This document shows, one piece after another, positions 1-51,598 of a DNA stretch of 51,598 nt (position 1 is its first letter; the number at the start of each line of letters is the position of its first letter). The notes beneath the pieces were generated by a model, which had not been told where the DNA came from, made no database searches, and worked only from the letters and a program-made list of their open reading frames with translations. Where the stretch lies: contig JAGHYV010000029.1 of the NCBI GenBank assembly GCA_017743475.1, positions 1 through 51,598 of the forward strand, in the 5' to 3' direction. The DNA is from Roseiflexus sp. (GTDB taxonomy: Bacteria > Chloroflexota > Chloroflexia > Chloroflexales > Roseiflexaceae). The translations under genes were made by a program, and so were the position numbers.

Positions 1-407
1 TAAAAACTATTCGCAAGGAAAACATCGACCTCTGTGCCTTCAGCGGCGCGAAACCAGAAGGAGACCGTCACCGCTCCGGCATTGGCGGGGATTGTTATCT
101 GCTGGCTCAATATCTGCTTCGGCGTCGGGAGATTGGGCAGTTGCGGACAATTGCTGCCATCGGCGTCCACACCCATCACGACCGCATAGCGCCCGGAGTA
201 GACGAACTCAGCGCCAGCTGCTTGAGCGTCCACGAGCGCCACATTGCCGCACAATTCCCAACCTTCGCCCTCCTGCTCAAAACCACCGTCCTGGATCAGG
301 TTCGCCGTGTTCATTGGACTCTGAGGCGGTGGCGATGCGATCACCACACTGCCAGCAAACCCGCAGACGCACACGAAAAACATGATCCTCCGGATGATCC
401 TCACCAT
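1..407 (-). CDS. Secreted protein, N-terminal part (3' end cut by window edge)
   Basis: An open frame of about 135 codons starts at an ATG whose first base is 407 and runs off the left edge without a stop. An AAGGAGAGG ribosome site lies about 10 bases upstream. The N-terminus is MVRIIRRIMFFVCVCGFAGS, a basic then hydrophobic signal peptide. The mature part begins NLIQDGGFEQEGEGWELCG and continues with a small-residue, beta-rich pattern (SGRYAVVMG, ITIPANAGAVTVSFWFRA). That is the usual look of a jelly-roll, carbohydrate-binding-like domain placed first in multidomain extracellular proteins of Chloroflexota. The function is unknown because the rest of the gene is missing. Confidence 0.7.
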   Translation of the reverse strand, partial: MVRIIRRIMFFVCVCGFAGSVVIASPPPQSPMNTANLIQDGGFEQEGEGWELCGNVALVDAQAAGAEFVYSGRYAVVMGVDADGSNCPQLPNLPTPKQILSQQITIPANAGAVTVSFWFRAAEGTEVDVFLANSF

Positions 408-854
408 AAATGCGGTTCCTCTCCTTTCATCGCAGTCATCGGCTGATATACTCTTCCCGCTTCTCTTCCGGCAATCGTTCCGAACGTTCCTGTCCTGCCT
501 GTTGCCGGGTAGAGAGCGACATATTGATGACTGTTCGCTTTTGGCATAACCAGTATAACAAAAAGCTGCCCGTTTTTCGTATAGATAAGGTTTTTATGAG
601 ATCCTTTTAATTTGATCTCCAGTCGCATCATTGGAAGTGCCGGGATCAGTGCGAACTGCGTCCCGGATCGTCGGAAGCGTCTTAATTTTGTGTTGAGGAA
701 TGGAAAAAATGGAGCAGTCGGATGAATATCAGAAGGTCAGGTCGCTGGAGTCTGGCAGAGCAAGACGATATCAGGCGCTCAAGCCATGCAGACGCCGGGG
801 CGCATCACCATCGCCTGATGATAAAGATGGAGTCCACCGCTGATAATGCGCGCC
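408..854. other. Intergenic region, no gene supported
   Basis: About 450 bases separate the cut secreted-protein gene from the end of the glycosidase gene. The DNA around 540-620 is AT-richer than its surroundings and holds a TATACT-like box on the minus strand near 555. That box could serve the left-edge gene, but no good -35 accompanies it. Short open frames here have no ribosome site or recognisable protein character. Confidence 0.4.
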
Positions 855-2252
855 TCACCGCGCGATGATCGGGAAATGCTGCCGATACACCGGCAACCCG
901 GCAAGTTCGCGGTAGACCAGGTATGCCGGACGCCACCGTTCAGGCTCGCCATCAAGAGCGTAGCACGCTCCGCCAGGGCAATTCTCACCCGGCTGCGGCG
1001 GGCGGAATGGAATGCGCACCAATCCCCATCGCTGGGCATTCGGTCCGTCCGCTGGCGGAAAATCTTCGTACTTGAACCAGAAGATCCGCGCCACGTCGCC
1101 GCGCGCAGCCAGAGAGACGTACACATCGTACAGAAATGCTGCCTGTCCTGCTTCGGTCTGTGGCGGGATCGGTCCACGCGGTCCATCCACATCGAACCCG
1201 ACGTTGTATCCGACTTCCGTGATCCAGAACGGTATCGTTGGATCGCCCGCTTCCTGCAACGCGGCGCGCATCCGGTTCAATCCGCGATCAACCAGCGCAT
1301 CGTTCGGCGAGAGACGGATCTCTTCGGGGTACGGATGGTAGCCAATCCCATCCAGGGGCCAGCGACCCTGAGCATTCCTGAAACCCTGGAACGGCTCACT
1401 TGCGTACATCCGCTTCAGGTACTCTGCATCGGTCAGTATCGTTCGATCATCATATCCGCTCGTCGTGCCGCGCGGATGCAACCCGCCGAGAATGATCGCG
1501 GCATTCGCGCATCCATACGGTTCAGGGCGCGGCAGCGGCGGAATGCCGCGGCAGAAACGGTACAGTTTGGTGACCAGGCGCGCCGTAATGACCGGATCAA
1601 TGCCGTCACCCGCCGGTCCGCCGGGCAGGTACCGCGGCAGACGGTTCTGCTCGTTCAACACCTGGTACGCCGCCACCCGGTCGCCGTACCGGTCGGCGAT
1701 CATCAGCGCGCGCCGCAGCCACTCGTCCATGTAGCGGTTCACGCCGCCGCCGTAGATCGTTTCGGTGAACGGACCGGTGTTGAGCACATGCGCATCCGTG
1801 CCCTGGATGAGGTCGAAACTGAGCAACCCCAGCACCTTGAAGCCATGCCGGGGAGCGACTTCGTTGATGAAGTAGTCGTTTTTGGCAATCTCGCGTTCGA
1901 TAAAATCCGGCGGCAACGGCGGATCGGCGTCAAGCGGCGCAGCAATCCGAAAATCGAGGCGCACCCAGCGGGCGCCCATCTGCGCCAGCGCCGTTCCCAT
2001 GCGATCCTGGAAGGTCTTGTTCGGTTGACCGGGGAATGCCGGGTTGGTGTCGAAATCGAACCAGGGATCACGAATCACCATGCCCATGAAGTCCGGGGGA
2101 AGGGTAACCGGTGATTGAGGCAGCGCAATCGCTGCTGCGGGCATAGTTGTCACCAGAGGCATGATCCCCGCCCCGACCAGTATCAGCGCCGTCAGAACGA
2201 TGCTGAACCTGGCAGGCGACATGGCATGACGTGGTGGACGTCGTTTTCGCAC
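855..2252 (-). CDS. Secreted clan GH-A-like glycoside hydrolase
   Basis: About 465 residues. After a basic n-region (MRKRRPPRH) comes a hydrophobic signal peptide ending near AAAIALP. The rest looks like a (beta/alpha)8 barrel of the GH5/GH39/GH42 type. QVLNEQNR supplies the Asn-Glu acid/base pair expected after strand 4, GIGYHPYP sits in the middle, and FWITEVGYN supplies the Glu expected as nucleophile on strand 7. I cannot name the family or substrate. Start choice: a GTG at 2252 follows a GAGGG ribosome site and lies one base after the stop of the upstream gene, so coupled translation is likely. Alternatives are an ATG at 2222 and a GTG at 2285. Confidence 0.7.
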   Translation of the reverse strand: MRKRRPPRHAMSPARFSIVLTALILVGAGIMPLVTTMPAAAIALPQSPVTLPPDFMGMVIRDPWFDFDTNPAFPGQPNKTFQDRMGTALAQMGARWVRLDFRIAAPLDADPPLPPDFIEREIAKNDYFINEVAPRHGFKVLGLLSFDLIQGTDAHVLNTGPFTETIYGGGVNRYMDEWLRRALMIADRYGDRVAAYQVLNEQNRLPRYLPGGPAGDGIDPVITARLVTKLYRFCRGIPPLPRPEPYGCANAAIILGGLHPRGTTSGYDDRTILTDAEYLKRMYASEPFQGFRNAQGRWPLDGIGYHPYPEEIRLSPNDALVDRGLNRMRAALQEAGDPTIPFWITEVGYNVGFDVDGPRGPIPPQTEAGQAAFLYDVYVSLAARGDVARIFWFKYEDFPPADGPNAQRWGLVRIPFRPPQPGENCPGGACYALDGEPERWRPAYLVYRELAGLPVYRQHFPIIAR

Positions 2253-2253
2253 G

Positions 2254-2520
2254 CTACTCGCGCCCTCTCGAGTCGCCTTCTGCACCGATCTCGTCGATGC
2301 GCCGTCGCACGCCGAACGCGATACCCGCCGCCAGCGCGCTCGATGCGATTGCTAGCGACAACCCAATCATCGGTCCTGCCAGACTCTCCTGGCGCGGCTC
2401 GGTCGGTGCAGGCGTCGGTTCAACTGCCAGCACAACCGGAGACCCAACAGCGATGCTCAGCAGCAGTGCCGCGATCACCATCCAGCATGCGCTCCAGCGC
2501 AGTGCACGAACCTGGTGCAT
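2254..2520 (-). CDS. Small membrane protein: signal segment, Pro/Thr linker, TM, basic tail
   Basis: 88 residues. The N-terminal hydrophobic segment (residues about 12-30) looks like a signal peptide. A short Pro/Thr linker (VEPTPAPTEP) follows, then a second hydrophobic helix (about residues 48-68) and a basic tail (GVRRRIDEIG). An AGGAAG ribosome site lies upstream of the ATG. The gene sits six bases after the small gene upstream and one base before the glycosidase start, so the three are probably one transcript. The layout resembles that of the small protein encoded near 28.4 kb. I do not recognise the family. Arrangement and codon usage support it as real. Confidence 0.6.
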   Translation of the reverse strand: MHQVRALRWSACWMVIAALLLSIAVGSPVVLAVEPTPAPTEPRQESLAGPMIGLSLAIASSALAAGIAFGVRRRIDEIGAEGDSRGRE

Positions 2521-2526
2521 GGCGTG

Positions 2527-2685
2527 TCATTCTTCCTGCAACGGCTTCGAGCGTGCGCTACGCATCCCGGCGTGCACAATGCGCCGAAGCCATCTCCAAC
2601 TCTGGATGAAAAGCGCCGGACCACAAAGAATGATCCCCAGCGCCAGTACAATAATCACTATCCCGGACAGCTCCGTCTCGACCAC
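2527..2685 (-). CDS. Very small single-helix membrane protein
   Basis: A 52-residue frame begins with GTG at 2685 after an AAAGGA ribosome site about eight bases away. The product starts MVETELSGIVIIVLALGIIL. One strong transmembrane helix (residues about 7-28) is followed by a basic, amphipathic tail (SWRWLRRIVHAGMRSARSK). Its stop lies six bases before the next gene in the set. No family is recognised. A role as a membrane partner of the two downstream products is inference from position alone. Confidence 0.55.
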   Translation of the reverse strand: MVETELSGIVIIVLALGIILCGPALFIQSWRWLRRIVHAGMRSARSKPLQEE

Positions 2686-2700
2686 GTCAACGTTCCTTTA

Positions 2701-2740
2701 TGTGCACAATCTGCAACGCTGATCATTCGTGCACACTATA
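2701..2740 (-). promoter_or_regulatory. Minus-strand -10 box with inverted repeat TGTGCAC/GTGCACA
   Basis: Reading the minus strand, an extended -10 (TGG then TATAGT, plus-strand 2735-2740) lies about 50 bases before the 52-residue gene. A 7-bp inverted repeat, TGTGCAC at 2701-2707 and GTGCACA at 2729-2735, touches the -10 box and could be an operator. No convincing -35 is seen. This is the likely start of the three-gene glycosidase transcript. Confidence 0.35.
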
Positions 2741-2846
2741 CCATTTGCATCATCGCTGCGGGATAAAGAGCCGATGAGAACATCGCCAGGACTGATGAAA
2801 CACCAGCAGCAACTGCGCCGCCTCTCTGCAAGCTGACATCATCGAC

Positions 2847-4268
2847 CTACAATCGCGTCACCTTCACGAAATTCGTTGCGCCGCACGCGGCAATCGGATG
2901 CCCGCCGGTCATCACGATCTGATCCCCCGGAAGGGCATATCCCCGACCGATCAGCACGTTGCGCACTGCATTCTCCAGATCGTCCAGCCGATCAACATAG
3001 GGACACAAGAGCGGTGTGACGCCCCATACCAGGTTCAGTTGCCGATAGACTGCTTCAGACGGCGTCAGCGCAAAGATTGGTGTCTTTGGGCGCTGCCGTG
3101 CTACCAGACGGGCAGTGCTGCCGCTCATCGTGAATGCGACAATCGCAGTCACCGGTAGCGCCTGCACGATTGCATGCACTGCGGAACTAATCGCCGCTGC
3201 GACCGTTGGTTGCTCATGGAAACGCCAGATGATCTGGTGACTGTGGTCGCCGCGTCGCCCGCTGGCTTCGGTCACTTCAGCGATGCGCGCCATCATCTGC
3301 ACCGCTTCGACCGGATACGCGCCGGTGGCAGTTTCGCCACTGAGCATCACTGCATCTGTGCCATCGATGATCGCATTGGCGACATCGCTCGCCTCGGCGC
3401 GCGTTGGACGCGGGTTGCGGATCATCGAGTCAAGCATTTGTGTGGCTGTGATGACCGGCTTGCCCGCCATGTTCGCCGCCTCGATCACCTGTTTCTGGAT
3501 AATAGGCACCTGCTCAGGCGGCATTTCAACCCCCAGGTCGCCGCGCGCAACCATGATGCCGTCCGCCGCTTCCAGAATGGCTTCGAATTCGTGCAGCGCT
3601 TCTGGCTTCTCGATCTTTGCAATGACCGGCGTTGATGCACCAGCTGCAGCGATCTGCGCCTTGATTTCTACTAGATCCGACGCGCGCCGCACAAATGAGA
3701 GCGCCACATAGTCCACCCCCTGCGCCAGACCAAAGAGCAGGTCACTGCGATCTTTGTCGGTCAGCGCCGGTGCACTGACGGCAACGCCTGGGAGATTAAT
3801 ACCCTGGTTTTCGCGCAGTTCGCCGCCAACGACAATCTCAGTTTCCACGTCATCGCCGGAAACACGCACGACCTGTGCTTCGATCAAGCCATCGGAGATC
3901 AGGATGCGGTCACCGGGACGAACATCGCGGGGGAGTGAAGCATAGGTCGTGCTTACCAGACTCGCAGTTCCCGCGACGTTGCGCGTTGTGATCGTAAAAC
4001 GGGCACCAGGCTGGAGCATCACTGGCTTGTGATCAACCAGCGAACCAGTGCGAATTTTCGGTCCCTGCAAATCTTGAAGCAGCGCCAGTGGTCGTCCTTT
4101 GCGCGCAGCAATCTCGCGCAACATCTGAATCCGTTGAGCGTGATCGTCATGGGCTCCGTGCGAAAAATTAAGCCGCGCGACATCCATGCCAGCATCAATT
4201 AGGCGTTCGATCATGTCCGGGGTGCTGCTGACCGGTCCGATCGTCGCAACTATTTTTGTACGGCGCAT
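2847..4268 (-). CDS. pyk: Pyruvate kinase
   Basis: 473 residues, normal length for the family. It transfers phosphate from phosphoenolpyruvate to ADP in the last step of glycolysis. The N-terminus RRTKIVATIGPVSS and the NFSHG motif (about residue 35) are family hallmarks. PVIAKIEKPEAL and GIMVARGDLGVEMP carry the catalytic Lys and metal-binding Glu/Asp, and VITATQMLDSMI is the helix-6 signature. The C-terminal regulatory domain (about residues 345-473) is complete. An AGGAG ribosome site precedes the ATG, 14 bases after the comEA-like stop, so the two are probably cotranscribed. Confidence 0.97.
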   Translation of the reverse strand: MRRTKIVATIGPVSSTPDMIERLIDAGMDVARLNFSHGAHDDHAQRIQMLREIAARKGRPLALLQDLQGPKIRTGSLVDHKPVMLQPGARFTITTRNVAGTASLVSTTYASLPRDVRPGDRILISDGLIEAQVVRVSGDDVETEIVVGGELRENQGINLPGVAVSAPALTDKDRSDLLFGLAQGVDYVALSFVRRASDLVEIKAQIAAAGASTPVIAKIEKPEALHEFEAILEAADGIMVARGDLGVEMPPEQVPIIQKQVIEAANMAGKPVITATQMLDSMIRNPRPTRAEASDVANAIIDGTDAVMLSGETATGAYPVEAVQMMARIAEVTEASGRRGDHSHQIIWRFHEQPTVAAAISSAVHAIVQALPVTAIVAFTMSGSTARLVARQRPKTPIFALTPSEAVYRQLNLVWGVTPLLCPYVDRLDDLENAVRNVLIGRGYALPGDQIVMTGGHPIAACGATNFVKVTRL

Positions 4269-4282
4269 ATGCTCCTGCTTCG

Positions 4283-4945
4283 TTACGGGGCGACGGTCAC
4301 GAGCGGTGCGAGTTTTGCCAGCAGCGCAGGACCAATGCCTTCCACTTTGCCGAGATCATCGACCGATTGAAACGGTCCTTCGCGTTCGCGCCATTCGACA
4401 ATGCGATTCGCCAGAACGTTGCCAATGCCTGGCAGGGCGTCGAGTTCCGCAACTGTCGCGCGGTTCAGGTTCAGCAAGCCACCGGAGTTGCCACTCTTCG
4501 CGCTCTCTGCTGGCGTGGTCTCCGCTGCTGCGGTCGCATCCCCGATCCACGGAACACGCACATGCTGACCATCGGTGATCGGGGCTGCCAGGTTGATACG
4601 CTCAATGTCGGCATCGTCGCTCAAGCCGCCAGCTGCCAGCACCAGGTCTTTGACCCGTGCGCCGCCGGGGAGTCGGTAGACATCCGGCGCACGTACTGCC
4701 CCACTTACGTAGGCAACAATAAACGGGATGGCTGTCGGTATCGCCGGACGCTCCGCTGCTGTCCGACCTCCTGTCTCTTCGGTGAGCTCCTCATCGACGA
4801 CGAATTCTGTGGTTGCTACGGATGGCGCTATCGGTGGCGCCATATACTCCAGGATTGTCTGTCCGAGCACGCCAGCACCGAGCGCAAACAGGAGCGCGGC
4901 TGCGACCAGCGCCTTGCGCTGCGCTAATTTGCTGAGCAGTTCCAT
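4283..4945 (-). CDS. comEA: ComEA-like DNA-binding protein (SLBB plus helix-hairpin-helix)
   Basis: 220 residues. One N-terminal membrane anchor (about residues 9-33) is followed by an acidic spacer and an SLBB domain (IVAYVSGAVRAPDVYRLPGG, about 75-140). The C-terminal helix-hairpin-helix pair, LNLNRATVAELDALPGIG, then IVEWREREGPF and VEGIGPALLAKLAPLV, is the ComEA signature. In transformable bacteria such proteins bind incoming double-stranded DNA at the cell surface. A competence role here is inference, since no comEC is in the window. The start has a GGAGG ribosome site. It lies between topA and pyk on the same strand. Confidence 0.85.
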   Translation of the reverse strand: MELLSKLAQRKALVAAALLFALGAGVLGQTILEYMAPPIAPSVATTEFVVDEELTEETGGRTAAERPAIPTAIPFIVAYVSGAVRAPDVYRLPGGARVKDLVLAAGGLSDDADIERINLAAPITDGQHVRVPWIGDATAAAETTPAESAKSGNSGGLLNLNRATVAELDALPGIGNVLANRIVEWREREGPFQSVDDLGKVEGIGPALLAKLAPLVTVAP

Positions 4946-5158
4946 ACCAGCGCCTCCAGGAACACAACAGTTGCGTGTGGGAAGCAGGAGACTGCCATCC
5001 CTCTGCTGTTCATTATCCTGGAAGCGCGCGTTCTTCTCAACGACCGATTCGTCATCCCTGCCAGGAACCCATTCGTCCCCTGCCTGACTGTTGCTTTCTG
5101 CCTATGCAACCGTCCGGTTCTGTGTCGCTGTTGTCCCGTGTCAACATTATAATCAATA
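4946..5158 (-). promoter_or_regulatory. Gap between topA and comEA with minus-strand TATAAT
   Basis: The 213-base gap has no gene. On the minus strand a perfect TATAAT (plus-strand 5146-5151) lies just past the topA stop. TTGAAC, supplied by the heptamer repeat at the topA 3' end, sits 19 bases further up. This could drive comEA-pyk separately from topA, but the spacing is longer than ideal. Confidence 0.3.
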
Positions 5159-7534
5159 TCAATCTTCCACGTTCAACGTTCCACTCCCAGGTGCGGTTGT
5201 TTTTGCCCGCTTTTTACCGGTAGATGTCTTCGTTCGCTTTGTCGCGGGTTGTTCCTCCGCCTCTGCCTCCAATGGCGCGTTATTGTCGGGCGTGTAGTTT
5301 GCAACTTCATCAAGCGAGTTCACCAGGTAGTCGCACTTTGGATAACGACCACACCCGAAGAAAGGTCGCCCAAACTTGCCGCGCCGCTCCAGCAATTCAC
5401 CCTGACGACACTTCGGGCAGGTTACGCCGGTCGCCTTTGGTGGTGGTACCGGCTTCCCCTGTTTGTCGAGGCGTCGGGTATTTTTGCACTCCGGGTAGCC
5501 GCTACATCCCAGGAACGGACCAAACCGGCTCTTCTTCAGCACCATCGGTCGTCCGCACAGCTCACAGATGACATCACTCACTTCCGGCGCGGCTGGCGCA
5601 TCGATCACGATGCGTCCCTCGCCGTCGCGGTGAAAGTCACTGGTGAAATCGCACTCCGGGTAGCGGTTGCACGCCAGGAATTCGCCATTCTTGCCGAACC
5701 GGACCGCCAGTTGCCCCTGACTGCACTTCGGGCAGGTCAGGTCGGTGAGAATCTCCTCGCGCTTGACATTGCGCATACTGCGCTGCGCGTCCGCCAGTTT
5801 CTGCTCAAACGGCTCGTAGAAGGCGCGCAATACCGGCGTCCACTCTTTCTCTCCTTCGGCGATGTCATCGAGTTGCTGCTCCATTTCCGAAGTGAAGCCA
5901 TAATCGACGATGCTGGGGAAGTGCTGCACCAGCAGGTCGGTCACGACCTTGCCAAGTGTGGTTGGCACGAGTTTTTTATCCACAAGTTCAACGTACTCAC
6001 GCTCAATAATCGTCGAGATGGTGGGTGCATAGGTCGAAGGACGACCAATGCCGAGACGTTCCAACTCCTTCACCAGGCTGGCTTCGGTGAAACGCGGCGG
6101 CGGCTCGGTGAAGTGCTGTACCGGCAACAGTTGCACCAGCGTGAGCACATCCCCCTCTGCAAGCAGCGGTAACCGCCGTTCGCTATCCTCATCCTCCTCG
6201 CCTTCGTCCAGGCTGACATTGTAGACTGCCAGGAATCCGGGGAACTTCAGAACAGAACCGGTGGTTCGGAAGGTGTACGGGTCAGGGTCATTGCCTGCAC
6301 TGTGCTCGATCCCCCGCCCCGCGCCAATGTCCACCGTCGTGCTGTCGAATACCGCTGCCTCCATCTGACTGGCAACGAACCGTTTCCAGATCAACTCATA
6401 GAGACGATACTGATCACTCGTCAGGTAGGGTTGCACCTGTTCTGGCGTGCGTCGGCTAAGGGTCGGACGGATGGCTTCGTGCGCCTCCTGCGCCCCTTTG
6501 GCCTTCGTTTTGTAAACCGGCGGTTTGGGCGGCAGGTATGCTTCGCCGTACCGCTCGCGAATGACAATGCGCACCTCTTCTTGCGCCTCATGTGATACGT
6601 TCACGCTATCGGTGCGCATATACGTGATAAGACCTACCAAACCCTCATCACCGCCAATATCCACTCCTTCGTACAACTGTTGCGCCACTGCCATGGTGCG
6701 TTTGGCGGAAAAACCGAGTTTGCGCCCGGCTTCTTGCTGCAACGTGCTGGTAGTGAACGGCGGCGGCGGACTGCGTCGCTTATCGCGGCGCGTCACCTTA
6801 CGTACGATATACGCAGCGCCTTCCAGATCGGCAACAATTTCCTGCGCTTGCTCACCTGAGCCGATGTCGAACTTCTCGAGTTTCCTGCCAGCGCGCTCGA
6901 TCAGCACGGCGCGAAACGGTTCGTGCACGTCCTGCTTAAGCAGATCGGCTTCGATCGTCCAGTATTCCTGCGGAACGAACGACTCGATCTCGCGCTCACG
7001 CTCGACGATCAGGCGTACTGCAACTGATTGCACCCTCCCGGCGGACAATCCGCGTCGCACTTTCTCCCACAGGAGTGGCGACAGTTTGTAGCCTACCAGA
7101 CGATCCAGCACACGACGCGCCTGCTGTGCATCGACTAGTCGGCGATCAATGTCGCGTGGCGATGCCATTGCACTGCGCACTGCACTGGGCGTGATTTCGG
7201 TGAAGACAACCCGATACACTGGCTTTCCACGCGGGATTTTCGCTGCCTCGGTGATATGCCAGGCGATAGCTTCCCCCTCGCGGTCTGGATCGGTCGCCAG
7301 ATACACGGCATCCGCCTGGCGAATCGATTTACGCAGCGCGGCAATGATTTTCTCCTTGCCCGGCGAAATCTCATATATCGGCGTAAAGTTCGCATCGAGA
7401 TCAACACCAAGGTCGCTCTTCGGCAGATCACGAACATGCCCCATCGAAGCCTCGACCCGATACCCCTGACCGAGATACTTCTGGATGGTGCGTGCCTTCG
7501 CTGGCGACTCGACAATAACCAGTTTCTCGCCCAT
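5159..7534 (-). CDS. topA: DNA topoisomerase I
   Basis: About 791 residues. A type IA topoisomerase relaxes negative supercoils through a 5'-phosphotyrosine intermediate. The TOPRIM domain starts at KLVIVESPAKARTIQKYLG, and TDPDREGEAIAWH is the metal-binding block. The active site is Tyr305 in GLITYMRTDS. Three C-terminal four-Cys zinc ribbons follow (TCPKCSQGQ, CELCGRPMV, TCPKCRQGE), each closing with YPEC or YPKC, then a Lys-rich tail. I chose the ATG at 7534, with GGACAGGAT just upstream, over one 12 codons earlier. The last residues, GTLNVED, are encoded by a TTCAAC-type heptamer repeat and look like a recent addition. Confidence 0.96.
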   Translation of the reverse strand: MGEKLVIVESPAKARTIQKYLGQGYRVEASMGHVRDLPKSDLGVDLDANFTPIYEISPGKEKIIAALRKSIRQADAVYLATDPDREGEAIAWHITEAAKIPRGKPVYRVVFTEITPSAVRSAMASPRDIDRRLVDAQQARRVLDRLVGYKLSPLLWEKVRRGLSAGRVQSVAVRLIVEREREIESFVPQEYWTIEADLLKQDVHEPFRAVLIERAGRKLEKFDIGSGEQAQEIVADLEGAAYIVRKVTRRDKRRSPPPPFTTSTLQQEAGRKLGFSAKRTMAVAQQLYEGVDIGGDEGLVGLITYMRTDSVNVSHEAQEEVRIVIRERYGEAYLPPKPPVYKTKAKGAQEAHEAIRPTLSRRTPEQVQPYLTSDQYRLYELIWKRFVASQMEAAVFDSTTVDIGAGRGIEHSAGNDPDPYTFRTTGSVLKFPGFLAVYNVSLDEGEEDEDSERRLPLLAEGDVLTLVQLLPVQHFTEPPPRFTEASLVKELERLGIGRPSTYAPTISTIIEREYVELVDKKLVPTTLGKVVTDLLVQHFPSIVDYGFTSEMEQQLDDIAEGEKEWTPVLRAFYEPFEQKLADAQRSMRNVKREEILTDLTCPKCSQGQLAVRFGKNGEFLACNRYPECDFTSDFHRDGEGRIVIDAPAAPEVSDVICELCGRPMVLKKSRFGPFLGCSGYPECKNTRRLDKQGKPVPPPKATGVTCPKCRQGELLERRGKFGRPFFGCGRYPKCDYLVNSLDEVANYTPDNNAPLEAEAEEQPATKRTKTSTGKKRAKTTAPGSGTLNVED
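5164..5184 (+). repeat. Three heptamer units at the 3' end of topA
   Basis: On the plus strand the units CTTCCAC, GTTCAAC and GTTCCAC follow one another without gaps. They are the same family as the arrays at 8.5-12 kb and 31.2 kb. Here they lie inside the reading frame of topA and encode its last residues. Confidence 0.7.
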
Positions 7535-7556
7535 ATCCTGTCCAGCTTCGGTCGTT

Positions 7557-7583
7557 GCCTGTATGCGCATGTTGCATACAGGC
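7557..7583. promoter_or_regulatory. 10-bp perfect inverted repeat in the topA leader
   Basis: GCCTGTATGC at 7557-7566 and GCATACAGGC at 7574-7583 are exact inverted copies with a seven-base spacer. They sit between a minus-strand TATAGT (plus-strand near 7587-7592) and the chosen topA start. The position fits an operator or an RNA hairpin in the topA leader. There is no T-run, so it is not a terminator. It was not seen elsewhere in the window. Confidence 0.45.
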
Positions 7584-7736
7584 AGCGACTATACCACAAG
7601 AATGACATTGTCTCTCTGGGTTTTCGATCTTAACCCATTCGCGCACTATAAAGGCTGGCGATCTACATGTCAAGATCATTAGCAGTTCTCACAGAGGTCG
7701 AAACCTAATTGACAAGATTGAACACCCCTAAAGTCA

Positions 7737-7880
7737 TGCCTCCCATGCGGCGACCGGAATGATAGTTACCGAGTAATTGCTCCGCTCTAGCCCACGCAGA
7801 CGGGCTCCGCGTTCCATAGCCAAGGGGTTTAGCTCGACGGCAAGAGACGCATACCGGATCAAGTTCTCAACCTTACGTTA
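7737..7880 (-). pseudogene. Possible short transposase-tail relic inside the composite element
   Basis: On the minus strand one frame reads NLIRYASLAVELNPLAMERG and then RLRGLERSNYSVTIIPVAAW before a stop near 7752. A stop lies upstream in the same frame, and there is no start or ribosome site. The Asn-Leu-Ile-Arg beginning resembles the end of TnpB-type proteins. The match is weak and may be chance. Confidence 0.2.
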
Positions 7881-7923
7881 GCCTGACGGATGTAGTCCCA
7901 TGGCCATTTCGGGATACTGGATT

Positions 7924-8067
7924 TATAGCAGTTCTCACAGAGTTACTTCTGAGAATGACGCACCCCACGCGATGGAAATAATTTCCGGTCTGCACTCTGC
8001 TAGACGCGGGCGCCTCGCGCGACACGACAGACCTGGACAAGGGTCAATGTGTCTGAGAACTGCTATA
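7924..8067. mobile_element. MITE-like element, intact copy A (144 bp)
   Basis: The ends are inverted copies: TATAGCAGTTCTCA at 7924-7937 and TGAGAACTGCTATA at 8054-8067. Both outer ends are TA. The interior (ACGCACCCCACGCG, then CTGCACTCTGCTAGA and GGGCGCCTCGCGCGAC) matches the reverse complement of copy B at 41972-42137 along its length. There is no coding capacity. Such small inverted-repeat elements move with the help of a transposase encoded elsewhere. The TA ends suggest the Tc1/mariner-IS630 type, which is inference. Confidence 0.7.
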
Positions 8068-8177
8068 GTTTTCAATCTTCAACATTTTAGTCTACACTCC
8101 GCTGGAGTCGGGCGCCTTGTGCGATACAAACGTGGAAATGTCAACGTATCTGAGAAATGCTGATGAAGTTCGCATGG

Positions 8178-8183
8178 TATAAT
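8178..8183 (+). promoter_or_regulatory. TATAAT box for the GT-C-like gene
   Basis: A perfect TATAAT lies just after the decayed repeat end and about ten bases before a GTTCTCA-type heptamer array. The hexamer 17 bases upstream (AAATGC) is a poor -35. Transcription from here would start near 8190 and carry the whole heptamer array in the leader. Confidence 0.45.
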
Positions 8184-8193
8184 CTGGCTCCTG

Positions 8194-8242
8194 GTTCTCA
8201 GTTCCCGGTTCTTAGTTCTCAGTTCTTAGTTCTCAGTTCCCG
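8194..8242 (+). repeat. Seven exact heptamers of the GTTCYYR type directly before a start codon
   Basis: The units are GTTCTCA, GTTCCCG, GTTCTTA, GTTCTCA, GTTCTTA, GTTCTCA and GTTCCCG, 49 bases without a gap or slip. The array ends at 8242 and the GTG start codon begins at 8243, so the array occupies the place of the ribosome-binding site. It is a second heptamer family, distinct from TTCAACS. Confidence 0.9.
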
Positions 8243-11200
8243 GTGACAATTATTGCTCCCGTTACCCTGATCCTCATCATTCTGGTGCTCATTCTCACCG
8301 GCGCGTTGATCGCTTGCGCGTTGCCGGTTGCCTGGCGTACCAGCGATCCGATCGAACGCTGGTTCGAATATGCCCTGATCGGCGCGCTGCTAAACGGATG
8401 GCTGGCATTCACCCTGGCGCAGATTGGCATCTTCTCTGCGCCGCTGCATGTCGCTGTGGTTGCCGTTCTCTGCATCATCGCCACACTGATCCGCCGCGCA
8501 CTCGGCAGTCAACCTGCCACCCCCGACGTTCCACCCGCTACCCCTGACGTTCCACCTGCCACGTTCAACGTTCAACCTTCAACGTCCGGCGGTCAGCCTG
8601 CAACACGCAACCAACGTTCTACCTTCAACCTTCCACGCCCAACGTTCAACCTTCAACCTTTAACCTTCAACCTCCTCCTCCCTGCCATTCTGCTGCTCTT
8701 TGTCTTCCTCATTACTCCTCCGTTCGAGACGATCATCGGTGTGCGCGATGCGGGCGTGTATGCGAATGCCGGATTCATCATGGCGCGCACCGGTTCGCTG
8801 ACCTTCACCGATCCGCTGGTGGCGCAGATTGCTGCCGATCAGCAATCTCCCGATCCATCGCTTGCCGATGCCGCCCGTCAGGCGGAAACCAACGTTCTTA
8901 GCGTGCAGAATGCGCAGCGCTTCATTGCGACCCGCCTGCGCGCCGCAGGGTTTTTTATCGATCAGGGCGACCTTGAACACGGGCGTGTCGTCCCGCAAGG
9001 ATTGCACCTCTTCTCCGCTTGGATCGGATTGCTTGCTGCATTCTTCGGGATGCACGGCGGATTGCTGGCGCCAGCAGTTACCGGTCTGCTTGGCGTCTGG
9101 AGCGTTGCTTTGCTCGGTCGGCGCATCGCCGGTTCGTGGGTCGGGCTGCTGGCAGCGCTCTTCCTTGCACTTAATGCCGTCCAGGTCTGGTTCAGTCGCT
9201 ATTCCACCGCCGAAACAACTGCGCAGTTCCTCATCTTTGCCGGACTCTACGCCTTCGCCAGAGCCTTTGGATCTTCGACGTTCAACGTTCAACGTTCAAC
9301 CTTCCACCTTCCACCTTCAACCTTCAACGTTCCACCTTCAACCTTCCACGCCCTGCTCGCCGGGTTGGCATTCGGACAACTCGCCCTGACGCGCATCGAG
9401 TTCTTCCTGATCACAGGACCGCTGGCACTCTACCTGACCTTCATCTGGATTGCACGTCGCTGGACGCCGCCGCATACTGCACTGCTGGCGGGTGCCGGGG
9501 TGATGCTGTTGCATGCCGGATTGCAGATCGTGTTCCTGGCGCGCGCCTATTTCTTCGATACGCTCTTCGCCCGTCTGCAAGATTTTGCGCTCACCGCAGC
9601 CCTGGCGCTGCCGTTTCTCACCCCAACGTTGCGCCAGATCTACCTGCTGCGCCCCTGCTCACGCCTGACGATGCAGCCCTGCCCGCCGATCGCCGGGATG
9701 CCGCCGACTACTGATGCACCACTCAACTGGACCCGTATCGGCACCGAACTTCTCGTCGTCATCCTGATCATCATTGTCCTGATCGCAGTGCGTCGCCTGA
9801 ATCTGATCACCCATCTTGTGCCGCTACTTGCGCGTCTGAGCCGACCACTGCGTCTGATCGCTGCGGTTGTCGTCATTGTGCTTGGAGGGTATGCGTACCT
9901 TATTCGTCCGCAAATCTTGTCGCTTGCGACTGTTGCCGCACTACCTGCCTGCCTGACGCCAGCGCAACTGACCAGCCCACAGGGTGCGTGTCTGACTCTC
10001 CAGGGGTATGTCGGGGCACCGATTGCGACCCCCGCGTATGTCGATCCGCTCGCTGGATGGATTGATCATCTCATCAGTACGGCACGCGGTCGTTCCACTC
10101 CGACGCGCGAAGCCTGTATTGCACTGCGCCGCGAGATGCTGCCGCCATTTGCCGATGGGCGTACCATGCCAGAAGTCATTCGAGATGGTCTGATCCGCGA
10201 GTCGGACATTGCACCGGAGATCCTTGCTGCTCTGCGCGCCTGCGACCGCTACGTGCTGCGTGACCTGTTCGGTGTGGCGCAGGCAAACCTGGTGCGCCTT
10301 GGATGGTATTTGTCGCCGCTGGGGATCGCACTTGCTCTTGCTGGTCTGGCACTAATGGTCTACCGTATCAACTCGAACTCCTGGCTTTTTTTGGTTATTG
10401 CTGCAATTGCATCGGTTGTCTTCCTACGGCTGACCTACGGTACCAGCGATCAGCACTATATTTACATCATGCGGCGCTACGTACCGCATATCTATCCAGC
10501 GTTCGCCATCGGCATCGCTTATGCCATCATGCATCTGACTCCCGACCTGCGATCGTTTGCCGATATGGTGCGATCCGTCGTGCGGAAGGTGCATCGCAAT
10601 GTCTTAACAGGACTGCAACGTCCAATAGTGTTCAACGTTCAAGGTTCAACGTTCAAGGTTCCACCTTCCACATCTGACGCTCAACCCTCAACGTCCAACC
10701 TTCCACGTCCAACCTTCCACGTTCAACGTTCGACGTTCAACGTTCAACCTTCCACACCCAACGTTCAATGCCCGGCGCCCAACGTTCAACCTTCTGCGTC
10801 CAACGTTCAACGTCCAACCTTCAACCTTCAACCTTCCACGCCCAATGTTCAACGCCCGACGCCCGACGTTCAACCTTCAACGTCCAACCTTCAACCGTCC
10901 ACACCCAATGCCCAACGCCCGACGCCCAGCACCCAACATGCAACGTTCAACGTTCAACGTCCAACCTTCAACCTTCGTGTTCTCCTCACCCTTGCCCTTG
11001 TCCTGTTCCTGGTCGTCACCGGCAGACCGATCTACCGCCACACCGAATATGCTGGAGCGATCACACAGATTGGCGCAATGGCAGCCCAACTCGATCCAGG
11101 TGCGATTGTGCTCATGCGTGGCGGCGCTCCATCGTATACGCAGGCACGTGACATCCCCGACCTGCTGGCAACACCGCTCACCTTTGGGTTTGGGGTTGAC

Positions 11201-12073
11201 GCATTCGCACTGAAGAGCCGCGATCCCGGACGCTACGCACCGCAACTGGCGCGCTACCTCCGTCGCTGGCACGAGCAGGGGCGCCCGATATACCTGGCGG
11301 TCAGCGCTAGCGGTGCGCTGACCCTCCCCGGATGGCGTCTCGAACCGGTCGGGCGACTGCTCCTCGACCTGCCGGAATACGAACAACCGACCGATCACAA
11401 ACCCTCCGCTGTGCAGCGATTCACCCTCGACTTTGCACTCTATCGCATGACACCTGGCGAGACGGCAGAAGCGCCACCGGTCATTCTGCCCGACGACTAC
11501 GCCTACCAGGTGCGCGGGGTCTACCGTGCGGAGCGTATGAACGACCGTCTGATCGCCTGGACCGACGGCGACGCGCTATTCCGCCTGCCGGCGCCGACTG
11601 CTGAGCCGCTGAGCATCTCAGTGACACTGGCATCCGGTGCGCGCCCGGCGGCGTCTATCGGCGAGACATGCCTGGCGCTCGCTGCTGAACCCGGCTTCTC
11701 CGTCGAAGAGGCAGAACAGGCAGTATTCACCACACCGGTATGCGTCACTCCCGACATCGAACCAACCACCGTCACGCTGGCGATTGATCCCCGCCAGATG
11801 CCCCCATCACCAACCGGGCATCTCCTCCTGCGCGTGCGCAGCCCTGCCTTCATACCCGCCCGCGACAATCCCGCCAGTCACGATCCGCGCCGCCTGGGGG
11901 TGCAGATTATGGGGTTAGGGGTTCGTCGGGCGGCGCTCTCAACGCAGGCAGAGACCGTTCCGCCACCGACGTACCAGCGTAGCACCCGGTCGTATGGTCA
12001 AGACCTCAAGGGTCGGGGACGCCCTTCATCCCGGCTTACAGACAACCTTCAACCTTCAACTTTCAACGGATAA
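8243..12073 (+). CDS. Large multi-pass membrane protein, GT-C glycosyltransferase-like, with in-frame heptapeptide repeats
   Basis: 1276 residues with many transmembrane helices. A long extracytoplasmic loop after the first helices (ETIIGVRDAGVYANAGFIMA) recalls GT-C proteins of the PMT/ArnT type, which move sugars from lipid carriers. The exact family is unproven. Helices run to about residue 790, with one more near 913-930, followed by a soluble C-terminal part of some 340 residues. Three blocks of a seven-residue repeat of the pattern PSTFNVQ interrupt it at about residues 90-145, 344-371 and 794-912, each apparently between helices. The C-terminus (NLQPSTFNG) is also repeat-derived. The GTG start has no ribosome site because a heptamer array abuts it; an internal start cannot be excluded. 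Confidence 0.75.
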   Translation: MTIIAPVTLILIILVLILTGALIACALPVAWRTSDPIERWFEYALIGALLNGWLAFTLAQIGIFSAPLHVAVVAVLCIIATLIRRALGSQPATPDVPPATPDVPPATFNVQPSTSGGQPATRNQRSTFNLPRPTFNLQPLTFNLLLPAILLLFVFLITPPFETIIGVRDAGVYANAGFIMARTGSLTFTDPLVAQIAADQQSPDPSLADAARQAETNVLSVQNAQRFIATRLRAAGFFIDQGDLEHGRVVPQGLHLFSAWIGLLAAFFGMHGGLLAPAVTGLLGVWSVALLGRRIAGSWVGLLAALFLALNAVQVWFSRYSTAETTAQFLIFAGLYAFARAFGSSTFNVQRSTFHLPPSTFNVPPSTFHALLAGLAFGQLALTRIEFFLITGPLALYLTFIWIARRWTPPHTALLAGAGVMLLHAGLQIVFLARAYFFDTLFARLQDFALTAALALPFLTPTLRQIYLLRPCSRLTMQPCPPIAGMPPTTDAPLNWTRIGTELLVVILIIIVLIAVRRLNLITHLVPLLARLSRPLRLIAAVVVIVLGGYAYLIRPQILSLATVAALPACLTPAQLTSPQGACLTLQGYVGAPIATPAYVDPLAGWIDHLISTARGRSTPTREACIALRREMLPPFADGRTMPEVIRDGLIRESDIAPEILAALRACDRYVLRDLFGVAQANLVRLGWYLSPLGIALALAGLALMVYRINSNSWLFLVIAAIASVVFLRLTYGTSDQHYIYIMRRYVPHIYPAFAIGIAYAIMHLTPDLRSFADMVRSVVRKVHRNVLTGLQRPIVFNVQGSTFKVPPSTSDAQPSTSNLPRPTFHVQRSTFNVQPSTPNVQCPAPNVQPSASNVQRPTFNLQPSTPNVQRPTPDVQPSTSNLQPSTPNAQRPTPSTQHATFNVQRPTFNLRVLLTLALVLFLVVTGRPIYRHTEYAGAITQIGAMAAQLDPGAIVLMRGGAPSYTQARDIPDLLATPLTFGFGVDAFALKSRDPGRYAPQLARYLRRWHEQGRPIYLAVSASGALTLPGWRLEPVGRLLLDLPEYEQPTDHKPSAVQRFTLDFALYRMTPGETAEAPPVILPDDYAYQVRGVYRAERMNDRLIAWTDGDALFRLPAPTAEPLSISVTLASGARPAASIGETCLALAAEPGFSVEEAEQAVFTTPVCVTPDIEPTTVTLAIDPRQMPPSPTGHLLLRVRSPAFIPARDNPASHDPRRLGVQIMGLGVRRAALSTQAETVPPPTYQRSTRSYGQDLKGRGRPSSRLTDNLQPSTFNG
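8510..8677 (+). repeat. In-frame heptad block 1 (8 units)
   Basis: Eight 21-base units encode QPATPDV, PPATPDV, PPATFNV, QPSTSGG, QPATRNQ, RSTFNLP, RPTFNLQ and PLTFNLL. The DNA is a run of TTCAACG/TTCAACC/TTCCACG-like heptamers, three per protein unit. It lies in a loop between predicted helices near the N-terminus. Confidence 0.85.
9272..9355 (+). repeat. In-frame heptad block 2 (4 units)
   Basis: Four 21-base units encode SSTFNVQ, RSTFHLP, PSTFNVP and PSTFHAL, between a helix ending LYAFARAFG and one starting LLAGLAFGQLAL. It is the least diverged block at DNA level, with runs of TTCAACG and TTCAACC. Confidence 0.85.
10622..10978 (+). repeat. In-frame heptad block 3 (17 units)
   Basis: Seventeen 21-base units, beginning PIVFNVQ, GSTFKVP and PSTSDAQ and ending HATFNVQ, RPTFNLR, sit between a basic segment (VVRKVHRNVLTGLQR) and the helix VLLTLALVLFLVV. 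Units differ mainly by single substitutions (F/P/S at position 4, R/P at position 1), as expected from expansion followed by drift. Confidence 0.9.
12044..12070 (+). repeat. Heptamer remnant at the stop codon of the GT-C-like gene
   Basis: CAACCTTCAACCTTCAACTT followed by TCAACGG encodes the last residues NLQPSTFNG before TAA. As at the 3' end of topA, the array coincides with the end of the protein. Confidence 0.65.
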
Positions 12074-12141
12074 CGTACCACCCCCTCTTCCCTCTTGTCA
12101 TCAAACCTTAATCTTCGATCCGTCTCAGGACTAACGGACTA

Positions 12142-12170
12142 TTGAGCGAGCGCAACCGCCTCTCTATAAT
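12142..12170 (+). promoter_or_regulatory. Promoter of the Tad locus
   Basis: TTGAGC at 12142-12147, a 17-base spacer, and TATAAT at 12165-12170. This is the best sigma70-type promoter near the locus, with a leader of about 30 bases to the AAGGGA ribosome site of the first TadE-like gene. Confidence 0.7.
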
Positions 12171-12204
12171 GCCAGTAGAGGATGGAGACCGGAAGGGACA
12201 GAGC

Positions 12205-12732
12205 ATGCCCAGGCGATCAACAGGTCAATCGCTGGTTGAGATGGCGCTGATCGCACCGATCCTGTTCGCGCTTCTGTTTGCGATCGTCGATCTCGGCTAC
12301 TACATCTGGGGATATTCGACCCTGTTCAGCGCGGCGCGCGCTGGCGCCGAGGCGGCGTCGCAACTGCCGCCCTACCAGTCGCGGCTGGCGCTGCGCGCTC
12401 AGGGCGATCCAGGCTGGCTCGACGACCCGTGCGTGAATCGCATTCTGGAAGTCACCAACGACTCGACCGGCTTTTTCCCGGTCGATGTCAATCAGGTAAC
12501 GATCCTGTACCCGAACAGCGCCGATCCCAACCCGCGGCGATTGGGCGGCGTTATTGAGGTGCAGATCGACTATGTCATCGAGCCGCTGACGCCGCTGGTC
12601 AGTTTCATCAACACCATGTTGGGCGACAACGGCACGATGCGTATCAAAGTGACGGCGCAGCGAACGATCGAAAGTCTGGGGAACAATCCGAACTTTGCAA
12701 ACGGCATCGCCTGCACGGAACCGACGCCGTAG
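12205..12732 (+). CDS. tadE: TadE-like pseudopilin
   Basis: 175 residues. The N-terminus MPRRSTGQSLVEMALIAPIL is the TadE signature: a short basic leader with GQSLVEM, then a hydrophobic helix (about residues 11-35). TadE-like proteins are processed minor pilins of Tad/Flp machines. The rest is a small extracytoplasmic domain with two Cys (DDPCVNRI and GIACTEP). The ATG at 12205 has an AAGGGA ribosome site; an upstream GTG/TTG-type start at 12142 lies inside the promoter and is rejected. It is the first gene of a plus-strand run of Tad genes. Confidence 0.85.
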   Translation: MPRRSTGQSLVEMALIAPILFALLFAIVDLGYYIWGYSTLFSAARAGAEAASQLPPYQSRLALRAQGDPGWLDDPCVNRILEVTNDSTGFFPVDVNQVTILYPNSADPNPRRLGGVIEVQIDYVIEPLTPLVSFINTMLGDNGTMRIKVTAQRTIESLGNNPNFANGIACTEPTP

Positions 12733-12755
12733 CAACCGGCGAGGGAGACACGATT

Positions 12756-14498
12756 ATGGTACGACGATTTCAACCAGGACAGGCGCTCGTCGAGTTTGTT
12801 ATCGCCTCGACGCTCATCCTGCTGCTGCTGGCGGCTGCGGTCGATATCGGGCTGCTGTTCTTCAACATGCAGGGGTTGACCACCGCTGCACAGGAAGGCG
12901 CCACGTATGGCAGTCGTTATGTGATCGTCCGATCGGATGGCGCGGTCGATCTTGATTACGACATGATCCGCATGCGCGTGCGCCAGGAAGCAGGAACGAC
13001 CGGCGGCATCAACTTCGTCAATATGTACGATCTCAACAGTGATGCCATTCCCGACGCCGCCGATACCAACGGCGACGGCGTGCTCGACCAGTTCCAGTAC
13101 TTCCTCGACCAGAACGGCGACGGGCGCGCAATCGGCGATCCGGTGACCGGGCTGATCCCCGCAGGAACCGAACCGTCCGGCTACGTCCGGTTGATCGATC
13201 ACTACATCCTGGTGCAGGCCATCGAGGATGTCTTCCCCTTCAATGGCAATCCGCTGGGACCGGAGGACGCCGACGGCAATCGCGCCAACGACCTGGCGCC
13301 CGACGTGGATACAACGCCCTGCGCCAACCTGGCGGATCCGAACCGGCAGTGCTATGTCTTCGTCATTGTGAAATCCGACTACAATACCGTGTTTGGCTTC
13401 ACGCCCGCCTTTGGCGATAAGGTGCCGCTCAGTTCGCGCTTTGTCATGCCGCTGCGCGCCGGGTTCGTATCACCGGGTGCGCCGACCAATACGCCGGTTG
13501 TGCAAACCAACACGCCAACACCCACACCGACGGATACGCCAACGCCAACCGCAACCAACACGCCAACGCGCACACCGACGAATACGGCATCGCCGACAAC
13601 AACGAATACGCCGACCAATACGCGCACGCCAACCAATACGCCGACGCGCACCAATACGCCGACGCGCACCAATACGCCGACGCCCAGCAATACGCCGACG
13701 CGCACTCCCACATTCACGCCGACCGCCACGCCATGCGCTGGTGGTACGGGCAACGGTCTGCGCGGCGACTACTTCATCTACACGCCGGGCGGCAGCGTGG
13801 GAACGACGAACTTCTTCCCCGGCGCGCCGGTGGCAAGCCGCACCGAAAATATCAACCGGCCGCAGAACGATACCTCGCCCATTGCTGGCGTAGGAAAGGA
13901 TTACTTCTCCGTGCGCTGGACGGGTCAGGTCGAGCCGCTGTTCAGCGGGGAGTACACCTTCTATGCCGATACCGATGATGGTGTGCGCGTGTGGGTCAAT
14001 GGCGTCCGGATCATCAACGACTGGAAAAGGAAAACCGAGTCCAGTGAAGTGAATGGCAAGATCACCCTGACCGCCTGCCAGCGGGTCAGCATTACAGTTG
14101 AGTACTTCGAGTGGACCGGCAACCAGAAAGCGATCCTCAGATGGGAGCATGCGAACCAGCCGAAGCAGGTCATTCCGGTTGCGCGGCTCTACTCCAGCGG
14201 CACGCCGCCGGCAACGGCGACCCGTACGCTGACGCCGTCGCGCACGCCGACGTTCACGCCGAGCAACACGCCAAGGCCGACCAACACGCCGACGCCGAGC
14301 AACACGCCGAGGCCGACCAACACGCCGACGCGCACCAATACGCCGACCAATACGCCACCGGCGACCAATACGCCGACGTTCACGCCGACATTCACACCGA
14401 CACGCACGCCAACGTTCACACCAACACTGACGCCGTCGAACACGCCAACCCGAACACCGACGTTCACGCCAACGCGCACGCCAGACACTGCTACGTAA
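12756..14498 (+). CDS. TadE-like protein with calcium-loop repeats, Thr/Pro linkers and a PA14 domain
   Basis: 580 residues. The N-terminus [20 protein letters not shown] is a TadE-type leader and helix. Residues about 92-127 hold Asp-rich loops ([20 protein letters not shown]) like EF-hand/thrombospondin-3 calcium sites. A Thr/Pro linker with NTPT and RTPT units spans about 245-328. A PA14 domain follows at about 334-480 ([45 protein letters not shown]). A second Thr/Pro linker runs to the C-terminus. PA14 domains often bind carbohydrate in adhesins. A displayed adhesin using pseudopilin export is inference. The ribosome site is GAGGGAG and the gene starts 23 bases after tadE. Confidence 0.85.
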
Positions 14499-14507
14499 GC
14501 ATACCCT

Positions 14508-14539
14508 CGCCTGGCGGATCGTCACACCTCCGCCAGGCG
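14508..14539 (+). terminator. Strong stem-loop after the PA14 gene, no T-run
   Basis: CGCCTGGCGGA at 14508-14518 and TCCGCCAGGCG at 14529-14539 form a perfect 11-bp stem with a ten-base loop, ten bases after the stop. No U-tract follows, so it may slow transcription or protect the upstream mRNA rather than terminate fully. Confidence 0.5.
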
Positions 14540-14639
14540 CACAAACCAATACCAACCGCGCGCCTGACTGCTGGCGCCGCATGCACGATGGTCGTTTCGA
14601 TAATCGGTACAACACAAACAGGAACAAGAGGTGGCGGTT

Positions 14640-17123
14640 ATGAAACAACGCTTTTACCACAAGACAGAAGGGCAGAGTGTGGTCCTGATCGCTGGCATTC
14701 TGGCGCTGCTGATCGGTATGGCTGCTCTGGCTGTCGATCTCGGCGTAACCTACGCCGAACAGCGAAACATCGTGCGCGGCACCAACGCAGCGTCGCTGGC
14801 TGGTATGAACCGCCTGATCAGCGGCGGTCGCGATGCCGATGTCGCCCGCGCGATCTATGAATCCCTGCGCTCGAACGGCATTCAGGTCACACCTCCCGGC
14901 GAGGCGCCGCAACCGGGTGACCGCTCGTTTGAGGCGATCTACCTGGGAAGTGATGGCGCGCCGATCCCTGGAGCATGCAGTCGCGTCGGCGCGTGCGCTT
15001 CCCAACGCCCCGAGGGTGTGAAGTACATTCAAATCCGTCTCGACGGCAAAGTGGAGACCTACTTTGCGCGCCTCTTCGGTCAGAGCCAGTTGCCCGTCGG
15101 CGCTACCGCTTACGCCAGTGTCGGTGCGTGTGCAACCGGTTATTACCCGTTTGGCGTGCGCTCAACGGTCGGCGGGCAGCCCATGTTCGATGAATATGGG
15201 TTCGCCGACTATGATGGCTTCTACGAAGACGAAACCTATGTGCGGCTGCGCTATAAGCGCCTCTATCTTCGCACCGAGAGCCATCCAAACGGTGGCTTCA
15301 GCCTGCTGCGCTGGCGTAACAACATTCCTGCTGGCAATACAAGCGCGCTGGCAGAGATGTTGACCGGCGACGGCACCTACAGTCAGGGATATGCTGAAGC
15401 GCCCTGGCCCGAGATTGTCCAGGGCAACGATGGTCCGACCCGTCCCGACTCCTATCCGTTCGAGCCGAATGCAATCAATGCTGGCGATTGGGTGTACGGG
15501 AACGTGTTCAGTGGCAACCCCTTCAACGGGCAGGTACTCAACCAGCTTGAGACGCTGAAGCGCAACCGCACCTTGATGACCCTGCCGATGTATCGCTTCG
15601 ACAATGGCAATATTACCAATCCTGCATACTACATTGAGCGCTTCGGCGCGTTCCTGCTGGTCAACTATGGCGTGGATAACGACGGACGGGTGCCCGATGG
15701 TCCCTGGATGGAACTGGCATACGTCCGTGAAGGCGGGCAGTGCGCCAACCTGGTGACCGGCGCGCCTCCAACGAACAACTTCACTGTCGGCGGGAGTGTG
15801 ACCTACATCCCGCGCTATCGGACCTATCCCGACCTGAACCGACCGGTGCAGTTCCTGCTCATCCTCGACGTTTCCGGTTCGATGTCCTGGACGTTCGATG
15901 GGCGCGGCGTTCAGAACGGGCAGGTTGTGACCTGTACCAATCCTACTCAGAGGTGTGTGTCGATTGAAACTGCTTGGCCCAACGCGCAGGAACGCCGGAT
16001 CTATATCGCAAAGCAGGTGCTGTACAGGTTTGTCCGGCAGATCGATCAGGATCGGCGAAGTGGTCTCCGACCGCACGATGTCGTCCGAATGGTGACATTT
16101 ACCGGACGTCTGGGGAACTACGTCAACAATGAAGGCAGGGTTGGCGATAATAATCGCGCGCTGAACGAACTGACCGATGTGCTGCCAGCCGGTTGGACGA
16201 ATGACCTGGCAACGCTTGAGGCAGCGATCCGCAACGCTGGCATGGTGGACGGTGATCCATACATGACGGCAGGCGCAACACCGAGCGCCGTCGCGTTCGC
16301 CCGCGCCAGCCAGGTGTTTGCCTCAGCGCCCAAATTCGCCCCCAATGGGTTGGAGTATCGCCGCGTGGTGATCTTCGTGACCGATGGCGTGGCAAACGTG
16401 CTGCGCAACGGGATGCAGAACAACTATGGGGAAGGATGTGAGCTGGGCGCTGAGAACGTCGGTTGCCAGATGGGCGATCCGTTGCCGGACGGTAGCCTGC
16501 GTCCGCTCAATGCGATGGTGGCAGAGGCGCAGGCGCTCAAAGAGACGTACATCCATCCGAGCGATGGTGCAGTCTACGTGGTTGCGCTTAGCCCGACCTT
16601 TGAAATCACCGGTCTGAACCTGGTCGCCAGCCAGCCCGACTATGTCAAGCGCGCCGACATGCCGAATCAGTTGCAGCAGATCTTCGACGACATCCAGGTC
16701 TCGGCGATCCAGGGCGACTGCACACCAGCTCAAGGCGAAGAGCGCGACACGATGGCGCCGTCGGAGGTGCCAACCGACCTGCGACCTGAACTGACGGATC
16801 GTATCGTCGGCAAGGTAACGCTCACCGACGCCAACAACAATACGCGCGAAGCCTGGATCACTGCCGATCCGATTACGCGCAAACTATCGTATGCAATCAC
16901 GAATGTGCCACCGGGTCAGTACACGCTGCGCGCCTGGCTTGGCCACCGCGTGCTGCCACCACAGGGGGACGGTATCCCACGTGATAAGTACGAACTCATT
17001 GTGCGCGGTCCGAGCACCAGCACCGAAATACCGGTGACGGTCAGCGCCGGACGCAGTCTTGGCGGTGTGATCGGCGTGCCGCTCAAACTCGATCTGAATG
17101 ATAACGTCTGCCCGACACCATAA
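14640..17123 (+). CDS. tadG: TadG-like protein with von Willebrand A domain
   Basis: About 827 residues. The N-terminus QRFYHKTEGQSVVLIAGILA and VDLGVTYAEQRNIVRGTNAA matches the TadE/G-like (Flp pilus assembly) N-terminal segment with one membrane helix. A long Cys-poor middle region follows. A vWA domain begins near residue 405 with the MIDAS motif D410-V-S-G-S (FLLILDVSGSMSW); a second landmark is VVIFVTDGVANV. The C-terminal part (about 715-827) looks like a beta-sandwich. TadG-like proteins are secreted or surface factors of Tad systems. The ATG at 14640 follows GAGGTGG; a GTG three codons earlier is possible. Confidence 0.85.
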   Translation: MKQRFYHKTEGQSVVLIAGILALLIGMAALAVDLGVTYAEQRNIVRGTNAASLAGMNRLISGGRDADVARAIYESLRSNGIQVTPPGEAPQPGDRSFEAIYLGSDGAPIPGACSRVGACASQRPEGVKYIQIRLDGKVETYFARLFGQSQLPVGATAYASVGACATGYYPFGVRSTVGGQPMFDEYGFADYDGFYEDETYVRLRYKRLYLRTESHPNGGFSLLRWRNNIPAGNTSALAEMLTGDGTYSQGYAEAPWPEIVQGNDGPTRPDSYPFEPNAINAGDWVYGNVFSGNPFNGQVLNQLETLKRNRTLMTLPMYRFDNGNITNPAYYIERFGAFLLVNYGVDNDGRVPDGPWMELAYVREGGQCANLVTGAPPTNNFTVGGSVTYIPRYRTYPDLNRPVQFLLILDVSGSMSWTFDGRGVQNGQVVTCTNPTQRCVSIETAWPNAQERRIYIAKQVLYRFVRQIDQDRRSGLRPHDVVRMVTFTGRLGNYVNNEGRVGDNNRALNELTDVLPAGWTNDLATLEAAIRNAGMVDGDPYMTAGATPSAVAFARASQVFASAPKFAPNGLEYRRVVIFVTDGVANVLRNGMQNNYGEGCELGAENVGCQMGDPLPDGSLRPLNAMVAEAQALKETYIHPSDGAVYVVALSPTFEITGLNLVASQPDYVKRADMPNQLQQIFDDIQVSAIQGDCTPAQGEERDTMAPSEVPTDLRPELTDRIVGKVTLTDANNNTREAWITADPITRKLSYAITNVPPGQYTLRAWLGHRVLPPQGDGIPRDKYELIVRGPSTSTEIPVTVSAGRSLGGVIGVPLKLDLNDNVCPTP

Positions 17124-17132
17124 CCAGCGCCG

Positions 17133-17200
17133 AACCCGACAGGCGTCAAGCTGCCTGTCGGGTTGCCCTCAGCCTCACAGACTGCCTCAGACTGTGAGGC
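17133..17200 (+). terminator. Two tandem perfect stem-loops after the tadG-like gene
   Basis: The first stem pairs AACCCGACAGGC (17133-17144) with GCCTGTCGGGTT (17153-17164), 12 bp. The second pairs GCCTCACAG (17172-17180) with CTGTGAGGC (17192-17200), 9 bp. Neither has a strong T-run. They lie in the 180-base gap before the Kelch gene and may separate expression of the two halves of the surface-protein block. Confidence 0.6.
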
Positions 17201-17304
17201 CGACTGTTTGATTGTCCCTGTGATAATCTCCATTGCCTGTATCGGCGCGTCTCTACTGGCGCGTAACCTCTCTTCCGCCAGGTTTCCAAGGAGGTGTATG
17301 CATC

Positions 17305-19881
17305 ATGACTCGAACCACACGCATGCCGACCACGGTGCGCGCGCTGACACTCGTCGTCACGCTGCTGACCGTTCTTGCGATCCTTCCACCCGCACCGGTC
17401 GCCGCCAGCGTGATCAAGGTTGTTGCCCTGGATGATACTCAGCCGGAGTTCGGCGCCGGTTCACGCACCCTGACCGCAGTTATTCCAACGACGCTGAGCA
17501 ATGATCCGATATCCGGGCAGGTGACCGAACCGTATGCCGGCGCCAAACCCGGCGATCAGGGCGGGCTTGCCATGGCTGCCATTCGCGCACTGCGCTGGGG
17601 CGCCATCCCGGATAGCCCGCTCCCCGCAGCCCGCACCGAAATCGGCGCAGCGGTCATCGGGAACACGATCTGGGTCATTGGCGGTTCTTCAGGTGGCACG
17701 GGGTATCAAAGCACCGTCTACCGCGGAACGGTCAACACGAATTATGGACAGCCCGGCGCCGGTGTGATTACCTGGGTGACGTCCACGCCACTGCCATCCG
17801 TCAGCCATGCAGATACGTCGACGTTCAACATTGCGCCGCGAACCAACGCAGCGGTCGCCGCGCTGCGCACCAGTGGCAACGCGGGGTATCTCTACGTGAT
17901 CGGCGGCGCGGTCTCCAGTGGGATCGACACATTCTCGAGCAACTCGGTGATCGTCGGCGATGTCGATGCGAATGGGAACCTGACCTGGCGCACCTCGCCG
18001 ACGTACAGACTTCCATCGAATGTTGGGCTGGAAGGCGCGCGCGCGTTCGTGCATACAACTGCTGCCGGCAAGACATTCCTGTACGTCGTCGGCGGGCGAA
18101 ACGATCCGCCTGGACTGGTCGGTCCGACGCTTTCCAATCGCGTCTACTACGCCGAGATCAACCCGTCGAACGGTAATCTTAACCTCGGCGGCGACAACCG
18201 CACCTGGCAATCGATGATTATGCCGCAAGCCGTATGGAACACTGCCGTGACTGTTGGGCGCTACACGAATGCGGACGGAACGGTAACGCAGGATCTGTTC
18301 TTCATCTACGGTGGTGGAACGAGCGCCACTTCCGAAAATGTGGATACTGGCACCGTCTGGAAAGGGGTGATCAACCCGACCACCGGCGCAATCACATGGG
18401 AGGATAGCACCACCGGCGGGAACGCCGTTATCCCCGGCAATCGCAACAGTCACGGCGCAGTTGAGTTCGGCGGCGCAATCTACCTGATCGGCGGGCGCAG
18501 CGGCGGCACGATCAATCGCAATGGCTATGCCTCCTATGTCGATCCGGCCAACCTGCGCATCTTCAAAGATGGAGCGCTCAACTTCTATCAGGACGACTTC
18601 GGCGCGCTGCCTTTTGCAGCAAATCCTGGACGGCGCAATGCGGGTGTGGTGCTGGTGCCGACCAGCAACCCGAACTATGCGTTCGCCTACCTGATCGGCG
18701 GCACCGATGGAACCGCGCCGTCCAGTCAGGTCTTCCGCGCGACGATCGGACCCAACCTCGACGACCAGACCTTCTATCCGCCGACCGGCTACTACTACTC
18801 GAAGCCCTTCTCGATGCTCGACCTGATCAACGAGCAGCAGGCCACCGTGCGCAAAATGACCTGGCTGACGAATATCGATCAGGCAAATGGCGGTGATATT
18901 GAAGTCGAGTACCGCGTCTACTCCCCGTCGAGCGGCAACTGCGCCGACACGGAAGGTGGATGGACGCAGGCGCGTGATCCGGACGCCGGTGGAACGCGCT
19001 TCTCGAAGTTCAACCCGAGCGGCGCGGCGTATGCCATCAATGCCCAGGAGTATAGAGAGAGTCAGTGGCTCCCGCCGGGCAACTGCTTCCAGTACCGCCT
19101 CACCTTCCGCCGCGGCTCTGTCCCGAACGCCTCGCCGGTGCTGCTACGCCTGGGCATGGAAGTGATCATTCCGGGCAACCCCGATCTGAACTGGCCCGCC
19201 AATGCTGTCACCACCACCCAGAACACTGATGGCACCACCAGAGGCGTCGAAGTGCGCCTGCGCAACCAGAACCTGACCGACAGCGGACCGACGCAACCGG
19301 CGAATGTGTGCCATTCATCGCAACCGGGGTGCAATCCGGAGGGTACATTCTTCGTTGATGTGTTCATCTTCCCGCCGGGTGTAACGCCGATCTCGCCAAC
19401 GTTGCCGCTGTTCGCTCCTGGAGGCGATAGCCTGAGCAACCCGGCGCTCGCGCCATACCATCGCGCCTGTCTGCAAATTCCGAAGTGGGTGATGCAGAAG
19501 GATACTACGTTCCTGATAGCGGAGACATTCCGTTGGAGCGACATCAAAGCAGTCGGTATCAGCGGATGTGTCTCGGCTGCAACCAATGCCAGCAGAGGAA
19601 CCGGTAAAATCCTGCGCGATTTCTTCGATCAGGGCAACGGAACCTATAAGGTTATTCTGGTTGCCGATACCGACACAGATCTGAAAGGATTGGTGTACGA
19701 GTCTGATGTGCCAAGCGGCGACCATGTGGCGGAACGGAACAATGTCAGCGCCATCTTCGACGTCGTATTTGTTGCTGGAGGCTCGCCACCGCCGCCTGAT
19801 GGCGGACCCCAACCACCCCCCGACAACCCACCGCCTGATGATGGCACGAGACGCATCTTCCTACCGCTGGTGGCTCGTTAG
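17305..19881 (+). CDS. Secreted Kelch beta-propeller protein with FLPLVAR C-terminus
   Basis: About 858 residues. A signal peptide (RALTLVVTLLTVLAILPPAP, then VAAS) precedes a propeller. Its Gly-Gly blade motifs are VIGGSSGGT, VIGGAVSSG, VVGGRNDPPG, FIYGGGTS, LIGGRSGGT and LIGGTDGTA, about six Kelch blades in residues 85-490. A second half (about 500-830) is beta-rich with Cys pairs. The C-terminus is a Pro-rich stretch ending RRIFLPLVAR, a tail I recall on many secreted Chloroflexota proteins and which may act in sorting. An AAGGAGGTG ribosome site at 17288-17296 fixes the ATG at 17305. It sits between tadG and cpaB, so a Tad-linked surface role is inferred. Confidence 0.85.
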   Translation: MTRTTRMPTTVRALTLVVTLLTVLAILPPAPVAASVIKVVALDDTQPEFGAGSRTLTAVIPTTLSNDPISGQVTEPYAGAKPGDQGGLAMAAIRALRWGAIPDSPLPAARTEIGAAVIGNTIWVIGGSSGGTGYQSTVYRGTVNTNYGQPGAGVITWVTSTPLPSVSHADTSTFNIAPRTNAAVAALRTSGNAGYLYVIGGAVSSGIDTFSSNSVIVGDVDANGNLTWRTSPTYRLPSNVGLEGARAFVHTTAAGKTFLYVVGGRNDPPGLVGPTLSNRVYYAEINPSNGNLNLGGDNRTWQSMIMPQAVWNTAVTVGRYTNADGTVTQDLFFIYGGGTSATSENVDTGTVWKGVINPTTGAITWEDSTTGGNAVIPGNRNSHGAVEFGGAIYLIGGRSGGTINRNGYASYVDPANLRIFKDGALNFYQDDFGALPFAANPGRRNAGVVLVPTSNPNYAFAYLIGGTDGTAPSSQVFRATIGPNLDDQTFYPPTGYYYSKPFSMLDLINEQQATVRKMTWLTNIDQANGGDIEVEYRVYSPSSGNCADTEGGWTQARDPDAGGTRFSKFNPSGAAYAINAQEYRESQWLPPGNCFQYRLTFRRGSVPNASPVLLRLGMEVIIPGNPDLNWPANAVTTTQNTDGTTRGVEVRLRNQNLTDSGPTQPANVCHSSQPGCNPEGTFFVDVFIFPPGVTPISPTLPLFAPGGDSLSNPALAPYHRACLQIPKWVMQKDTTFLIAETFRWSDIKAVGISGCVSAATNASRGTGKILRDFFDQGNGTYKVILVADTDTDLKGLVYESDVPSGDHVAERNNVSAIFDVVFVAGGSPPPPDGGPQPPPDNPPPDDGTRRIFLPLVAR

Positions 19882-19889
19882 TAGTGAGC

Positions 19890-19925
19890 GTTGCACGTTG
19901 CACGTTCAAACATTGAACGTGCAAC
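19890..19925. repeat. Heptamer-built perfect hairpin after the Kelch gene
   Basis: GTTGCAC occurs twice in tandem (19890-19903). The second copy starts a perfect 13-bp inverted repeat: GTTGCACGTTCAA at 19897-19909 and TTGAACGTGCAAC at 19913-19925, loop ACA. No T-run follows. It may act as a transcript 3' end and is related in sequence to the TTCAAC arrays. Confidence 0.6.
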
Positions 19926-19980
19926 GATTACCTGTCAAGTCATTGATGCCTTGCGATACTAATCAGGGCTTGATCTCGTG

Positions 19981-19989
19981 TGCTATAAT
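19981..19989 (+). promoter_or_regulatory. Extended -10 promoter before cpaB
   Basis: TGC followed by TATAAT is a consensus extended -10. It lies 53 bases before the cpaB start, after the hairpin that ends the previous gene. It probably starts the transcript for the Tad machine genes. Confidence 0.55.
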
Positions 19990-20041
19990 GGCTTACAAGT
20001 AATTATCGTCGCATCGTCTTGCTGAAAGAGAGGCACGCCCC

Positions 20042-21049
20042 ATGAGGCGAGGAGGTCTTCTGCTGTTGCTCGGAGTGATTATTGCCGCAGCCGCAGCACT
20101 TCTCTTCCTTTTCTTCTTCCAAACCCCGCCGACGCCTGTGCCAGAGGCGCTTCCGCAAGAACCAACGCCTGTGCCGTTGCGCAAAGTGGTCGCCGCACGT
20201 GTTGACATTCCAGCCAACACCGTTCTGACCGACACTGAGACCTTTCTGACGCTGCGCGATATTCCAGAGCCAGAGTACAACGCCGCACCCGACCAGTATT
20301 TCACCAGCGTGAGTGAACTGACCACGAAAGTGACATTACGTGCACTCAACGCGACCGAAATTATCCGCGCGCGCGATCTCACCGAAGCTGGTCTGTCGTT
20401 CCAGGTGCCGTCGCCCGACTCGCCCGACACCCCGCGTGACAAGGTGTTTCCGCTCGAAGTCGGCAATCTAACCGGTGTCGCCGATCAGATCCGCCCCGGC
20501 GACTCGGTCGACCTGGTAATGACCTACGAAATTCGTCGCCTGATCATCCGACCGTCGCTGACGCTGGACCCGGAAACCGGGCAGTTGGTGGTCACGCCGC
20601 TTGAAGAAACGCTGGTGGATCGGGTGACGAAAACCATGGTGCAGAATGTTCGGGTGTTGCGCGTTTTGAAACCGGCTATCCCTCAGGAAGCTGGCACGCC
20701 GACTCCTGCCGGTCAGCAGGGGACGGCGCCGCCACCACCCTCAAGCACCCAGACTCCTGATACATTCGTGCCAGGCGCGCAATGGATCCTGCTGCTAGCG
20801 ATGACTGATCAGGAGGCTGAGATCGTCAAGTTCACTCTTGACCAGCAAGATCCAAAGCCGCAGATTACATTAGTGCTGCGCGGGCGCGACGACAGCGTTA
20901 TCGAGGATACAACTGGCGTCACACTGCGCCTGTTGACCAGCCGCTACGGGTTGCCGTTGCCCGAACCGTTGCAACCGCTGGCGCTTGCGCCTGAAGAAAT
21001 CACACCAGGACCGGCGCGTCCAACACCGACGCTGCTTCCGGTTCCATGA
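20042..21049 (+). CDS. cpaB: CpaB/RcpC-like Flp pilus assembly protein
   Basis: 335 residues. An N-terminal membrane helix (LLLLLGVIIAAAAALLFLFF) is followed by a Pro-rich spacer and an SAF-like domain (KVVAARVDIPANTVLT, about residues 48-120). The CpaB core follows, with VFPLEVGNLTGVADQIRPGD and the motif SVDLVMTYE. The C-terminus is Pro/Thr-rich. In didermic bacteria CpaB/RcpC works near the secretin; here no secretin gene is visible, so its partner is uncertain. An AGAGAGG ribosome site precedes the ATG. Confidence 0.88.
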   Translation: MRRGGLLLLLGVIIAAAAALLFLFFFQTPPTPVPEALPQEPTPVPLRKVVAARVDIPANTVLTDTETFLTLRDIPEPEYNAAPDQYFTSVSELTTKVTLRALNATEIIRARDLTEAGLSFQVPSPDSPDTPRDKVFPLEVGNLTGVADQIRPGDSVDLVMTYEIRRLIIRPSLTLDPETGQLVVTPLEETLVDRVTKTMVQNVRVLRVLKPAIPQEAGTPTPAGQQGTAPPPPSSTQTPDTFVPGAQWILLLAMTDQEAEIVKFTLDQQDPKPQITLVLRGRDDSVIEDTTGVTLRLLTSRYGLPLPEPLQPLALAPEEITPGPARPTPTLLPVP

Positions 21050-21076
21050 TTGACCGCGATATTAGACACAACGCGG

Positions 21077-21082
21077 TATAAT
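21077..21082 (+). promoter_or_regulatory. TATAAT box before cpaE
   Basis: A perfect TATAAT in the 133-base gap between cpaB and cpaE. TTGACC lies 21 bases upstream, too far for a normal pair, so this is a possible secondary promoter only. Confidence 0.35.
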
Positions 21083-21182
21083 ACTCGCAACAGGCGCGTT
21101 AGCACAGTCGCGCCCGAACCAATTTGCAAAATGATGCGATGCCCGGTTAGCGACCGGCAGCGCCCACGACTGAGAGGATGCT

Positions 21183-22472
21183 ATGGCAGGAGGATCGCGA
21201 ACACCTGAAGCCGCAGGCCCGGCGAAGATCCGGGTGATGATTGTCGATGATATTGCTGAAACGCGCGACAATCTCGAAAAACTCCTCTTCTTCGAAAAAG
21301 ATATCGAAGTCGTTGCGAAAGCGACCACCGGGCGCGAGGCGCTTGCGCTCGCCAAACAGCACCGTCCCGACGTGGTGTTGATGGATATCAACATGCCGGA
21401 TATGGACGGTATCGCTGCCACCGAGGCGCTGCTGAGTCAGGTTCCTGAGGCACAGGTGATTATGATGAGCGTGCAGGGTGAGCAGGATTACCTGCGCCGT
21501 GCGATGCTCGCCGGAGCGCGCGAGTTCCTGCCTAAACCGATTAGCGCGGAAGAACTCTACAGCGCAATTCGCCATGTCTATCGCCTGGCGACCACGCAGC
21601 GGCGTTATGTGACCACGCCGCCGCAGGGTCCTGGTGGTGGCGATAATCAGGGCGCGCAGGGACAGATCATTGCTGTTTTCAGTCCAAAGGGCGGAACAGG
21701 AACGTCGTCGATTGCGTGCAACCTGGCAGTCGCCATGCGCTTGTTGACCGGTAAGAAAGTTGCGCTCGTCGATGGCAACCTGACATTTGGCGATGTCGGG
21801 GTGATTATGAACCTGGTGTCGTCCAAAACTATCGCCGATCTGGTCAACCGTATAAGTGAACTTGACCGTGACCTGTTGAACGACGTCATGGCAACCCATG
21901 CAACGCAGGTCAAGGTATTGCTGGCGCCGCCGAACCCGCAAACCGGTGAACTTGTCACCTCCGACCACCTACGGACGATCCTGGAGACAATGAAGAAAGA
22001 GTTTGAGTATGTCATCGTCGATACCCAGGCATCGTTTCAGGATCGCGCACTGGCAGCGCTCGATCTCGCAGATCGGATCGTGGCGCTGATGACCCTCGAA
22101 ATACCCTGCATCAAGAATATCAAACTGTTCCTCGAAGTGGCAGAGTTGCTGGAGTATCCGAAGGAAAAAACGGTTCTCGTGCTCAACAAGGCTGATAATC
22201 GCCTGGGAATGCGCGTTGAGAACGTGGAAGCGAACATTCAACATAAAGTGGCGCTCCAGATTGCCAATGCGGGTCACGAGATGACGCTGGCAGTTAACCA
22301 GGGAGTGCCACTGGTGATTGCCAAACGCGATCTTCCGACGTCCAGGGATATTTACGCCCTGGCAAAACTCCTGAGCAGCAGTCTGGCGGCAAAAACCGCT
22401 GATGCCGCAAAAAAGACGGAGAAGGCGCCGGAGAAAACCGGTCTGTTCGGCAAATTACTGGCGCGGCGATAA
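21183..22472 (+). CDS. cpaE: CpaE/TadZ: receiver domain plus MinD/ParA-like ATPase
   Basis: 429 residues. The receiver domain (about 16-135) keeps every canonical residue: acidic pair D22/D23 in MIVDD, phospho-acceptor D68 in DVVLMDINMPD, MMSVQG, and Lys in FLPKPIS. Many TadZ/CpaE proteins have a degenerate receiver. The second half is a MinD-like ATPase with the deviant Walker A K169-GGTGTS and the later EYVIVDTQASF and VLNKADNR. CpaE proteins place the Tad machine in the cell. The intact receiver suggests input from a histidine kinase. An AGAGGA ribosome site precedes the ATG. The C-terminus is Lys/Glu-rich. Confidence 0.9.
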   Translation: MAGGSRTPEAAGPAKIRVMIVDDIAETRDNLEKLLFFEKDIEVVAKATTGREALALAKQHRPDVVLMDINMPDMDGIAATEALLSQVPEAQVIMMSVQGEQDYLRRAMLAGAREFLPKPISAEELYSAIRHVYRLATTQRRYVTTPPQGPGGGDNQGAQGQIIAVFSPKGGTGTSSIACNLAVAMRLLTGKKVALVDGNLTFGDVGVIMNLVSSKTIADLVNRISELDRDLLNDVMATHATQVKVLLAPPNPQTGELVTSDHLRTILETMKKEFEYVIVDTQASFQDRALAALDLADRIVALMTLEIPCIKNIKLFLEVAELLEYPKEKTVLVLNKADNRLGMRVENVEANIQHKVALQIANAGHEMTLAVNQGVPLVIAKRDLPTSRDIYALAKLLSSSLAAKTADAAKKTEKAPEKTGLFGKLLARR

Positions 22473-22498
22473 CAGCCGCCCGTTGAGGGAGCATACGT

Positions 22499-23893
22499 AT
22501 GTCACTCTTGAAACGAATCGGTGCAGCCTCTGGCACGACCGGGCAATTGCCCGGTGCACCCGTTACCCCGGCCATGCCAGCGCGCCTCGGTACGCCACCA
22601 GCTCAACGCCGTGAAGAAGAAAACAGCATTATCGAACTGCGGCAGCGCGTTCAGCAACGCCTGATCAATGAGCTCGATCCCAAACTCGATCTCTCCAATG
22701 TCGCCAGAGTGCGGCAGCAGGTTGAGGAGATTTTCAATACCATCCTCGACAGCGAAAATATCGTGTTGTCGCGCTCGGAACGCGCTCGCCTGTTTGAGTC
22801 GATTGCTGCTGACATTCTGGGGTTCGGTCCGCTCCAGGAGTTGCTCAACGACCCGGAGATCTCCGAGATCATGGTCAATGGACCGAAAAAGGTCTATGTA
22901 GAAAAGCGCGGCAAGATTCAGCTGACCGACGTCACCTTTGTTGATGAGCAACACGTACTGCGGGTGATCGACCGGATCGTCGCACCGCTTGGACGTCGTA
23001 TCGATGAGTCGTCACCAATGGTCGATGCGCGCCTCCCGGACGGCAGCCGCGTCAACGCAGTTATTCGACCGATCGCTCTCTGTGGACCGACAATCAGCAT
23101 CCGTAAGTTCCGCAAGGAAGGCATCACGATCGAAGACCTGATTCGCTTTGGATCGCTCACCCGCGAGATGGCGGAGTTCCTTGCCGCCTGCGTGCGCGCC
23201 TCGCTTAACATCGTCGTCTCTGGCGGCACTGGCTCTGGTAAGACGACTATGCTCAATGTGCTTTCGTCGTTCATCCCTGACGATGAGCGCATTATTACTG
23301 TCGAAAATGCGGCGGAATTGCAACTGCGCCAGGAGCATGTGGTGCCACTTGAGTCACGTCCGCCAAACATTGAAGGCAAAGGCGAGATCAGTATTCGTGA
23401 CCTGGTGATCAATACCCTACGTATGCGACCCGAGCGGATTGTAGTGGGTGAGTGTCGCGGCGGTGAGGCGCTGGAGATGCTTCAGGCGATGAATACTGGT
23501 CACGATGGCTCGATGACAACGCTGCATGCCAACTCACCACGTGATGCTATTGCGCGTATCGAAACCATGTGTTTGATGGCCGGAATGGACCTGCCAGTGC
23601 GCGCCATCCGCGAGCAGATTGCTTCGGCGATCAACCTGATCGTGCAACTAGCGCGCTTGAAGGACGGGTCGCGCAAGGTGGTCTATATTACGGAAGTGCA
23701 GGGCATGGAAGGTGATGTCGTCGTGCTTTCAGATATTTTCGTCTTCGAGCAGCAGGGAATCGATGAACGCGGCAAGGTCATTGGTCAGTTAAAGCCAACC
23801 GGCATCCGACCACGATTTATTGACCGTTTCGAGGAGCGCAATATCTACCTGCCACCAAATATCTTCGGCTACGGCAGTAGTTCGTTCATCTAA
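22499..23893 (+). CDS. cpaF: CpaF/TadA secretion ATPase
   Basis: 464 residues, usual size. The hexameric ATPase powers pilin assembly at the membrane. The N-terminal domain contains FGPLQELLNDPEISEIMVNG. Walker A is G242-GTGSGKTT, and NAAELQLRQEHVVPLESRP, RPERIVVGECRGGEAL and DGSMTTLHANSPRDA are the Asp/Walker B/His boxes of the CpaF subfamily. A GAGGGAG ribosome site is seen, and the gene starts 26 bases after cpaE. The N-terminal 35 residues are Pro/Gly-rich and probably disordered. Confidence 0.96.
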   Translation: MSLLKRIGAASGTTGQLPGAPVTPAMPARLGTPPAQRREEENSIIELRQRVQQRLINELDPKLDLSNVARVRQQVEEIFNTILDSENIVLSRSERARLFESIAADILGFGPLQELLNDPEISEIMVNGPKKVYVEKRGKIQLTDVTFVDEQHVLRVIDRIVAPLGRRIDESSPMVDARLPDGSRVNAVIRPIALCGPTISIRKFRKEGITIEDLIRFGSLTREMAEFLAACVRASLNIVVSGGTGSGKTTMLNVLSSFIPDDERIITVENAAELQLRQEHVVPLESRPPNIEGKGEISIRDLVINTLRMRPERIVVGECRGGEALEMLQAMNTGHDGSMTTLHANSPRDAIARIETMCLMAGMDLPVRAIREQIASAINLIVQLARLKDGSRKVVYITEVQGMEGDVVVLSDIFVFEQQGIDERGKVIGQLKPTGIRPRFIDRFEERNIYLPPNIFGYGSSSFI

Positions 23894-23953
23894 TGTTATG
23901 CCCCTGCAATGCCCTGTTGCGCGACAGGTGTATTGCTCTGAAAGGACCTCCGT

Positions 23954-24937
23954 ATGCCGATAGTTGCAGATCCGACACAGCTGATCGCACCAGCCGGGAT
24001 CTTCTTAACGATCCTGGCGTTGTTTGTGTTCCTGGCAAGCCGGAGCGCGAGTAATGCTAGCTATGAGGAGCGCCTGACCCAGTTCGCCGGTCGGCGCGCC
24101 GATCAGCAACAGCGCACTGCAAAAGAGCAACTACGCGAAATCGATAAGGTCGTGGTGCGCAGTAAGCGTGGCAGTGAGACGGCGCGCAATCTAGCGCGCG
24201 CTGACTTGAAACTGACAGTGACTGAGTTCTATATGATCAAACTCCTCGCTGCTGGCGTCGGCGCAGTGGTTGGTGCGTTCATCGGACGCGCTAGCTGGGA
24301 AGCTCAGTTGCTGTCCGGGATTGTCGGTTTCGTACTCTTTTCGTTCCTCCCCGATCTGTATGTCGGGTATGCCGCAAAACAGCGCGTGACTAAATTTAAT
24401 GCCCAACTTGGCGATACAATCAATATGCTGGCGAACTCGCTTCGTTCGGGGTACAGCCTGCTGCAATCAATGGAGCTCGTTAGTCGTGAGGCGCCCGAAC
24501 CAACTGCGTCTGAATACCGGCGCGTGGTACAGGAGGTTGGTCTGGGGCTGCGCACTGAAGACGCGCTTGACAATTTGCTCAAGCGTGTGCCATCGGAAGA
24601 CCTTGACCTGATGATTACCGCGGTTAAGATCCAGATGGAGTCGGGTGGCAACCTGGCGCAGATCCTCGATACCATCGGTCACACGATCCGTGAACGCATC
24701 CGTATCAAAGGCGAAATCGCGGTGCTGACCGCGCAGGGGCGGATTTCTGCCTACGTGATTACCGGCCTGCCAATCGGTCTGGCAATTTTTATCACGGTGA
24801 TCAATCCGAACTATATGGCGCCGATGTTTTCGTTCGGTATGCCGCCAGAGCACTGGTGCTGCCTGCCGGTCGCTGGCATTGTGATGATTGTGATCGGTTT
24901 TTTTGCGATTATGAAGATTGTGGATATCGAGGTGTAA
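23954..24937 (+). CDS. tadB: TadB platform protein
   Basis: 327 residues, type II secretion F domain. An N-terminal helix (residues about 8-28) and a basic segment are followed by two helices near 88-130. The cytoplasmic T2SF core has NMLANSLRSGYSLLQSMELV and ESGGNLAQILDTIGHTIRER. Two C-terminal helices end at MKIVDIEV. TadB and TadC form the inner-membrane platform on which CpaF works. An AAAGGA ribosome site precedes the ATG. Confidence 0.92.
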   Translation: MPIVADPTQLIAPAGIFLTILALFVFLASRSASNASYEERLTQFAGRRADQQQRTAKEQLREIDKVVVRSKRGSETARNLARADLKLTVTEFYMIKLLAAGVGAVVGAFIGRASWEAQLLSGIVGFVLFSFLPDLYVGYAAKQRVTKFNAQLGDTINMLANSLRSGYSLLQSMELVSREAPEPTASEYRRVVQEVGLGLRTEDALDNLLKRVPSEDLDLMITAVKIQMESGGNLAQILDTIGHTIRERIRIKGEIAVLTAQGRISAYVITGLPIGLAIFITVINPNYMAPMFSFGMPPEHWCCLPVAGIVMIVIGFFAIMKIVDIEV

Positions 24938-24950
24938 GAAGGGGGTGCGC

Positions 24951-25889
24951 ATGGCTGGCATGACGCTGCCAATGATCGGATTTGGGGCGCTGATGCTGCT
25001 TGGCATCGGGTTGATTGTGATTGGCATGCGGCGCTCGTCGCAACCTGATGTGATCAGCGACCGACTCAGTCAGTTTACCGAGCGCACAATGACGCTCGAA
25101 GAACTGGAACTGCAACAACCGTTCAGTCAGCGCGTGCTCGTGCCGCTTACCAAGAGCATCCTGGCAAAACTCGGTCAGTACGGTCCGAGACAGAGCGCCG
25201 AGCGTTTGCGGATCAGCCTGGCGCAGGCGGGCAATCCAGGGAACCTGACCCCGATGCAGTTCAGCGGTATTCGCCTGGCGCTGGCAGTTGTTCTGTTTAT
25301 CGCTTTCGGTGCAGTGACGTTCTCGCAGGGCATGGACATCGCACAGGCGACGATGTATACTGCTGTCGGCGCAGGAATGGGATACCTGTTGCCAGGCATC
25401 TGGCTCGGACAGCAGATCAAGAAACGCAAGAAGGCGATTGTCAAGGCACTCCCCGATGCACTCGATCTGTTGTGCATCTGCGTTGAAGCTGGCCTGTCGT
25501 TCGACCAGGCGATGCAACGCCTGACTGAAAAGTGGGAAGATCCGCTTTCGAAGGAGTTCAAGCGCGTGCTTAATGATACGCGGCTCGGTCGTCCCCGCCG
25601 TGACGCGATGAAGGATATGATCGACCGCTGTGGCGTCGATGATGTGCAGACATTCATCGGCGCCGTGATCCAGGCAGAACAACTTGGTGTGTCGATTGGG
25701 CGCATCCTGCGCATTCAGTCGGATCAGATGCGCATCCGCCGCCGCCAGCGTGCCGAAGAGGAGGCGCATAAGGCGCCGATCAAAATGCTTTTCCCCATGG
25801 TGTTCCTGATTTTCCCGGCATTGTTCATTGTCATCCTTGGTCCGGCAGTCCCGCGGATTATCAGGTCGCTCGGCGGGCTAGGGGGATAG
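24951..25889 (+). CDS. tadC: TadC platform protein
   Basis: About 312 residues, type II secretion F domain. N-terminal helix MTLPMIGFGALMLLGIGLIV, two middle helices, then the core ALPDALDLLCICVEAGLSFD and FIGAVIQAEQLGVSIGRILR, and final helix PMVFLIFPALFIVILGP. The ATG at 24951 follows AAGGGGG, 14 bases after the tadB stop; an upstream frame overlapping tadB is not needed. This is the last recognisable Tad machine gene. Confidence 0.92.
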   Translation: MAGMTLPMIGFGALMLLGIGLIVIGMRRSSQPDVISDRLSQFTERTMTLEELELQQPFSQRVLVPLTKSILAKLGQYGPRQSAERLRISLAQAGNPGNLTPMQFSGIRLALAVVLFIAFGAVTFSQGMDIAQATMYTAVGAGMGYLLPGIWLGQQIKKRKKAIVKALPDALDLLCICVEAGLSFDQAMQRLTEKWEDPLSKEFKRVLNDTRLGRPRRDAMKDMIDRCGVDDVQTFIGAVIQAEQLGVSIGRILRIQSDQMRIRRRQRAEEEAHKAPIKMLFPMVFLIFPALFIVILGPAVPRIIRSLGGLGG

Positions 25890-25908
25890 ACGCCACATTC
25901 TCCACCGT

Positions 25909-26274
25909 ATGTCGTATACCATCGAAAATCTTACCCGTGGCACTGTAATTGCAGACCGCGTCGAAGTGGCGCGGTCTTTTCTGGCGCGTGGGCGCGGCTT
26001 GATGGGGCGTGCGGAGCTTCCTGCCGGATATGGCCTGATCCTCGTGCCTGAGTCAAGTATCCATATGCTCTTTATGCGTATTCCGCTCGATGTCCTCTTT
26101 GTTGACCGACAGCATCGGGTGATCAGTATGCGCGAGGCGTTGCCACCGTGGCATCCGTTCGCCGGAGTTGCACCCTGGCGCGGGTATTACGTGGTTGAAC
26201 TGCCCGTCGGCACAATTCACTCCAGTTGCACCAGGGTAGGTGATCAACTACGGGTGACGCCAGACCTCAAGTAG
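25909..26274 (+). CDS. DUF192 family protein
   Basis: 121 residues covering the complete DUF192 fold: ADRVEVARSFLARGRGLMGR, the central MLFMRIPLDVLFVDRQHRVI, and YVVELPVGTI. The biochemical role of the family is not settled. Family members are often secreted, but here there is no signal peptide. It starts 20 bases after tadC and ends 11 bases before the next gene, so it may ride on the Tad transcript. No strong ribosome site is visible. Confidence 0.88.
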   Translation: MSYTIENLTRGTVIADRVEVARSFLARGRGLMGRAELPAGYGLILVPESSIHMLFMRIPLDVLFVDRQHRVISMREALPPWHPFAGVAPWRGYYVVELPVGTIHSSCTRVGDQLRVTPDLK

Positions 26275-26284
26275 AACAAGCACA

Positions 26285-28261
26285 ATGCTGTCTGTTGTGC
26301 GTGACTCCCGCCTGATTGCTGCTGTGTTGTTCGCCGGAGCGCTTTTCCTCTACCTGCGGACGTTGACGCGGGTGCATACCTTCGATGCGCTTTCGTATGT
26401 GATGAGTGTCGAGCGCAAGCCATGGACTGAGTTGTTCCATCCGCACCACCTGGCGTATGGTCCGCTCGGTGCGTTGGCGCTGGCGTTCGGTCGCGCGCTG
26501 GGATACAACGGCAGCGCAGCTCTGCCCATGCAACTGGTGAATGCCATTGTCGGCGCACTCGGCGTGGCGCTCTTCTATGTCACGGCCCGCGCGGCAACCG
26601 GTCGCACTGATGCAGCGTTGCCAGCTGCGCTCCTCCTGGGCGGTTCGTATGCCTTCTGGTATTATGCCGTCGAAATCGAGGTGTACACCGTCGCGACGTT
26701 GTTCCTGATCATATGCCTGGCGTTGATCATCCAACCAATTCCCTGGAGCGCCCGGCGCTGCATGGCGCTGGGAGTGGTGCAGGGCGGCGCGGTGCTGTTT
26801 CACCAGACGAATGTGCTGTTCTGTATACCAGTTGCGGTCATTGCACTGGCAGACCTGCGCGTGGCCAAGGATGTGCGCGCCTTTGGCAGTCGCTGGGGTG
26901 CATATGCCGTCGCACTAGCACTGGTAATGGCGCTGCCCTACCTGTACGTCATGCTGATCGTCAGTAACTTCCGCACAATTGACGCTATGCTGGCGTGGTT
27001 AACGGAATATGCGCGTACGGGATGGTGGGGCAGGCCGCTTACAACCAACACAGTCGTCAGCCTTGGCACAGGGCTGAGCGATACACTGGCGCAACCGGGC
27101 GGCGGATGGTTCTACCTGGCACTTGGCATGGCGGCAGCCTGGGCTGGCGGTCAGCGTTTCCCACGGGGAATATCATTGGCAGAGCAACCAGGAACACCAG
27201 CGCCTTCGATGCCGTGGGCAGCGCTAACCGTCTGGCTGGCAACGTATGGCACATTTTTTGCATGGTGGGAACCGGACAATATCGAGTTCTGGATTGCCAG
27301 TCTACCGCCAGCCTGTCTGATCTTCGCGCGAGCGCTTGCACAGGCGCGTCGCTGGAGCGCGCCAATCTGGACGTCACTGGGGATTGTCGGGATCATTGTG
27401 TGGGTCAACTACGGTTCAATCGCGCAACGTGGCAATCCGACAACCGATCTGCAACGGTTAATCGCACGTGAACTGGCAGAGCACAGTACCCCTGCTGATC
27501 TGCTGATTGTTCCTGATGGATTACAGGAACTCTACCTGCCGCATTATGAACAGCGCGAAAACTTCGTCTCCCTCAACCAGGCGCTGTTCGACAGTGCAGG
27601 ATCATGGGAAGCCGCATGTAGCGTCCTGCGAAACCGGATCGCAACCACACAACGTGCTGGCGCTGCAATCATTATCGCCGATGAAGCACTCCACCCACCC
27701 CAACGAGTGCTAGAGCGTCACCGCATAACGCAACGCCAAGTGGATGACTGTTTTGCCCCGTATCACACATCCCTGGTCAACCTCGATTTCGCTGACCCCA
27801 TTCCGACCTACTGGCGTTTGCCGACCGCCACCGAACTGGCGCTGACGACGGGGTGGATGTTCGAGCGTGATACAATGGGATGGCAGGCGTTCAATGCAGC
27901 TGGTGAGTCGGTTGATGGTGGGTGGAACATCACACCGGACGTCGATCCAGCGCTGCTAAGTCCGCTTTTGCATCTTGATGCCCGCCAGATCGTCGCTATC
28001 GAAATCCGCCTGGCGAACAGCACACGCAACCGTGATGCGCAACTCTTCTATGCTGGCGTCGATGGAGCGCTGAGCGAAGAACGTTCAGTGCGCTGGAAAC
28101 TGAACGCCACAAGCGACGCGATGACCTATATTATCGACCTGCGTGACGCGCCGGGATGGGACGGCATCGTCACGCGCCTGCGGATCGATCCGGTTGGAGT
28201 TGGCGACGGCGGCAACATCCGTATCGAATGGGTGCGCCTGCGCCTGACGACCGACAGGTAA
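26285..28261 (+). CDS. Multi-pass membrane protein, GT-C glycosyltransferase-like
   Basis: 658 residues. About ten helices occupy residues 10-380, followed by a soluble C-terminal part (about 400-658) ending in a beta-rich domain. The first loop has VHTFDALSYVMSVERK and FHPHHLAYGPLGALAL, and a later segment reads GSYAFWYYAVEIEVYTVATL. This pattern is close to DUF2723/PMT-like membrane proteins, which are thought to transfer sugars from lipid carriers. Unlike the protein at 8.2-12.1 kb it contains no heptad repeat. No good ribosome site; it lies 10 bases after DUF192. Its end is convergent with the small protein at 28.3 kb. Confidence 0.72.
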   Translation: MLSVVRDSRLIAAVLFAGALFLYLRTLTRVHTFDALSYVMSVERKPWTELFHPHHLAYGPLGALALAFGRALGYNGSAALPMQLVNAIVGALGVALFYVTARAATGRTDAALPAALLLGGSYAFWYYAVEIEVYTVATLFLIICLALIIQPIPWSARRCMALGVVQGGAVLFHQTNVLFCIPVAVIALADLRVAKDVRAFGSRWGAYAVALALVMALPYLYVMLIVSNFRTIDAMLAWLTEYARTGWWGRPLTTNTVVSLGTGLSDTLAQPGGGWFYLALGMAAAWAGGQRFPRGISLAEQPGTPAPSMPWAALTVWLATYGTFFAWWEPDNIEFWIASLPPACLIFARALAQARRWSAPIWTSLGIVGIIVWVNYGSIAQRGNPTTDLQRLIARELAEHSTPADLLIVPDGLQELYLPHYEQRENFVSLNQALFDSAGSWEAACSVLRNRIATTQRAGAAIIIADEALHPPQRVLERHRITQRQVDDCFAPYHTSLVNLDFADPIPTYWRLPTATELALTTGWMFERDTMGWQAFNAAGESVDGGWNITPDVDPALLSPLLHLDARQIVAIEIRLANSTRNRDAQLFYAGVDGALSEERSVRWKLNATSDAMTYIIDLRDAPGWDGIVTRLRIDPVGVGDGGNIRIEWVRLRLTTDR

Positions 28262-28270
28262 CACGCAGGA

Positions 28271-28543
28271 TCAACGAGAACGTCGGGTGTGCCAGACGAT
28301 CAACGCGATCAGCGCGGCAATGATGGGCAATCCAGCAAGCCAGTATGGAAAGAGCGGCGCCGCACCACCGGGCATCACACCGCGTCTTCCCCCCCACGGA
28401 GTGACAGTCGGCATCGGTGTGGAGGTAACTTCCTGTGCCAGGACACTGCCGGACACGATTGACCAGATTAGCGCCATCGACAGGATGGTAACAACGGACA
28501 GCAGCACCAGTATCGCACGGATAGATAGAGAGCGGATCATCAT
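28271..28543 (-). CDS. Small membrane protein: signal segment, Pro/Thr linker, TM, Arg tail
   Basis: About 90 residues. A hydrophobic N-terminal segment (ILVLLSVVTILSMALIWSIV, then SGSVLAQ) looks like a signal peptide. A short Pro/Thr linker (TSTPMPTVTP) and a Gly-rich piece follow. A second helix (LAGLPIIAALIALIVW) ends in HTRRSR. The order matches the 88-residue protein at 2.3-2.5 kb. It follows mrdA by about 20 bases and is probably the last gene of the mre-mrd transcript. The start at 28543 has GAGG upstream; an ATG at 28558 is possible. Family unknown. Confidence 0.55.
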   Translation of the reverse strand: MMIRSLSIRAILVLLSVVTILSMALIWSIVSGSVLAQEVTSTPMPTVTPWGGRRGVMPGGAAPLFPYWLAGLPIIAALIALIVWHTRRSR

Positions 28544-28563
28544 TGTCTCAGGCCTCATCGCCG

Positions 28564-31221
28564 CTAACCGTTTGGCTGCGGATTCGCGGCAGGTTCAGGG
28601 AACGAAGGAGTAAAGCGCGGCGGCAGCGGCGGCATGCCTTGCTGACATCCACGCGGCAGCGGATCGGGCGGGGTGATGCCGAAGTATGCCTGCATGATCT
28701 GCGTTACCGCTGGCACAGCAATCGTCGCCGATCCATCATTCATATCGCCAGCGCCCTCGATCAGCACCAGCACCTCGATCTCCGGATCTTCGTAAGGCGC
28801 AAAACCAACGAACCAGGCATGACTCCGGCGCACCTCGCGCGTTCCTCTGCCATTTGGATCAGGAACGGTGATCAGCGGACCGAACTCGGCAGTGCCAGTT
28901 TTTCCGGCAATGCTCAACCCGGAGCACTGATCGCGCGCTGCGATGTTTGAACCCTCGGTAACCGACAGCCGCATCCCTTCACGAACGACCTGCAGGTGCC
29001 TGGGATCAACAGGAATGCGGCGGATCAGTTCAGGTTGAATGTCGCGCACAACATTCCCATTGGCATCGGTTATCGCACGAACAATCTGCGGGCGGTAGAG
29101 AAATCCACCATTGGCAATCGCAGCCGACGCCATCACCAGCTGGATCGGGGTCACTTCCACATTTCCCTGACCGATTGCGGCGTTGTAGGTATCACCCGTT
29201 GTCCACGCCGAACGAAGCACCCGCTGCTTCCAGGCGGGCGTCGGCACCCGCCCGGCTTCTTCCCCGCGCAGATTCACACCAGTTGGCTCGCCAAAGCCAA
29301 ACCATCCAAGCCCTTCCGCCAGAGCGGTGATACCCAAACCTTTGTCAATAATTTGCTCATCCGGTTTGAGATTAATCACATTTTCACGGTTGCCGCCCGC
29401 CACCGACATAAAGAAGATATTCGACGAAACCTTCAGCGCCTGACGTACATCGATCATTCCGTTATCGCGTGATGAAGCGTTGACATATTGATACACTACG
29501 CCAGGCATATACTGATCCTCAACCAACAATTTGCCCGGATCACGAATTTTAGTATTCTCAGTAATAATACCCTTCTGTAGTGCAATGGCTGCATCAAACT
29601 GCTTGAGCGTCGAACCGGGCGGATACTGACCGCTGATTGCGCGATTGACCTGAAGCGAGAGACGCGCCAGTTCTTTCTGCTTCTCCGGATCGCTGGGGAA
29701 GAAGAGTTCCTGTAACTCCGCCGCGCGCGTTGGGTCCCAGATATTGTTATCATAGGCAGGCCAGTTGACCATTGCCAGAATCCGACCGGTCTTCACTTCA
29801 ACGACGATTGCTACACCACTACGGATCGGGTCATAATTGCGCTTGTAGGCAAAACGATCCGGCATCGTCTGACGGCGACGTTCGCTCTCTTCGATCCAGT
29901 TACGCAGAATTTGCTCCGTCTGACGCTGCAACTGCGCATCGATCGTCAACACCAGGTTGTACCCATCGCGCGGCGCTTTGATCGTCTGAGGAGGACGCAC
30001 CGGGCGACCGAGCGCATCGACGAGTACCTCCTGCATTCCGAGTTGCCCGCGCAACTCTTCTTCGTAACTGGCCTCGACGCCGTATTTACCGATACGATCA
30101 TCAGGCAGGTAGCGCGGCAACCCCAGTTCATAGGGATTGATCTGTTTTTGAATAATACCGCACTCGATCGAACTACCGATCGACTCAAGCAACCCGCTCA
30201 TCCACGAACGTGCCGGATTCTGACGCACAAGCTCACACTGATTTACTCGACCGATGTATCCCAGGATGTATGACAGTGACGGCGTTTCGGTACTCAACGG
30301 ATACCGCCTGCGGTAATCCCGTTCGATGACAACCCCTTGCAGGGTGGAAGTGTTTTCGATTAATGTCAGTGCGATGGTATGTGGAATATCTTCGCGAATG
30401 GTCAGGGTCTGGTATCCAGGAATGTTCGCCCGTTCAACCATGCTGGCGATTGGGTTTTCCAGTCTTGCCACGTCACTGTACGCCGTCGATAAGCGCAGCG
30501 CATTGACTGTTGCAGAAGGCGGCACATCGATGCGTAGCCACACAGGAGGCACTTCCAGCGGTTCGATTACGCGGTCGCCCAGCACGCGCGCGAGATCTTC
30601 GCGCAGCGCCAGGTTATACTGCAACGCTAATGCCGGTGAGATTGTGAGTGTCACCGAGATTGGCAGGGAAAACATCGGCGCTGGCACTCCGTCAATATCC
30701 AGCGTTTGGGGCGCGAACTGCACCACCTGATGATAGCGCGCCGCTAATGCGTCCAGTGCGGGACGTTGATCTGGCGTCACTGTCAACAATGCAGTGAGTG
30801 GCGGCTCGATGCGTTGCGCGCGCGCGACAACTTCAGCACCAAGACCCTGAACCAGGTCACTGCGCAGAACCGGATCACGTTCAAGGGCGGCAGCTGGAGA
30901 AATGATCAGGGTGCTGGTTATCCCAATTGCCTGACTGAGATGCGCAAACACCTGCGCACGAGACGTAGGATCGGCAGGGAGATCGGCAGGGCGGATGGCA
31001 AGCGTGTAGATCGGAACTGTCTGCGCAAGCAGAGTACGTCTATCGCTGGCAAATATTTCGCCGCGCATCGGGCGCATCGGCAGGTAACGCACGACATGTA
31101 CTGCAGTTGAGTAACGGTACTGATCCGCCTGAGCATCAACCAGTTGTAACTGATATAACCGTCCAATCAGGATGGCAAAAATGAGAAGAACAATTATTTG
31201 CAGACCACGAATGCGCTTCAT
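28564..31221 (-). CDS. mrdA: Penicillin-binding protein 2 (elongation transpeptidase)
   Basis: About 885 residues, longer than usual because of an extended N-terminal pedestal. It crosslinks peptidoglycan in the rod-shape complex with MreBCD. N-terminal anchor RGLQIIVLLIFAILIGRLYQ. The transpeptidase domain has SxxK at Ser537 (PPGSTLKQFD), SxN in KVSSNIFFM, and KTG in GLSIAGKTGTAEFG. The C-terminus is Pro-rich. I chose the ATG at 31221; an upstream in-frame extension of 43 codons consists of translated heptamer repeat (for example GTLNVEC) and is rejected. No clear ribosome site is seen because the repeat array lies just upstream. Confidence 0.92.
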   Translation of the reverse strand: MKRIRGLQIIVLLIFAILIGRLYQLQLVDAQADQYRYSTAVHVVRYLPMRPMRGEIFASDRRTLLAQTVPIYTLAIRPADLPADPTSRAQVFAHLSQAIGITSTLIISPAAALERDPVLRSDLVQGLGAEVVARAQRIEPPLTALLTVTPDQRPALDALAARYHQVVQFAPQTLDIDGVPAPMFSLPISVTLTISPALALQYNLALREDLARVLGDRVIEPLEVPPVWLRIDVPPSATVNALRLSTAYSDVARLENPIASMVERANIPGYQTLTIREDIPHTIALTLIENTSTLQGVVIERDYRRRYPLSTETPSLSYILGYIGRVNQCELVRQNPARSWMSGLLESIGSSIECGIIQKQINPYELGLPRYLPDDRIGKYGVEASYEEELRGQLGMQEVLVDALGRPVRPPQTIKAPRDGYNLVLTIDAQLQRQTEQILRNWIEESERRRQTMPDRFAYKRNYDPIRSGVAIVVEVKTGRILAMVNWPAYDNNIWDPTRAAELQELFFPSDPEKQKELARLSLQVNRAISGQYPPGSTLKQFDAAIALQKGIITENTKIRDPGKLLVEDQYMPGVVYQYVNASSRDNGMIDVRQALKVSSNIFFMSVAGGNRENVINLKPDEQIIDKGLGITALAEGLGWFGFGEPTGVNLRGEEAGRVPTPAWKQRVLRSAWTTGDTYNAAIGQGNVEVTPIQLVMASAAIANGGFLYRPQIVRAITDANGNVVRDIQPELIRRIPVDPRHLQVVREGMRLSVTEGSNIAARDQCSGLSIAGKTGTAEFGPLITVPDPNGRGTREVRRSHAWFVGFAPYEDPEIEVLVLIEGAGDMNDGSATIAVPAVTQIMQAYFGITPPDPLPRGCQQGMPPLPPRFTPSFPEPAANPQPNG

Positions 31222-31228
31222 ATACGCA

Positions 31229-31362
31229 GCGTTCAATGTTCCCACGTTCAACCTGCAACATTTCAACGTTCCCGCGTCTCCGCGTTCCCATATTCCCACG
31301 TTCGCACATTCAACGTTCAATGTCCCAACCTTCAACCTCCAATGTTCCAACCTCCAACCCCC
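31229..31362 (+). repeat. TTCAAC/TTCCCAC short-repeat array between mreD and mrdA
   Basis: About 134 bases, read on the plus strand, are almost wholly units such as TTCAATG, TTCCCACG, TTCAACC, TTCCCGCG, TTCGCACA, TTCAACG and TTCCAACC. Seven-base units mix with eight-base ones, unlike the strict heptamers at 8.2-11 kb. The array fills the gap between the mreD stop and the mrdA start and removes any obvious ribosome site for mrdA. Confidence 0.8.
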
Positions 31363-31869
31363 TCAATACACATCCACTGGCACACGTCGGCGCACCCGAT
31401 CTTCATTCCAGCGAAACACAAGATAGAGCGGCAGCGCCGGGATCATAGCAATCAGGGTATCGGGCACAAGCGCAGCAAGAGCATATCCCTGCAGATCAAC
31501 CGGTGCAACGATCAGGGTAAGGAAAAGCGCATATACGGCATGGTACAGTATCGTTCCAATCGCCACGCCCAAAATGGGCACGAGCCAGTTCTCGCGGCTC
31601 AGGCGGGACACCAGCGCCGTCGATACAATCACGCCCGCTAGCAGTGCCAGCGCGTGCGTGCCGATAAACGTCATTGCACACAGGTCGAGCGCCAGCCCGC
31701 CATAGAATGCCCAGCGCGCCGCAGATGTCGTTCCGGCAATCAGACCATGACAGACTGCAAGCAGCAGCGTCAGGTTGATCGGCACATCGAATGGGCGTGG
31801 CAGCAATGCCGTTTGCACCAGCGCTACAACAAACAGTGCAGCAAACAACGCCACGTCGTGCATGATCAT
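31363..31869 (-). CDS. mreD: Rod-shape protein MreD
   Basis: 168 residues, a small hydrophobic protein with about five helices (DVALFAALFVVALVQTALLP, LTLLAVCHGLIAG, and others). Position between mreC and mrdA is diagnostic; sequence alone is weakly conserved in this family. The ATG at 31869 overlaps the mreC TGA as ATGA, so translation is coupled. A second ATG lies two codons later. The C-terminus (RWNEDRVRRRVPVDVY) is basic, as usual. Confidence 0.85.
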   Translation of the reverse strand: MIMHDVALFAALFVVALVQTALLPRPFDVPINLTLLLAVCHGLIAGTTSAARWAFYGGLALDLCAMTFIGTHALALLAGVIVSTALVSRLSRENWLVPILGVAIGTILYHAVYALFLTLIVAPVDLQGYALAALVPDTLIAMIPALPLYLVFRWNEDRVRRRVPVDVY

Positions 31870-32756
31870 TTCTTCGATTCGTCGCTGGTGAGAATGACCC
31901 ATGCGTAACGTACCCGATCAGGATCAACAAATGGACGAATCCCTGCAATCCGATCACGCCCGATGTCTTGCACTATCTCGATCACGCCAATCGGCACATT
32001 TGGCGGAACTGCTGCGCGGGGCAGATTGAGCGCCAGTTCCGCTGACAAACCAGCAGTCAGCACTGTATCGCCTACCGCCAGCGGCGCTTCGCGCGCAACC
32101 AGGTGCAAGATCAGGCGCGACCCACGCTGCCACTGTCCCTGGATCACGCCACGAACAACATCGGTTCCCCGGTACACCTGGGCACTGATAGCGCTGCTAT
32201 AGTCGGTGATCAGCAGCACCGAGGCGGTACGCGGACCCGCTTCCTCAACGATGCCAATCAGAGCAGGAGGATTGCTCCCCTCGCGCGCAATGACTGCCAT
32301 CCCCGGACGTACCCCCTGATCCGTGCCAGCAGCAAACAACACCAGACGACGACCGGTATCAGGGGTAAGTGCAATCACATCTGCGCCCAGCAACTTCCAG
32401 GGATACGCTTGCTCGATACGCACCTGTTCACGCAGGCGTGCATTTTCGAATTCCAGCGCCTCCGCCTGGATCAGCCGCGCCTTCAAATCGGCGTTCTCTG
32501 CACGCAGCGCCTCAAGTTCTGCCAGAAGCGCCTGATCATCGCCAGCCTGACTGATGAGCGACTCGACCCAGGCGCCTGCCTGCTGCATTCTAACCAGCAC
32601 CGGGCTGATGATCGCATGTGCGTGGAGACGCAACGGACCAAGCAACCCGGCATAATCGGCGGCCAGCAACACCGCCGCGATCAGCACTAGCAGAATCACC
32701 AGCATTGGCGAACGTCGCGCTGGTGGTGACAGGCAGTATGGGCGATCGCGTAGCAT
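31866..32756 (-). CDS. mreC: Rod-shape protein MreC
   Basis: 296 residues. N-terminal helix (MLVILLVLIAAVLLAADYAG) followed by a coiled coil (ALLAELEALRAENADLKARL, about residues 75-115). The MreC beta domain follows (GADVIALTPDTGRRL, DQGVRPGMAVIA, VLLITDYSSAISAQV, LTAGLSAELALNLPRAAVPP). It links MreB inside to PBP2 outside. It starts 11 bases after mreB. Confidence 0.93.
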   Translation of the reverse strand: MLRDRPYCLSPPARRSPMLVILLVLIAAVLLAADYAGLLGPLRLHAHAIISPVLVRMQQAGAWVESLISQAGDDQALLAELEALRAENADLKARLIQAEALEFENARLREQVRIEQAYPWKLLGADVIALTPDTGRRLVLFAAGTDQGVRPGMAVIAREGSNPPALIGIVEEAGPRTASVLLITDYSSAISAQVYRGTDVVRGVIQGQWQRGSRLILHLVAREAPLAVGDTVLTAGLSAELALNLPRAAVPPNVPIGVIEIVQDIGRDRIAGIRPFVDPDRVRYAWVILTSDESKK

Positions 32757-32767
32757 CGTTCAGCTTC

Positions 32768-33844
32768 TCAGTAGCGGACACGACGGGTGCGTTGTGTACT
32801 GGTCAGAATACTGCGGTACACCGGATTGTCGAACTCCTCGACCATTTTGCCAGCGCCGCGCGCTACGCACGAGAGCGGATCCTCCGCAATATGCACCGGC
32901 ATCTTCGTTTCTGCGGCGATCCGGCGATCGAGCCCGTGCAGGAGCGCGCCTCCACCGGCGAGCACAATGCCATGCTCCATAATATCCGCCACCAGTTCGG
33001 GCGGCGTTTCTTCGAGCGCAGCGCGTACCTCGGCAACGATCGCATTCACCGGACCGGCAATGCCTTCGCGTAGTTCGACACTGGAGATCTCGACCGCTTT
33101 GGGTAGACCGGTCAACAGATCGCGTCCGCGTAAAACGACACGAATCTCTTCGTCCAGCGGGTATGCACTGCCAGCGGCAATCTTGACCTTTTCCGCCATG
33201 CGCTCGCCGATCAACAGGTTGTACTCACGCCGGGCGAACTGAATGATCGCCTCATCAATTTCATCGCCCGCTGTGCGAATTGAGTGATTGATCACGATCC
33301 CGCCAAGCGAAATCACCGCGACCTCGGTTGTTCCGCCGCCAATATCGACGATCATCGAACCAACCGGTTCATCAACTGGCAAACCGGCGCCAATTGCCGC
33401 TGCCATTGGCTCTTCAACCACATATGCCTCGCGTGCGTTGGCATTCAGTGCCGCATCGCGCGCTGCGCGCATCTCCACCTGCGTAACGCCCGACGGCACC
33501 CCGACCACCACACGCGGACGGGGGGATACGATGCCAAGCGAGCGGTCGTGCGCCTTGCTGATAAAATACTTCAGCATCTTTTCGACGACGTCGAAATCGG
33601 CAATCACCCCATCCTTTAGCGGACGTACTGCGACGATATTTGCTGGCGTCTTGCCAACCATCGCCTTGGCTTCCGCACCAACCGCCTTAACTTCCTTGGT
33701 TTTTCTATCGATTGCAACGACCGATGGCTCACTGATGACAATACCCTTACCACGCACGTGGACCAACGTGTTGGCAGTGCCAAGATCGATGCCAAGATCA
33801 CGACTAAGCGCGCCGAACAATGAATTGAATGGGTTGATCCCCAC
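32768..33844 (-). CDS. mreB: Cell-shape actin homologue MreB
   Basis: 358 residues. MreB filaments guide lateral wall synthesis. N-terminal amphipathic [20 protein letters not shown], phosphate-1 motif [15 protein letters not shown], connect and phosphate-2 motif [15 protein letters not shown], and adenosine motif [18 protein letters not shown] are complete. The start is GTG at 33844 with GAGGGGG upstream. It is the first gene of mreB-mreC-mreD-mrdA. Confidence 0.97.
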
Positions 33845-33918
33845 GCGACCCCCTCATCTATTCTACTGGCAGGAAAGCCCGAACAGCCATTTTATGTTTA
33901 TCATGCTTGCTGGCGCGC

Positions 33919-33927
33919 ATTATACCA
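33919..33927 (-). promoter_or_regulatory. Extended -10 promoter of the mre operon
   Basis: On the minus strand TGG is followed by TATAAT (plus-strand ATTATA at 33919-33924), a consensus extended -10. It lies about 75 bases before the mreB GTG. No good -35 is seen. Confidence 0.5.
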
Positions 33928-34012
33928 TACCATACTACGTACCACACACCCTGTTACCAGGTTGCGTCCATATCGCAATAATTGGCATCTGTCGTATCGA
34001 CATCCAGGCTGG

Positions 34013-34018
34013 TATACT
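34013..34018 (+). promoter_or_regulatory. TATACT -10 box before the ABC transporter operon
   Basis: TATACT ends seven bases before an ATG at 34025. A transcript starting at the usual distance would begin at or next to that ATG, which suggests a leaderless short frame. No good -35 is seen. Confidence 0.4.
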
Positions 34019-34024
34019 CTACGC

Positions 34025-34102
34025 ATGAGCCATATTCGTCGCGGGCTCGTTCATCATCCCGACAACGAAATCGTTTCAACCAGCATCTATACGAAAATAT
34101 GA
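34025..34102 (+). CDS. Possible 25-residue leader peptide coupled to the ABC ATPase
   Basis: The frame reads MSHIRRGLVHHPDNEIVSTS and five more residues, and stops at TGA 34100-34102. That stop overlaps the ATPase start (34099) as ATGA. There is no ribosome site, but the -10 box just upstream would place transcription start at the ATG. The ATPase has no strong ribosome site of its own, so coupling from this frame would explain its translation. No known leader-peptide family is recognised. Confidence 0.35.
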   Translation: MSHIRRGLVHHPDNEIVSTSIYTKI

Positions 34103-35103
34103 TCGAAGCGCACAATCTCCATAAAATCTTCGGCGCATTTCATGCTGTTCGCGGTGTGACGCTTAACGTCGATCCCGGTGAAGTCGTTGCGCTGCTCGGA
34201 CCAAATGGCGCTGGCAAAACGACAACGGTGCGTATGCTGGGCGCAATTCTTCGCCCTTCCAGCGGATATGCACGGATCGCAGGGTACGATGTCGTCGAAC
34301 AGGCGCGCGAGGTACGCCGTGTGGTCGGGCTACTTACTGAATTCCCTGGTCTCTATCCGCGTATGCGCCCCCAGGACTATCTCTGTTTCTTTGGCGCATT
34401 GCAGGGGATGTCGGCCGTTGACAGCGCTCGGCGCGCTGAGCAGTTGCTCCGTCAATTCGGCTTGTGGGACGCGCGCGAGAAACGGCTGGATAGTTTCTCC
34501 AAAGGCATGAAGCAAAAGATCGCGCTAATCCGGGCGCTCATCCACGATCCGCGAGTGCTGTATCTGGATGAACCAACTACAGCGATGGATCCGCACAGCG
34601 CCCGTCAGGTGCGCGACGCCATTCTGGAATTGCGCGCTGCACGGCGTACTATCCTGCTCACTACCCACAACCTGACTGAAGCAGAAGAACTTGCCGATCG
34701 CATCGTTATTATCCGTAACGGCACGATCGTTGCTGAGGGCACATGTGCTCAACTGACTCGTCAGTTTTTAGGTACACCGCGTTGGGAACTTCGGCTGGCG
34801 ACCTCAGCTGCCGCTGCGGTTGGGTTCCTTGATGGTCTGGTGTATATTGACCGGATCGACGGCGAATGTGTCTACTATCACACCGACGATGCGCACTATG
34901 CGAACCCTCAACTTGTTGCTCGCCTCACTGCTGCCGGCATTCCAATCGTTGCGCTTAACGAACTGCCGCGCCGCCTGGAGGACGTGTATCTGGAAATCGT
35001 CGCTGGCAACGACCGGATGACTGCCAGATCAGGAATGGTCCACCAAACCGCCAACACGCTGCTCGCTGATCAAACGACGTCAGAAATGGCTGAGAGCCGG
35101 TAG
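34099..35103 (+). CDS. ABC transporter ATP-binding protein (ABC-2 type)
   Basis: About 334 residues. Walker A GPNGAGKTTT (residues 34-43), Q-loop region LLTEFPGLYPRMRPQDYL, signature LDSFSKGMKQK, Walker B VLYLDEPTTAMDPHS, and switch His in LLTTHNLTEAEEL. The C-terminal 110 residues are the usual DrrA/Nat-type extension. It pairs with the permease that begins 40 bases downstream. Substrate unknown; relatives export drugs, lipids, sodium or polysaccharides. The ATG at 34099 starts exactly at the conserved domain (MIEAHNLHKIFG). Confidence 0.9.
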   Translation: MIEAHNLHKIFGAFHAVRGVTLNVDPGEVVALLGPNGAGKTTTVRMLGAILRPSSGYARIAGYDVVEQAREVRRVVGLLTEFPGLYPRMRPQDYLCFFGALQGMSAVDSARRAEQLLRQFGLWDAREKRLDSFSKGMKQKIALIRALIHDPRVLYLDEPTTAMDPHSARQVRDAILELRAARRTILLTTHNLTEAEELADRIVIIRNGTIVAEGTCAQLTRQFLGTPRWELRLATSAAAAVGFLDGLVYIDRIDGECVYYHTDDAHYANPQLVARLTAAGIPIVALNELPRRLEDVYLEIVAGNDRMTARSGMVHQTANTLLADQTTSEMAESR

Positions 35104-35143
35104 TTGGAACAGTAGATGCCAGAAACCGTATCAGGAGTCACAT

Positions 35144-36592
35144 ATGAGCGCAGGCGCTGTTCGCACCATTGTTCGTCGTGAGGTTAACGACACGCTAACT
35201 GACTGGCGGATCCTTGTGCCGATCTTCATCCTTACCTTCGTGCTGCCGCAACTCTTGATCGCCGCGTCGAGCATCGCCATCGATTTCGTGGGGGATCGCG
35301 GATCAGTCGTTCGCCTCATCCCATTTGCCATGCTGCTCGTCGGCTTCATTCCGGCATCATTCTCGCTAATCACCGCGCTAGAGTCGTTTGTCGGCGAGCG
35401 TGAACGCAACAGTCTTGAGGCGCTGCTGTCGATGCCGCTCTCCGATAATGCGCTCTATCTGGGAAAACTTATCTCATCGCTTATTCCGCCATTGATGTCG
35501 TCGTTCCTGGCGATGGCGATCTTCGGCATCTCGCTCCGCATCCGTGAACCCGCTCTCTTCTTTGATGGTCTCAACTTCGAGTATCTGGTCGTGGTGCTGC
35601 TCCTCATTCTGGCAAAGTCGGTAGTTATGGTCGCTGGCGCAGTGATTATCTCCAGCCACACCACCAGCATTCGCGCTGCCAACCTGCTTGCCAGCTTCGT
35701 GTTGCTGCCAACAGCGGCAATCATTCAACTCGAGGCGCTCCTGATCATTGCGCGGCGCTGGGATGTGCTCTGGCTGGCGGTCGTCCTTCTGCTCGTCGTT
35801 GCCGCAGTGCTGATGCGTACCGGCATGGGAACATTCAACCGCGAAGAGATTCTGTCGCGCGAGCATGAACAGTTGAACCTGCACCACATTGCCAGCACAT
35901 TCCTGACATTTATGCGCGAGTATCGACCGGCAGGCACGCCGCCGGAAGCATACGTCGAACGGTCGTTTTCACTGCGCCGGTTCTACATGCATGAATTGCC
36001 AGCCTTGCTGCGTGATTACCGCCTGCCAATCCTGGTTGCCCTCGTCGCGGCAATCGCCGGTGCGTTGTGTGGACCACTCCTTGGTGGCTTCTTTGACCGG
36101 ATCGGTCAATCACCGGGGCGCGTCGGCGTCACGCCGGAACCAAACCTGGCTCTTGGCATCCTTACCGGCATCGCTAATAGCGTGCGCCTGCTGATCACCG
36201 CGCTGCTGGCAACCTTTACCTTCGGCATCTTTTCGCTGATGGTGCCCTTCTTTGCCTTCGGCGGAATCGGCTATGTCGCCGGTGCGCTTGCGGCAACTGG
36301 CAGCGACTGGATGACACTTGGTTCACACAGCCCGCTTCAGTTCGTGATCGGCTACGTCCTCCCCCACGGCATCATCGAACTGCCCGCGGCGATTCTGGGC
36401 GCCGCTCTCGGCATCCGTATTGGCGCCGCCGTGATGGCACCCCCCAAAGGATTCACCGTTGGGCAGAACATTCTGTGGTCGCTGGCGCAGTTCACCAAAG
36501 TATGGCTGTTCGTCCTGTTACCAATGTTCGTGCTGGCTGGGATTGTGCAGCAACAAATCACGACACGCGTGCTGGCGGCGCTCTACGGATAA
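35144..36592 (+). CDS. ABC-2 type permease
   Basis: 482 residues, about eight helices in two groups. The first group (DWRILVPIFILTFVLPQLLI onward) contains the typical ERERNSLEALLSMPLSDNAL motif of ABC-2 permeases. The second group starts near residue 285 (YRLPILVALVAAIAGALCG) and includes a SpoIIM/stage-II-like region (LLATFTFGIFSLMVPFFAFG, HGIIELPAAILGAALGIRIG). The two-domain build suggests a fusion of an ABC-2 half with a SpoIIM-like half. An AGGAG ribosome site precedes the ATG. Confidence 0.82.
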   Translation: MSAGAVRTIVRREVNDTLTDWRILVPIFILTFVLPQLLIAASSIAIDFVGDRGSVVRLIPFAMLLVGFIPASFSLITALESFVGERERNSLEALLSMPLSDNALYLGKLISSLIPPLMSSFLAMAIFGISLRIREPALFFDGLNFEYLVVVLLLILAKSVVMVAGAVIISSHTTSIRAANLLASFVLLPTAAIIQLEALLIIARRWDVLWLAVVLLLVVAAVLMRTGMGTFNREEILSREHEQLNLHHIASTFLTFMREYRPAGTPPEAYVERSFSLRRFYMHELPALLRDYRLPILVALVAAIAGALCGPLLGGFFDRIGQSPGRVGVTPEPNLALGILTGIANSVRLLITALLATFTFGIFSLMVPFFAFGGIGYVAGALAATGSDWMTLGSHSPLQFVIGYVLPHGIIELPAAILGAALGIRIGAAVMAPPKGFTVGQNILWSLAQFTKVWLFVLLPMFVLAGIVQQQITTRVLAALYG

Positions 36593-36593
36593 T

Positions 36594-36622
36594 TTGACGC
36601 AGTGGCGGATTCTGACTACAAT
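36594..36622 (+). promoter_or_regulatory. Promoter of the ffh operon
   Basis: TTGACG at 36594-36599, a 17-base spacer, and TACAAT at 36617-36622. It starts immediately after the ABC permease stop and is the clearest -35/-10 pair in this half of the window. Confidence 0.7.
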
Positions 36623-36631
36623 GTGATGGTT

Positions 36632-36655
36632 AGAGCGGTAGATCGCCGCTTTTTT
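36632..36655 (+). terminator. Terminator-like hairpin with T-run in the ffh leader
   Basis: AGAGCGG (36632-36638) pairs with CCGCTTT (36646-36652), with one G-U pair and a seven-base loop, and merges into a six-T run (36650-36655). It lies just after the expected transcription start of the ffh promoter and 20 bases before ffh. It may end the ABC operon from upstream, or attenuate ffh. Confidence 0.5.
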
Positions 36656-36675
36656 GTGTAAGTGCGGGTCGCGCC

Positions 36676-38010
36676 ATGTTTGAGAGTCTCTCCGACCGAT
36701 TGCAGGCAGTCTTTCAAAAACTCAGCGGGAAAGGCAAACTGACCGAGGACGACGTGCGCGAGGCGATGAAACAGGTGCGCATCGCGCTGCTTGAGGCAGA
36801 TGTCAACCTCAAAGTGGTGCGTGATTTCGTCGCGCGCGTCACCGAAAAAGCGATCGGCGAAGAAGTCGCGAAAAGCCTGACCCCGGTTCAGCAGGTGATT
36901 AAGATCGTTCACCAGGAACTGATCGACCTGCTTGGACAGGCAAATGTGCCGCTCGCTGAAGCGCGTCCGGGACCGACAGTTGTTATGCTGATCGGTTTGC
37001 AGGGTTCCGGTAAGACGACCACTGCCGCCAAACTGGCGCTCTGGCTGCGCAAGAAGGGCAAACGACCGCTTCTGGTCGCTGCCGACATCTATCGCCCGGC
37101 AGCCATTACGCAACTTGAATCGCTGGGGCGACAGTTGGGCATCCCGGTGCATGCGGAAGGCACACAGGTCAGCCCGCCGGAGATTGCACGCCACGCGCTG
37201 CGCCGCGCCCGCGACGAGAACCTGACCCATGTTATCATTGACACTGCTGGTCGGCTTCAGATTGATGAGCCGCTCATGGCAGAACTGGAACAGATCAACG
37301 CAGCCGTCGATCCGATCGAACGGTTGCTGGTCGTCGATGCAATGATCGGTCAGGAGGCAGTGCGCGTTGCTGAGGAGTTCAACCGGCGCGTGGGACTGAC
37401 TGGTATCATCTTTACCAAGATCGATGGCGATGCGCGCGGCGGTGCCGCCCTGTCGGTACGTGCTGTCACCGGCGTACCGATCAAGTTCCTCGGTTCGGGC
37501 GAAAAGGTTGAAGCTAGCACGATCGAACCGTTCCATCCGGACCGACTGGCGTCACGCATCCTGGGTATGGGGGATGTGCTGTCGCTGATCGAGCGCGCTG
37601 AAGCGATCTACGACGAAGAGCAGGCGCGTAAAATGCAGAAGAAACTGGTCAAGGGGTCGTTCGACTTTGAGGACTTCCTGGTTTCGATGCAGCAGATGCG
37701 CAAACTCGGTCCGCTTCAGCAGATCCTGGGTATGATTCCGGGGCTTGACAAACTGGCGCGCGAGGAGATCATTACTGAAAAGGACCTGAAAAAGATTGAG
37801 GCAATCATCTTTTCGATGACAAAAGAGGAACGCCGCAACCCTGACCTGATCAAGGGCCGGCGCAAAGAGCGCATCGCGCGCGGCAGCGGTACACAGGTGC
37901 AGGAAGTGACGCAACTGGTCAATCAGTTCCGCCAGATGCAGCGGATGATGAAACGAATGGGCAGTAAGGGCGGTATTGATCCGCGCGAGTTGATGCGTTG
38001 GATGCGTTAG
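36676..38010 (+). CDS. ffh: Signal recognition particle protein Ffh
   Basis: 444 residues, normal length. The GTPase targets ribosomes making membrane proteins to FtsY. N domain [21 protein letters not shown]1 motif G107-LQGSGKTTT; [37 protein letters not shown]. The Met-rich M domain follows from about residue 325 ([32 protein letters not shown]). It leads rpsP-khpA-rimM, a widely conserved neighbourhood. Confidence 0.97.
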
Positions 38011-38038
38011 TAACAGCAGTGGAGGAATATTCGGCGCA

Positions 38039-38326
38039 ATGGTTACAATTCGTCTTCGTCGGATGGGCAAAACCAAGCAACCAAGCTATCGCCTGGTCGT
38101 TGCCGATTCGCGCGCACCGCGCGATGGCAAGTTTATCGAAATCGTCGGGCATTACAATCCGGTGCGTCAGCCGAAAGAATTGAATGTGAAGGCTGATCGC
38201 GTGCGTTACTGGCTAAGCGTCGGTGCGCAGCCTTCAGAAACAGTCGTGCGCCTGCTGAAACAGGTTGGCGTGCTCGACGCTGACGGGAAACCAACGCCAA
38301 CTGCAACAACACCGGTTGAAGGGTGA
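38039..38326 (+). CDS. rpsP: 30S ribosomal protein S16
   Basis: 95 residues. [26 protein letters not shown]-like [20 protein letters not shown] and [20 protein letters not shown] are diagnostic. GGAGG lies 13 bases before the ATG, rather far for a ribosome site. It starts 28 bases after ffh. Confidence 0.98.
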
Positions 38327-38330
38327 ACCT

Positions 38331-38558
38331 ATGAAAGCGTTGCTGGAATATCTGGCTACTAACCTGGTTGATCGTCCCGAAGCAGTAACGATCAAGGAGC
38401 GGACGGGACGCCATACGGTAACGTATCATTTGACGGTTGCGCCTGATGAGACAGGTAAAGTCATCGGTCGCAGCGGGCGGGTCGCCAAAGCTATCCGCGA
38501 TCTGATGAGTGTGGCAGCAGCGCGGCGCTATAAGCGTGTTCACGTCGATATTGAATGA
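38331..38558 (+). CDS. khpA: KH-domain RNA-binding protein KhpA
   Basis: 75 residues, the usual size. The KH core VAPDETGKVIGRSGRVAKAI contains the GXXG loop (GRSG) that grips RNA. The family works with KhpB/EloR in controlling cell elongation and RNA stability. A GAAGGGTG ribosome site precedes the ATG at 38331, four bases after rpsP. Confidence 0.95.
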   Translation: MKALLEYLATNLVDRPEAVTIKERTGRHTVTYHLTVAPDETGKVIGRSGRVAKAIRDLMSVAAARRYKRVHVDIE

Positions 38559-38578
38559 ATGACATCACTGCAAAAACG

Positions 38579-38693
38579 CACCGCCGAGACGCCGAGGCAC
38601 AGAGAACTCCAAATAAGGAAGCAGAATTTTATGCGTAGCGGAGCATGCACTTGATTTGGGGTCTTCCCCTGTGAACGCTGCGCCTCTGCGGTG
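38579..38693. repeat. Palindromic intergenic repeat between khpA and rimM
   Basis: The left edge CACCGCCGAGACGCCGAGG (from 38579) and the reverse complement of the right edge, CACCGCAGAGGCGCAGCG (to 38693), match at most positions. This CACCGCxGAGxCGC type of element, with CACAGAGAAC inside the left arm, resembles dispersed palindromic repeats I recall from many environmental bacterial genomes. It splits khpA from rimM in an otherwise tight operon and has no coding capacity. Confidence 0.6.
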
Positions 38694-38717
38694 ACATACC
38701 CTCTCTGTAGTGGGTTC

Positions 38718-39275
38718 ATGAACAGGATGATGGAAAAGCGACCCTCCGCTGATGAATTGCTGTTGATCGGCAAGGTGATCGATGCATTCGGTCTGCGCGG
38801 CGAGATCAAAATTCGTGCGATAACCGATCAGGTCGATCATCTGCGCCGTCATGTACGGACTGTCTTTCTGGGGAAAGAGCGTCGTCCGTTCACCTTACAA
38901 CGCGTTCATGAACCAAAAGCGGGGATCCTTATTCTGACATTGGGCGGCGTAACCGACCGGACGACAGCCGAGGCGCTGCGTGGTGCGGAGGTGGCGATCC
39001 GTGAGTGCGATGCTGCGCCGCTCGCCGAGGATGAGTATTTTATCCATCAACTGTACGGTCTGCGGGTGATTGAGAGTGGCGGCGGCGAAATCGGCGTCGT
39101 GCGCGAGGTGCTGCAGACTGGCGCAAATGATGTAATCGTCGTGAAACGCCAGGGACGCTCCGATACGTTGCTGCCAATGATCCATGATGTGGTCGAGCGT
39201 CTCGATGTTGCAGCCGGGCAGATCGTGGTACGCCTGCTGCCTGGCTTGATCGATGATGATAATCAAGAGGGTTGA
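38718..39275 (+). CDS. rimM: Ribosome maturation factor RimM
   Basis: About 185 residues. It helps assemble the 30S head around S19. The N-terminal RimM domain starts ELLLIGKVIDAFGLRGEIKI and includes TLQRVHEPKAGILILTLGGV. The C-terminal PRC-barrel has DEYFIHQLYGLRVIESGG and VREVLQTGANDVIVVKRQG, ending LLPMIHDVVERLDV. Starts at 38718, 38727 and 38730 are possible; a GTG at 38691 lies inside the palindromic repeat and is rejected. Confidence 0.93.
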   Translation: MNRMMEKRPSADELLLIGKVIDAFGLRGEIKIRAITDQVDHLRRHVRTVFLGKERRPFTLQRVHEPKAGILILTLGGVTDRTTAEALRGAEVAIRECDAAPLAEDEYFIHQLYGLRVIESGGGEIGVVREVLQTGANDVIVVKRQGRSDTLLPMIHDVVERLDVAAGQIVVRLLPGLIDDDNQEG

Positions 39276-39296
39276 TCCCCTCAAACGTTGTCTCGA

Positions 39297-39311
39297 AGAC
39301 CCAAAGGGTCT
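39297..39311 (+). other. Short perfect hairpin before the decarboxylase start
   Basis: AGACCC, loop AAA, GGGTCT. It lies eight bases before the chosen ATG at 39319 and may affect translation start. No T-run. Confidence 0.35.
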
Positions 39312-39318
39312 ATCCGCT

Positions 39319-39993
39319 ATGCTCGATAACTGCCTTGCATCTGATTCGCTACCGCGAATCCCCGGACTCGAACCGGTTGCCACGCCAATCGTGGGGCTGG
39401 GCATCGGTCTGGCAGGCATTTTGCTGCGCGTTCGCCCCCACCTCGTGCCGCTGCCGCTAGCACTGACGGCGCTGACTGCGCTCGTCTGCCGCGACCCGGA
39501 ACGCACAACGCCCGATGATGCCGATGCGCTCTTTGCACCAGCCGATGGTGTGGCGCTTGGCACAACCGAGATCTACGAGCATCGCTTCCTGCACACCGAT
39601 GCGACTCAGCTGACGATCGATGTCTCCCCTATCGATGTTGCGGTACAACGTAGCCCGGCTTCCGGTAGCATCGATTACCTCGAACATCAGGATGCCGATC
39701 CGTTGCTGTTCCGTGAATCGCGCGAAACATATCGCCCTGAGCGGCTCTTTATCGGCATCTCGACAGTGTGGGGACCGCTGTTGCTTATTGTGACGACACG
39801 CTTTCGCGGGCAGCGCGTGACGCCGCTGGTGCGATTGGGCGATCGGGTGCGCTCTGGTCAACGACTGAGCCGCGTGCGCTTTGGAAGCCGGGTCGATCTG
39901 CTGGTGCCACGCGACCTGATCGAGTGGCATCCTGCTCCCGGCGCCCATCTACGTGCCGGAGTATCGCTGATTGGACAAGTCGTGCTGCTGTAG
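39319..39993 (+). CDS. psd: Phosphatidylserine decarboxylase-like protein
   Basis: About 224 residues, the short bacterial type. The enzyme makes phosphatidylethanolamine using a pyruvoyl group formed by self-cleavage at a Gly-Ser bond. VCRDPERTTPDDADALFAPA, then DGVALG, matches the substrate region. SPIDVAVQRSPASGSIDYLE matches the conserved FLSPxDVHxxRxPxxG block. FGS190RVDLLVP is the cleavage site, here GSR as in other short forms rather than GST. A hydrophobic segment covers residues 20-50. The start could also be 39253, overlapping rimM. It occupies the place where trmD and rplS often follow rimM. Confidence 0.82.
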   Translation: MLDNCLASDSLPRIPGLEPVATPIVGLGIGLAGILLRVRPHLVPLPLALTALTALVCRDPERTTPDDADALFAPADGVALGTTEIYEHRFLHTDATQLTIDVSPIDVAVQRSPASGSIDYLEHQDADPLLFRESRETYRPERLFIGISTVWGPLLLIVTTRFRGQRVTPLVRLGDRVRSGQRLSRVRFGSRVDLLVPRDLIEWHPAPGAHLRAGVSLIGQVVLL

Positions 39994-40989
39994 CCCTTCT
40001 TTGCCATAGTCAGCGACTGCAATGCGTAACGATGCTGAGCGGAACCGCTGCATCACGCCAGCCGGATAGCCGACCATCTTAGCCCCATCCCCAACCAGAC
40101 GAATGATCGGTATCAAAAGCACAGCACGGATCAGATTTGCACCGCTTAGCGCAGGTGCACGGCGACGGAGACGCCACAATGGATTACGCACATATGCAGC
40201 AACCCCTGCTGCAATAAGCGCTAGCGTCCAGGGATGCTGTCGGCTCACCAGCATCAGGATCGTTGCCGCAATGTAGGTTGTATAGCGAATGAGATGGCGC
40301 CCAGCCCAGAGACCAGCAACCCCATCGCCGCGCGCATAGAAATAGTACTGCCGCGCAAACGCAGCAAGTGATGAGCGGGGGCGGAAGAATACAAGTGCAT
40401 CGGGAGCGAACGCGAAGCGAAAACCGTGCCGCCTGAGCGCCAGCGCAAACACCACGTCTTCACAGTGATTCGCCCATTCAGGATACCCGCCAACTCGTTC
40501 CCACGCTTCGCGCCGGAAGGCGCACGACTTACCGAACGGCAAAAAGCGCGCTGGATCGATCTCTTCAACTTCACGGTAATTGGTAGCGCCGAGTGCGAGT
40601 TCGAACAGGCTGCGGGGTGCGGGACGAAAAAACCCGCCAACAACATCGGCGTCACCGCTGCGAATCGGCGCAGTGATCCGTTCCAGCCAGTGCCGATCAA
40701 GCCGCAACCCGGCATCGGTGCACGCGATGATTGCGCCGCGTGCGTGGCGGATGGCGTTATTGCGCCCTGAGGGAATATTGTTGCCGCCTCGCACCAGACG
40801 AATCGGCGCGCCAGCCGCGATGTACCGGGCAACGATCTGCGGCGTTGCATCGCGGCTCTGACAATCGTTGACGACAATCTCGTCTGGCGGCAACGACTGA
40901 GCCAGCATCGAGTCGATCAGGTCGGCGATATTGTCAGCCTCATCGCGGACGGTGCACACCAGCGAAATACGAGGAGCATCCATGACCAT
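39949..40989 (-). CDS. Family 2 glycosyltransferase
   Basis: About 346 residues. The GT-A domain starts ISLVCTVRDEADNIADLIDS and has QSLPPDEIVVNDCQSRDATP, the metal-site region IIACTDAGLRLDRHWLER, and GKSCAFRREAWERVGGYPEW. Two to three C-terminal helices (ATILMLVSRQHPWTLALIAA) anchor it in the membrane. The sugar and acceptor are unknown. The ATG at 40989 has GGAG five bases upstream. Its last 15 codons overlap convergently with the end of psd. Confidence 0.87.
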   Translation of the reverse strand: MVMDAPRISLVCTVRDEADNIADLIDSMLAQSLPPDEIVVNDCQSRDATPQIVARYIAAGAPIRLVRGGNNIPSGRNNAIRHARGAIIACTDAGLRLDRHWLERITAPIRSGDADVVGGFFRPAPRSLFELALGATNYREVEEIDPARFLPFGKSCAFRREAWERVGGYPEWANHCEDVVFALALRRHGFRFAFAPDALVFFRPRSSLAAFARQYYFYARGDGVAGLWAGRHLIRYTTYIAATILMLVSRQHPWTLALIAAGVAAYVRNPLWRLRRRAPALSGANLIRAVLLIPIIRLVGDGAKMVGYPAGVMQRFRSASLRIAVADYGKEGLQQHDLSNQRYSGT

Positions 40990-41133
40990 CGGAACTCCGT
41001 TCATATACAGGTGAGGAAACATCGTGCGCGTCCATCATACCAGATTGCGCCTGATGCGCTGATGGAACGCCTTGAGCAAGGTTCGCCGTGCATACTATGG
41101 CGCACGATGCGAGAGAACGCCAGAGGAACTGCG

Positions 41134-41865
41134 ATGATCAGAATAGACACGTTTATCTTGCTAGTAGTGTCGATGCTGATCGCGGCATGCGGCAGCACAG
41201 CATCCGTCCCGCCAAATCCCGGAGCGCCAGTGAGCGCCACTATCGTAGCGACTGCTACGCCATCGCTCAGTGAACCTGGTACGCCTACACCAGTGAGGAA
41301 TGAACTGGCGTCACCGATTGACGTGGCATCACTGGAACGCGGACGCACACCAGAAGGATACCACTATCTGGGAAATCCCAACGCTCCAGTTACTATCCTG
41401 GAATTTTCAGATTTTCTCTGCACTGCGTGCGCCTTCCACGTCGAAGAGACTGAACCAAGGATCATCGAGACGTATGTTGCATCAGGGAAGGCGCGGATCG
41501 TACACCGGCACCTCCTGCAGCTGGGAGAGGAGTCACTGCGTGCCGCAGAAGCAGCGGAGTGCGCTGGCGATCAGGGCAAATTCTGGGAGATGCGCGACGC
41601 CATCTACCGCAATCAGGTCGCGCTCTACACGACGGGCGATTTCGACGCAGCACTAGCATACCTGGCACAAAGCATCAATCTTGCCTTGAACGAGTATCGT
41701 GTGTGTATGCAATCACGCACGCATCGCGCCCGCATCGAAGCAGATTTCCGCGCAGCACAGGACGCTGGGGTACGCTCACGCCCTGTCTTCGACATCAACG
41801 GACGACGCCTGGTTGGTGCGCGACCGTTTGAGGAATTTCAGGGTATTATCAATACATCTCAATAG
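41134..41865 (+). CDS. DsbA/thioredoxin-like lipoprotein
   Basis: About 243 residues. A lipoprotein signal peptide ends in the lipobox LIAAC (Cys near residue 18). A Ser/Thr/Pro spacer and a thioredoxin-fold domain follow, with FSDFLCTACAFHVEE carrying a CxxC active site (C-T-A-C). VHRHLLQLGEESLRAAEAAE and FWEMRDAIYRNQ are typical of the DsbA-like DUF/thioredoxin_4 group, and VRSRPVFDINGRRLVGARPF holds the cis-Pro. It probably makes or rearranges disulfides outside the membrane. An AGAGGA ribosome site precedes the ATG. Confidence 0.88.
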   Translation: MIRIDTFILLVVSMLIAACGSTASVPPNPGAPVSATIVATATPSLSEPGTPTPVRNELASPIDVASLERGRTPEGYHYLGNPNAPVTILEFSDFLCTACAFHVEETEPRIIETYVASGKARIVHRHLLQLGEESLRAAEAAECAGDQGKFWEMRDAIYRNQVALYTTGDFDAALAYLAQSINLALNEYRVCMQSRTHRARIEADFRAAQDAGVRSRPVFDINGRRLVGARPFEEFQGIINTSQ

Positions 41866-41971
41866 TGGACAGACTTGAGCAGTACGCCCACGAACCTCTT
41901 CTGGTGCGCGTACTCGGTCATTCGTTTCGGCGGGCACCGGTCGTGACGCACTGTGAGGGGCGACCGAAAGA

Positions 41972-42137
41972 TATAACAGTTCTCAGATACGTTGACCCTT
42001 GTCTGGGGCTGTTATGTTGCGCGAGGCACCCGCTTCTAGCAGAGTGTAGACCGAAATTGATTTCGGTCATTACGTGGGGTGCGCCATTCCCAGGAGTGCT
42101 CAACCTAATAGGTTCAACCTTTGTGAGAACTGCTATA
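41972..42137. mobile_element. MITE-like element, copy B (166 bp)
   Basis: Ends TATAACAGTTCTCA (41972-41985) and TGAGAACTGCTATA (42124-42137) are inverted copies with one mismatch. The whole element aligns in reverse orientation with copy A at 7924-8067, including GGTCTxCACTCTGCTAGA and GACAAGGGTCAA blocks. B has about 20 extra bases next to its right end, including a small inverted repeat (AACCTAATAGGTT). It fills most of the 350-base gap between the DsbA-like gene and the end of the Fur gene; nothing else is seen there. Confidence 0.7.
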
Positions 42138-42216
42138 ATTCAGTCAACAATCGCCCGCCGAAATGTGTTCCATTCATTGTTTGCAACCAGGGCGCGCAAT
42201 CGAGTCTGATCCTTCC

Positions 42217-42666
42217 TTATTCGGATCGCTGGCACACCTGGCACAAACCATAGACTTCAAGCCAGTGACCTTCGACCTTGAAGTTCAACCGACGCGCCAG
42301 GCCACCCAGAAGTGTCTCGATATCACACCCTTCAAAGGCGGTAACTGCTCCGCATTTGCGGCAGATCATGTGATGCTGATGACCCCGTTCTACCGGCACA
42401 TAAGCATGCTCATTTGCCACATGTGTCTCTTTTGAAGCGCTCCAATGGACGCGCGAAAGCCATCCATCCTCAACCAGCAGATCGACCGTGCGGTAAATGG
42501 TTGCACGCCCGATCGGACCAGACTCGCCGCCGAGATCGCGAAACAACTGCTCGGCACTGAATGGTTGATTATACTGCATGATCCGTTCCAGGATGGCACG
42601 ACGCGGGGCGGTCACTCGATGTCCGTGTGCGCTCAGGTCTTTGAGCACATTTTCAGCCCACGACAT
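42217..42666 (-). CDS. Fur-family metal-dependent repressor
   Basis: About 149 residues. Winged helix: LSAHGHRVTAPRRAILERIM and GPIGRATIYRTVDLLVEDGW (recognition helix). The dimer and metal domain has HVANEHAYVPVERGHQHHMI and two Cys pairs, C-R-K-C and C-Q-V-C, the structural zinc site. Sequence does not tell Fur, Zur and PerR apart. The ATG at 42666 has AGGAGG eight bases upstream; an ATG at 42672 is too close to it. It is divergent from the next gene. Confidence 0.92.
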   Translation of the reverse strand: MSWAENVLKDLSAHGHRVTAPRRAILERIMQYNQPFSAEQLFRDLGGESGPIGRATIYRTVDLLVEDGWLSRVHWSASKETHVANEHAYVPVERGHQHHMICRKCGAVTAFEGCDIETLLGGLARRLNFKVEGHWLEVYGLCQVCQRSE

Positions 42667-42773
42667 AGCCATATCCTCCTGTTCGTCAAACCAGTTTCCG
42701 CAAGAAAGCCGCATACAGGCATCTCTGCCCGACATTCCGAGCGGAAATGGTGTAAGATATACTTTGACCATCT

Positions 42774-42779
42774 ATTATA
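42774..42779 (-). promoter_or_regulatory. TATAAT of the Fur-family gene in an AT-rich divergent region
   Basis: On the minus strand TATAAT lies about 105 bases before the chosen start. The surrounding 50 bases are markedly AT-rich. The plus-strand gene starting at 42799 would share this region, so autoregulation by the Fur-family protein is plausible but not shown. Confidence 0.4.
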
Positions 42780-42798
42780 TCACTATTTGAGTAATTGT

Positions 42799-43470
42799 AT
42801 GAACAATCCGTCCCAACACACATTGCCGCTAATCCCGCTAGTTATCGTATGTCTCGGCATTGGCACAGCCTTGTTCGTGGTCAGGGGGAATACATATGTG
42901 ACGGCGCAACAGGGATACCCGGCGCCAGGCGCAACCGTGTCGCTGTCACCAGCCTACCCGCCGCCAGTATCGCCGACCGCCGTACGTTCACCCATTGCTA
43001 CTACCGCGGTGCTACCAACGGTTCCTCCAGAGCCTGCCACAACAACCCCGACGCTACCGACAGTCCCGACAATACCACCAACTCCGACAACGCTACCTAC
43101 CATACGTCCCACACTGACCATGACACCACCGCCAACCCGCGTATCAACCACTGCGCCACAGTTCGCGCAAGTTGTCGAAGCGACGCCGACAACACCAGGC
43201 GCCCTGGAATGCGCTCCTGGTCGGTTGATCACCATCAGCGGTGTTGCGCCGCCATATGCGCCGCTGTTGATCTACTTCGAAAGTCGGATCGTCGGCGGCG
43301 GCAGCGCCCGTGCATCTGGCGACTTTGTGCTGCCATTAATCCTCGGCATGGAGCGAGCTGGAACGTATGAGGTAACGGTACGAATACGCGGCGTAGGGCA
43401 GATCGTCCGCTCGGTGACGTGCATCGTCCCGCCGACGACGCCGACGCCTGTGCCACGTCGGTTACGATAA
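42799..43470 (+). CDS. Secreted or anchored protein with Pro/Thr linker
   Basis: 223 residues. N-terminal hydrophobic segment LPLIPLVIVCLGIGTALFVV acts as anchor or signal. A Pro/Thr linker of about 90 residues follows, then a small beta-rich domain with two Cys (LECAPGRLITISGVAPPYAP, SVTCIVPPTT). The domain looks immunoglobulin-like, but I recognise no named family. No ribosome site is seen before the ATG. It shares an AT-rich divergent promoter region with the Fur-family gene. Confidence 0.6.
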   Translation: MNNPSQHTLPLIPLVIVCLGIGTALFVVRGNTYVTAQQGYPAPGATVSLSPAYPPPVSPTAVRSPIATTAVLPTVPPEPATTTPTLPTVPTIPPTPTTLPTIRPTLTMTPPPTRVSTTAPQFAQVVEATPTTPGALECAPGRLITISGVAPPYAPLLIYFESRIVGGGSARASGDFVLPLILGMERAGTYEVTVRIRGVGQIVRSVTCIVPPTTPTPVPRRLR

Positions 43471-43517
43471 CAAGGTACCATAACAAAGACGTTCCATGAC
43501 AAACGCATACTTGCGTC

Positions 43518-43546
43518 TTGACAGGGTTCGTGCTATGTTCTATCGT
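43518..43546 (+). promoter_or_regulatory. TTGACA-17-TATCGT promoter of the Nudix gene
   Basis: Consensus TTGACA at 43518-43523, 17 bases, then TATCGT at 43541-43546. An AAGGAG ribosome site follows at 43560. This argues that the real Nudix start is the GTG at 43577, since an ATG at 43496 would precede the promoter. Confidence 0.55.
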
Positions 43547-43576
43547 ACAGCAAACGTGGAAGGAGCGTCACAGACG

Positions 43577-44260
43577 GTGGATATCGCACTCAATGATAAG
43601 CCCTGGGCGGGTTGGGTGCATCTTGTCCGTCAGGCGCTTAATACCACCGTCTCCCTGCCAGACGATCAGTTGCTACTAGTGCGCGATCTCGCCGGGCGCT
43701 CATTCCGCCCACGTGAGCCAGCGCCGGGTGTCATTCCGCGGATTGGCGCCGTATTGATCGCTCTCTATCCCGATGGCGCCGATCTGCGTTTGCTGTTGAC
43801 CGTGCGGAGTAACCACGTTGCCAGCCATCGAGGAGAGGTATCTCTGCCGGGAGGCGCCACCGACCCAGATGATGCTGGACCGGTTACGACAGCATTGCGC
43901 GAATGCGCAGAAGAACTTGGTATCGCGCCTGATACCGTGACGGTGATCGGAACACTCACGCCAGTCTATATCCCGCCGAGCAATTTTCGTATTACACCGG
44001 TCGTGGGAATGCTCAATGCACCACCATGCCTGACGATCAACCACGATGAAGTCGAGCGGGTTATCACTGTTACCCTGCGCGAACTCCTCGACCCGGCGAC
44101 AGTTATGGTGGAACACTGGAAGTTGCACGGTCACGATGTGCTTGTGCCATTTTTTGCCATCGCCGGTTACAAAGTATGGGGCGCAACTGCACTCATTCTC
44201 AGCGAACTTGTGGCCCGGATGCGACACGCTAGAATCGCGTATAATGCAGAAGCATCCTGA
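43577..44260 (+). CDS. Nudix hydrolase, CoA pyrophosphatase type
   Basis: About 227 residues. LLTVRSNHVASHRGEVSLPG, the CoA-specific motif, runs straight into the Nudix box GGATDPDDAGPVTTALREC, completed by AEELGI with the catalytic REXXEE-type core. Such enzymes split CoA into 3',5'-ADP and phosphopantetheine. FRITPVVGMLNAP supports the CoA subgroup. The GTG at 43577 has AAGGAG 11 bases upstream; the frame is also open from an ATG at 43496. Confidence 0.9.
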   Translation: MDIALNDKPWAGWVHLVRQALNTTVSLPDDQLLLVRDLAGRSFRPREPAPGVIPRIGAVLIALYPDGADLRLLLTVRSNHVASHRGEVSLPGGATDPDDAGPVTTALRECAEELGIAPDTVTVIGTLTPVYIPPSNFRITPVVGMLNAPPCLTINHDEVERVITVTLRELLDPATVMVEHWKLHGHDVLVPFFAIAGYKVWGATALILSELVARMRHARIAYNAEAS

Positions 44261-44277
44261 GACAGAAGGAGCACACC

Positions 44278-44523
44278 ATGACGCTTGATGAAGCCATTGC
44301 TGATCTGTCACAGCGGATCAAGAACGTCAGTCCCGACGCCGTTCTCAAAGTGCAACGTCGTTCTGCCGAGGAAGCAGCAATACGCGCGTATGCGCCAGCC
44401 GAACACGAGGAAGCGATCCGATCAGCAACCCAGGAGATAACGCTGAAATTGCTCACTGAGGAAGGACTCGACGTGCAGGTGCTGGTCTACGACATTGCTA
44501 CATCGTTGCCAAAGGAGCAGTAG
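44278..44523 (+). CDS. Small conserved-looking protein, function unknown
   Basis: 81 residues, no signal or membrane segment, rich in Glu and Ala. It begins MTLDEAIADLSQRIKNVSPD; the middle (RSAEEAAIRAYAPAEHEEAI) looks helical and the end (LDVQVLVYDIATSLPKEQ) contains a strand. A perfect AAGGAG ribosome site lies 8 bases before the ATG, and it starts 17 bases after the Nudix gene, so it is likely real and cotranscribed. No family recognised. Confidence 0.65.
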   Translation: MTLDEAIADLSQRIKNVSPDAVLKVQRRSAEEAAIRAYAPAEHEEAIRSATQEITLKLLTEEGLDVQVLVYDIATSLPKEQ

Positions 44524-44565
44524 GGGGATGATTGAGTTATTTCAGTATGAGGAACAGGTGCTGGC

Positions 44566-47049
44566 ATGATTTCACTTGGTCAGTTGGGGAAAGCCGCAGG
44601 CATCGTCATTGGTACAGCAGCAGGACTTGCCGGCGTCGGCGCCATCGCAGCACTGCGCCGCCCGCTGCCCCGTACATCCGGCACGCTGCCGCTGCCAGGG
44701 TTAAAAGCGCCGGTCAAGGTGATTCGCGATCGCTGGGGTGTTCCGCATATCTACGCTGCTAACAATGAAGACCTCTTCATGGCGCAGGGATATGTCCACG
44801 CCCAGGATCGACTCTGGCAGATGGAGTTTCAGCGGCGTGCCGCGTCAGGTCAACTGGCAGAGCTGTTTGGTATAGCAGCGCTCGACTCCGACCGGTTCAT
44901 TCGGGTGTTAGGGTTCAGCCGGGTGGCGCAGCGCGAAGCCGACACGCTCGATGACGAGACACGTCGGTTGGTCGAGGCGTATGTTCGGGGCGTCAATGCA
45001 TTTATTGACCAGCATGCTGGCAACCTGCCGATTGAATTTACGATTCTGCGGTTGCGTCCCCGCCCCTGGACGGTAGCGGATGTGATTGTGTGGGGCAAAA
45101 TGATGGCGCTGCAACTCGCGCACAACTGGCGTGAGGAACTGGTTCGCGCGCGTCTGATTGCGACAGTTGGCGCGGAACGCGCTGCAGCACTTGAACCACG
45201 CTACCCGGACGACCATCCGATCATTGTGCCGCCTGGAGTCCAGTATACACGCACAATGGGGCAATCCGCCATTGATCGGGCGGATGCCGTCGCCCGCTTC
45301 TTCCCTGATGGCGCTGGGCAGGGCAGCAATTCGTGGGCTGTGGCACCGCAGCGCTCCGCTGGCGGCGGAGCAATGCTCGCCAGCGATCCCCACCTGGCAA
45401 TCACGATGCCCTCGCTCTGGTATGAAAACCATCTGAGCGGCGGCGATTTTCACGTTACCGGTGCAAGTATTCCTGGCACGCCTGGAGTGATCATCGGGCA
45501 CAATGAGCATATTGCCTGGGGCGTGACTAATACGCGCAACGATGTCCAGGACCTCTATTTGGAAAAATTCGATCCGACCGATCCGACTGGGTTGCGGTAT
45601 GAGTATCAGGGGCGGTGGGAAACTGCTGAACTGGTGCGTGAGGAGATCGTCGTCCGCGGGCAGCGTGAGGTGGTGATCGAAGAGGTGCGCATCACACGTC
45701 ACGGTCCGATTATCAACGCTCTGCTTCCCGATCAGAAACAGAGCATATCGAATGGTCAGACGACGCATGCTGATCAACCGCTGGCGCTGCGCTGGACGGC
45801 GCTGACGCCGGGGCGCCTGCTGCGTGCTGTGTTTCGATTGAACCGCGCTCGCGATTGGGACAGTTTTCGCGCAGCACTGGCCGACTGGACTGTGCCGCCG
45901 CAGAACTTCACCTATGCCGATGTGGAAGGGAATATTGGTTATGCACTCGGCGGTGATGTTCCACTGCGTGCGAAAGGCGACGGTCGCCTGCCAGTTCCCG
46001 GTTGGACAGGTGAGTACGAATGGGTCGGCATTATCCCGCATGCTGAATTGCCCCACGTTCTGAACCCGCCGGAAGGATTTGTCGTTACCGCTAACAACCG
46101 CATCGTTGGCGACTCGTATCCGTATCCATTCCCGGCAGAATGGATGAATGGCTACCGTGCTGCGCGCATTCGTCAGTTGATCGAACAGACTCCCCGCCAC
46201 GACGCAGAGTCGTTTGCACGCATTCACGCTGATGTGCGCAGTCTGCCTGGACTGGAACTGGCGTCGCTTGCCGGTCGTCTGCCTGCCGATGATCCGGTGG
46301 CGCAGCAGGCGCGTGATACACTTGCGACCTGGAATGGCGAATTGAGCGCCGATAGTGTCGGCGGCACGATCTATGCCCGGTTGCGCGAGCGCCTGTTGAT
46401 CATTGCCTGTGCTGATGCCGCCGATATGCTTAATCTCGTTGTCGGGTTGGGGGCGTTCGCATCGCTGCCAGGGCGTGATTTCGCTCATCGGCTGTTCCCC
46501 GAGCTCCTGCGCCGTCTGAGTGAACGTGATGATCGCTTCTTTGGCGAGCGCACGGCGGATGAAATCCTGGCTGCTGCCTGGAATGCGACCATCGCTGAAC
46601 TGCGCGCTGAACTCGGCGACGATGTCAGCACCTGGCGGTATGGGCGTATCCATTCGCTAACGATTCGCCACCCGCTCGGTTCGTTGCCAGCGCTGGCAAC
46701 GATCTTCAACCGTGGACCGTTCCCAACGGGCGGCGATCTCGATACAGTCAATATGGGATTCCTGCCGCGCGAATTTGCCGGTCCACCCTTCTATGTCGCG
46801 CCATCGTACCGCCAAATTTGTGATACTGCTGACTGGGATCGCAGTCAGAGCATTCAGCCAACCGGTCAGTCAGGGCACCCTGGCAGCCGTCACTATAGTG
46901 ATTTCATCCAGCCGTGGCTTAACGTGCAGTACCATCCAATGCCCTGGAGCCGCTCACGAGTCGAAGAGGTTGCTGCGTTACGAATGACCTTGCAGCCAGC
47001 AGAGGAACACGAAGTAAGCGCCAGTGTTCAGGCAAGGAGTGCGCTATGA
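44566..47049 (+). CDS. Penicillin acylase family N-terminal nucleophile hydrolase
   Basis: 827 residues. An N-terminal hydrophobic segment (about 8-30) exports it. The alpha part has VKVIRDRWGVPHIYA and AQGYVHAQDRLWQMEFQRRA. Self-processing should occur before Ser254 in GQGSNSWAVAP, the new N-terminal nucleophile of the beta chain. LASDPHLAITMPSLWYENHL and IPGTPGVIIGHNEHIAWGVT follow as in the family, with the oxyanion Asn region VVTANNRIVGD. Members cleave amide bonds such as penicillins or acyl-homoserine lactones; the natural substrate is unknown. Its TGA overlaps the next ATG. Confidence 0.95.
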   Translation: MISLGQLGKAAGIVIGTAAGLAGVGAIAALRRPLPRTSGTLPLPGLKAPVKVIRDRWGVPHIYAANNEDLFMAQGYVHAQDRLWQMEFQRRAASGQLAELFGIAALDSDRFIRVLGFSRVAQREADTLDDETRRLVEAYVRGVNAFIDQHAGNLPIEFTILRLRPRPWTVADVIVWGKMMALQLAHNWREELVRARLIATVGAERAAALEPRYPDDHPIIVPPGVQYTRTMGQSAIDRADAVARFFPDGAGQGSNSWAVAPQRSAGGGAMLASDPHLAITMPSLWYENHLSGGDFHVTGASIPGTPGVIIGHNEHIAWGVTNTRNDVQDLYLEKFDPTDPTGLRYEYQGRWETAELVREEIVVRGQREVVIEEVRITRHGPIINALLPDQKQSISNGQTTHADQPLALRWTALTPGRLLRAVFRLNRARDWDSFRAALADWTVPPQNFTYADVEGNIGYALGGDVPLRAKGDGRLPVPGWTGEYEWVGIIPHAELPHVLNPPEGFVVTANNRIVGDSYPYPFPAEWMNGYRAARIRQLIEQTPRHDAESFARIHADVRSLPGLELASLAGRLPADDPVAQQARDTLATWNGELSADSVGGTIYARLRERLLIIACADAADMLNLVVGLGAFASLPGRDFAHRLFPELLRRLSERDDRFFGERTADEILAAAWNATIAELRAELGDDVSTWRYGRIHSLTIRHPLGSLPALATIFNRGPFPTGGDLDTVNMGFLPREFAGPPFYVAPSYRQICDTADWDRSQSIQPTGQSGHPGSRHYSDFIQPWLNVQYHPMPWSRSRVEEVAALRMTLQPAEEHEVSASVQARSAL

Positions 47050-47543
47050 AACCGGTGCGTCGCATCCCGCCCGGCCCGGGGCAGGAGTCGGTCTGGGATT
47101 ATCCGCGCCCGCCGCGGGTCGAACCGACATCACGCCGCGTGCGGGTGGTGTTCGGCGGGGTGACTATCGCCGATACGCGTCGCGCGCTGCGTGTTCTGGA
47201 GACGAGTCATCCGCCGACATACTATATCCCGCCCGACGATATTCGAATGGAGTATCTGACGCCGACTGGCAGACGGTCTTTCTGCGAGTTCAAGGGATCA
47301 GCTGGATACTATACCGTGCAGGTCGGCGAGAAGCGCGCTGACCATGCGGCATGGTCCTACGCTCGCCCATCGCCCGGATACGAGGCAATCGCCGGATACG
47401 TGGCGTTCTATCCGAGCCGGATGGACGCCTGTTATGTCGATGATGAACAGGTCGTCGCGCAAGAGGGCGATTTCTACGGCGGCTGGATCACGTCGGATAT
47501 CGTCGGACCGTTCAAAGGGGGACCGGAGACGTGGGGATGGTAG
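47046..47543 (+). CDS. DUF427 family protein
   Basis: 165 residues. The DUF427 block is clear: RVRVVFGGVTIADTRRALRV, TYYIPPDDIRMEYL, SFCEFKGSAGYYTVQVGEKR, AWSYARPSPGYEAIAGYVAF and VGPFKGGPETWGW. The function of the family is unknown. An AAGGAGTG ribosome site lies inside the end of the acylase gene and the ATG overlaps its TGA. The 3' end overlaps convergently with punA by 32 bases. Confidence 0.9.
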   Translation: MKPVRRIPPGPGQESVWDYPRPPRVEPTSRRVRVVFGGVTIADTRRALRVLETSHPPTYYIPPDDIRMEYLTPTGRRSFCEFKGSAGYYTVQVGEKRADHAAWSYARPSPGYEAIAGYVAFYPSRMDACYVDDEQVVAQEGDFYGGWITSDIVGPFKGGPETWGW

Positions 47544-48384
47544 CAGCGCTGCTGTCTATCCGTGCCAGGATGCCGCAGATTAGCGCAGTAAATGCTGGTC
47601 GTGCCGCATCGCCAGCATCCAGCACTTCCTGATGATTGGCAGGCGGTCCGTTCGGCAACGCGAGGTTGGTAATCAATGACAATCCCAGGCAGCGCATCCC
47701 CATATGCCGTGCCACGACGACTTCCGGCACAGTGGACATTCCAACCGCATCGGCGCCGAGTGTGCGACACATGCGCAGCTCGGCGCTGCTCTCGAATGCG
47801 GGACCGGCGAGCATCATGTAAATGCCTTCACGCAATGGTATACCCAATTCGGCTGCTACCGCGCGCGCCACTGCCTGTAACGCTGCGTCATATGCACCCA
47901 CCATGGGTGGAAACCGCGGTCCCAGCCGATCATCGTTCGGTCCGCGCAGCGGGTGATGCCCGGCCAGCCCTGGCAGAAAAATATGATCAGTGATCAACAT
48001 CAGATCGCCGACACGCCAGTTGTCGTGTAATCCGCCTGCCGCGTTGGTTGCCAGTAGCGTGGTACACCCGAGAGCATGTAACACGCGCACCGGAAATGTC
48101 ACCTGTTGCATCGAGTGCCCCTCGTAAAAGTGGAAACGTCCGCGCATCACAGCAATTGGCTGCCCTGCCAGCAGACCGATCACCAACTCACCGCGATGAC
48201 CAGCGACCGCAGGCTGCACAAAGCCGGGTATCTCCGTATAGGGTACTGTGACAGACTCGGTGACCGCATCTGCCAGGTCACCCAGCCCTGATCCAAGGAT
48301 GAGCGCAATCCGCGGTTCAATATGACTACGGGCAGCGATAGTGAAACGCGCCTGTTCAATTTGGGCAGAAAGATCGTTATCCAT
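47512..48384 (-). CDS. punA: Purine nucleoside phosphorylase
   Basis: About 290 residues, trimeric type. It splits inosine and guanosine with phosphate for salvage. RIALILGSGLGDLADAV is the phosphate-binding start, VMRGRFHFYEGHSMQQVTFP is diagnostic, TNAAGGLHDNWRVGDLMLIT binds the nucleoside, and GIYMMLAGPAFESSAELRMC, GADAVGMSTVPEVVVARHMG and LSLITNLA follow in order. The ATG at 48384 is chosen; a TTG five codons upstream is possible. Confidence 0.95.
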   Translation of the reverse strand: MDNDLSAQIEQARFTIAARSHIEPRIALILGSGLGDLADAVTESVTVPYTEIPGFVQPAVAGHRGELVIGLLAGQPIAVMRGRFHFYEGHSMQQVTFPVRVLHALGCTTLLATNAAGGLHDNWRVGDLMLITDHIFLPGLAGHHPLRGPNDDRLGPRFPPMVGAYDAALQAVARAVAAELGIPLREGIYMMLAGPAFESSAELRMCRTLGADAVGMSTVPEVVVARHMGMRCLGLSLITNLALPNGPPANHQEVLDAGDAARPAFTALICGILARIDSSAATIPTSPVPL

Positions 48385-48423
48385 CTGTCTTTTGTGCAAC
48401 GTCCCGACACCACGAAAGCGATG

Positions 48424-49122
48424 TCATATTCGACTCAACAGTTCGCGTTTTTTCTCCTCAAACTCGTCCCGCGAAATCAAGCCGCGGTCGCGCATATCTG
48501 CCAGGCGCTGCAACGCATGCGATATACGTTCGACGTCTGAGTCACCAGCAAATGCATCTTCCAGTTCAAGGTAAGCATCGATATCGTGCTGGTTGAGATA
48601 GGCGTAACCACGTTGCAGGTCGCGCTGCGCTTCGCTTAGAGCGCGCTTGAGTTCATCAGGACTGTCAAGATTACGACACTGACAGATGCCAGACACCGAA
48701 GCAGTGGTCATCTCAACATCACCAAAACCAAAGAGACGCCCCAACCAGCTCTGGCGGAACTTGATCTCATTTATTTTCTCAATTGGTACATCGACTACTT
48801 CGATGTTGAAAATGCCCCGCAGCATAAGCACACGCCGATCGGTAACAACGCAGCGTGTATTCGACCAGTACAGATAATCGAGCGCAGCGCTGCAAAGAAT
48901 AAGCAGGCTAATAATAACGCACACCATCAGTACCAGCACGCCCACTTCCATCCCTGCAAGCACTTTATCGGGAAAGGCAATCTGCGAGACGATGCCAGCT
49001 GCAATCAACACGCCGATCAGCGCAAGTTCGGTCACGATATTGCTGATCAAAACGAACACATGTTGCCGACCGATATAACGCACTCGTTCACCGCGCCCTA
49101 GGAGGGTCTCTATCGTTTTCAT
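48424..49122 (-). CDS. bPH2 membrane protein with SHOCT tail
   Basis: About 232 residues. Two helices (about 22-75) are followed by a bacterial pleckstrin-homology domain (TRCVVTDRRVLMLRGIFNIE, then VVDVPIEKINEIKFRQSWLG, FGDVEMTTASVSG). The C-terminal SHOCT motif is LQRLADMRDRGLISRDEFEE with KKRELLSRI. Such proteins are membrane-bound, of unknown role. A GGGAG ribosome site precedes the ATG at 49122, which overlaps the end of recO by 35 bases. Confidence 0.87.
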   Translation of the reverse strand: MKTIETLLGRGERVRYIGRQHVFVLISNIVTELALIGVLIAAGIVSQIAFPDKVLAGMEVGVLVLMVCVIISLLILCSAALDYLYWSNTRCVVTDRRVLMLRGIFNIEVVDVPIEKINEIKFRQSWLGRLFGFGDVEMTTASVSGICQCRNLDSPDELKRALSEAQRDLQRGYAYLNQHDIDAYLELEDAFAGDSDVERISHALQRLADMRDRGLISRDEFEEKKRELLSRI

Positions 49123-49939
49123 CGGTATCTCCCTGAGCGAAATAGCGCGTTGCGGATGAGGTAATAGATACCGGACCAGAGGTGCGCAGCACCCGTCGAA
49201 CATCATCGAGAAACGCCAGCGAACGCAGATCACGTTCCAGGATATGGCGCAGGTAGGCGCGCAACAATGATTCGGTTTCCGCGCGTGTAGCAGGTGATAT
49301 GCGGAGTTCTCCGGAAATCTCCAGCGGTTGAGACTGAAGGTAGCGTAGCAGTTTGAAAGCCGTCAGACTCATTGACAATGCCTGACAATCCACTCCAGCG
49401 CAATCGGGGCAAAGCGCTCCACCTGTTATTGGACTAAAACGACTGGTCGCTTCAGTCAATACTGCGCCGCACGCAGCGCATTCGTACAACTGCGGACGGT
49501 ATCCAAGGGCATCAAGTAGATGCAATTCATACGCGCGCAGCGTCAGATCGATCGCAGCACCAGCATCGAGCGCGCGTAATGTGCCGAGTAGAACTGAAAA
49601 GGCACGTTTATTTTCGGCTTCTTCCTCAACCAGGCGATCAACAAGTTCAGCGGCATAGTATGCTGCACCAATACGTTCCAGATCGGCGCGCAGTCGCTCG
49701 AAGCGATCCAGTGGATTGCTCTGCGTCACAATGTGCAGATTGCGCCCAATTGCCAGCATGAGCGTTGTATGGGTGAACAATTCGATATGCCCGGCTAGGC
49801 GACTCTGTATTTTGCGCGCACCTCTGGCAACAACGCGCTGTCTGCCCAGCGGCGTCAGTATCGTTAACAGACGATCCGCCTCACCTACATCAGACCGCCG
49901 AATGATGATCGCTTCGGTACGGTAGACACGATCCCGCAA
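49088..49939 (-). CDS. recO: DNA repair protein RecO
   Basis: 283 residues. It loads RecA with RecR. The OB-fold start RTEAIIIRRSDVGEADRLLT and GARKIQSRLAGHIELFTHTT are typical. A four-Cys zinc site, C-A-A-C and C-P-D-C, lies near residues 150-180. The start codon is TTG at 49939 with GAGGGTGAG upstream; no ATG is available at a suitable place. It overlaps the bPH2 gene start. Confidence 0.93.
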   Translation of the reverse strand: MRDRVYRTEAIIIRRSDVGEADRLLTILTPLGRQRVVARGARKIQSRLAGHIELFTHTTLMLAIGRNLHIVTQSNPLDRFERLRADLERIGAAYYAAELVDRLVEEEAENKRAFSVLLGTLRALDAGAAIDLTLRAYELHLLDALGYRPQLYECAACGAVLTEATSRFSPITGGALCPDCAGVDCQALSMSLTAFKLLRYLQSQPLEISGELRISPATRAETESLLRAYLRHILERDLRSLAFLDDVRRVLRTSGPVSITSSATRYFAQGDTDENDRDPPRAR

Positions 49940-50038
49940 TGTCGTAACTCACCCTCTTACCTAACAACGGCGCAACAGTTATCGGCAGCGCCAGCGGATT
50001 ATTATAGACCTTGCGTCAGGCACCGGTCAATCATAACG

Positions 50039-51256
<1,218 letters not shown>

Positions 51257-51274
51257 TCAGAATCAAAGTGCTCT

Positions 51275-51283
51275 ATTATACCA
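51275..51283 (-). promoter_or_regulatory. Extended -10 promoter of tgt
   Basis: On the minus strand TGG then TATAAT (plus-strand ATTATA at 51275-51280), 34 bases before the tgt ATG. This leaves a leader of about 27 bases with no Shine-Dalgarno sequence and no room for a riboswitch. Confidence 0.5.
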
Positions 51284-51358
51284 GTTCTGACTGCGCACGG
51301 GGGGACTTCGATCGCAAACACACGTTACGAGAATGAAGCGTCTGTTAGATGGACGTGC

Positions 51359-51598
51359 CTACAAACCTGCGTCATCTGCGCCTGAAGCGCCCGGCGTTGG
51401 GGTCGGCGTACCTGACGACTCTGAACTTGACGGCGTCATCGTCGGTTGCCCTGCCTCCTCAGTCGGTGTGACCGACGGGGTGAGAATCGGGGTCTGGGTC
51501 GGGGTTAAAGTCGGCGCCAGCGTCGGGGTTATAGTTGGCACTGGCGTTGGCGTTGCAGTCGGCGCCGGAGTCTCGGTCGGTGCCAGCGTTGGCGTTGC
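51359..51598 (-). CDS. Thr/Pro-rich protein, C-terminal part (5' end cut by window edge)
   Basis: 79 codons are open from the right edge to a stop at 51359. The sequence is ATPTLAPTETPAPTATPTPV followed by more TPT units and a Ser/Gly-rich end (SGADDAGL). It has the same style as the linkers of the PA14 protein at 12.8-14.5 kb. Only the linker-like tail is visible, so function cannot be given. Confidence 0.6.
   Translation of the reverse strand, partial: ATPTLAPTETPAPTATPTPVPTITPTLAPTLTPTQTPILTPSVTPTEEAGQPTMTPSSSESSGTPTPTPGASGADDAGL

Follow-up and report, generated by a model that had tools for sequence, protein, structure and literature searches.

Heptanucleotide repeat arrays of Roseiflexus and their orientation relative to neighbouring genes

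The orientation of the heptanucleotide repeat arrays of Roseiflexus, a genus of filamentous phototrophs, follows the transcription direction of the neighbouring gene. The arrays are real, and it is confirmed here that seven is almost the sole short tandem period of the genome. The window analysed is one contig of 51,598 nucleotides from the 4.97-Mb draft genome of Roseiflexus sp. (the source genome, G000), and sampling also covered G002, a complete 5.80-Mb genome of the genus, and further relatives. Across these genomes the arrays number in the hundreds, and they are located both in genes and in gaps.

Heptamer arrays in the window and in the genus

Arrays were detected using Tandem Repeats Finder and a period-7 scan based on autocorrelation, and every array named in the initial annotation was recovered. 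According to the autocorrelation, the window contains 9 arrays at period 7, and 0, 1 or 2 at each other period from 4 to 15. The units are named type A (TTCAACS), type B (GTTCTCR), type C (TGCAACS) and type D (ATAGCCG), and an array is called GTT-sense or AAC-sense according to the triplet on the sense strand. The plus-strand gene P0001 (8243–12073) encodes a hydrophobic protein of 1276 residues that presumably spans the membrane several times and matches neither a Pfam nor an NCBIfam family. In its leader, a GTT-sense B-type array on the plus strand (GTTCTCA/GTTCTTA/GTTCCCG, 8194–8239) stops 3 nt short of the GTG start codon at 8243. Within the gene, three A-type arrays on the plus strand are AAC-sense: array 1 at 8552–8673 (8552–8583 and 8614–8673), translated as STFNVQP-like heptapeptides, array 2 at 9274–9349, and array 3 at 10630–10976, which has 49.6 units and 0% indels. 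At the 3' end of P0001, a short A-type array (12043–12067, plus strand) is also AAC-sense and is an exception to the post-stop rule described below.

The remaining arrays of the window are located at gene ends and in gaps. The 3' end of topA carries a short A-type array (5165–5178, minus strand), which reads TTCCACGTTCAACG, and on the gene strand GGAACGTTGAACGTGGAAGATTGA, i.e. GTT-sense. A degenerate, GTT-sense A-type array (31309–31359, minus strand) occupies the gap between ORF 31363–31902 and mrdA, and begins right after the upstream stop. This ORF is in the mreD position, upstream of mrdA, and the identities of topA and mrdA (a PBP2-type gene) are backed by Pfam. A short GTT-sense C-type array (CGTTGCA x2.6, 19889–19906, plus strand) lies 8 nt past the stop of ORF 17233–19881. 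The array family was thus found in leaders, coding regions and operon gaps, as the initial annotation had described. Separately, repeats of 12, 18, 24, 30 and 36 nt (ACGCCGACCAACACGCC...) are present at 13505–14483 within ORF 12756–14498; according to the codons they form a Thr/Pro-rich linker with an in-frame period, outside the heptamer system.

Period 7 was counted in an unbiased sample of G002, comprising 20 evenly spaced 20-kb stretches (400 kb) picked regardless of repeats. In this sample, 31 arrays of period 7 cover 3,110 bases, with which Tandem Repeats Finder agrees, against no arrays at periods 4, 5, 9 and 11, six at period 6, one at period 8 and two at period 10; a third-order Markov control gave no period-7 arrays. 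The strict 7-nt period claimed from the window is supported. In the source genome, there are 43 occurrences of TTCAACS x3 and none of the reversed control pattern. All 6 genomes of the genus have the A pattern, as do 13 of 158 in the class.

In the total G002 sample of 1.29 Mb (the 20 even stretches and array-centred stretches), about 210 arrays of many unit types were detected. The most frequent units are AACCTTC, AACGTTC, AACCGAG, AACTGAG and AACCAAG, and GAGAGGY is a further unit type. Several types commonly adjoin within one gap. The earlier suggestion that one process makes several unit types gains support from their common 7-nt period and from this frequent abutment. Gaps and gene ends hold most of the arrays, and 7 of the 80 assigned A-type arrays of G002 are internal to genes. 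The heptamer ATAGCCG/ATCGGCT, whose G content equals its C content, was observed in G002 at 3207233–3207411, 26831–26891, 1532260–1532316 and 3124752–3124818, and some copies are apparently within called ORFs. Higher-order repeats of 14, about 29 and 36 nt were also seen inside heptamer arrays of G002 (3792578–3792911, 1769812–1769952 and 4655686–4656101), which suggests recent duplication of multi-unit blocks.

The arrays vary between relatives. The reading frame of P0001 is preserved in its orthologues across the genus, and the in-gene arrays are located in non-conserved loops. The G002 orthologue has arrays at the same three places, but the lengths differ: the distances between anchors at arrays 1–3 are 154, 102 and 102 aa in G002 against 90, 34 and 164 aa in the source genome. 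In G003–G005 these arrays are degenerate or short, and outside the genus the linkers are short. In-frame change by exact 21-nt steps was considered and rejected. As the differences at arrays 1–3 are multiples of 3 and not of 21, off-size units help to restore the frame.

For gaps, 15 sites of G002 were located in G000, G004 and G005 by means of the upstream flank. Most of them hold arrays in several species, with widely different unit counts. At G002 1505773, the site is empty in G004 and G005, which have just a short spacer before the ribosome-binding site. The gap before rsmH shows a change of unit type, with (GAGAGGY)n in G004 and GTTGAAG in the other species. The rsmH start codon, TTG, lies within the last B unit in four species; the product is MraW/RsmH according to Pfam, with a match from residue 3. 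In G004, GAGAGGY and AGAGGGT arrays were observed to fill gaps where relatives hold GTTGAAG or TGAGAAC arrays. The variation expected between relatives was thus found, as sites are shared in the genus and both unit counts and unit types differ. The initial annotation would have been contradicted by equal unit counts at shared sites or by the lack of a period-7 excess; the counts are unequal and the excess is large.

Orientation and position relative to genes

Genes were called by our own codon-model script trained on the sampled sequence. For A-type gap arrays between co-directional genes, the ratio of GTT to AAC on the sense strand is 64:5 in G002, 21:0 in G000, 8:1 in G005 and 4:0 in G009 (another genus of the family), where G000, G005 and G002 are partly non-independent, some of their junctions being orthologous. 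When each junction is counted once, the ratio is 40:5 in G002 (p = 8e-8) and 16:0 in the source genome (p = 3e-5). At convergent gene ends, 6 of 6 arrays abutting one stop are GTT-sense. Inside genes the A-type arrays are AAC-sense, in 7 of 7 cases in G002, 7 of 7 in G000, 2 of 2 in G005 and 2 of 2 in G009. This in-gene orientation is due to the genetic code, because only the CAACSTT direction is stop-free; GTTGAAS contains TGA in all three frames. Thus, the stop-containing strand is used in gaps and the stop-free strand inside ORFs. Type C units, which lack stops in both directions and frequently share an array with A units, are GTT-sense in gaps at 6:0. In other phyla, for which gene calls are cruder, the gap rule is weak (24:13), and the rule for arrays inside genes or at gene ends has no exception (17:0).

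The arrays also differ in position. GTT-sense B arrays are nearer to the start codon at 27:5, a count affected by the uncertainty of called start codons at 5' ends, and they often end a few nt from the start. AAC-sense B arrays (TGAGAAC, stop-containing) are nearer to the preceding stop at 7:0, and A arrays are mainly nearer to stops (42:26). By inspection, the order in composite gaps is stop, A, B and start. The overlap of an array with the upstream gene does not exceed about 21 nt. In 17 of 19 stop-overlapping arrays, the stop is the array's own TGA, in register, and AAC-sense arrays that overlap a stop begin with a GTT-sense unit supplying that stop. Some arrays of G002, G000 and G005 were observed to flip orientation at the palindrome GTTGAACGTTCAAC just past the stop codon, keeping the stop-supplying GTT-sense unit.

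The orientation bias depends on run length. Single units in array-free gaps are unbiased (66:62, GTT:AAC). Perfect runs in gaps are 392:439 at 6–7 nt and 302:21 at 10 nt or more, and in coding interiors the ratio is 0:20 at 17 nt or more. As single units are unbiased whereas long runs are biased, the bias arises in the growth or retention of arrays and not in seeding. Arrays wholly downstream of the stop are GTT-sense at 35:2, and their phase relative to the stop is random. Seeding by sense-biased single units is ruled out by the unbiased single units, and seeding by the stop codon by the random phase.

Origin of the orientation bias

The explanation that we consider probable is that units are gained and lost by a slippage-like process of 7-nt steps at many sites, and that the surviving arrays are sorted by the strand present in RNA. 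The process would add and remove units in steps of about 7 nt, the period being observed and slippage presumed, and would not be tied to one unit, as TTCAACS, GTTCTCR, TGCAACS, ATAGCCG and GAGAGGY all occur. In translated genes, only the stop-free direction survives, in non-conserved loops only and with the frame kept. After stops, the sense strand of the arrays is G-rich and C-poor (GTTGAAS, GTTGCAG, TGAGAAC, GAGAGGY). Long C-rich, G-poor arrays exposed past a stop would be removed, and stop-carrying arrays would be harmless; this post-stop rule most likely reflects a putative selection on untranslated RNA. Just before starts, B arrays run as GTTCTCR and can even supply the start codon.

A filter by stop codons alone is possible but rather doubtful. 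GTT-sense entry at a gene end would create a new stop, as TGA is present in all frames, and the opposite entry would cause read-through. The limited overlap with upstream genes, the in-register TGA of the overlapping arrays and the stop-supplying unit at the head of AAC-sense arrays are all consistent with such a filter. However, it does not reach the arrays wholly past the stop, which retain the 35:2 bias in random phase, or the C type, which is stop-free in both directions and yet one-handed; stop codons are thus not the full explanation. Rho polarity is a somewhat unlikely alternative. The CAACCTTCAACC RNA is C-rich, G-poor and unstructured, resembling a Rho-loading site, and in an untranslated operon gap it would silence the downstream gene and be purged, whereas ribosomes would protect it in genes. 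This reading accounts for arrays being protected in coding DNA and lost from gaps; Rho itself is present, and array-free operon gaps also have more G than C on the sense strand (182:96). At convergent ends, however, no downstream co-transcribed gene exists and the orientation is the same in 6 of 6 cases, so that Rho polarity could at most contribute. A promoter-like match follows the array in one AAC-sense exception, but the two classes did not differ clearly.

Expansion coupled to transcription, in which growth is easier when the G-rich strand is displaced as the non-template strand behind a ribosome-free polymerase (R-loop-like), is unlikely. It would fit the appearance of the bias only with length, as well as the fact that the immediately upstream gene sets the bias, whether the ends are co-directional or convergent. 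In coding DNA, however, arrays reach about 50 units in the opposite orientation, so the generator is not tied to a single orientation. The stronger form, in which growth itself is directed by transcription, with seeds equal both ways and units multiplying only where the G-rich strand is non-template in ribosome-free DNA after a stop, is less likely still; if true, it would represent a co-transcriptional mechanism of repeat expansion in bacteria. By analogy with the proposal for TAACTGA repeats (PMC4679880), A and B arrays may be RNA sites to which a regulator (S1, cold-shock or Csr type) binds, and may be retained for this regulatory role. The fixed places, with A after stops, B abutting starts and A before B in composite gaps, and the retention of B before rsmH in four species are in line with this idea. 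It is nevertheless improbable, since unit counts and types turn over, sites are empty in relatives and unit degeneracy is high.

A replication-linked strand mechanism had been suggested because all TTCAAC-type arrays of the window read one way on the plus strand even though the minus strand encodes topA and mrdA. That pattern was seen. In the window, gap arrays beside minus-strand genes are GTT-sense and arrays within the plus-strand gene are AAC-sense, so the one-handedness results from the coincidence of two opposite rules. In each half of the complete G002 chromosome, whose GC skew was not clean enough to place the replichores, arrays occupy both strands, and the strong bias is instead relative to genes. 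As gene direction explains the orientation, replication direction is not needed, and we regard a link to replication as extremely improbable. A simple loss of mismatch repair is ruled out, MutS1 and MutL being present. The MutS (G000:C19:2500-7200) has a spacer of about 100 aa between two matched parts of the family model; the spacer looked like a possible heptamer array and is not one.

The reason for the preference of bacteria for seven-base repeats is a long-standing question. With unbiased seeds on one side and near one-handed arrays, of the opposite hand in genes, on the other, the birth of arrays becomes separable from their growth or retention, which can be tested by simple reporters. 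Repeat arrays also replace untranslated parts of operons, start codon included, and conserved genes such as rsmH are not lost.

Comparison with known heptamer repeats

The STRR heptamers of filamentous cyanobacteria are, as here, tandem heptanucleotides in a filamentous phototroph. Their units and their presence inside conserved coding genes appear to differ from those of Roseiflexus. The initial description of the cyanobacterial repeats as largely intergenic and built of other units has to be revised: the TTCAACS heptamer is found in Cyanobacteria as well, and in Bacteroidetes, Verrucomicrobia, Proteobacteria and others. With a head-to-tail 7-nt excess, unit numbers that differ among relatives at shared sites and a mainly intergenic location, the Roseiflexus arrays belong to the LSSR/STRR repeats in the broad sense. 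No publication describing such arrays in Roseiflexus turned up in the literature searched; one survey describes mirror repeats and oligopurine runs as moderately over-represented in the genus.

Heptamers of Calothrix are mentioned in PMC4692102. The same paper describes heptamer arrays of GGGNATC in Xanthomonas and GGGGA(T/C)T in Nostoc, which occupy the same gaps in related species and vary in length. These are intergenic and of G-quadruplex type, whereas the A and B units of Roseiflexus are without G runs. In many bacteria, long SSRs most often have a unit of seven according to Mrazek (2007; cited in PMC4679880 and PMC4692102), and polymerase slippage was proposed; as cited there, the account does not include the orientation and position rules found in Roseiflexus.

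The arrays also resemble the TAACTGA direct repeats of marine Beggiatoaceae (MacGregor, 2015; PMC4679880), which have a 7-nt unit in 2–6 copies and a proposed regulatory role. TAACTGA is absent from the 40 most frequent units here. In both systems the stop-containing strand is found in gaps and the stop-free reverse inside ORFs, arrays extend over upstream stops for about two units at most, a ribosome-binding site is often lacking between array and start, and the repeats are also found in Cyanobacteria and Bacteroidetes. The heptamer excess and a similar grammar within and between genes are already known. As far as the literature shows, the novel elements are the quantitative orientation rule in a genus of Chloroflexota, which depends on run length and still holds past stops and at convergent ends, the use of different unit types after stops and before starts, and the turnover of unit types at orthologous gaps. 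The Beggiatoaceae have a single unit, mostly just before starts and in the stop-containing direction, whereas Roseiflexus has several types, up to about 50 units, separate types after stops and before starts, and turnover of types between species. The pre-start arrays of Roseiflexus are of type B and run in the direction opposite (TCAGTTC-like) to the stop-containing one of the Beggiatoaceae pre-start repeats.
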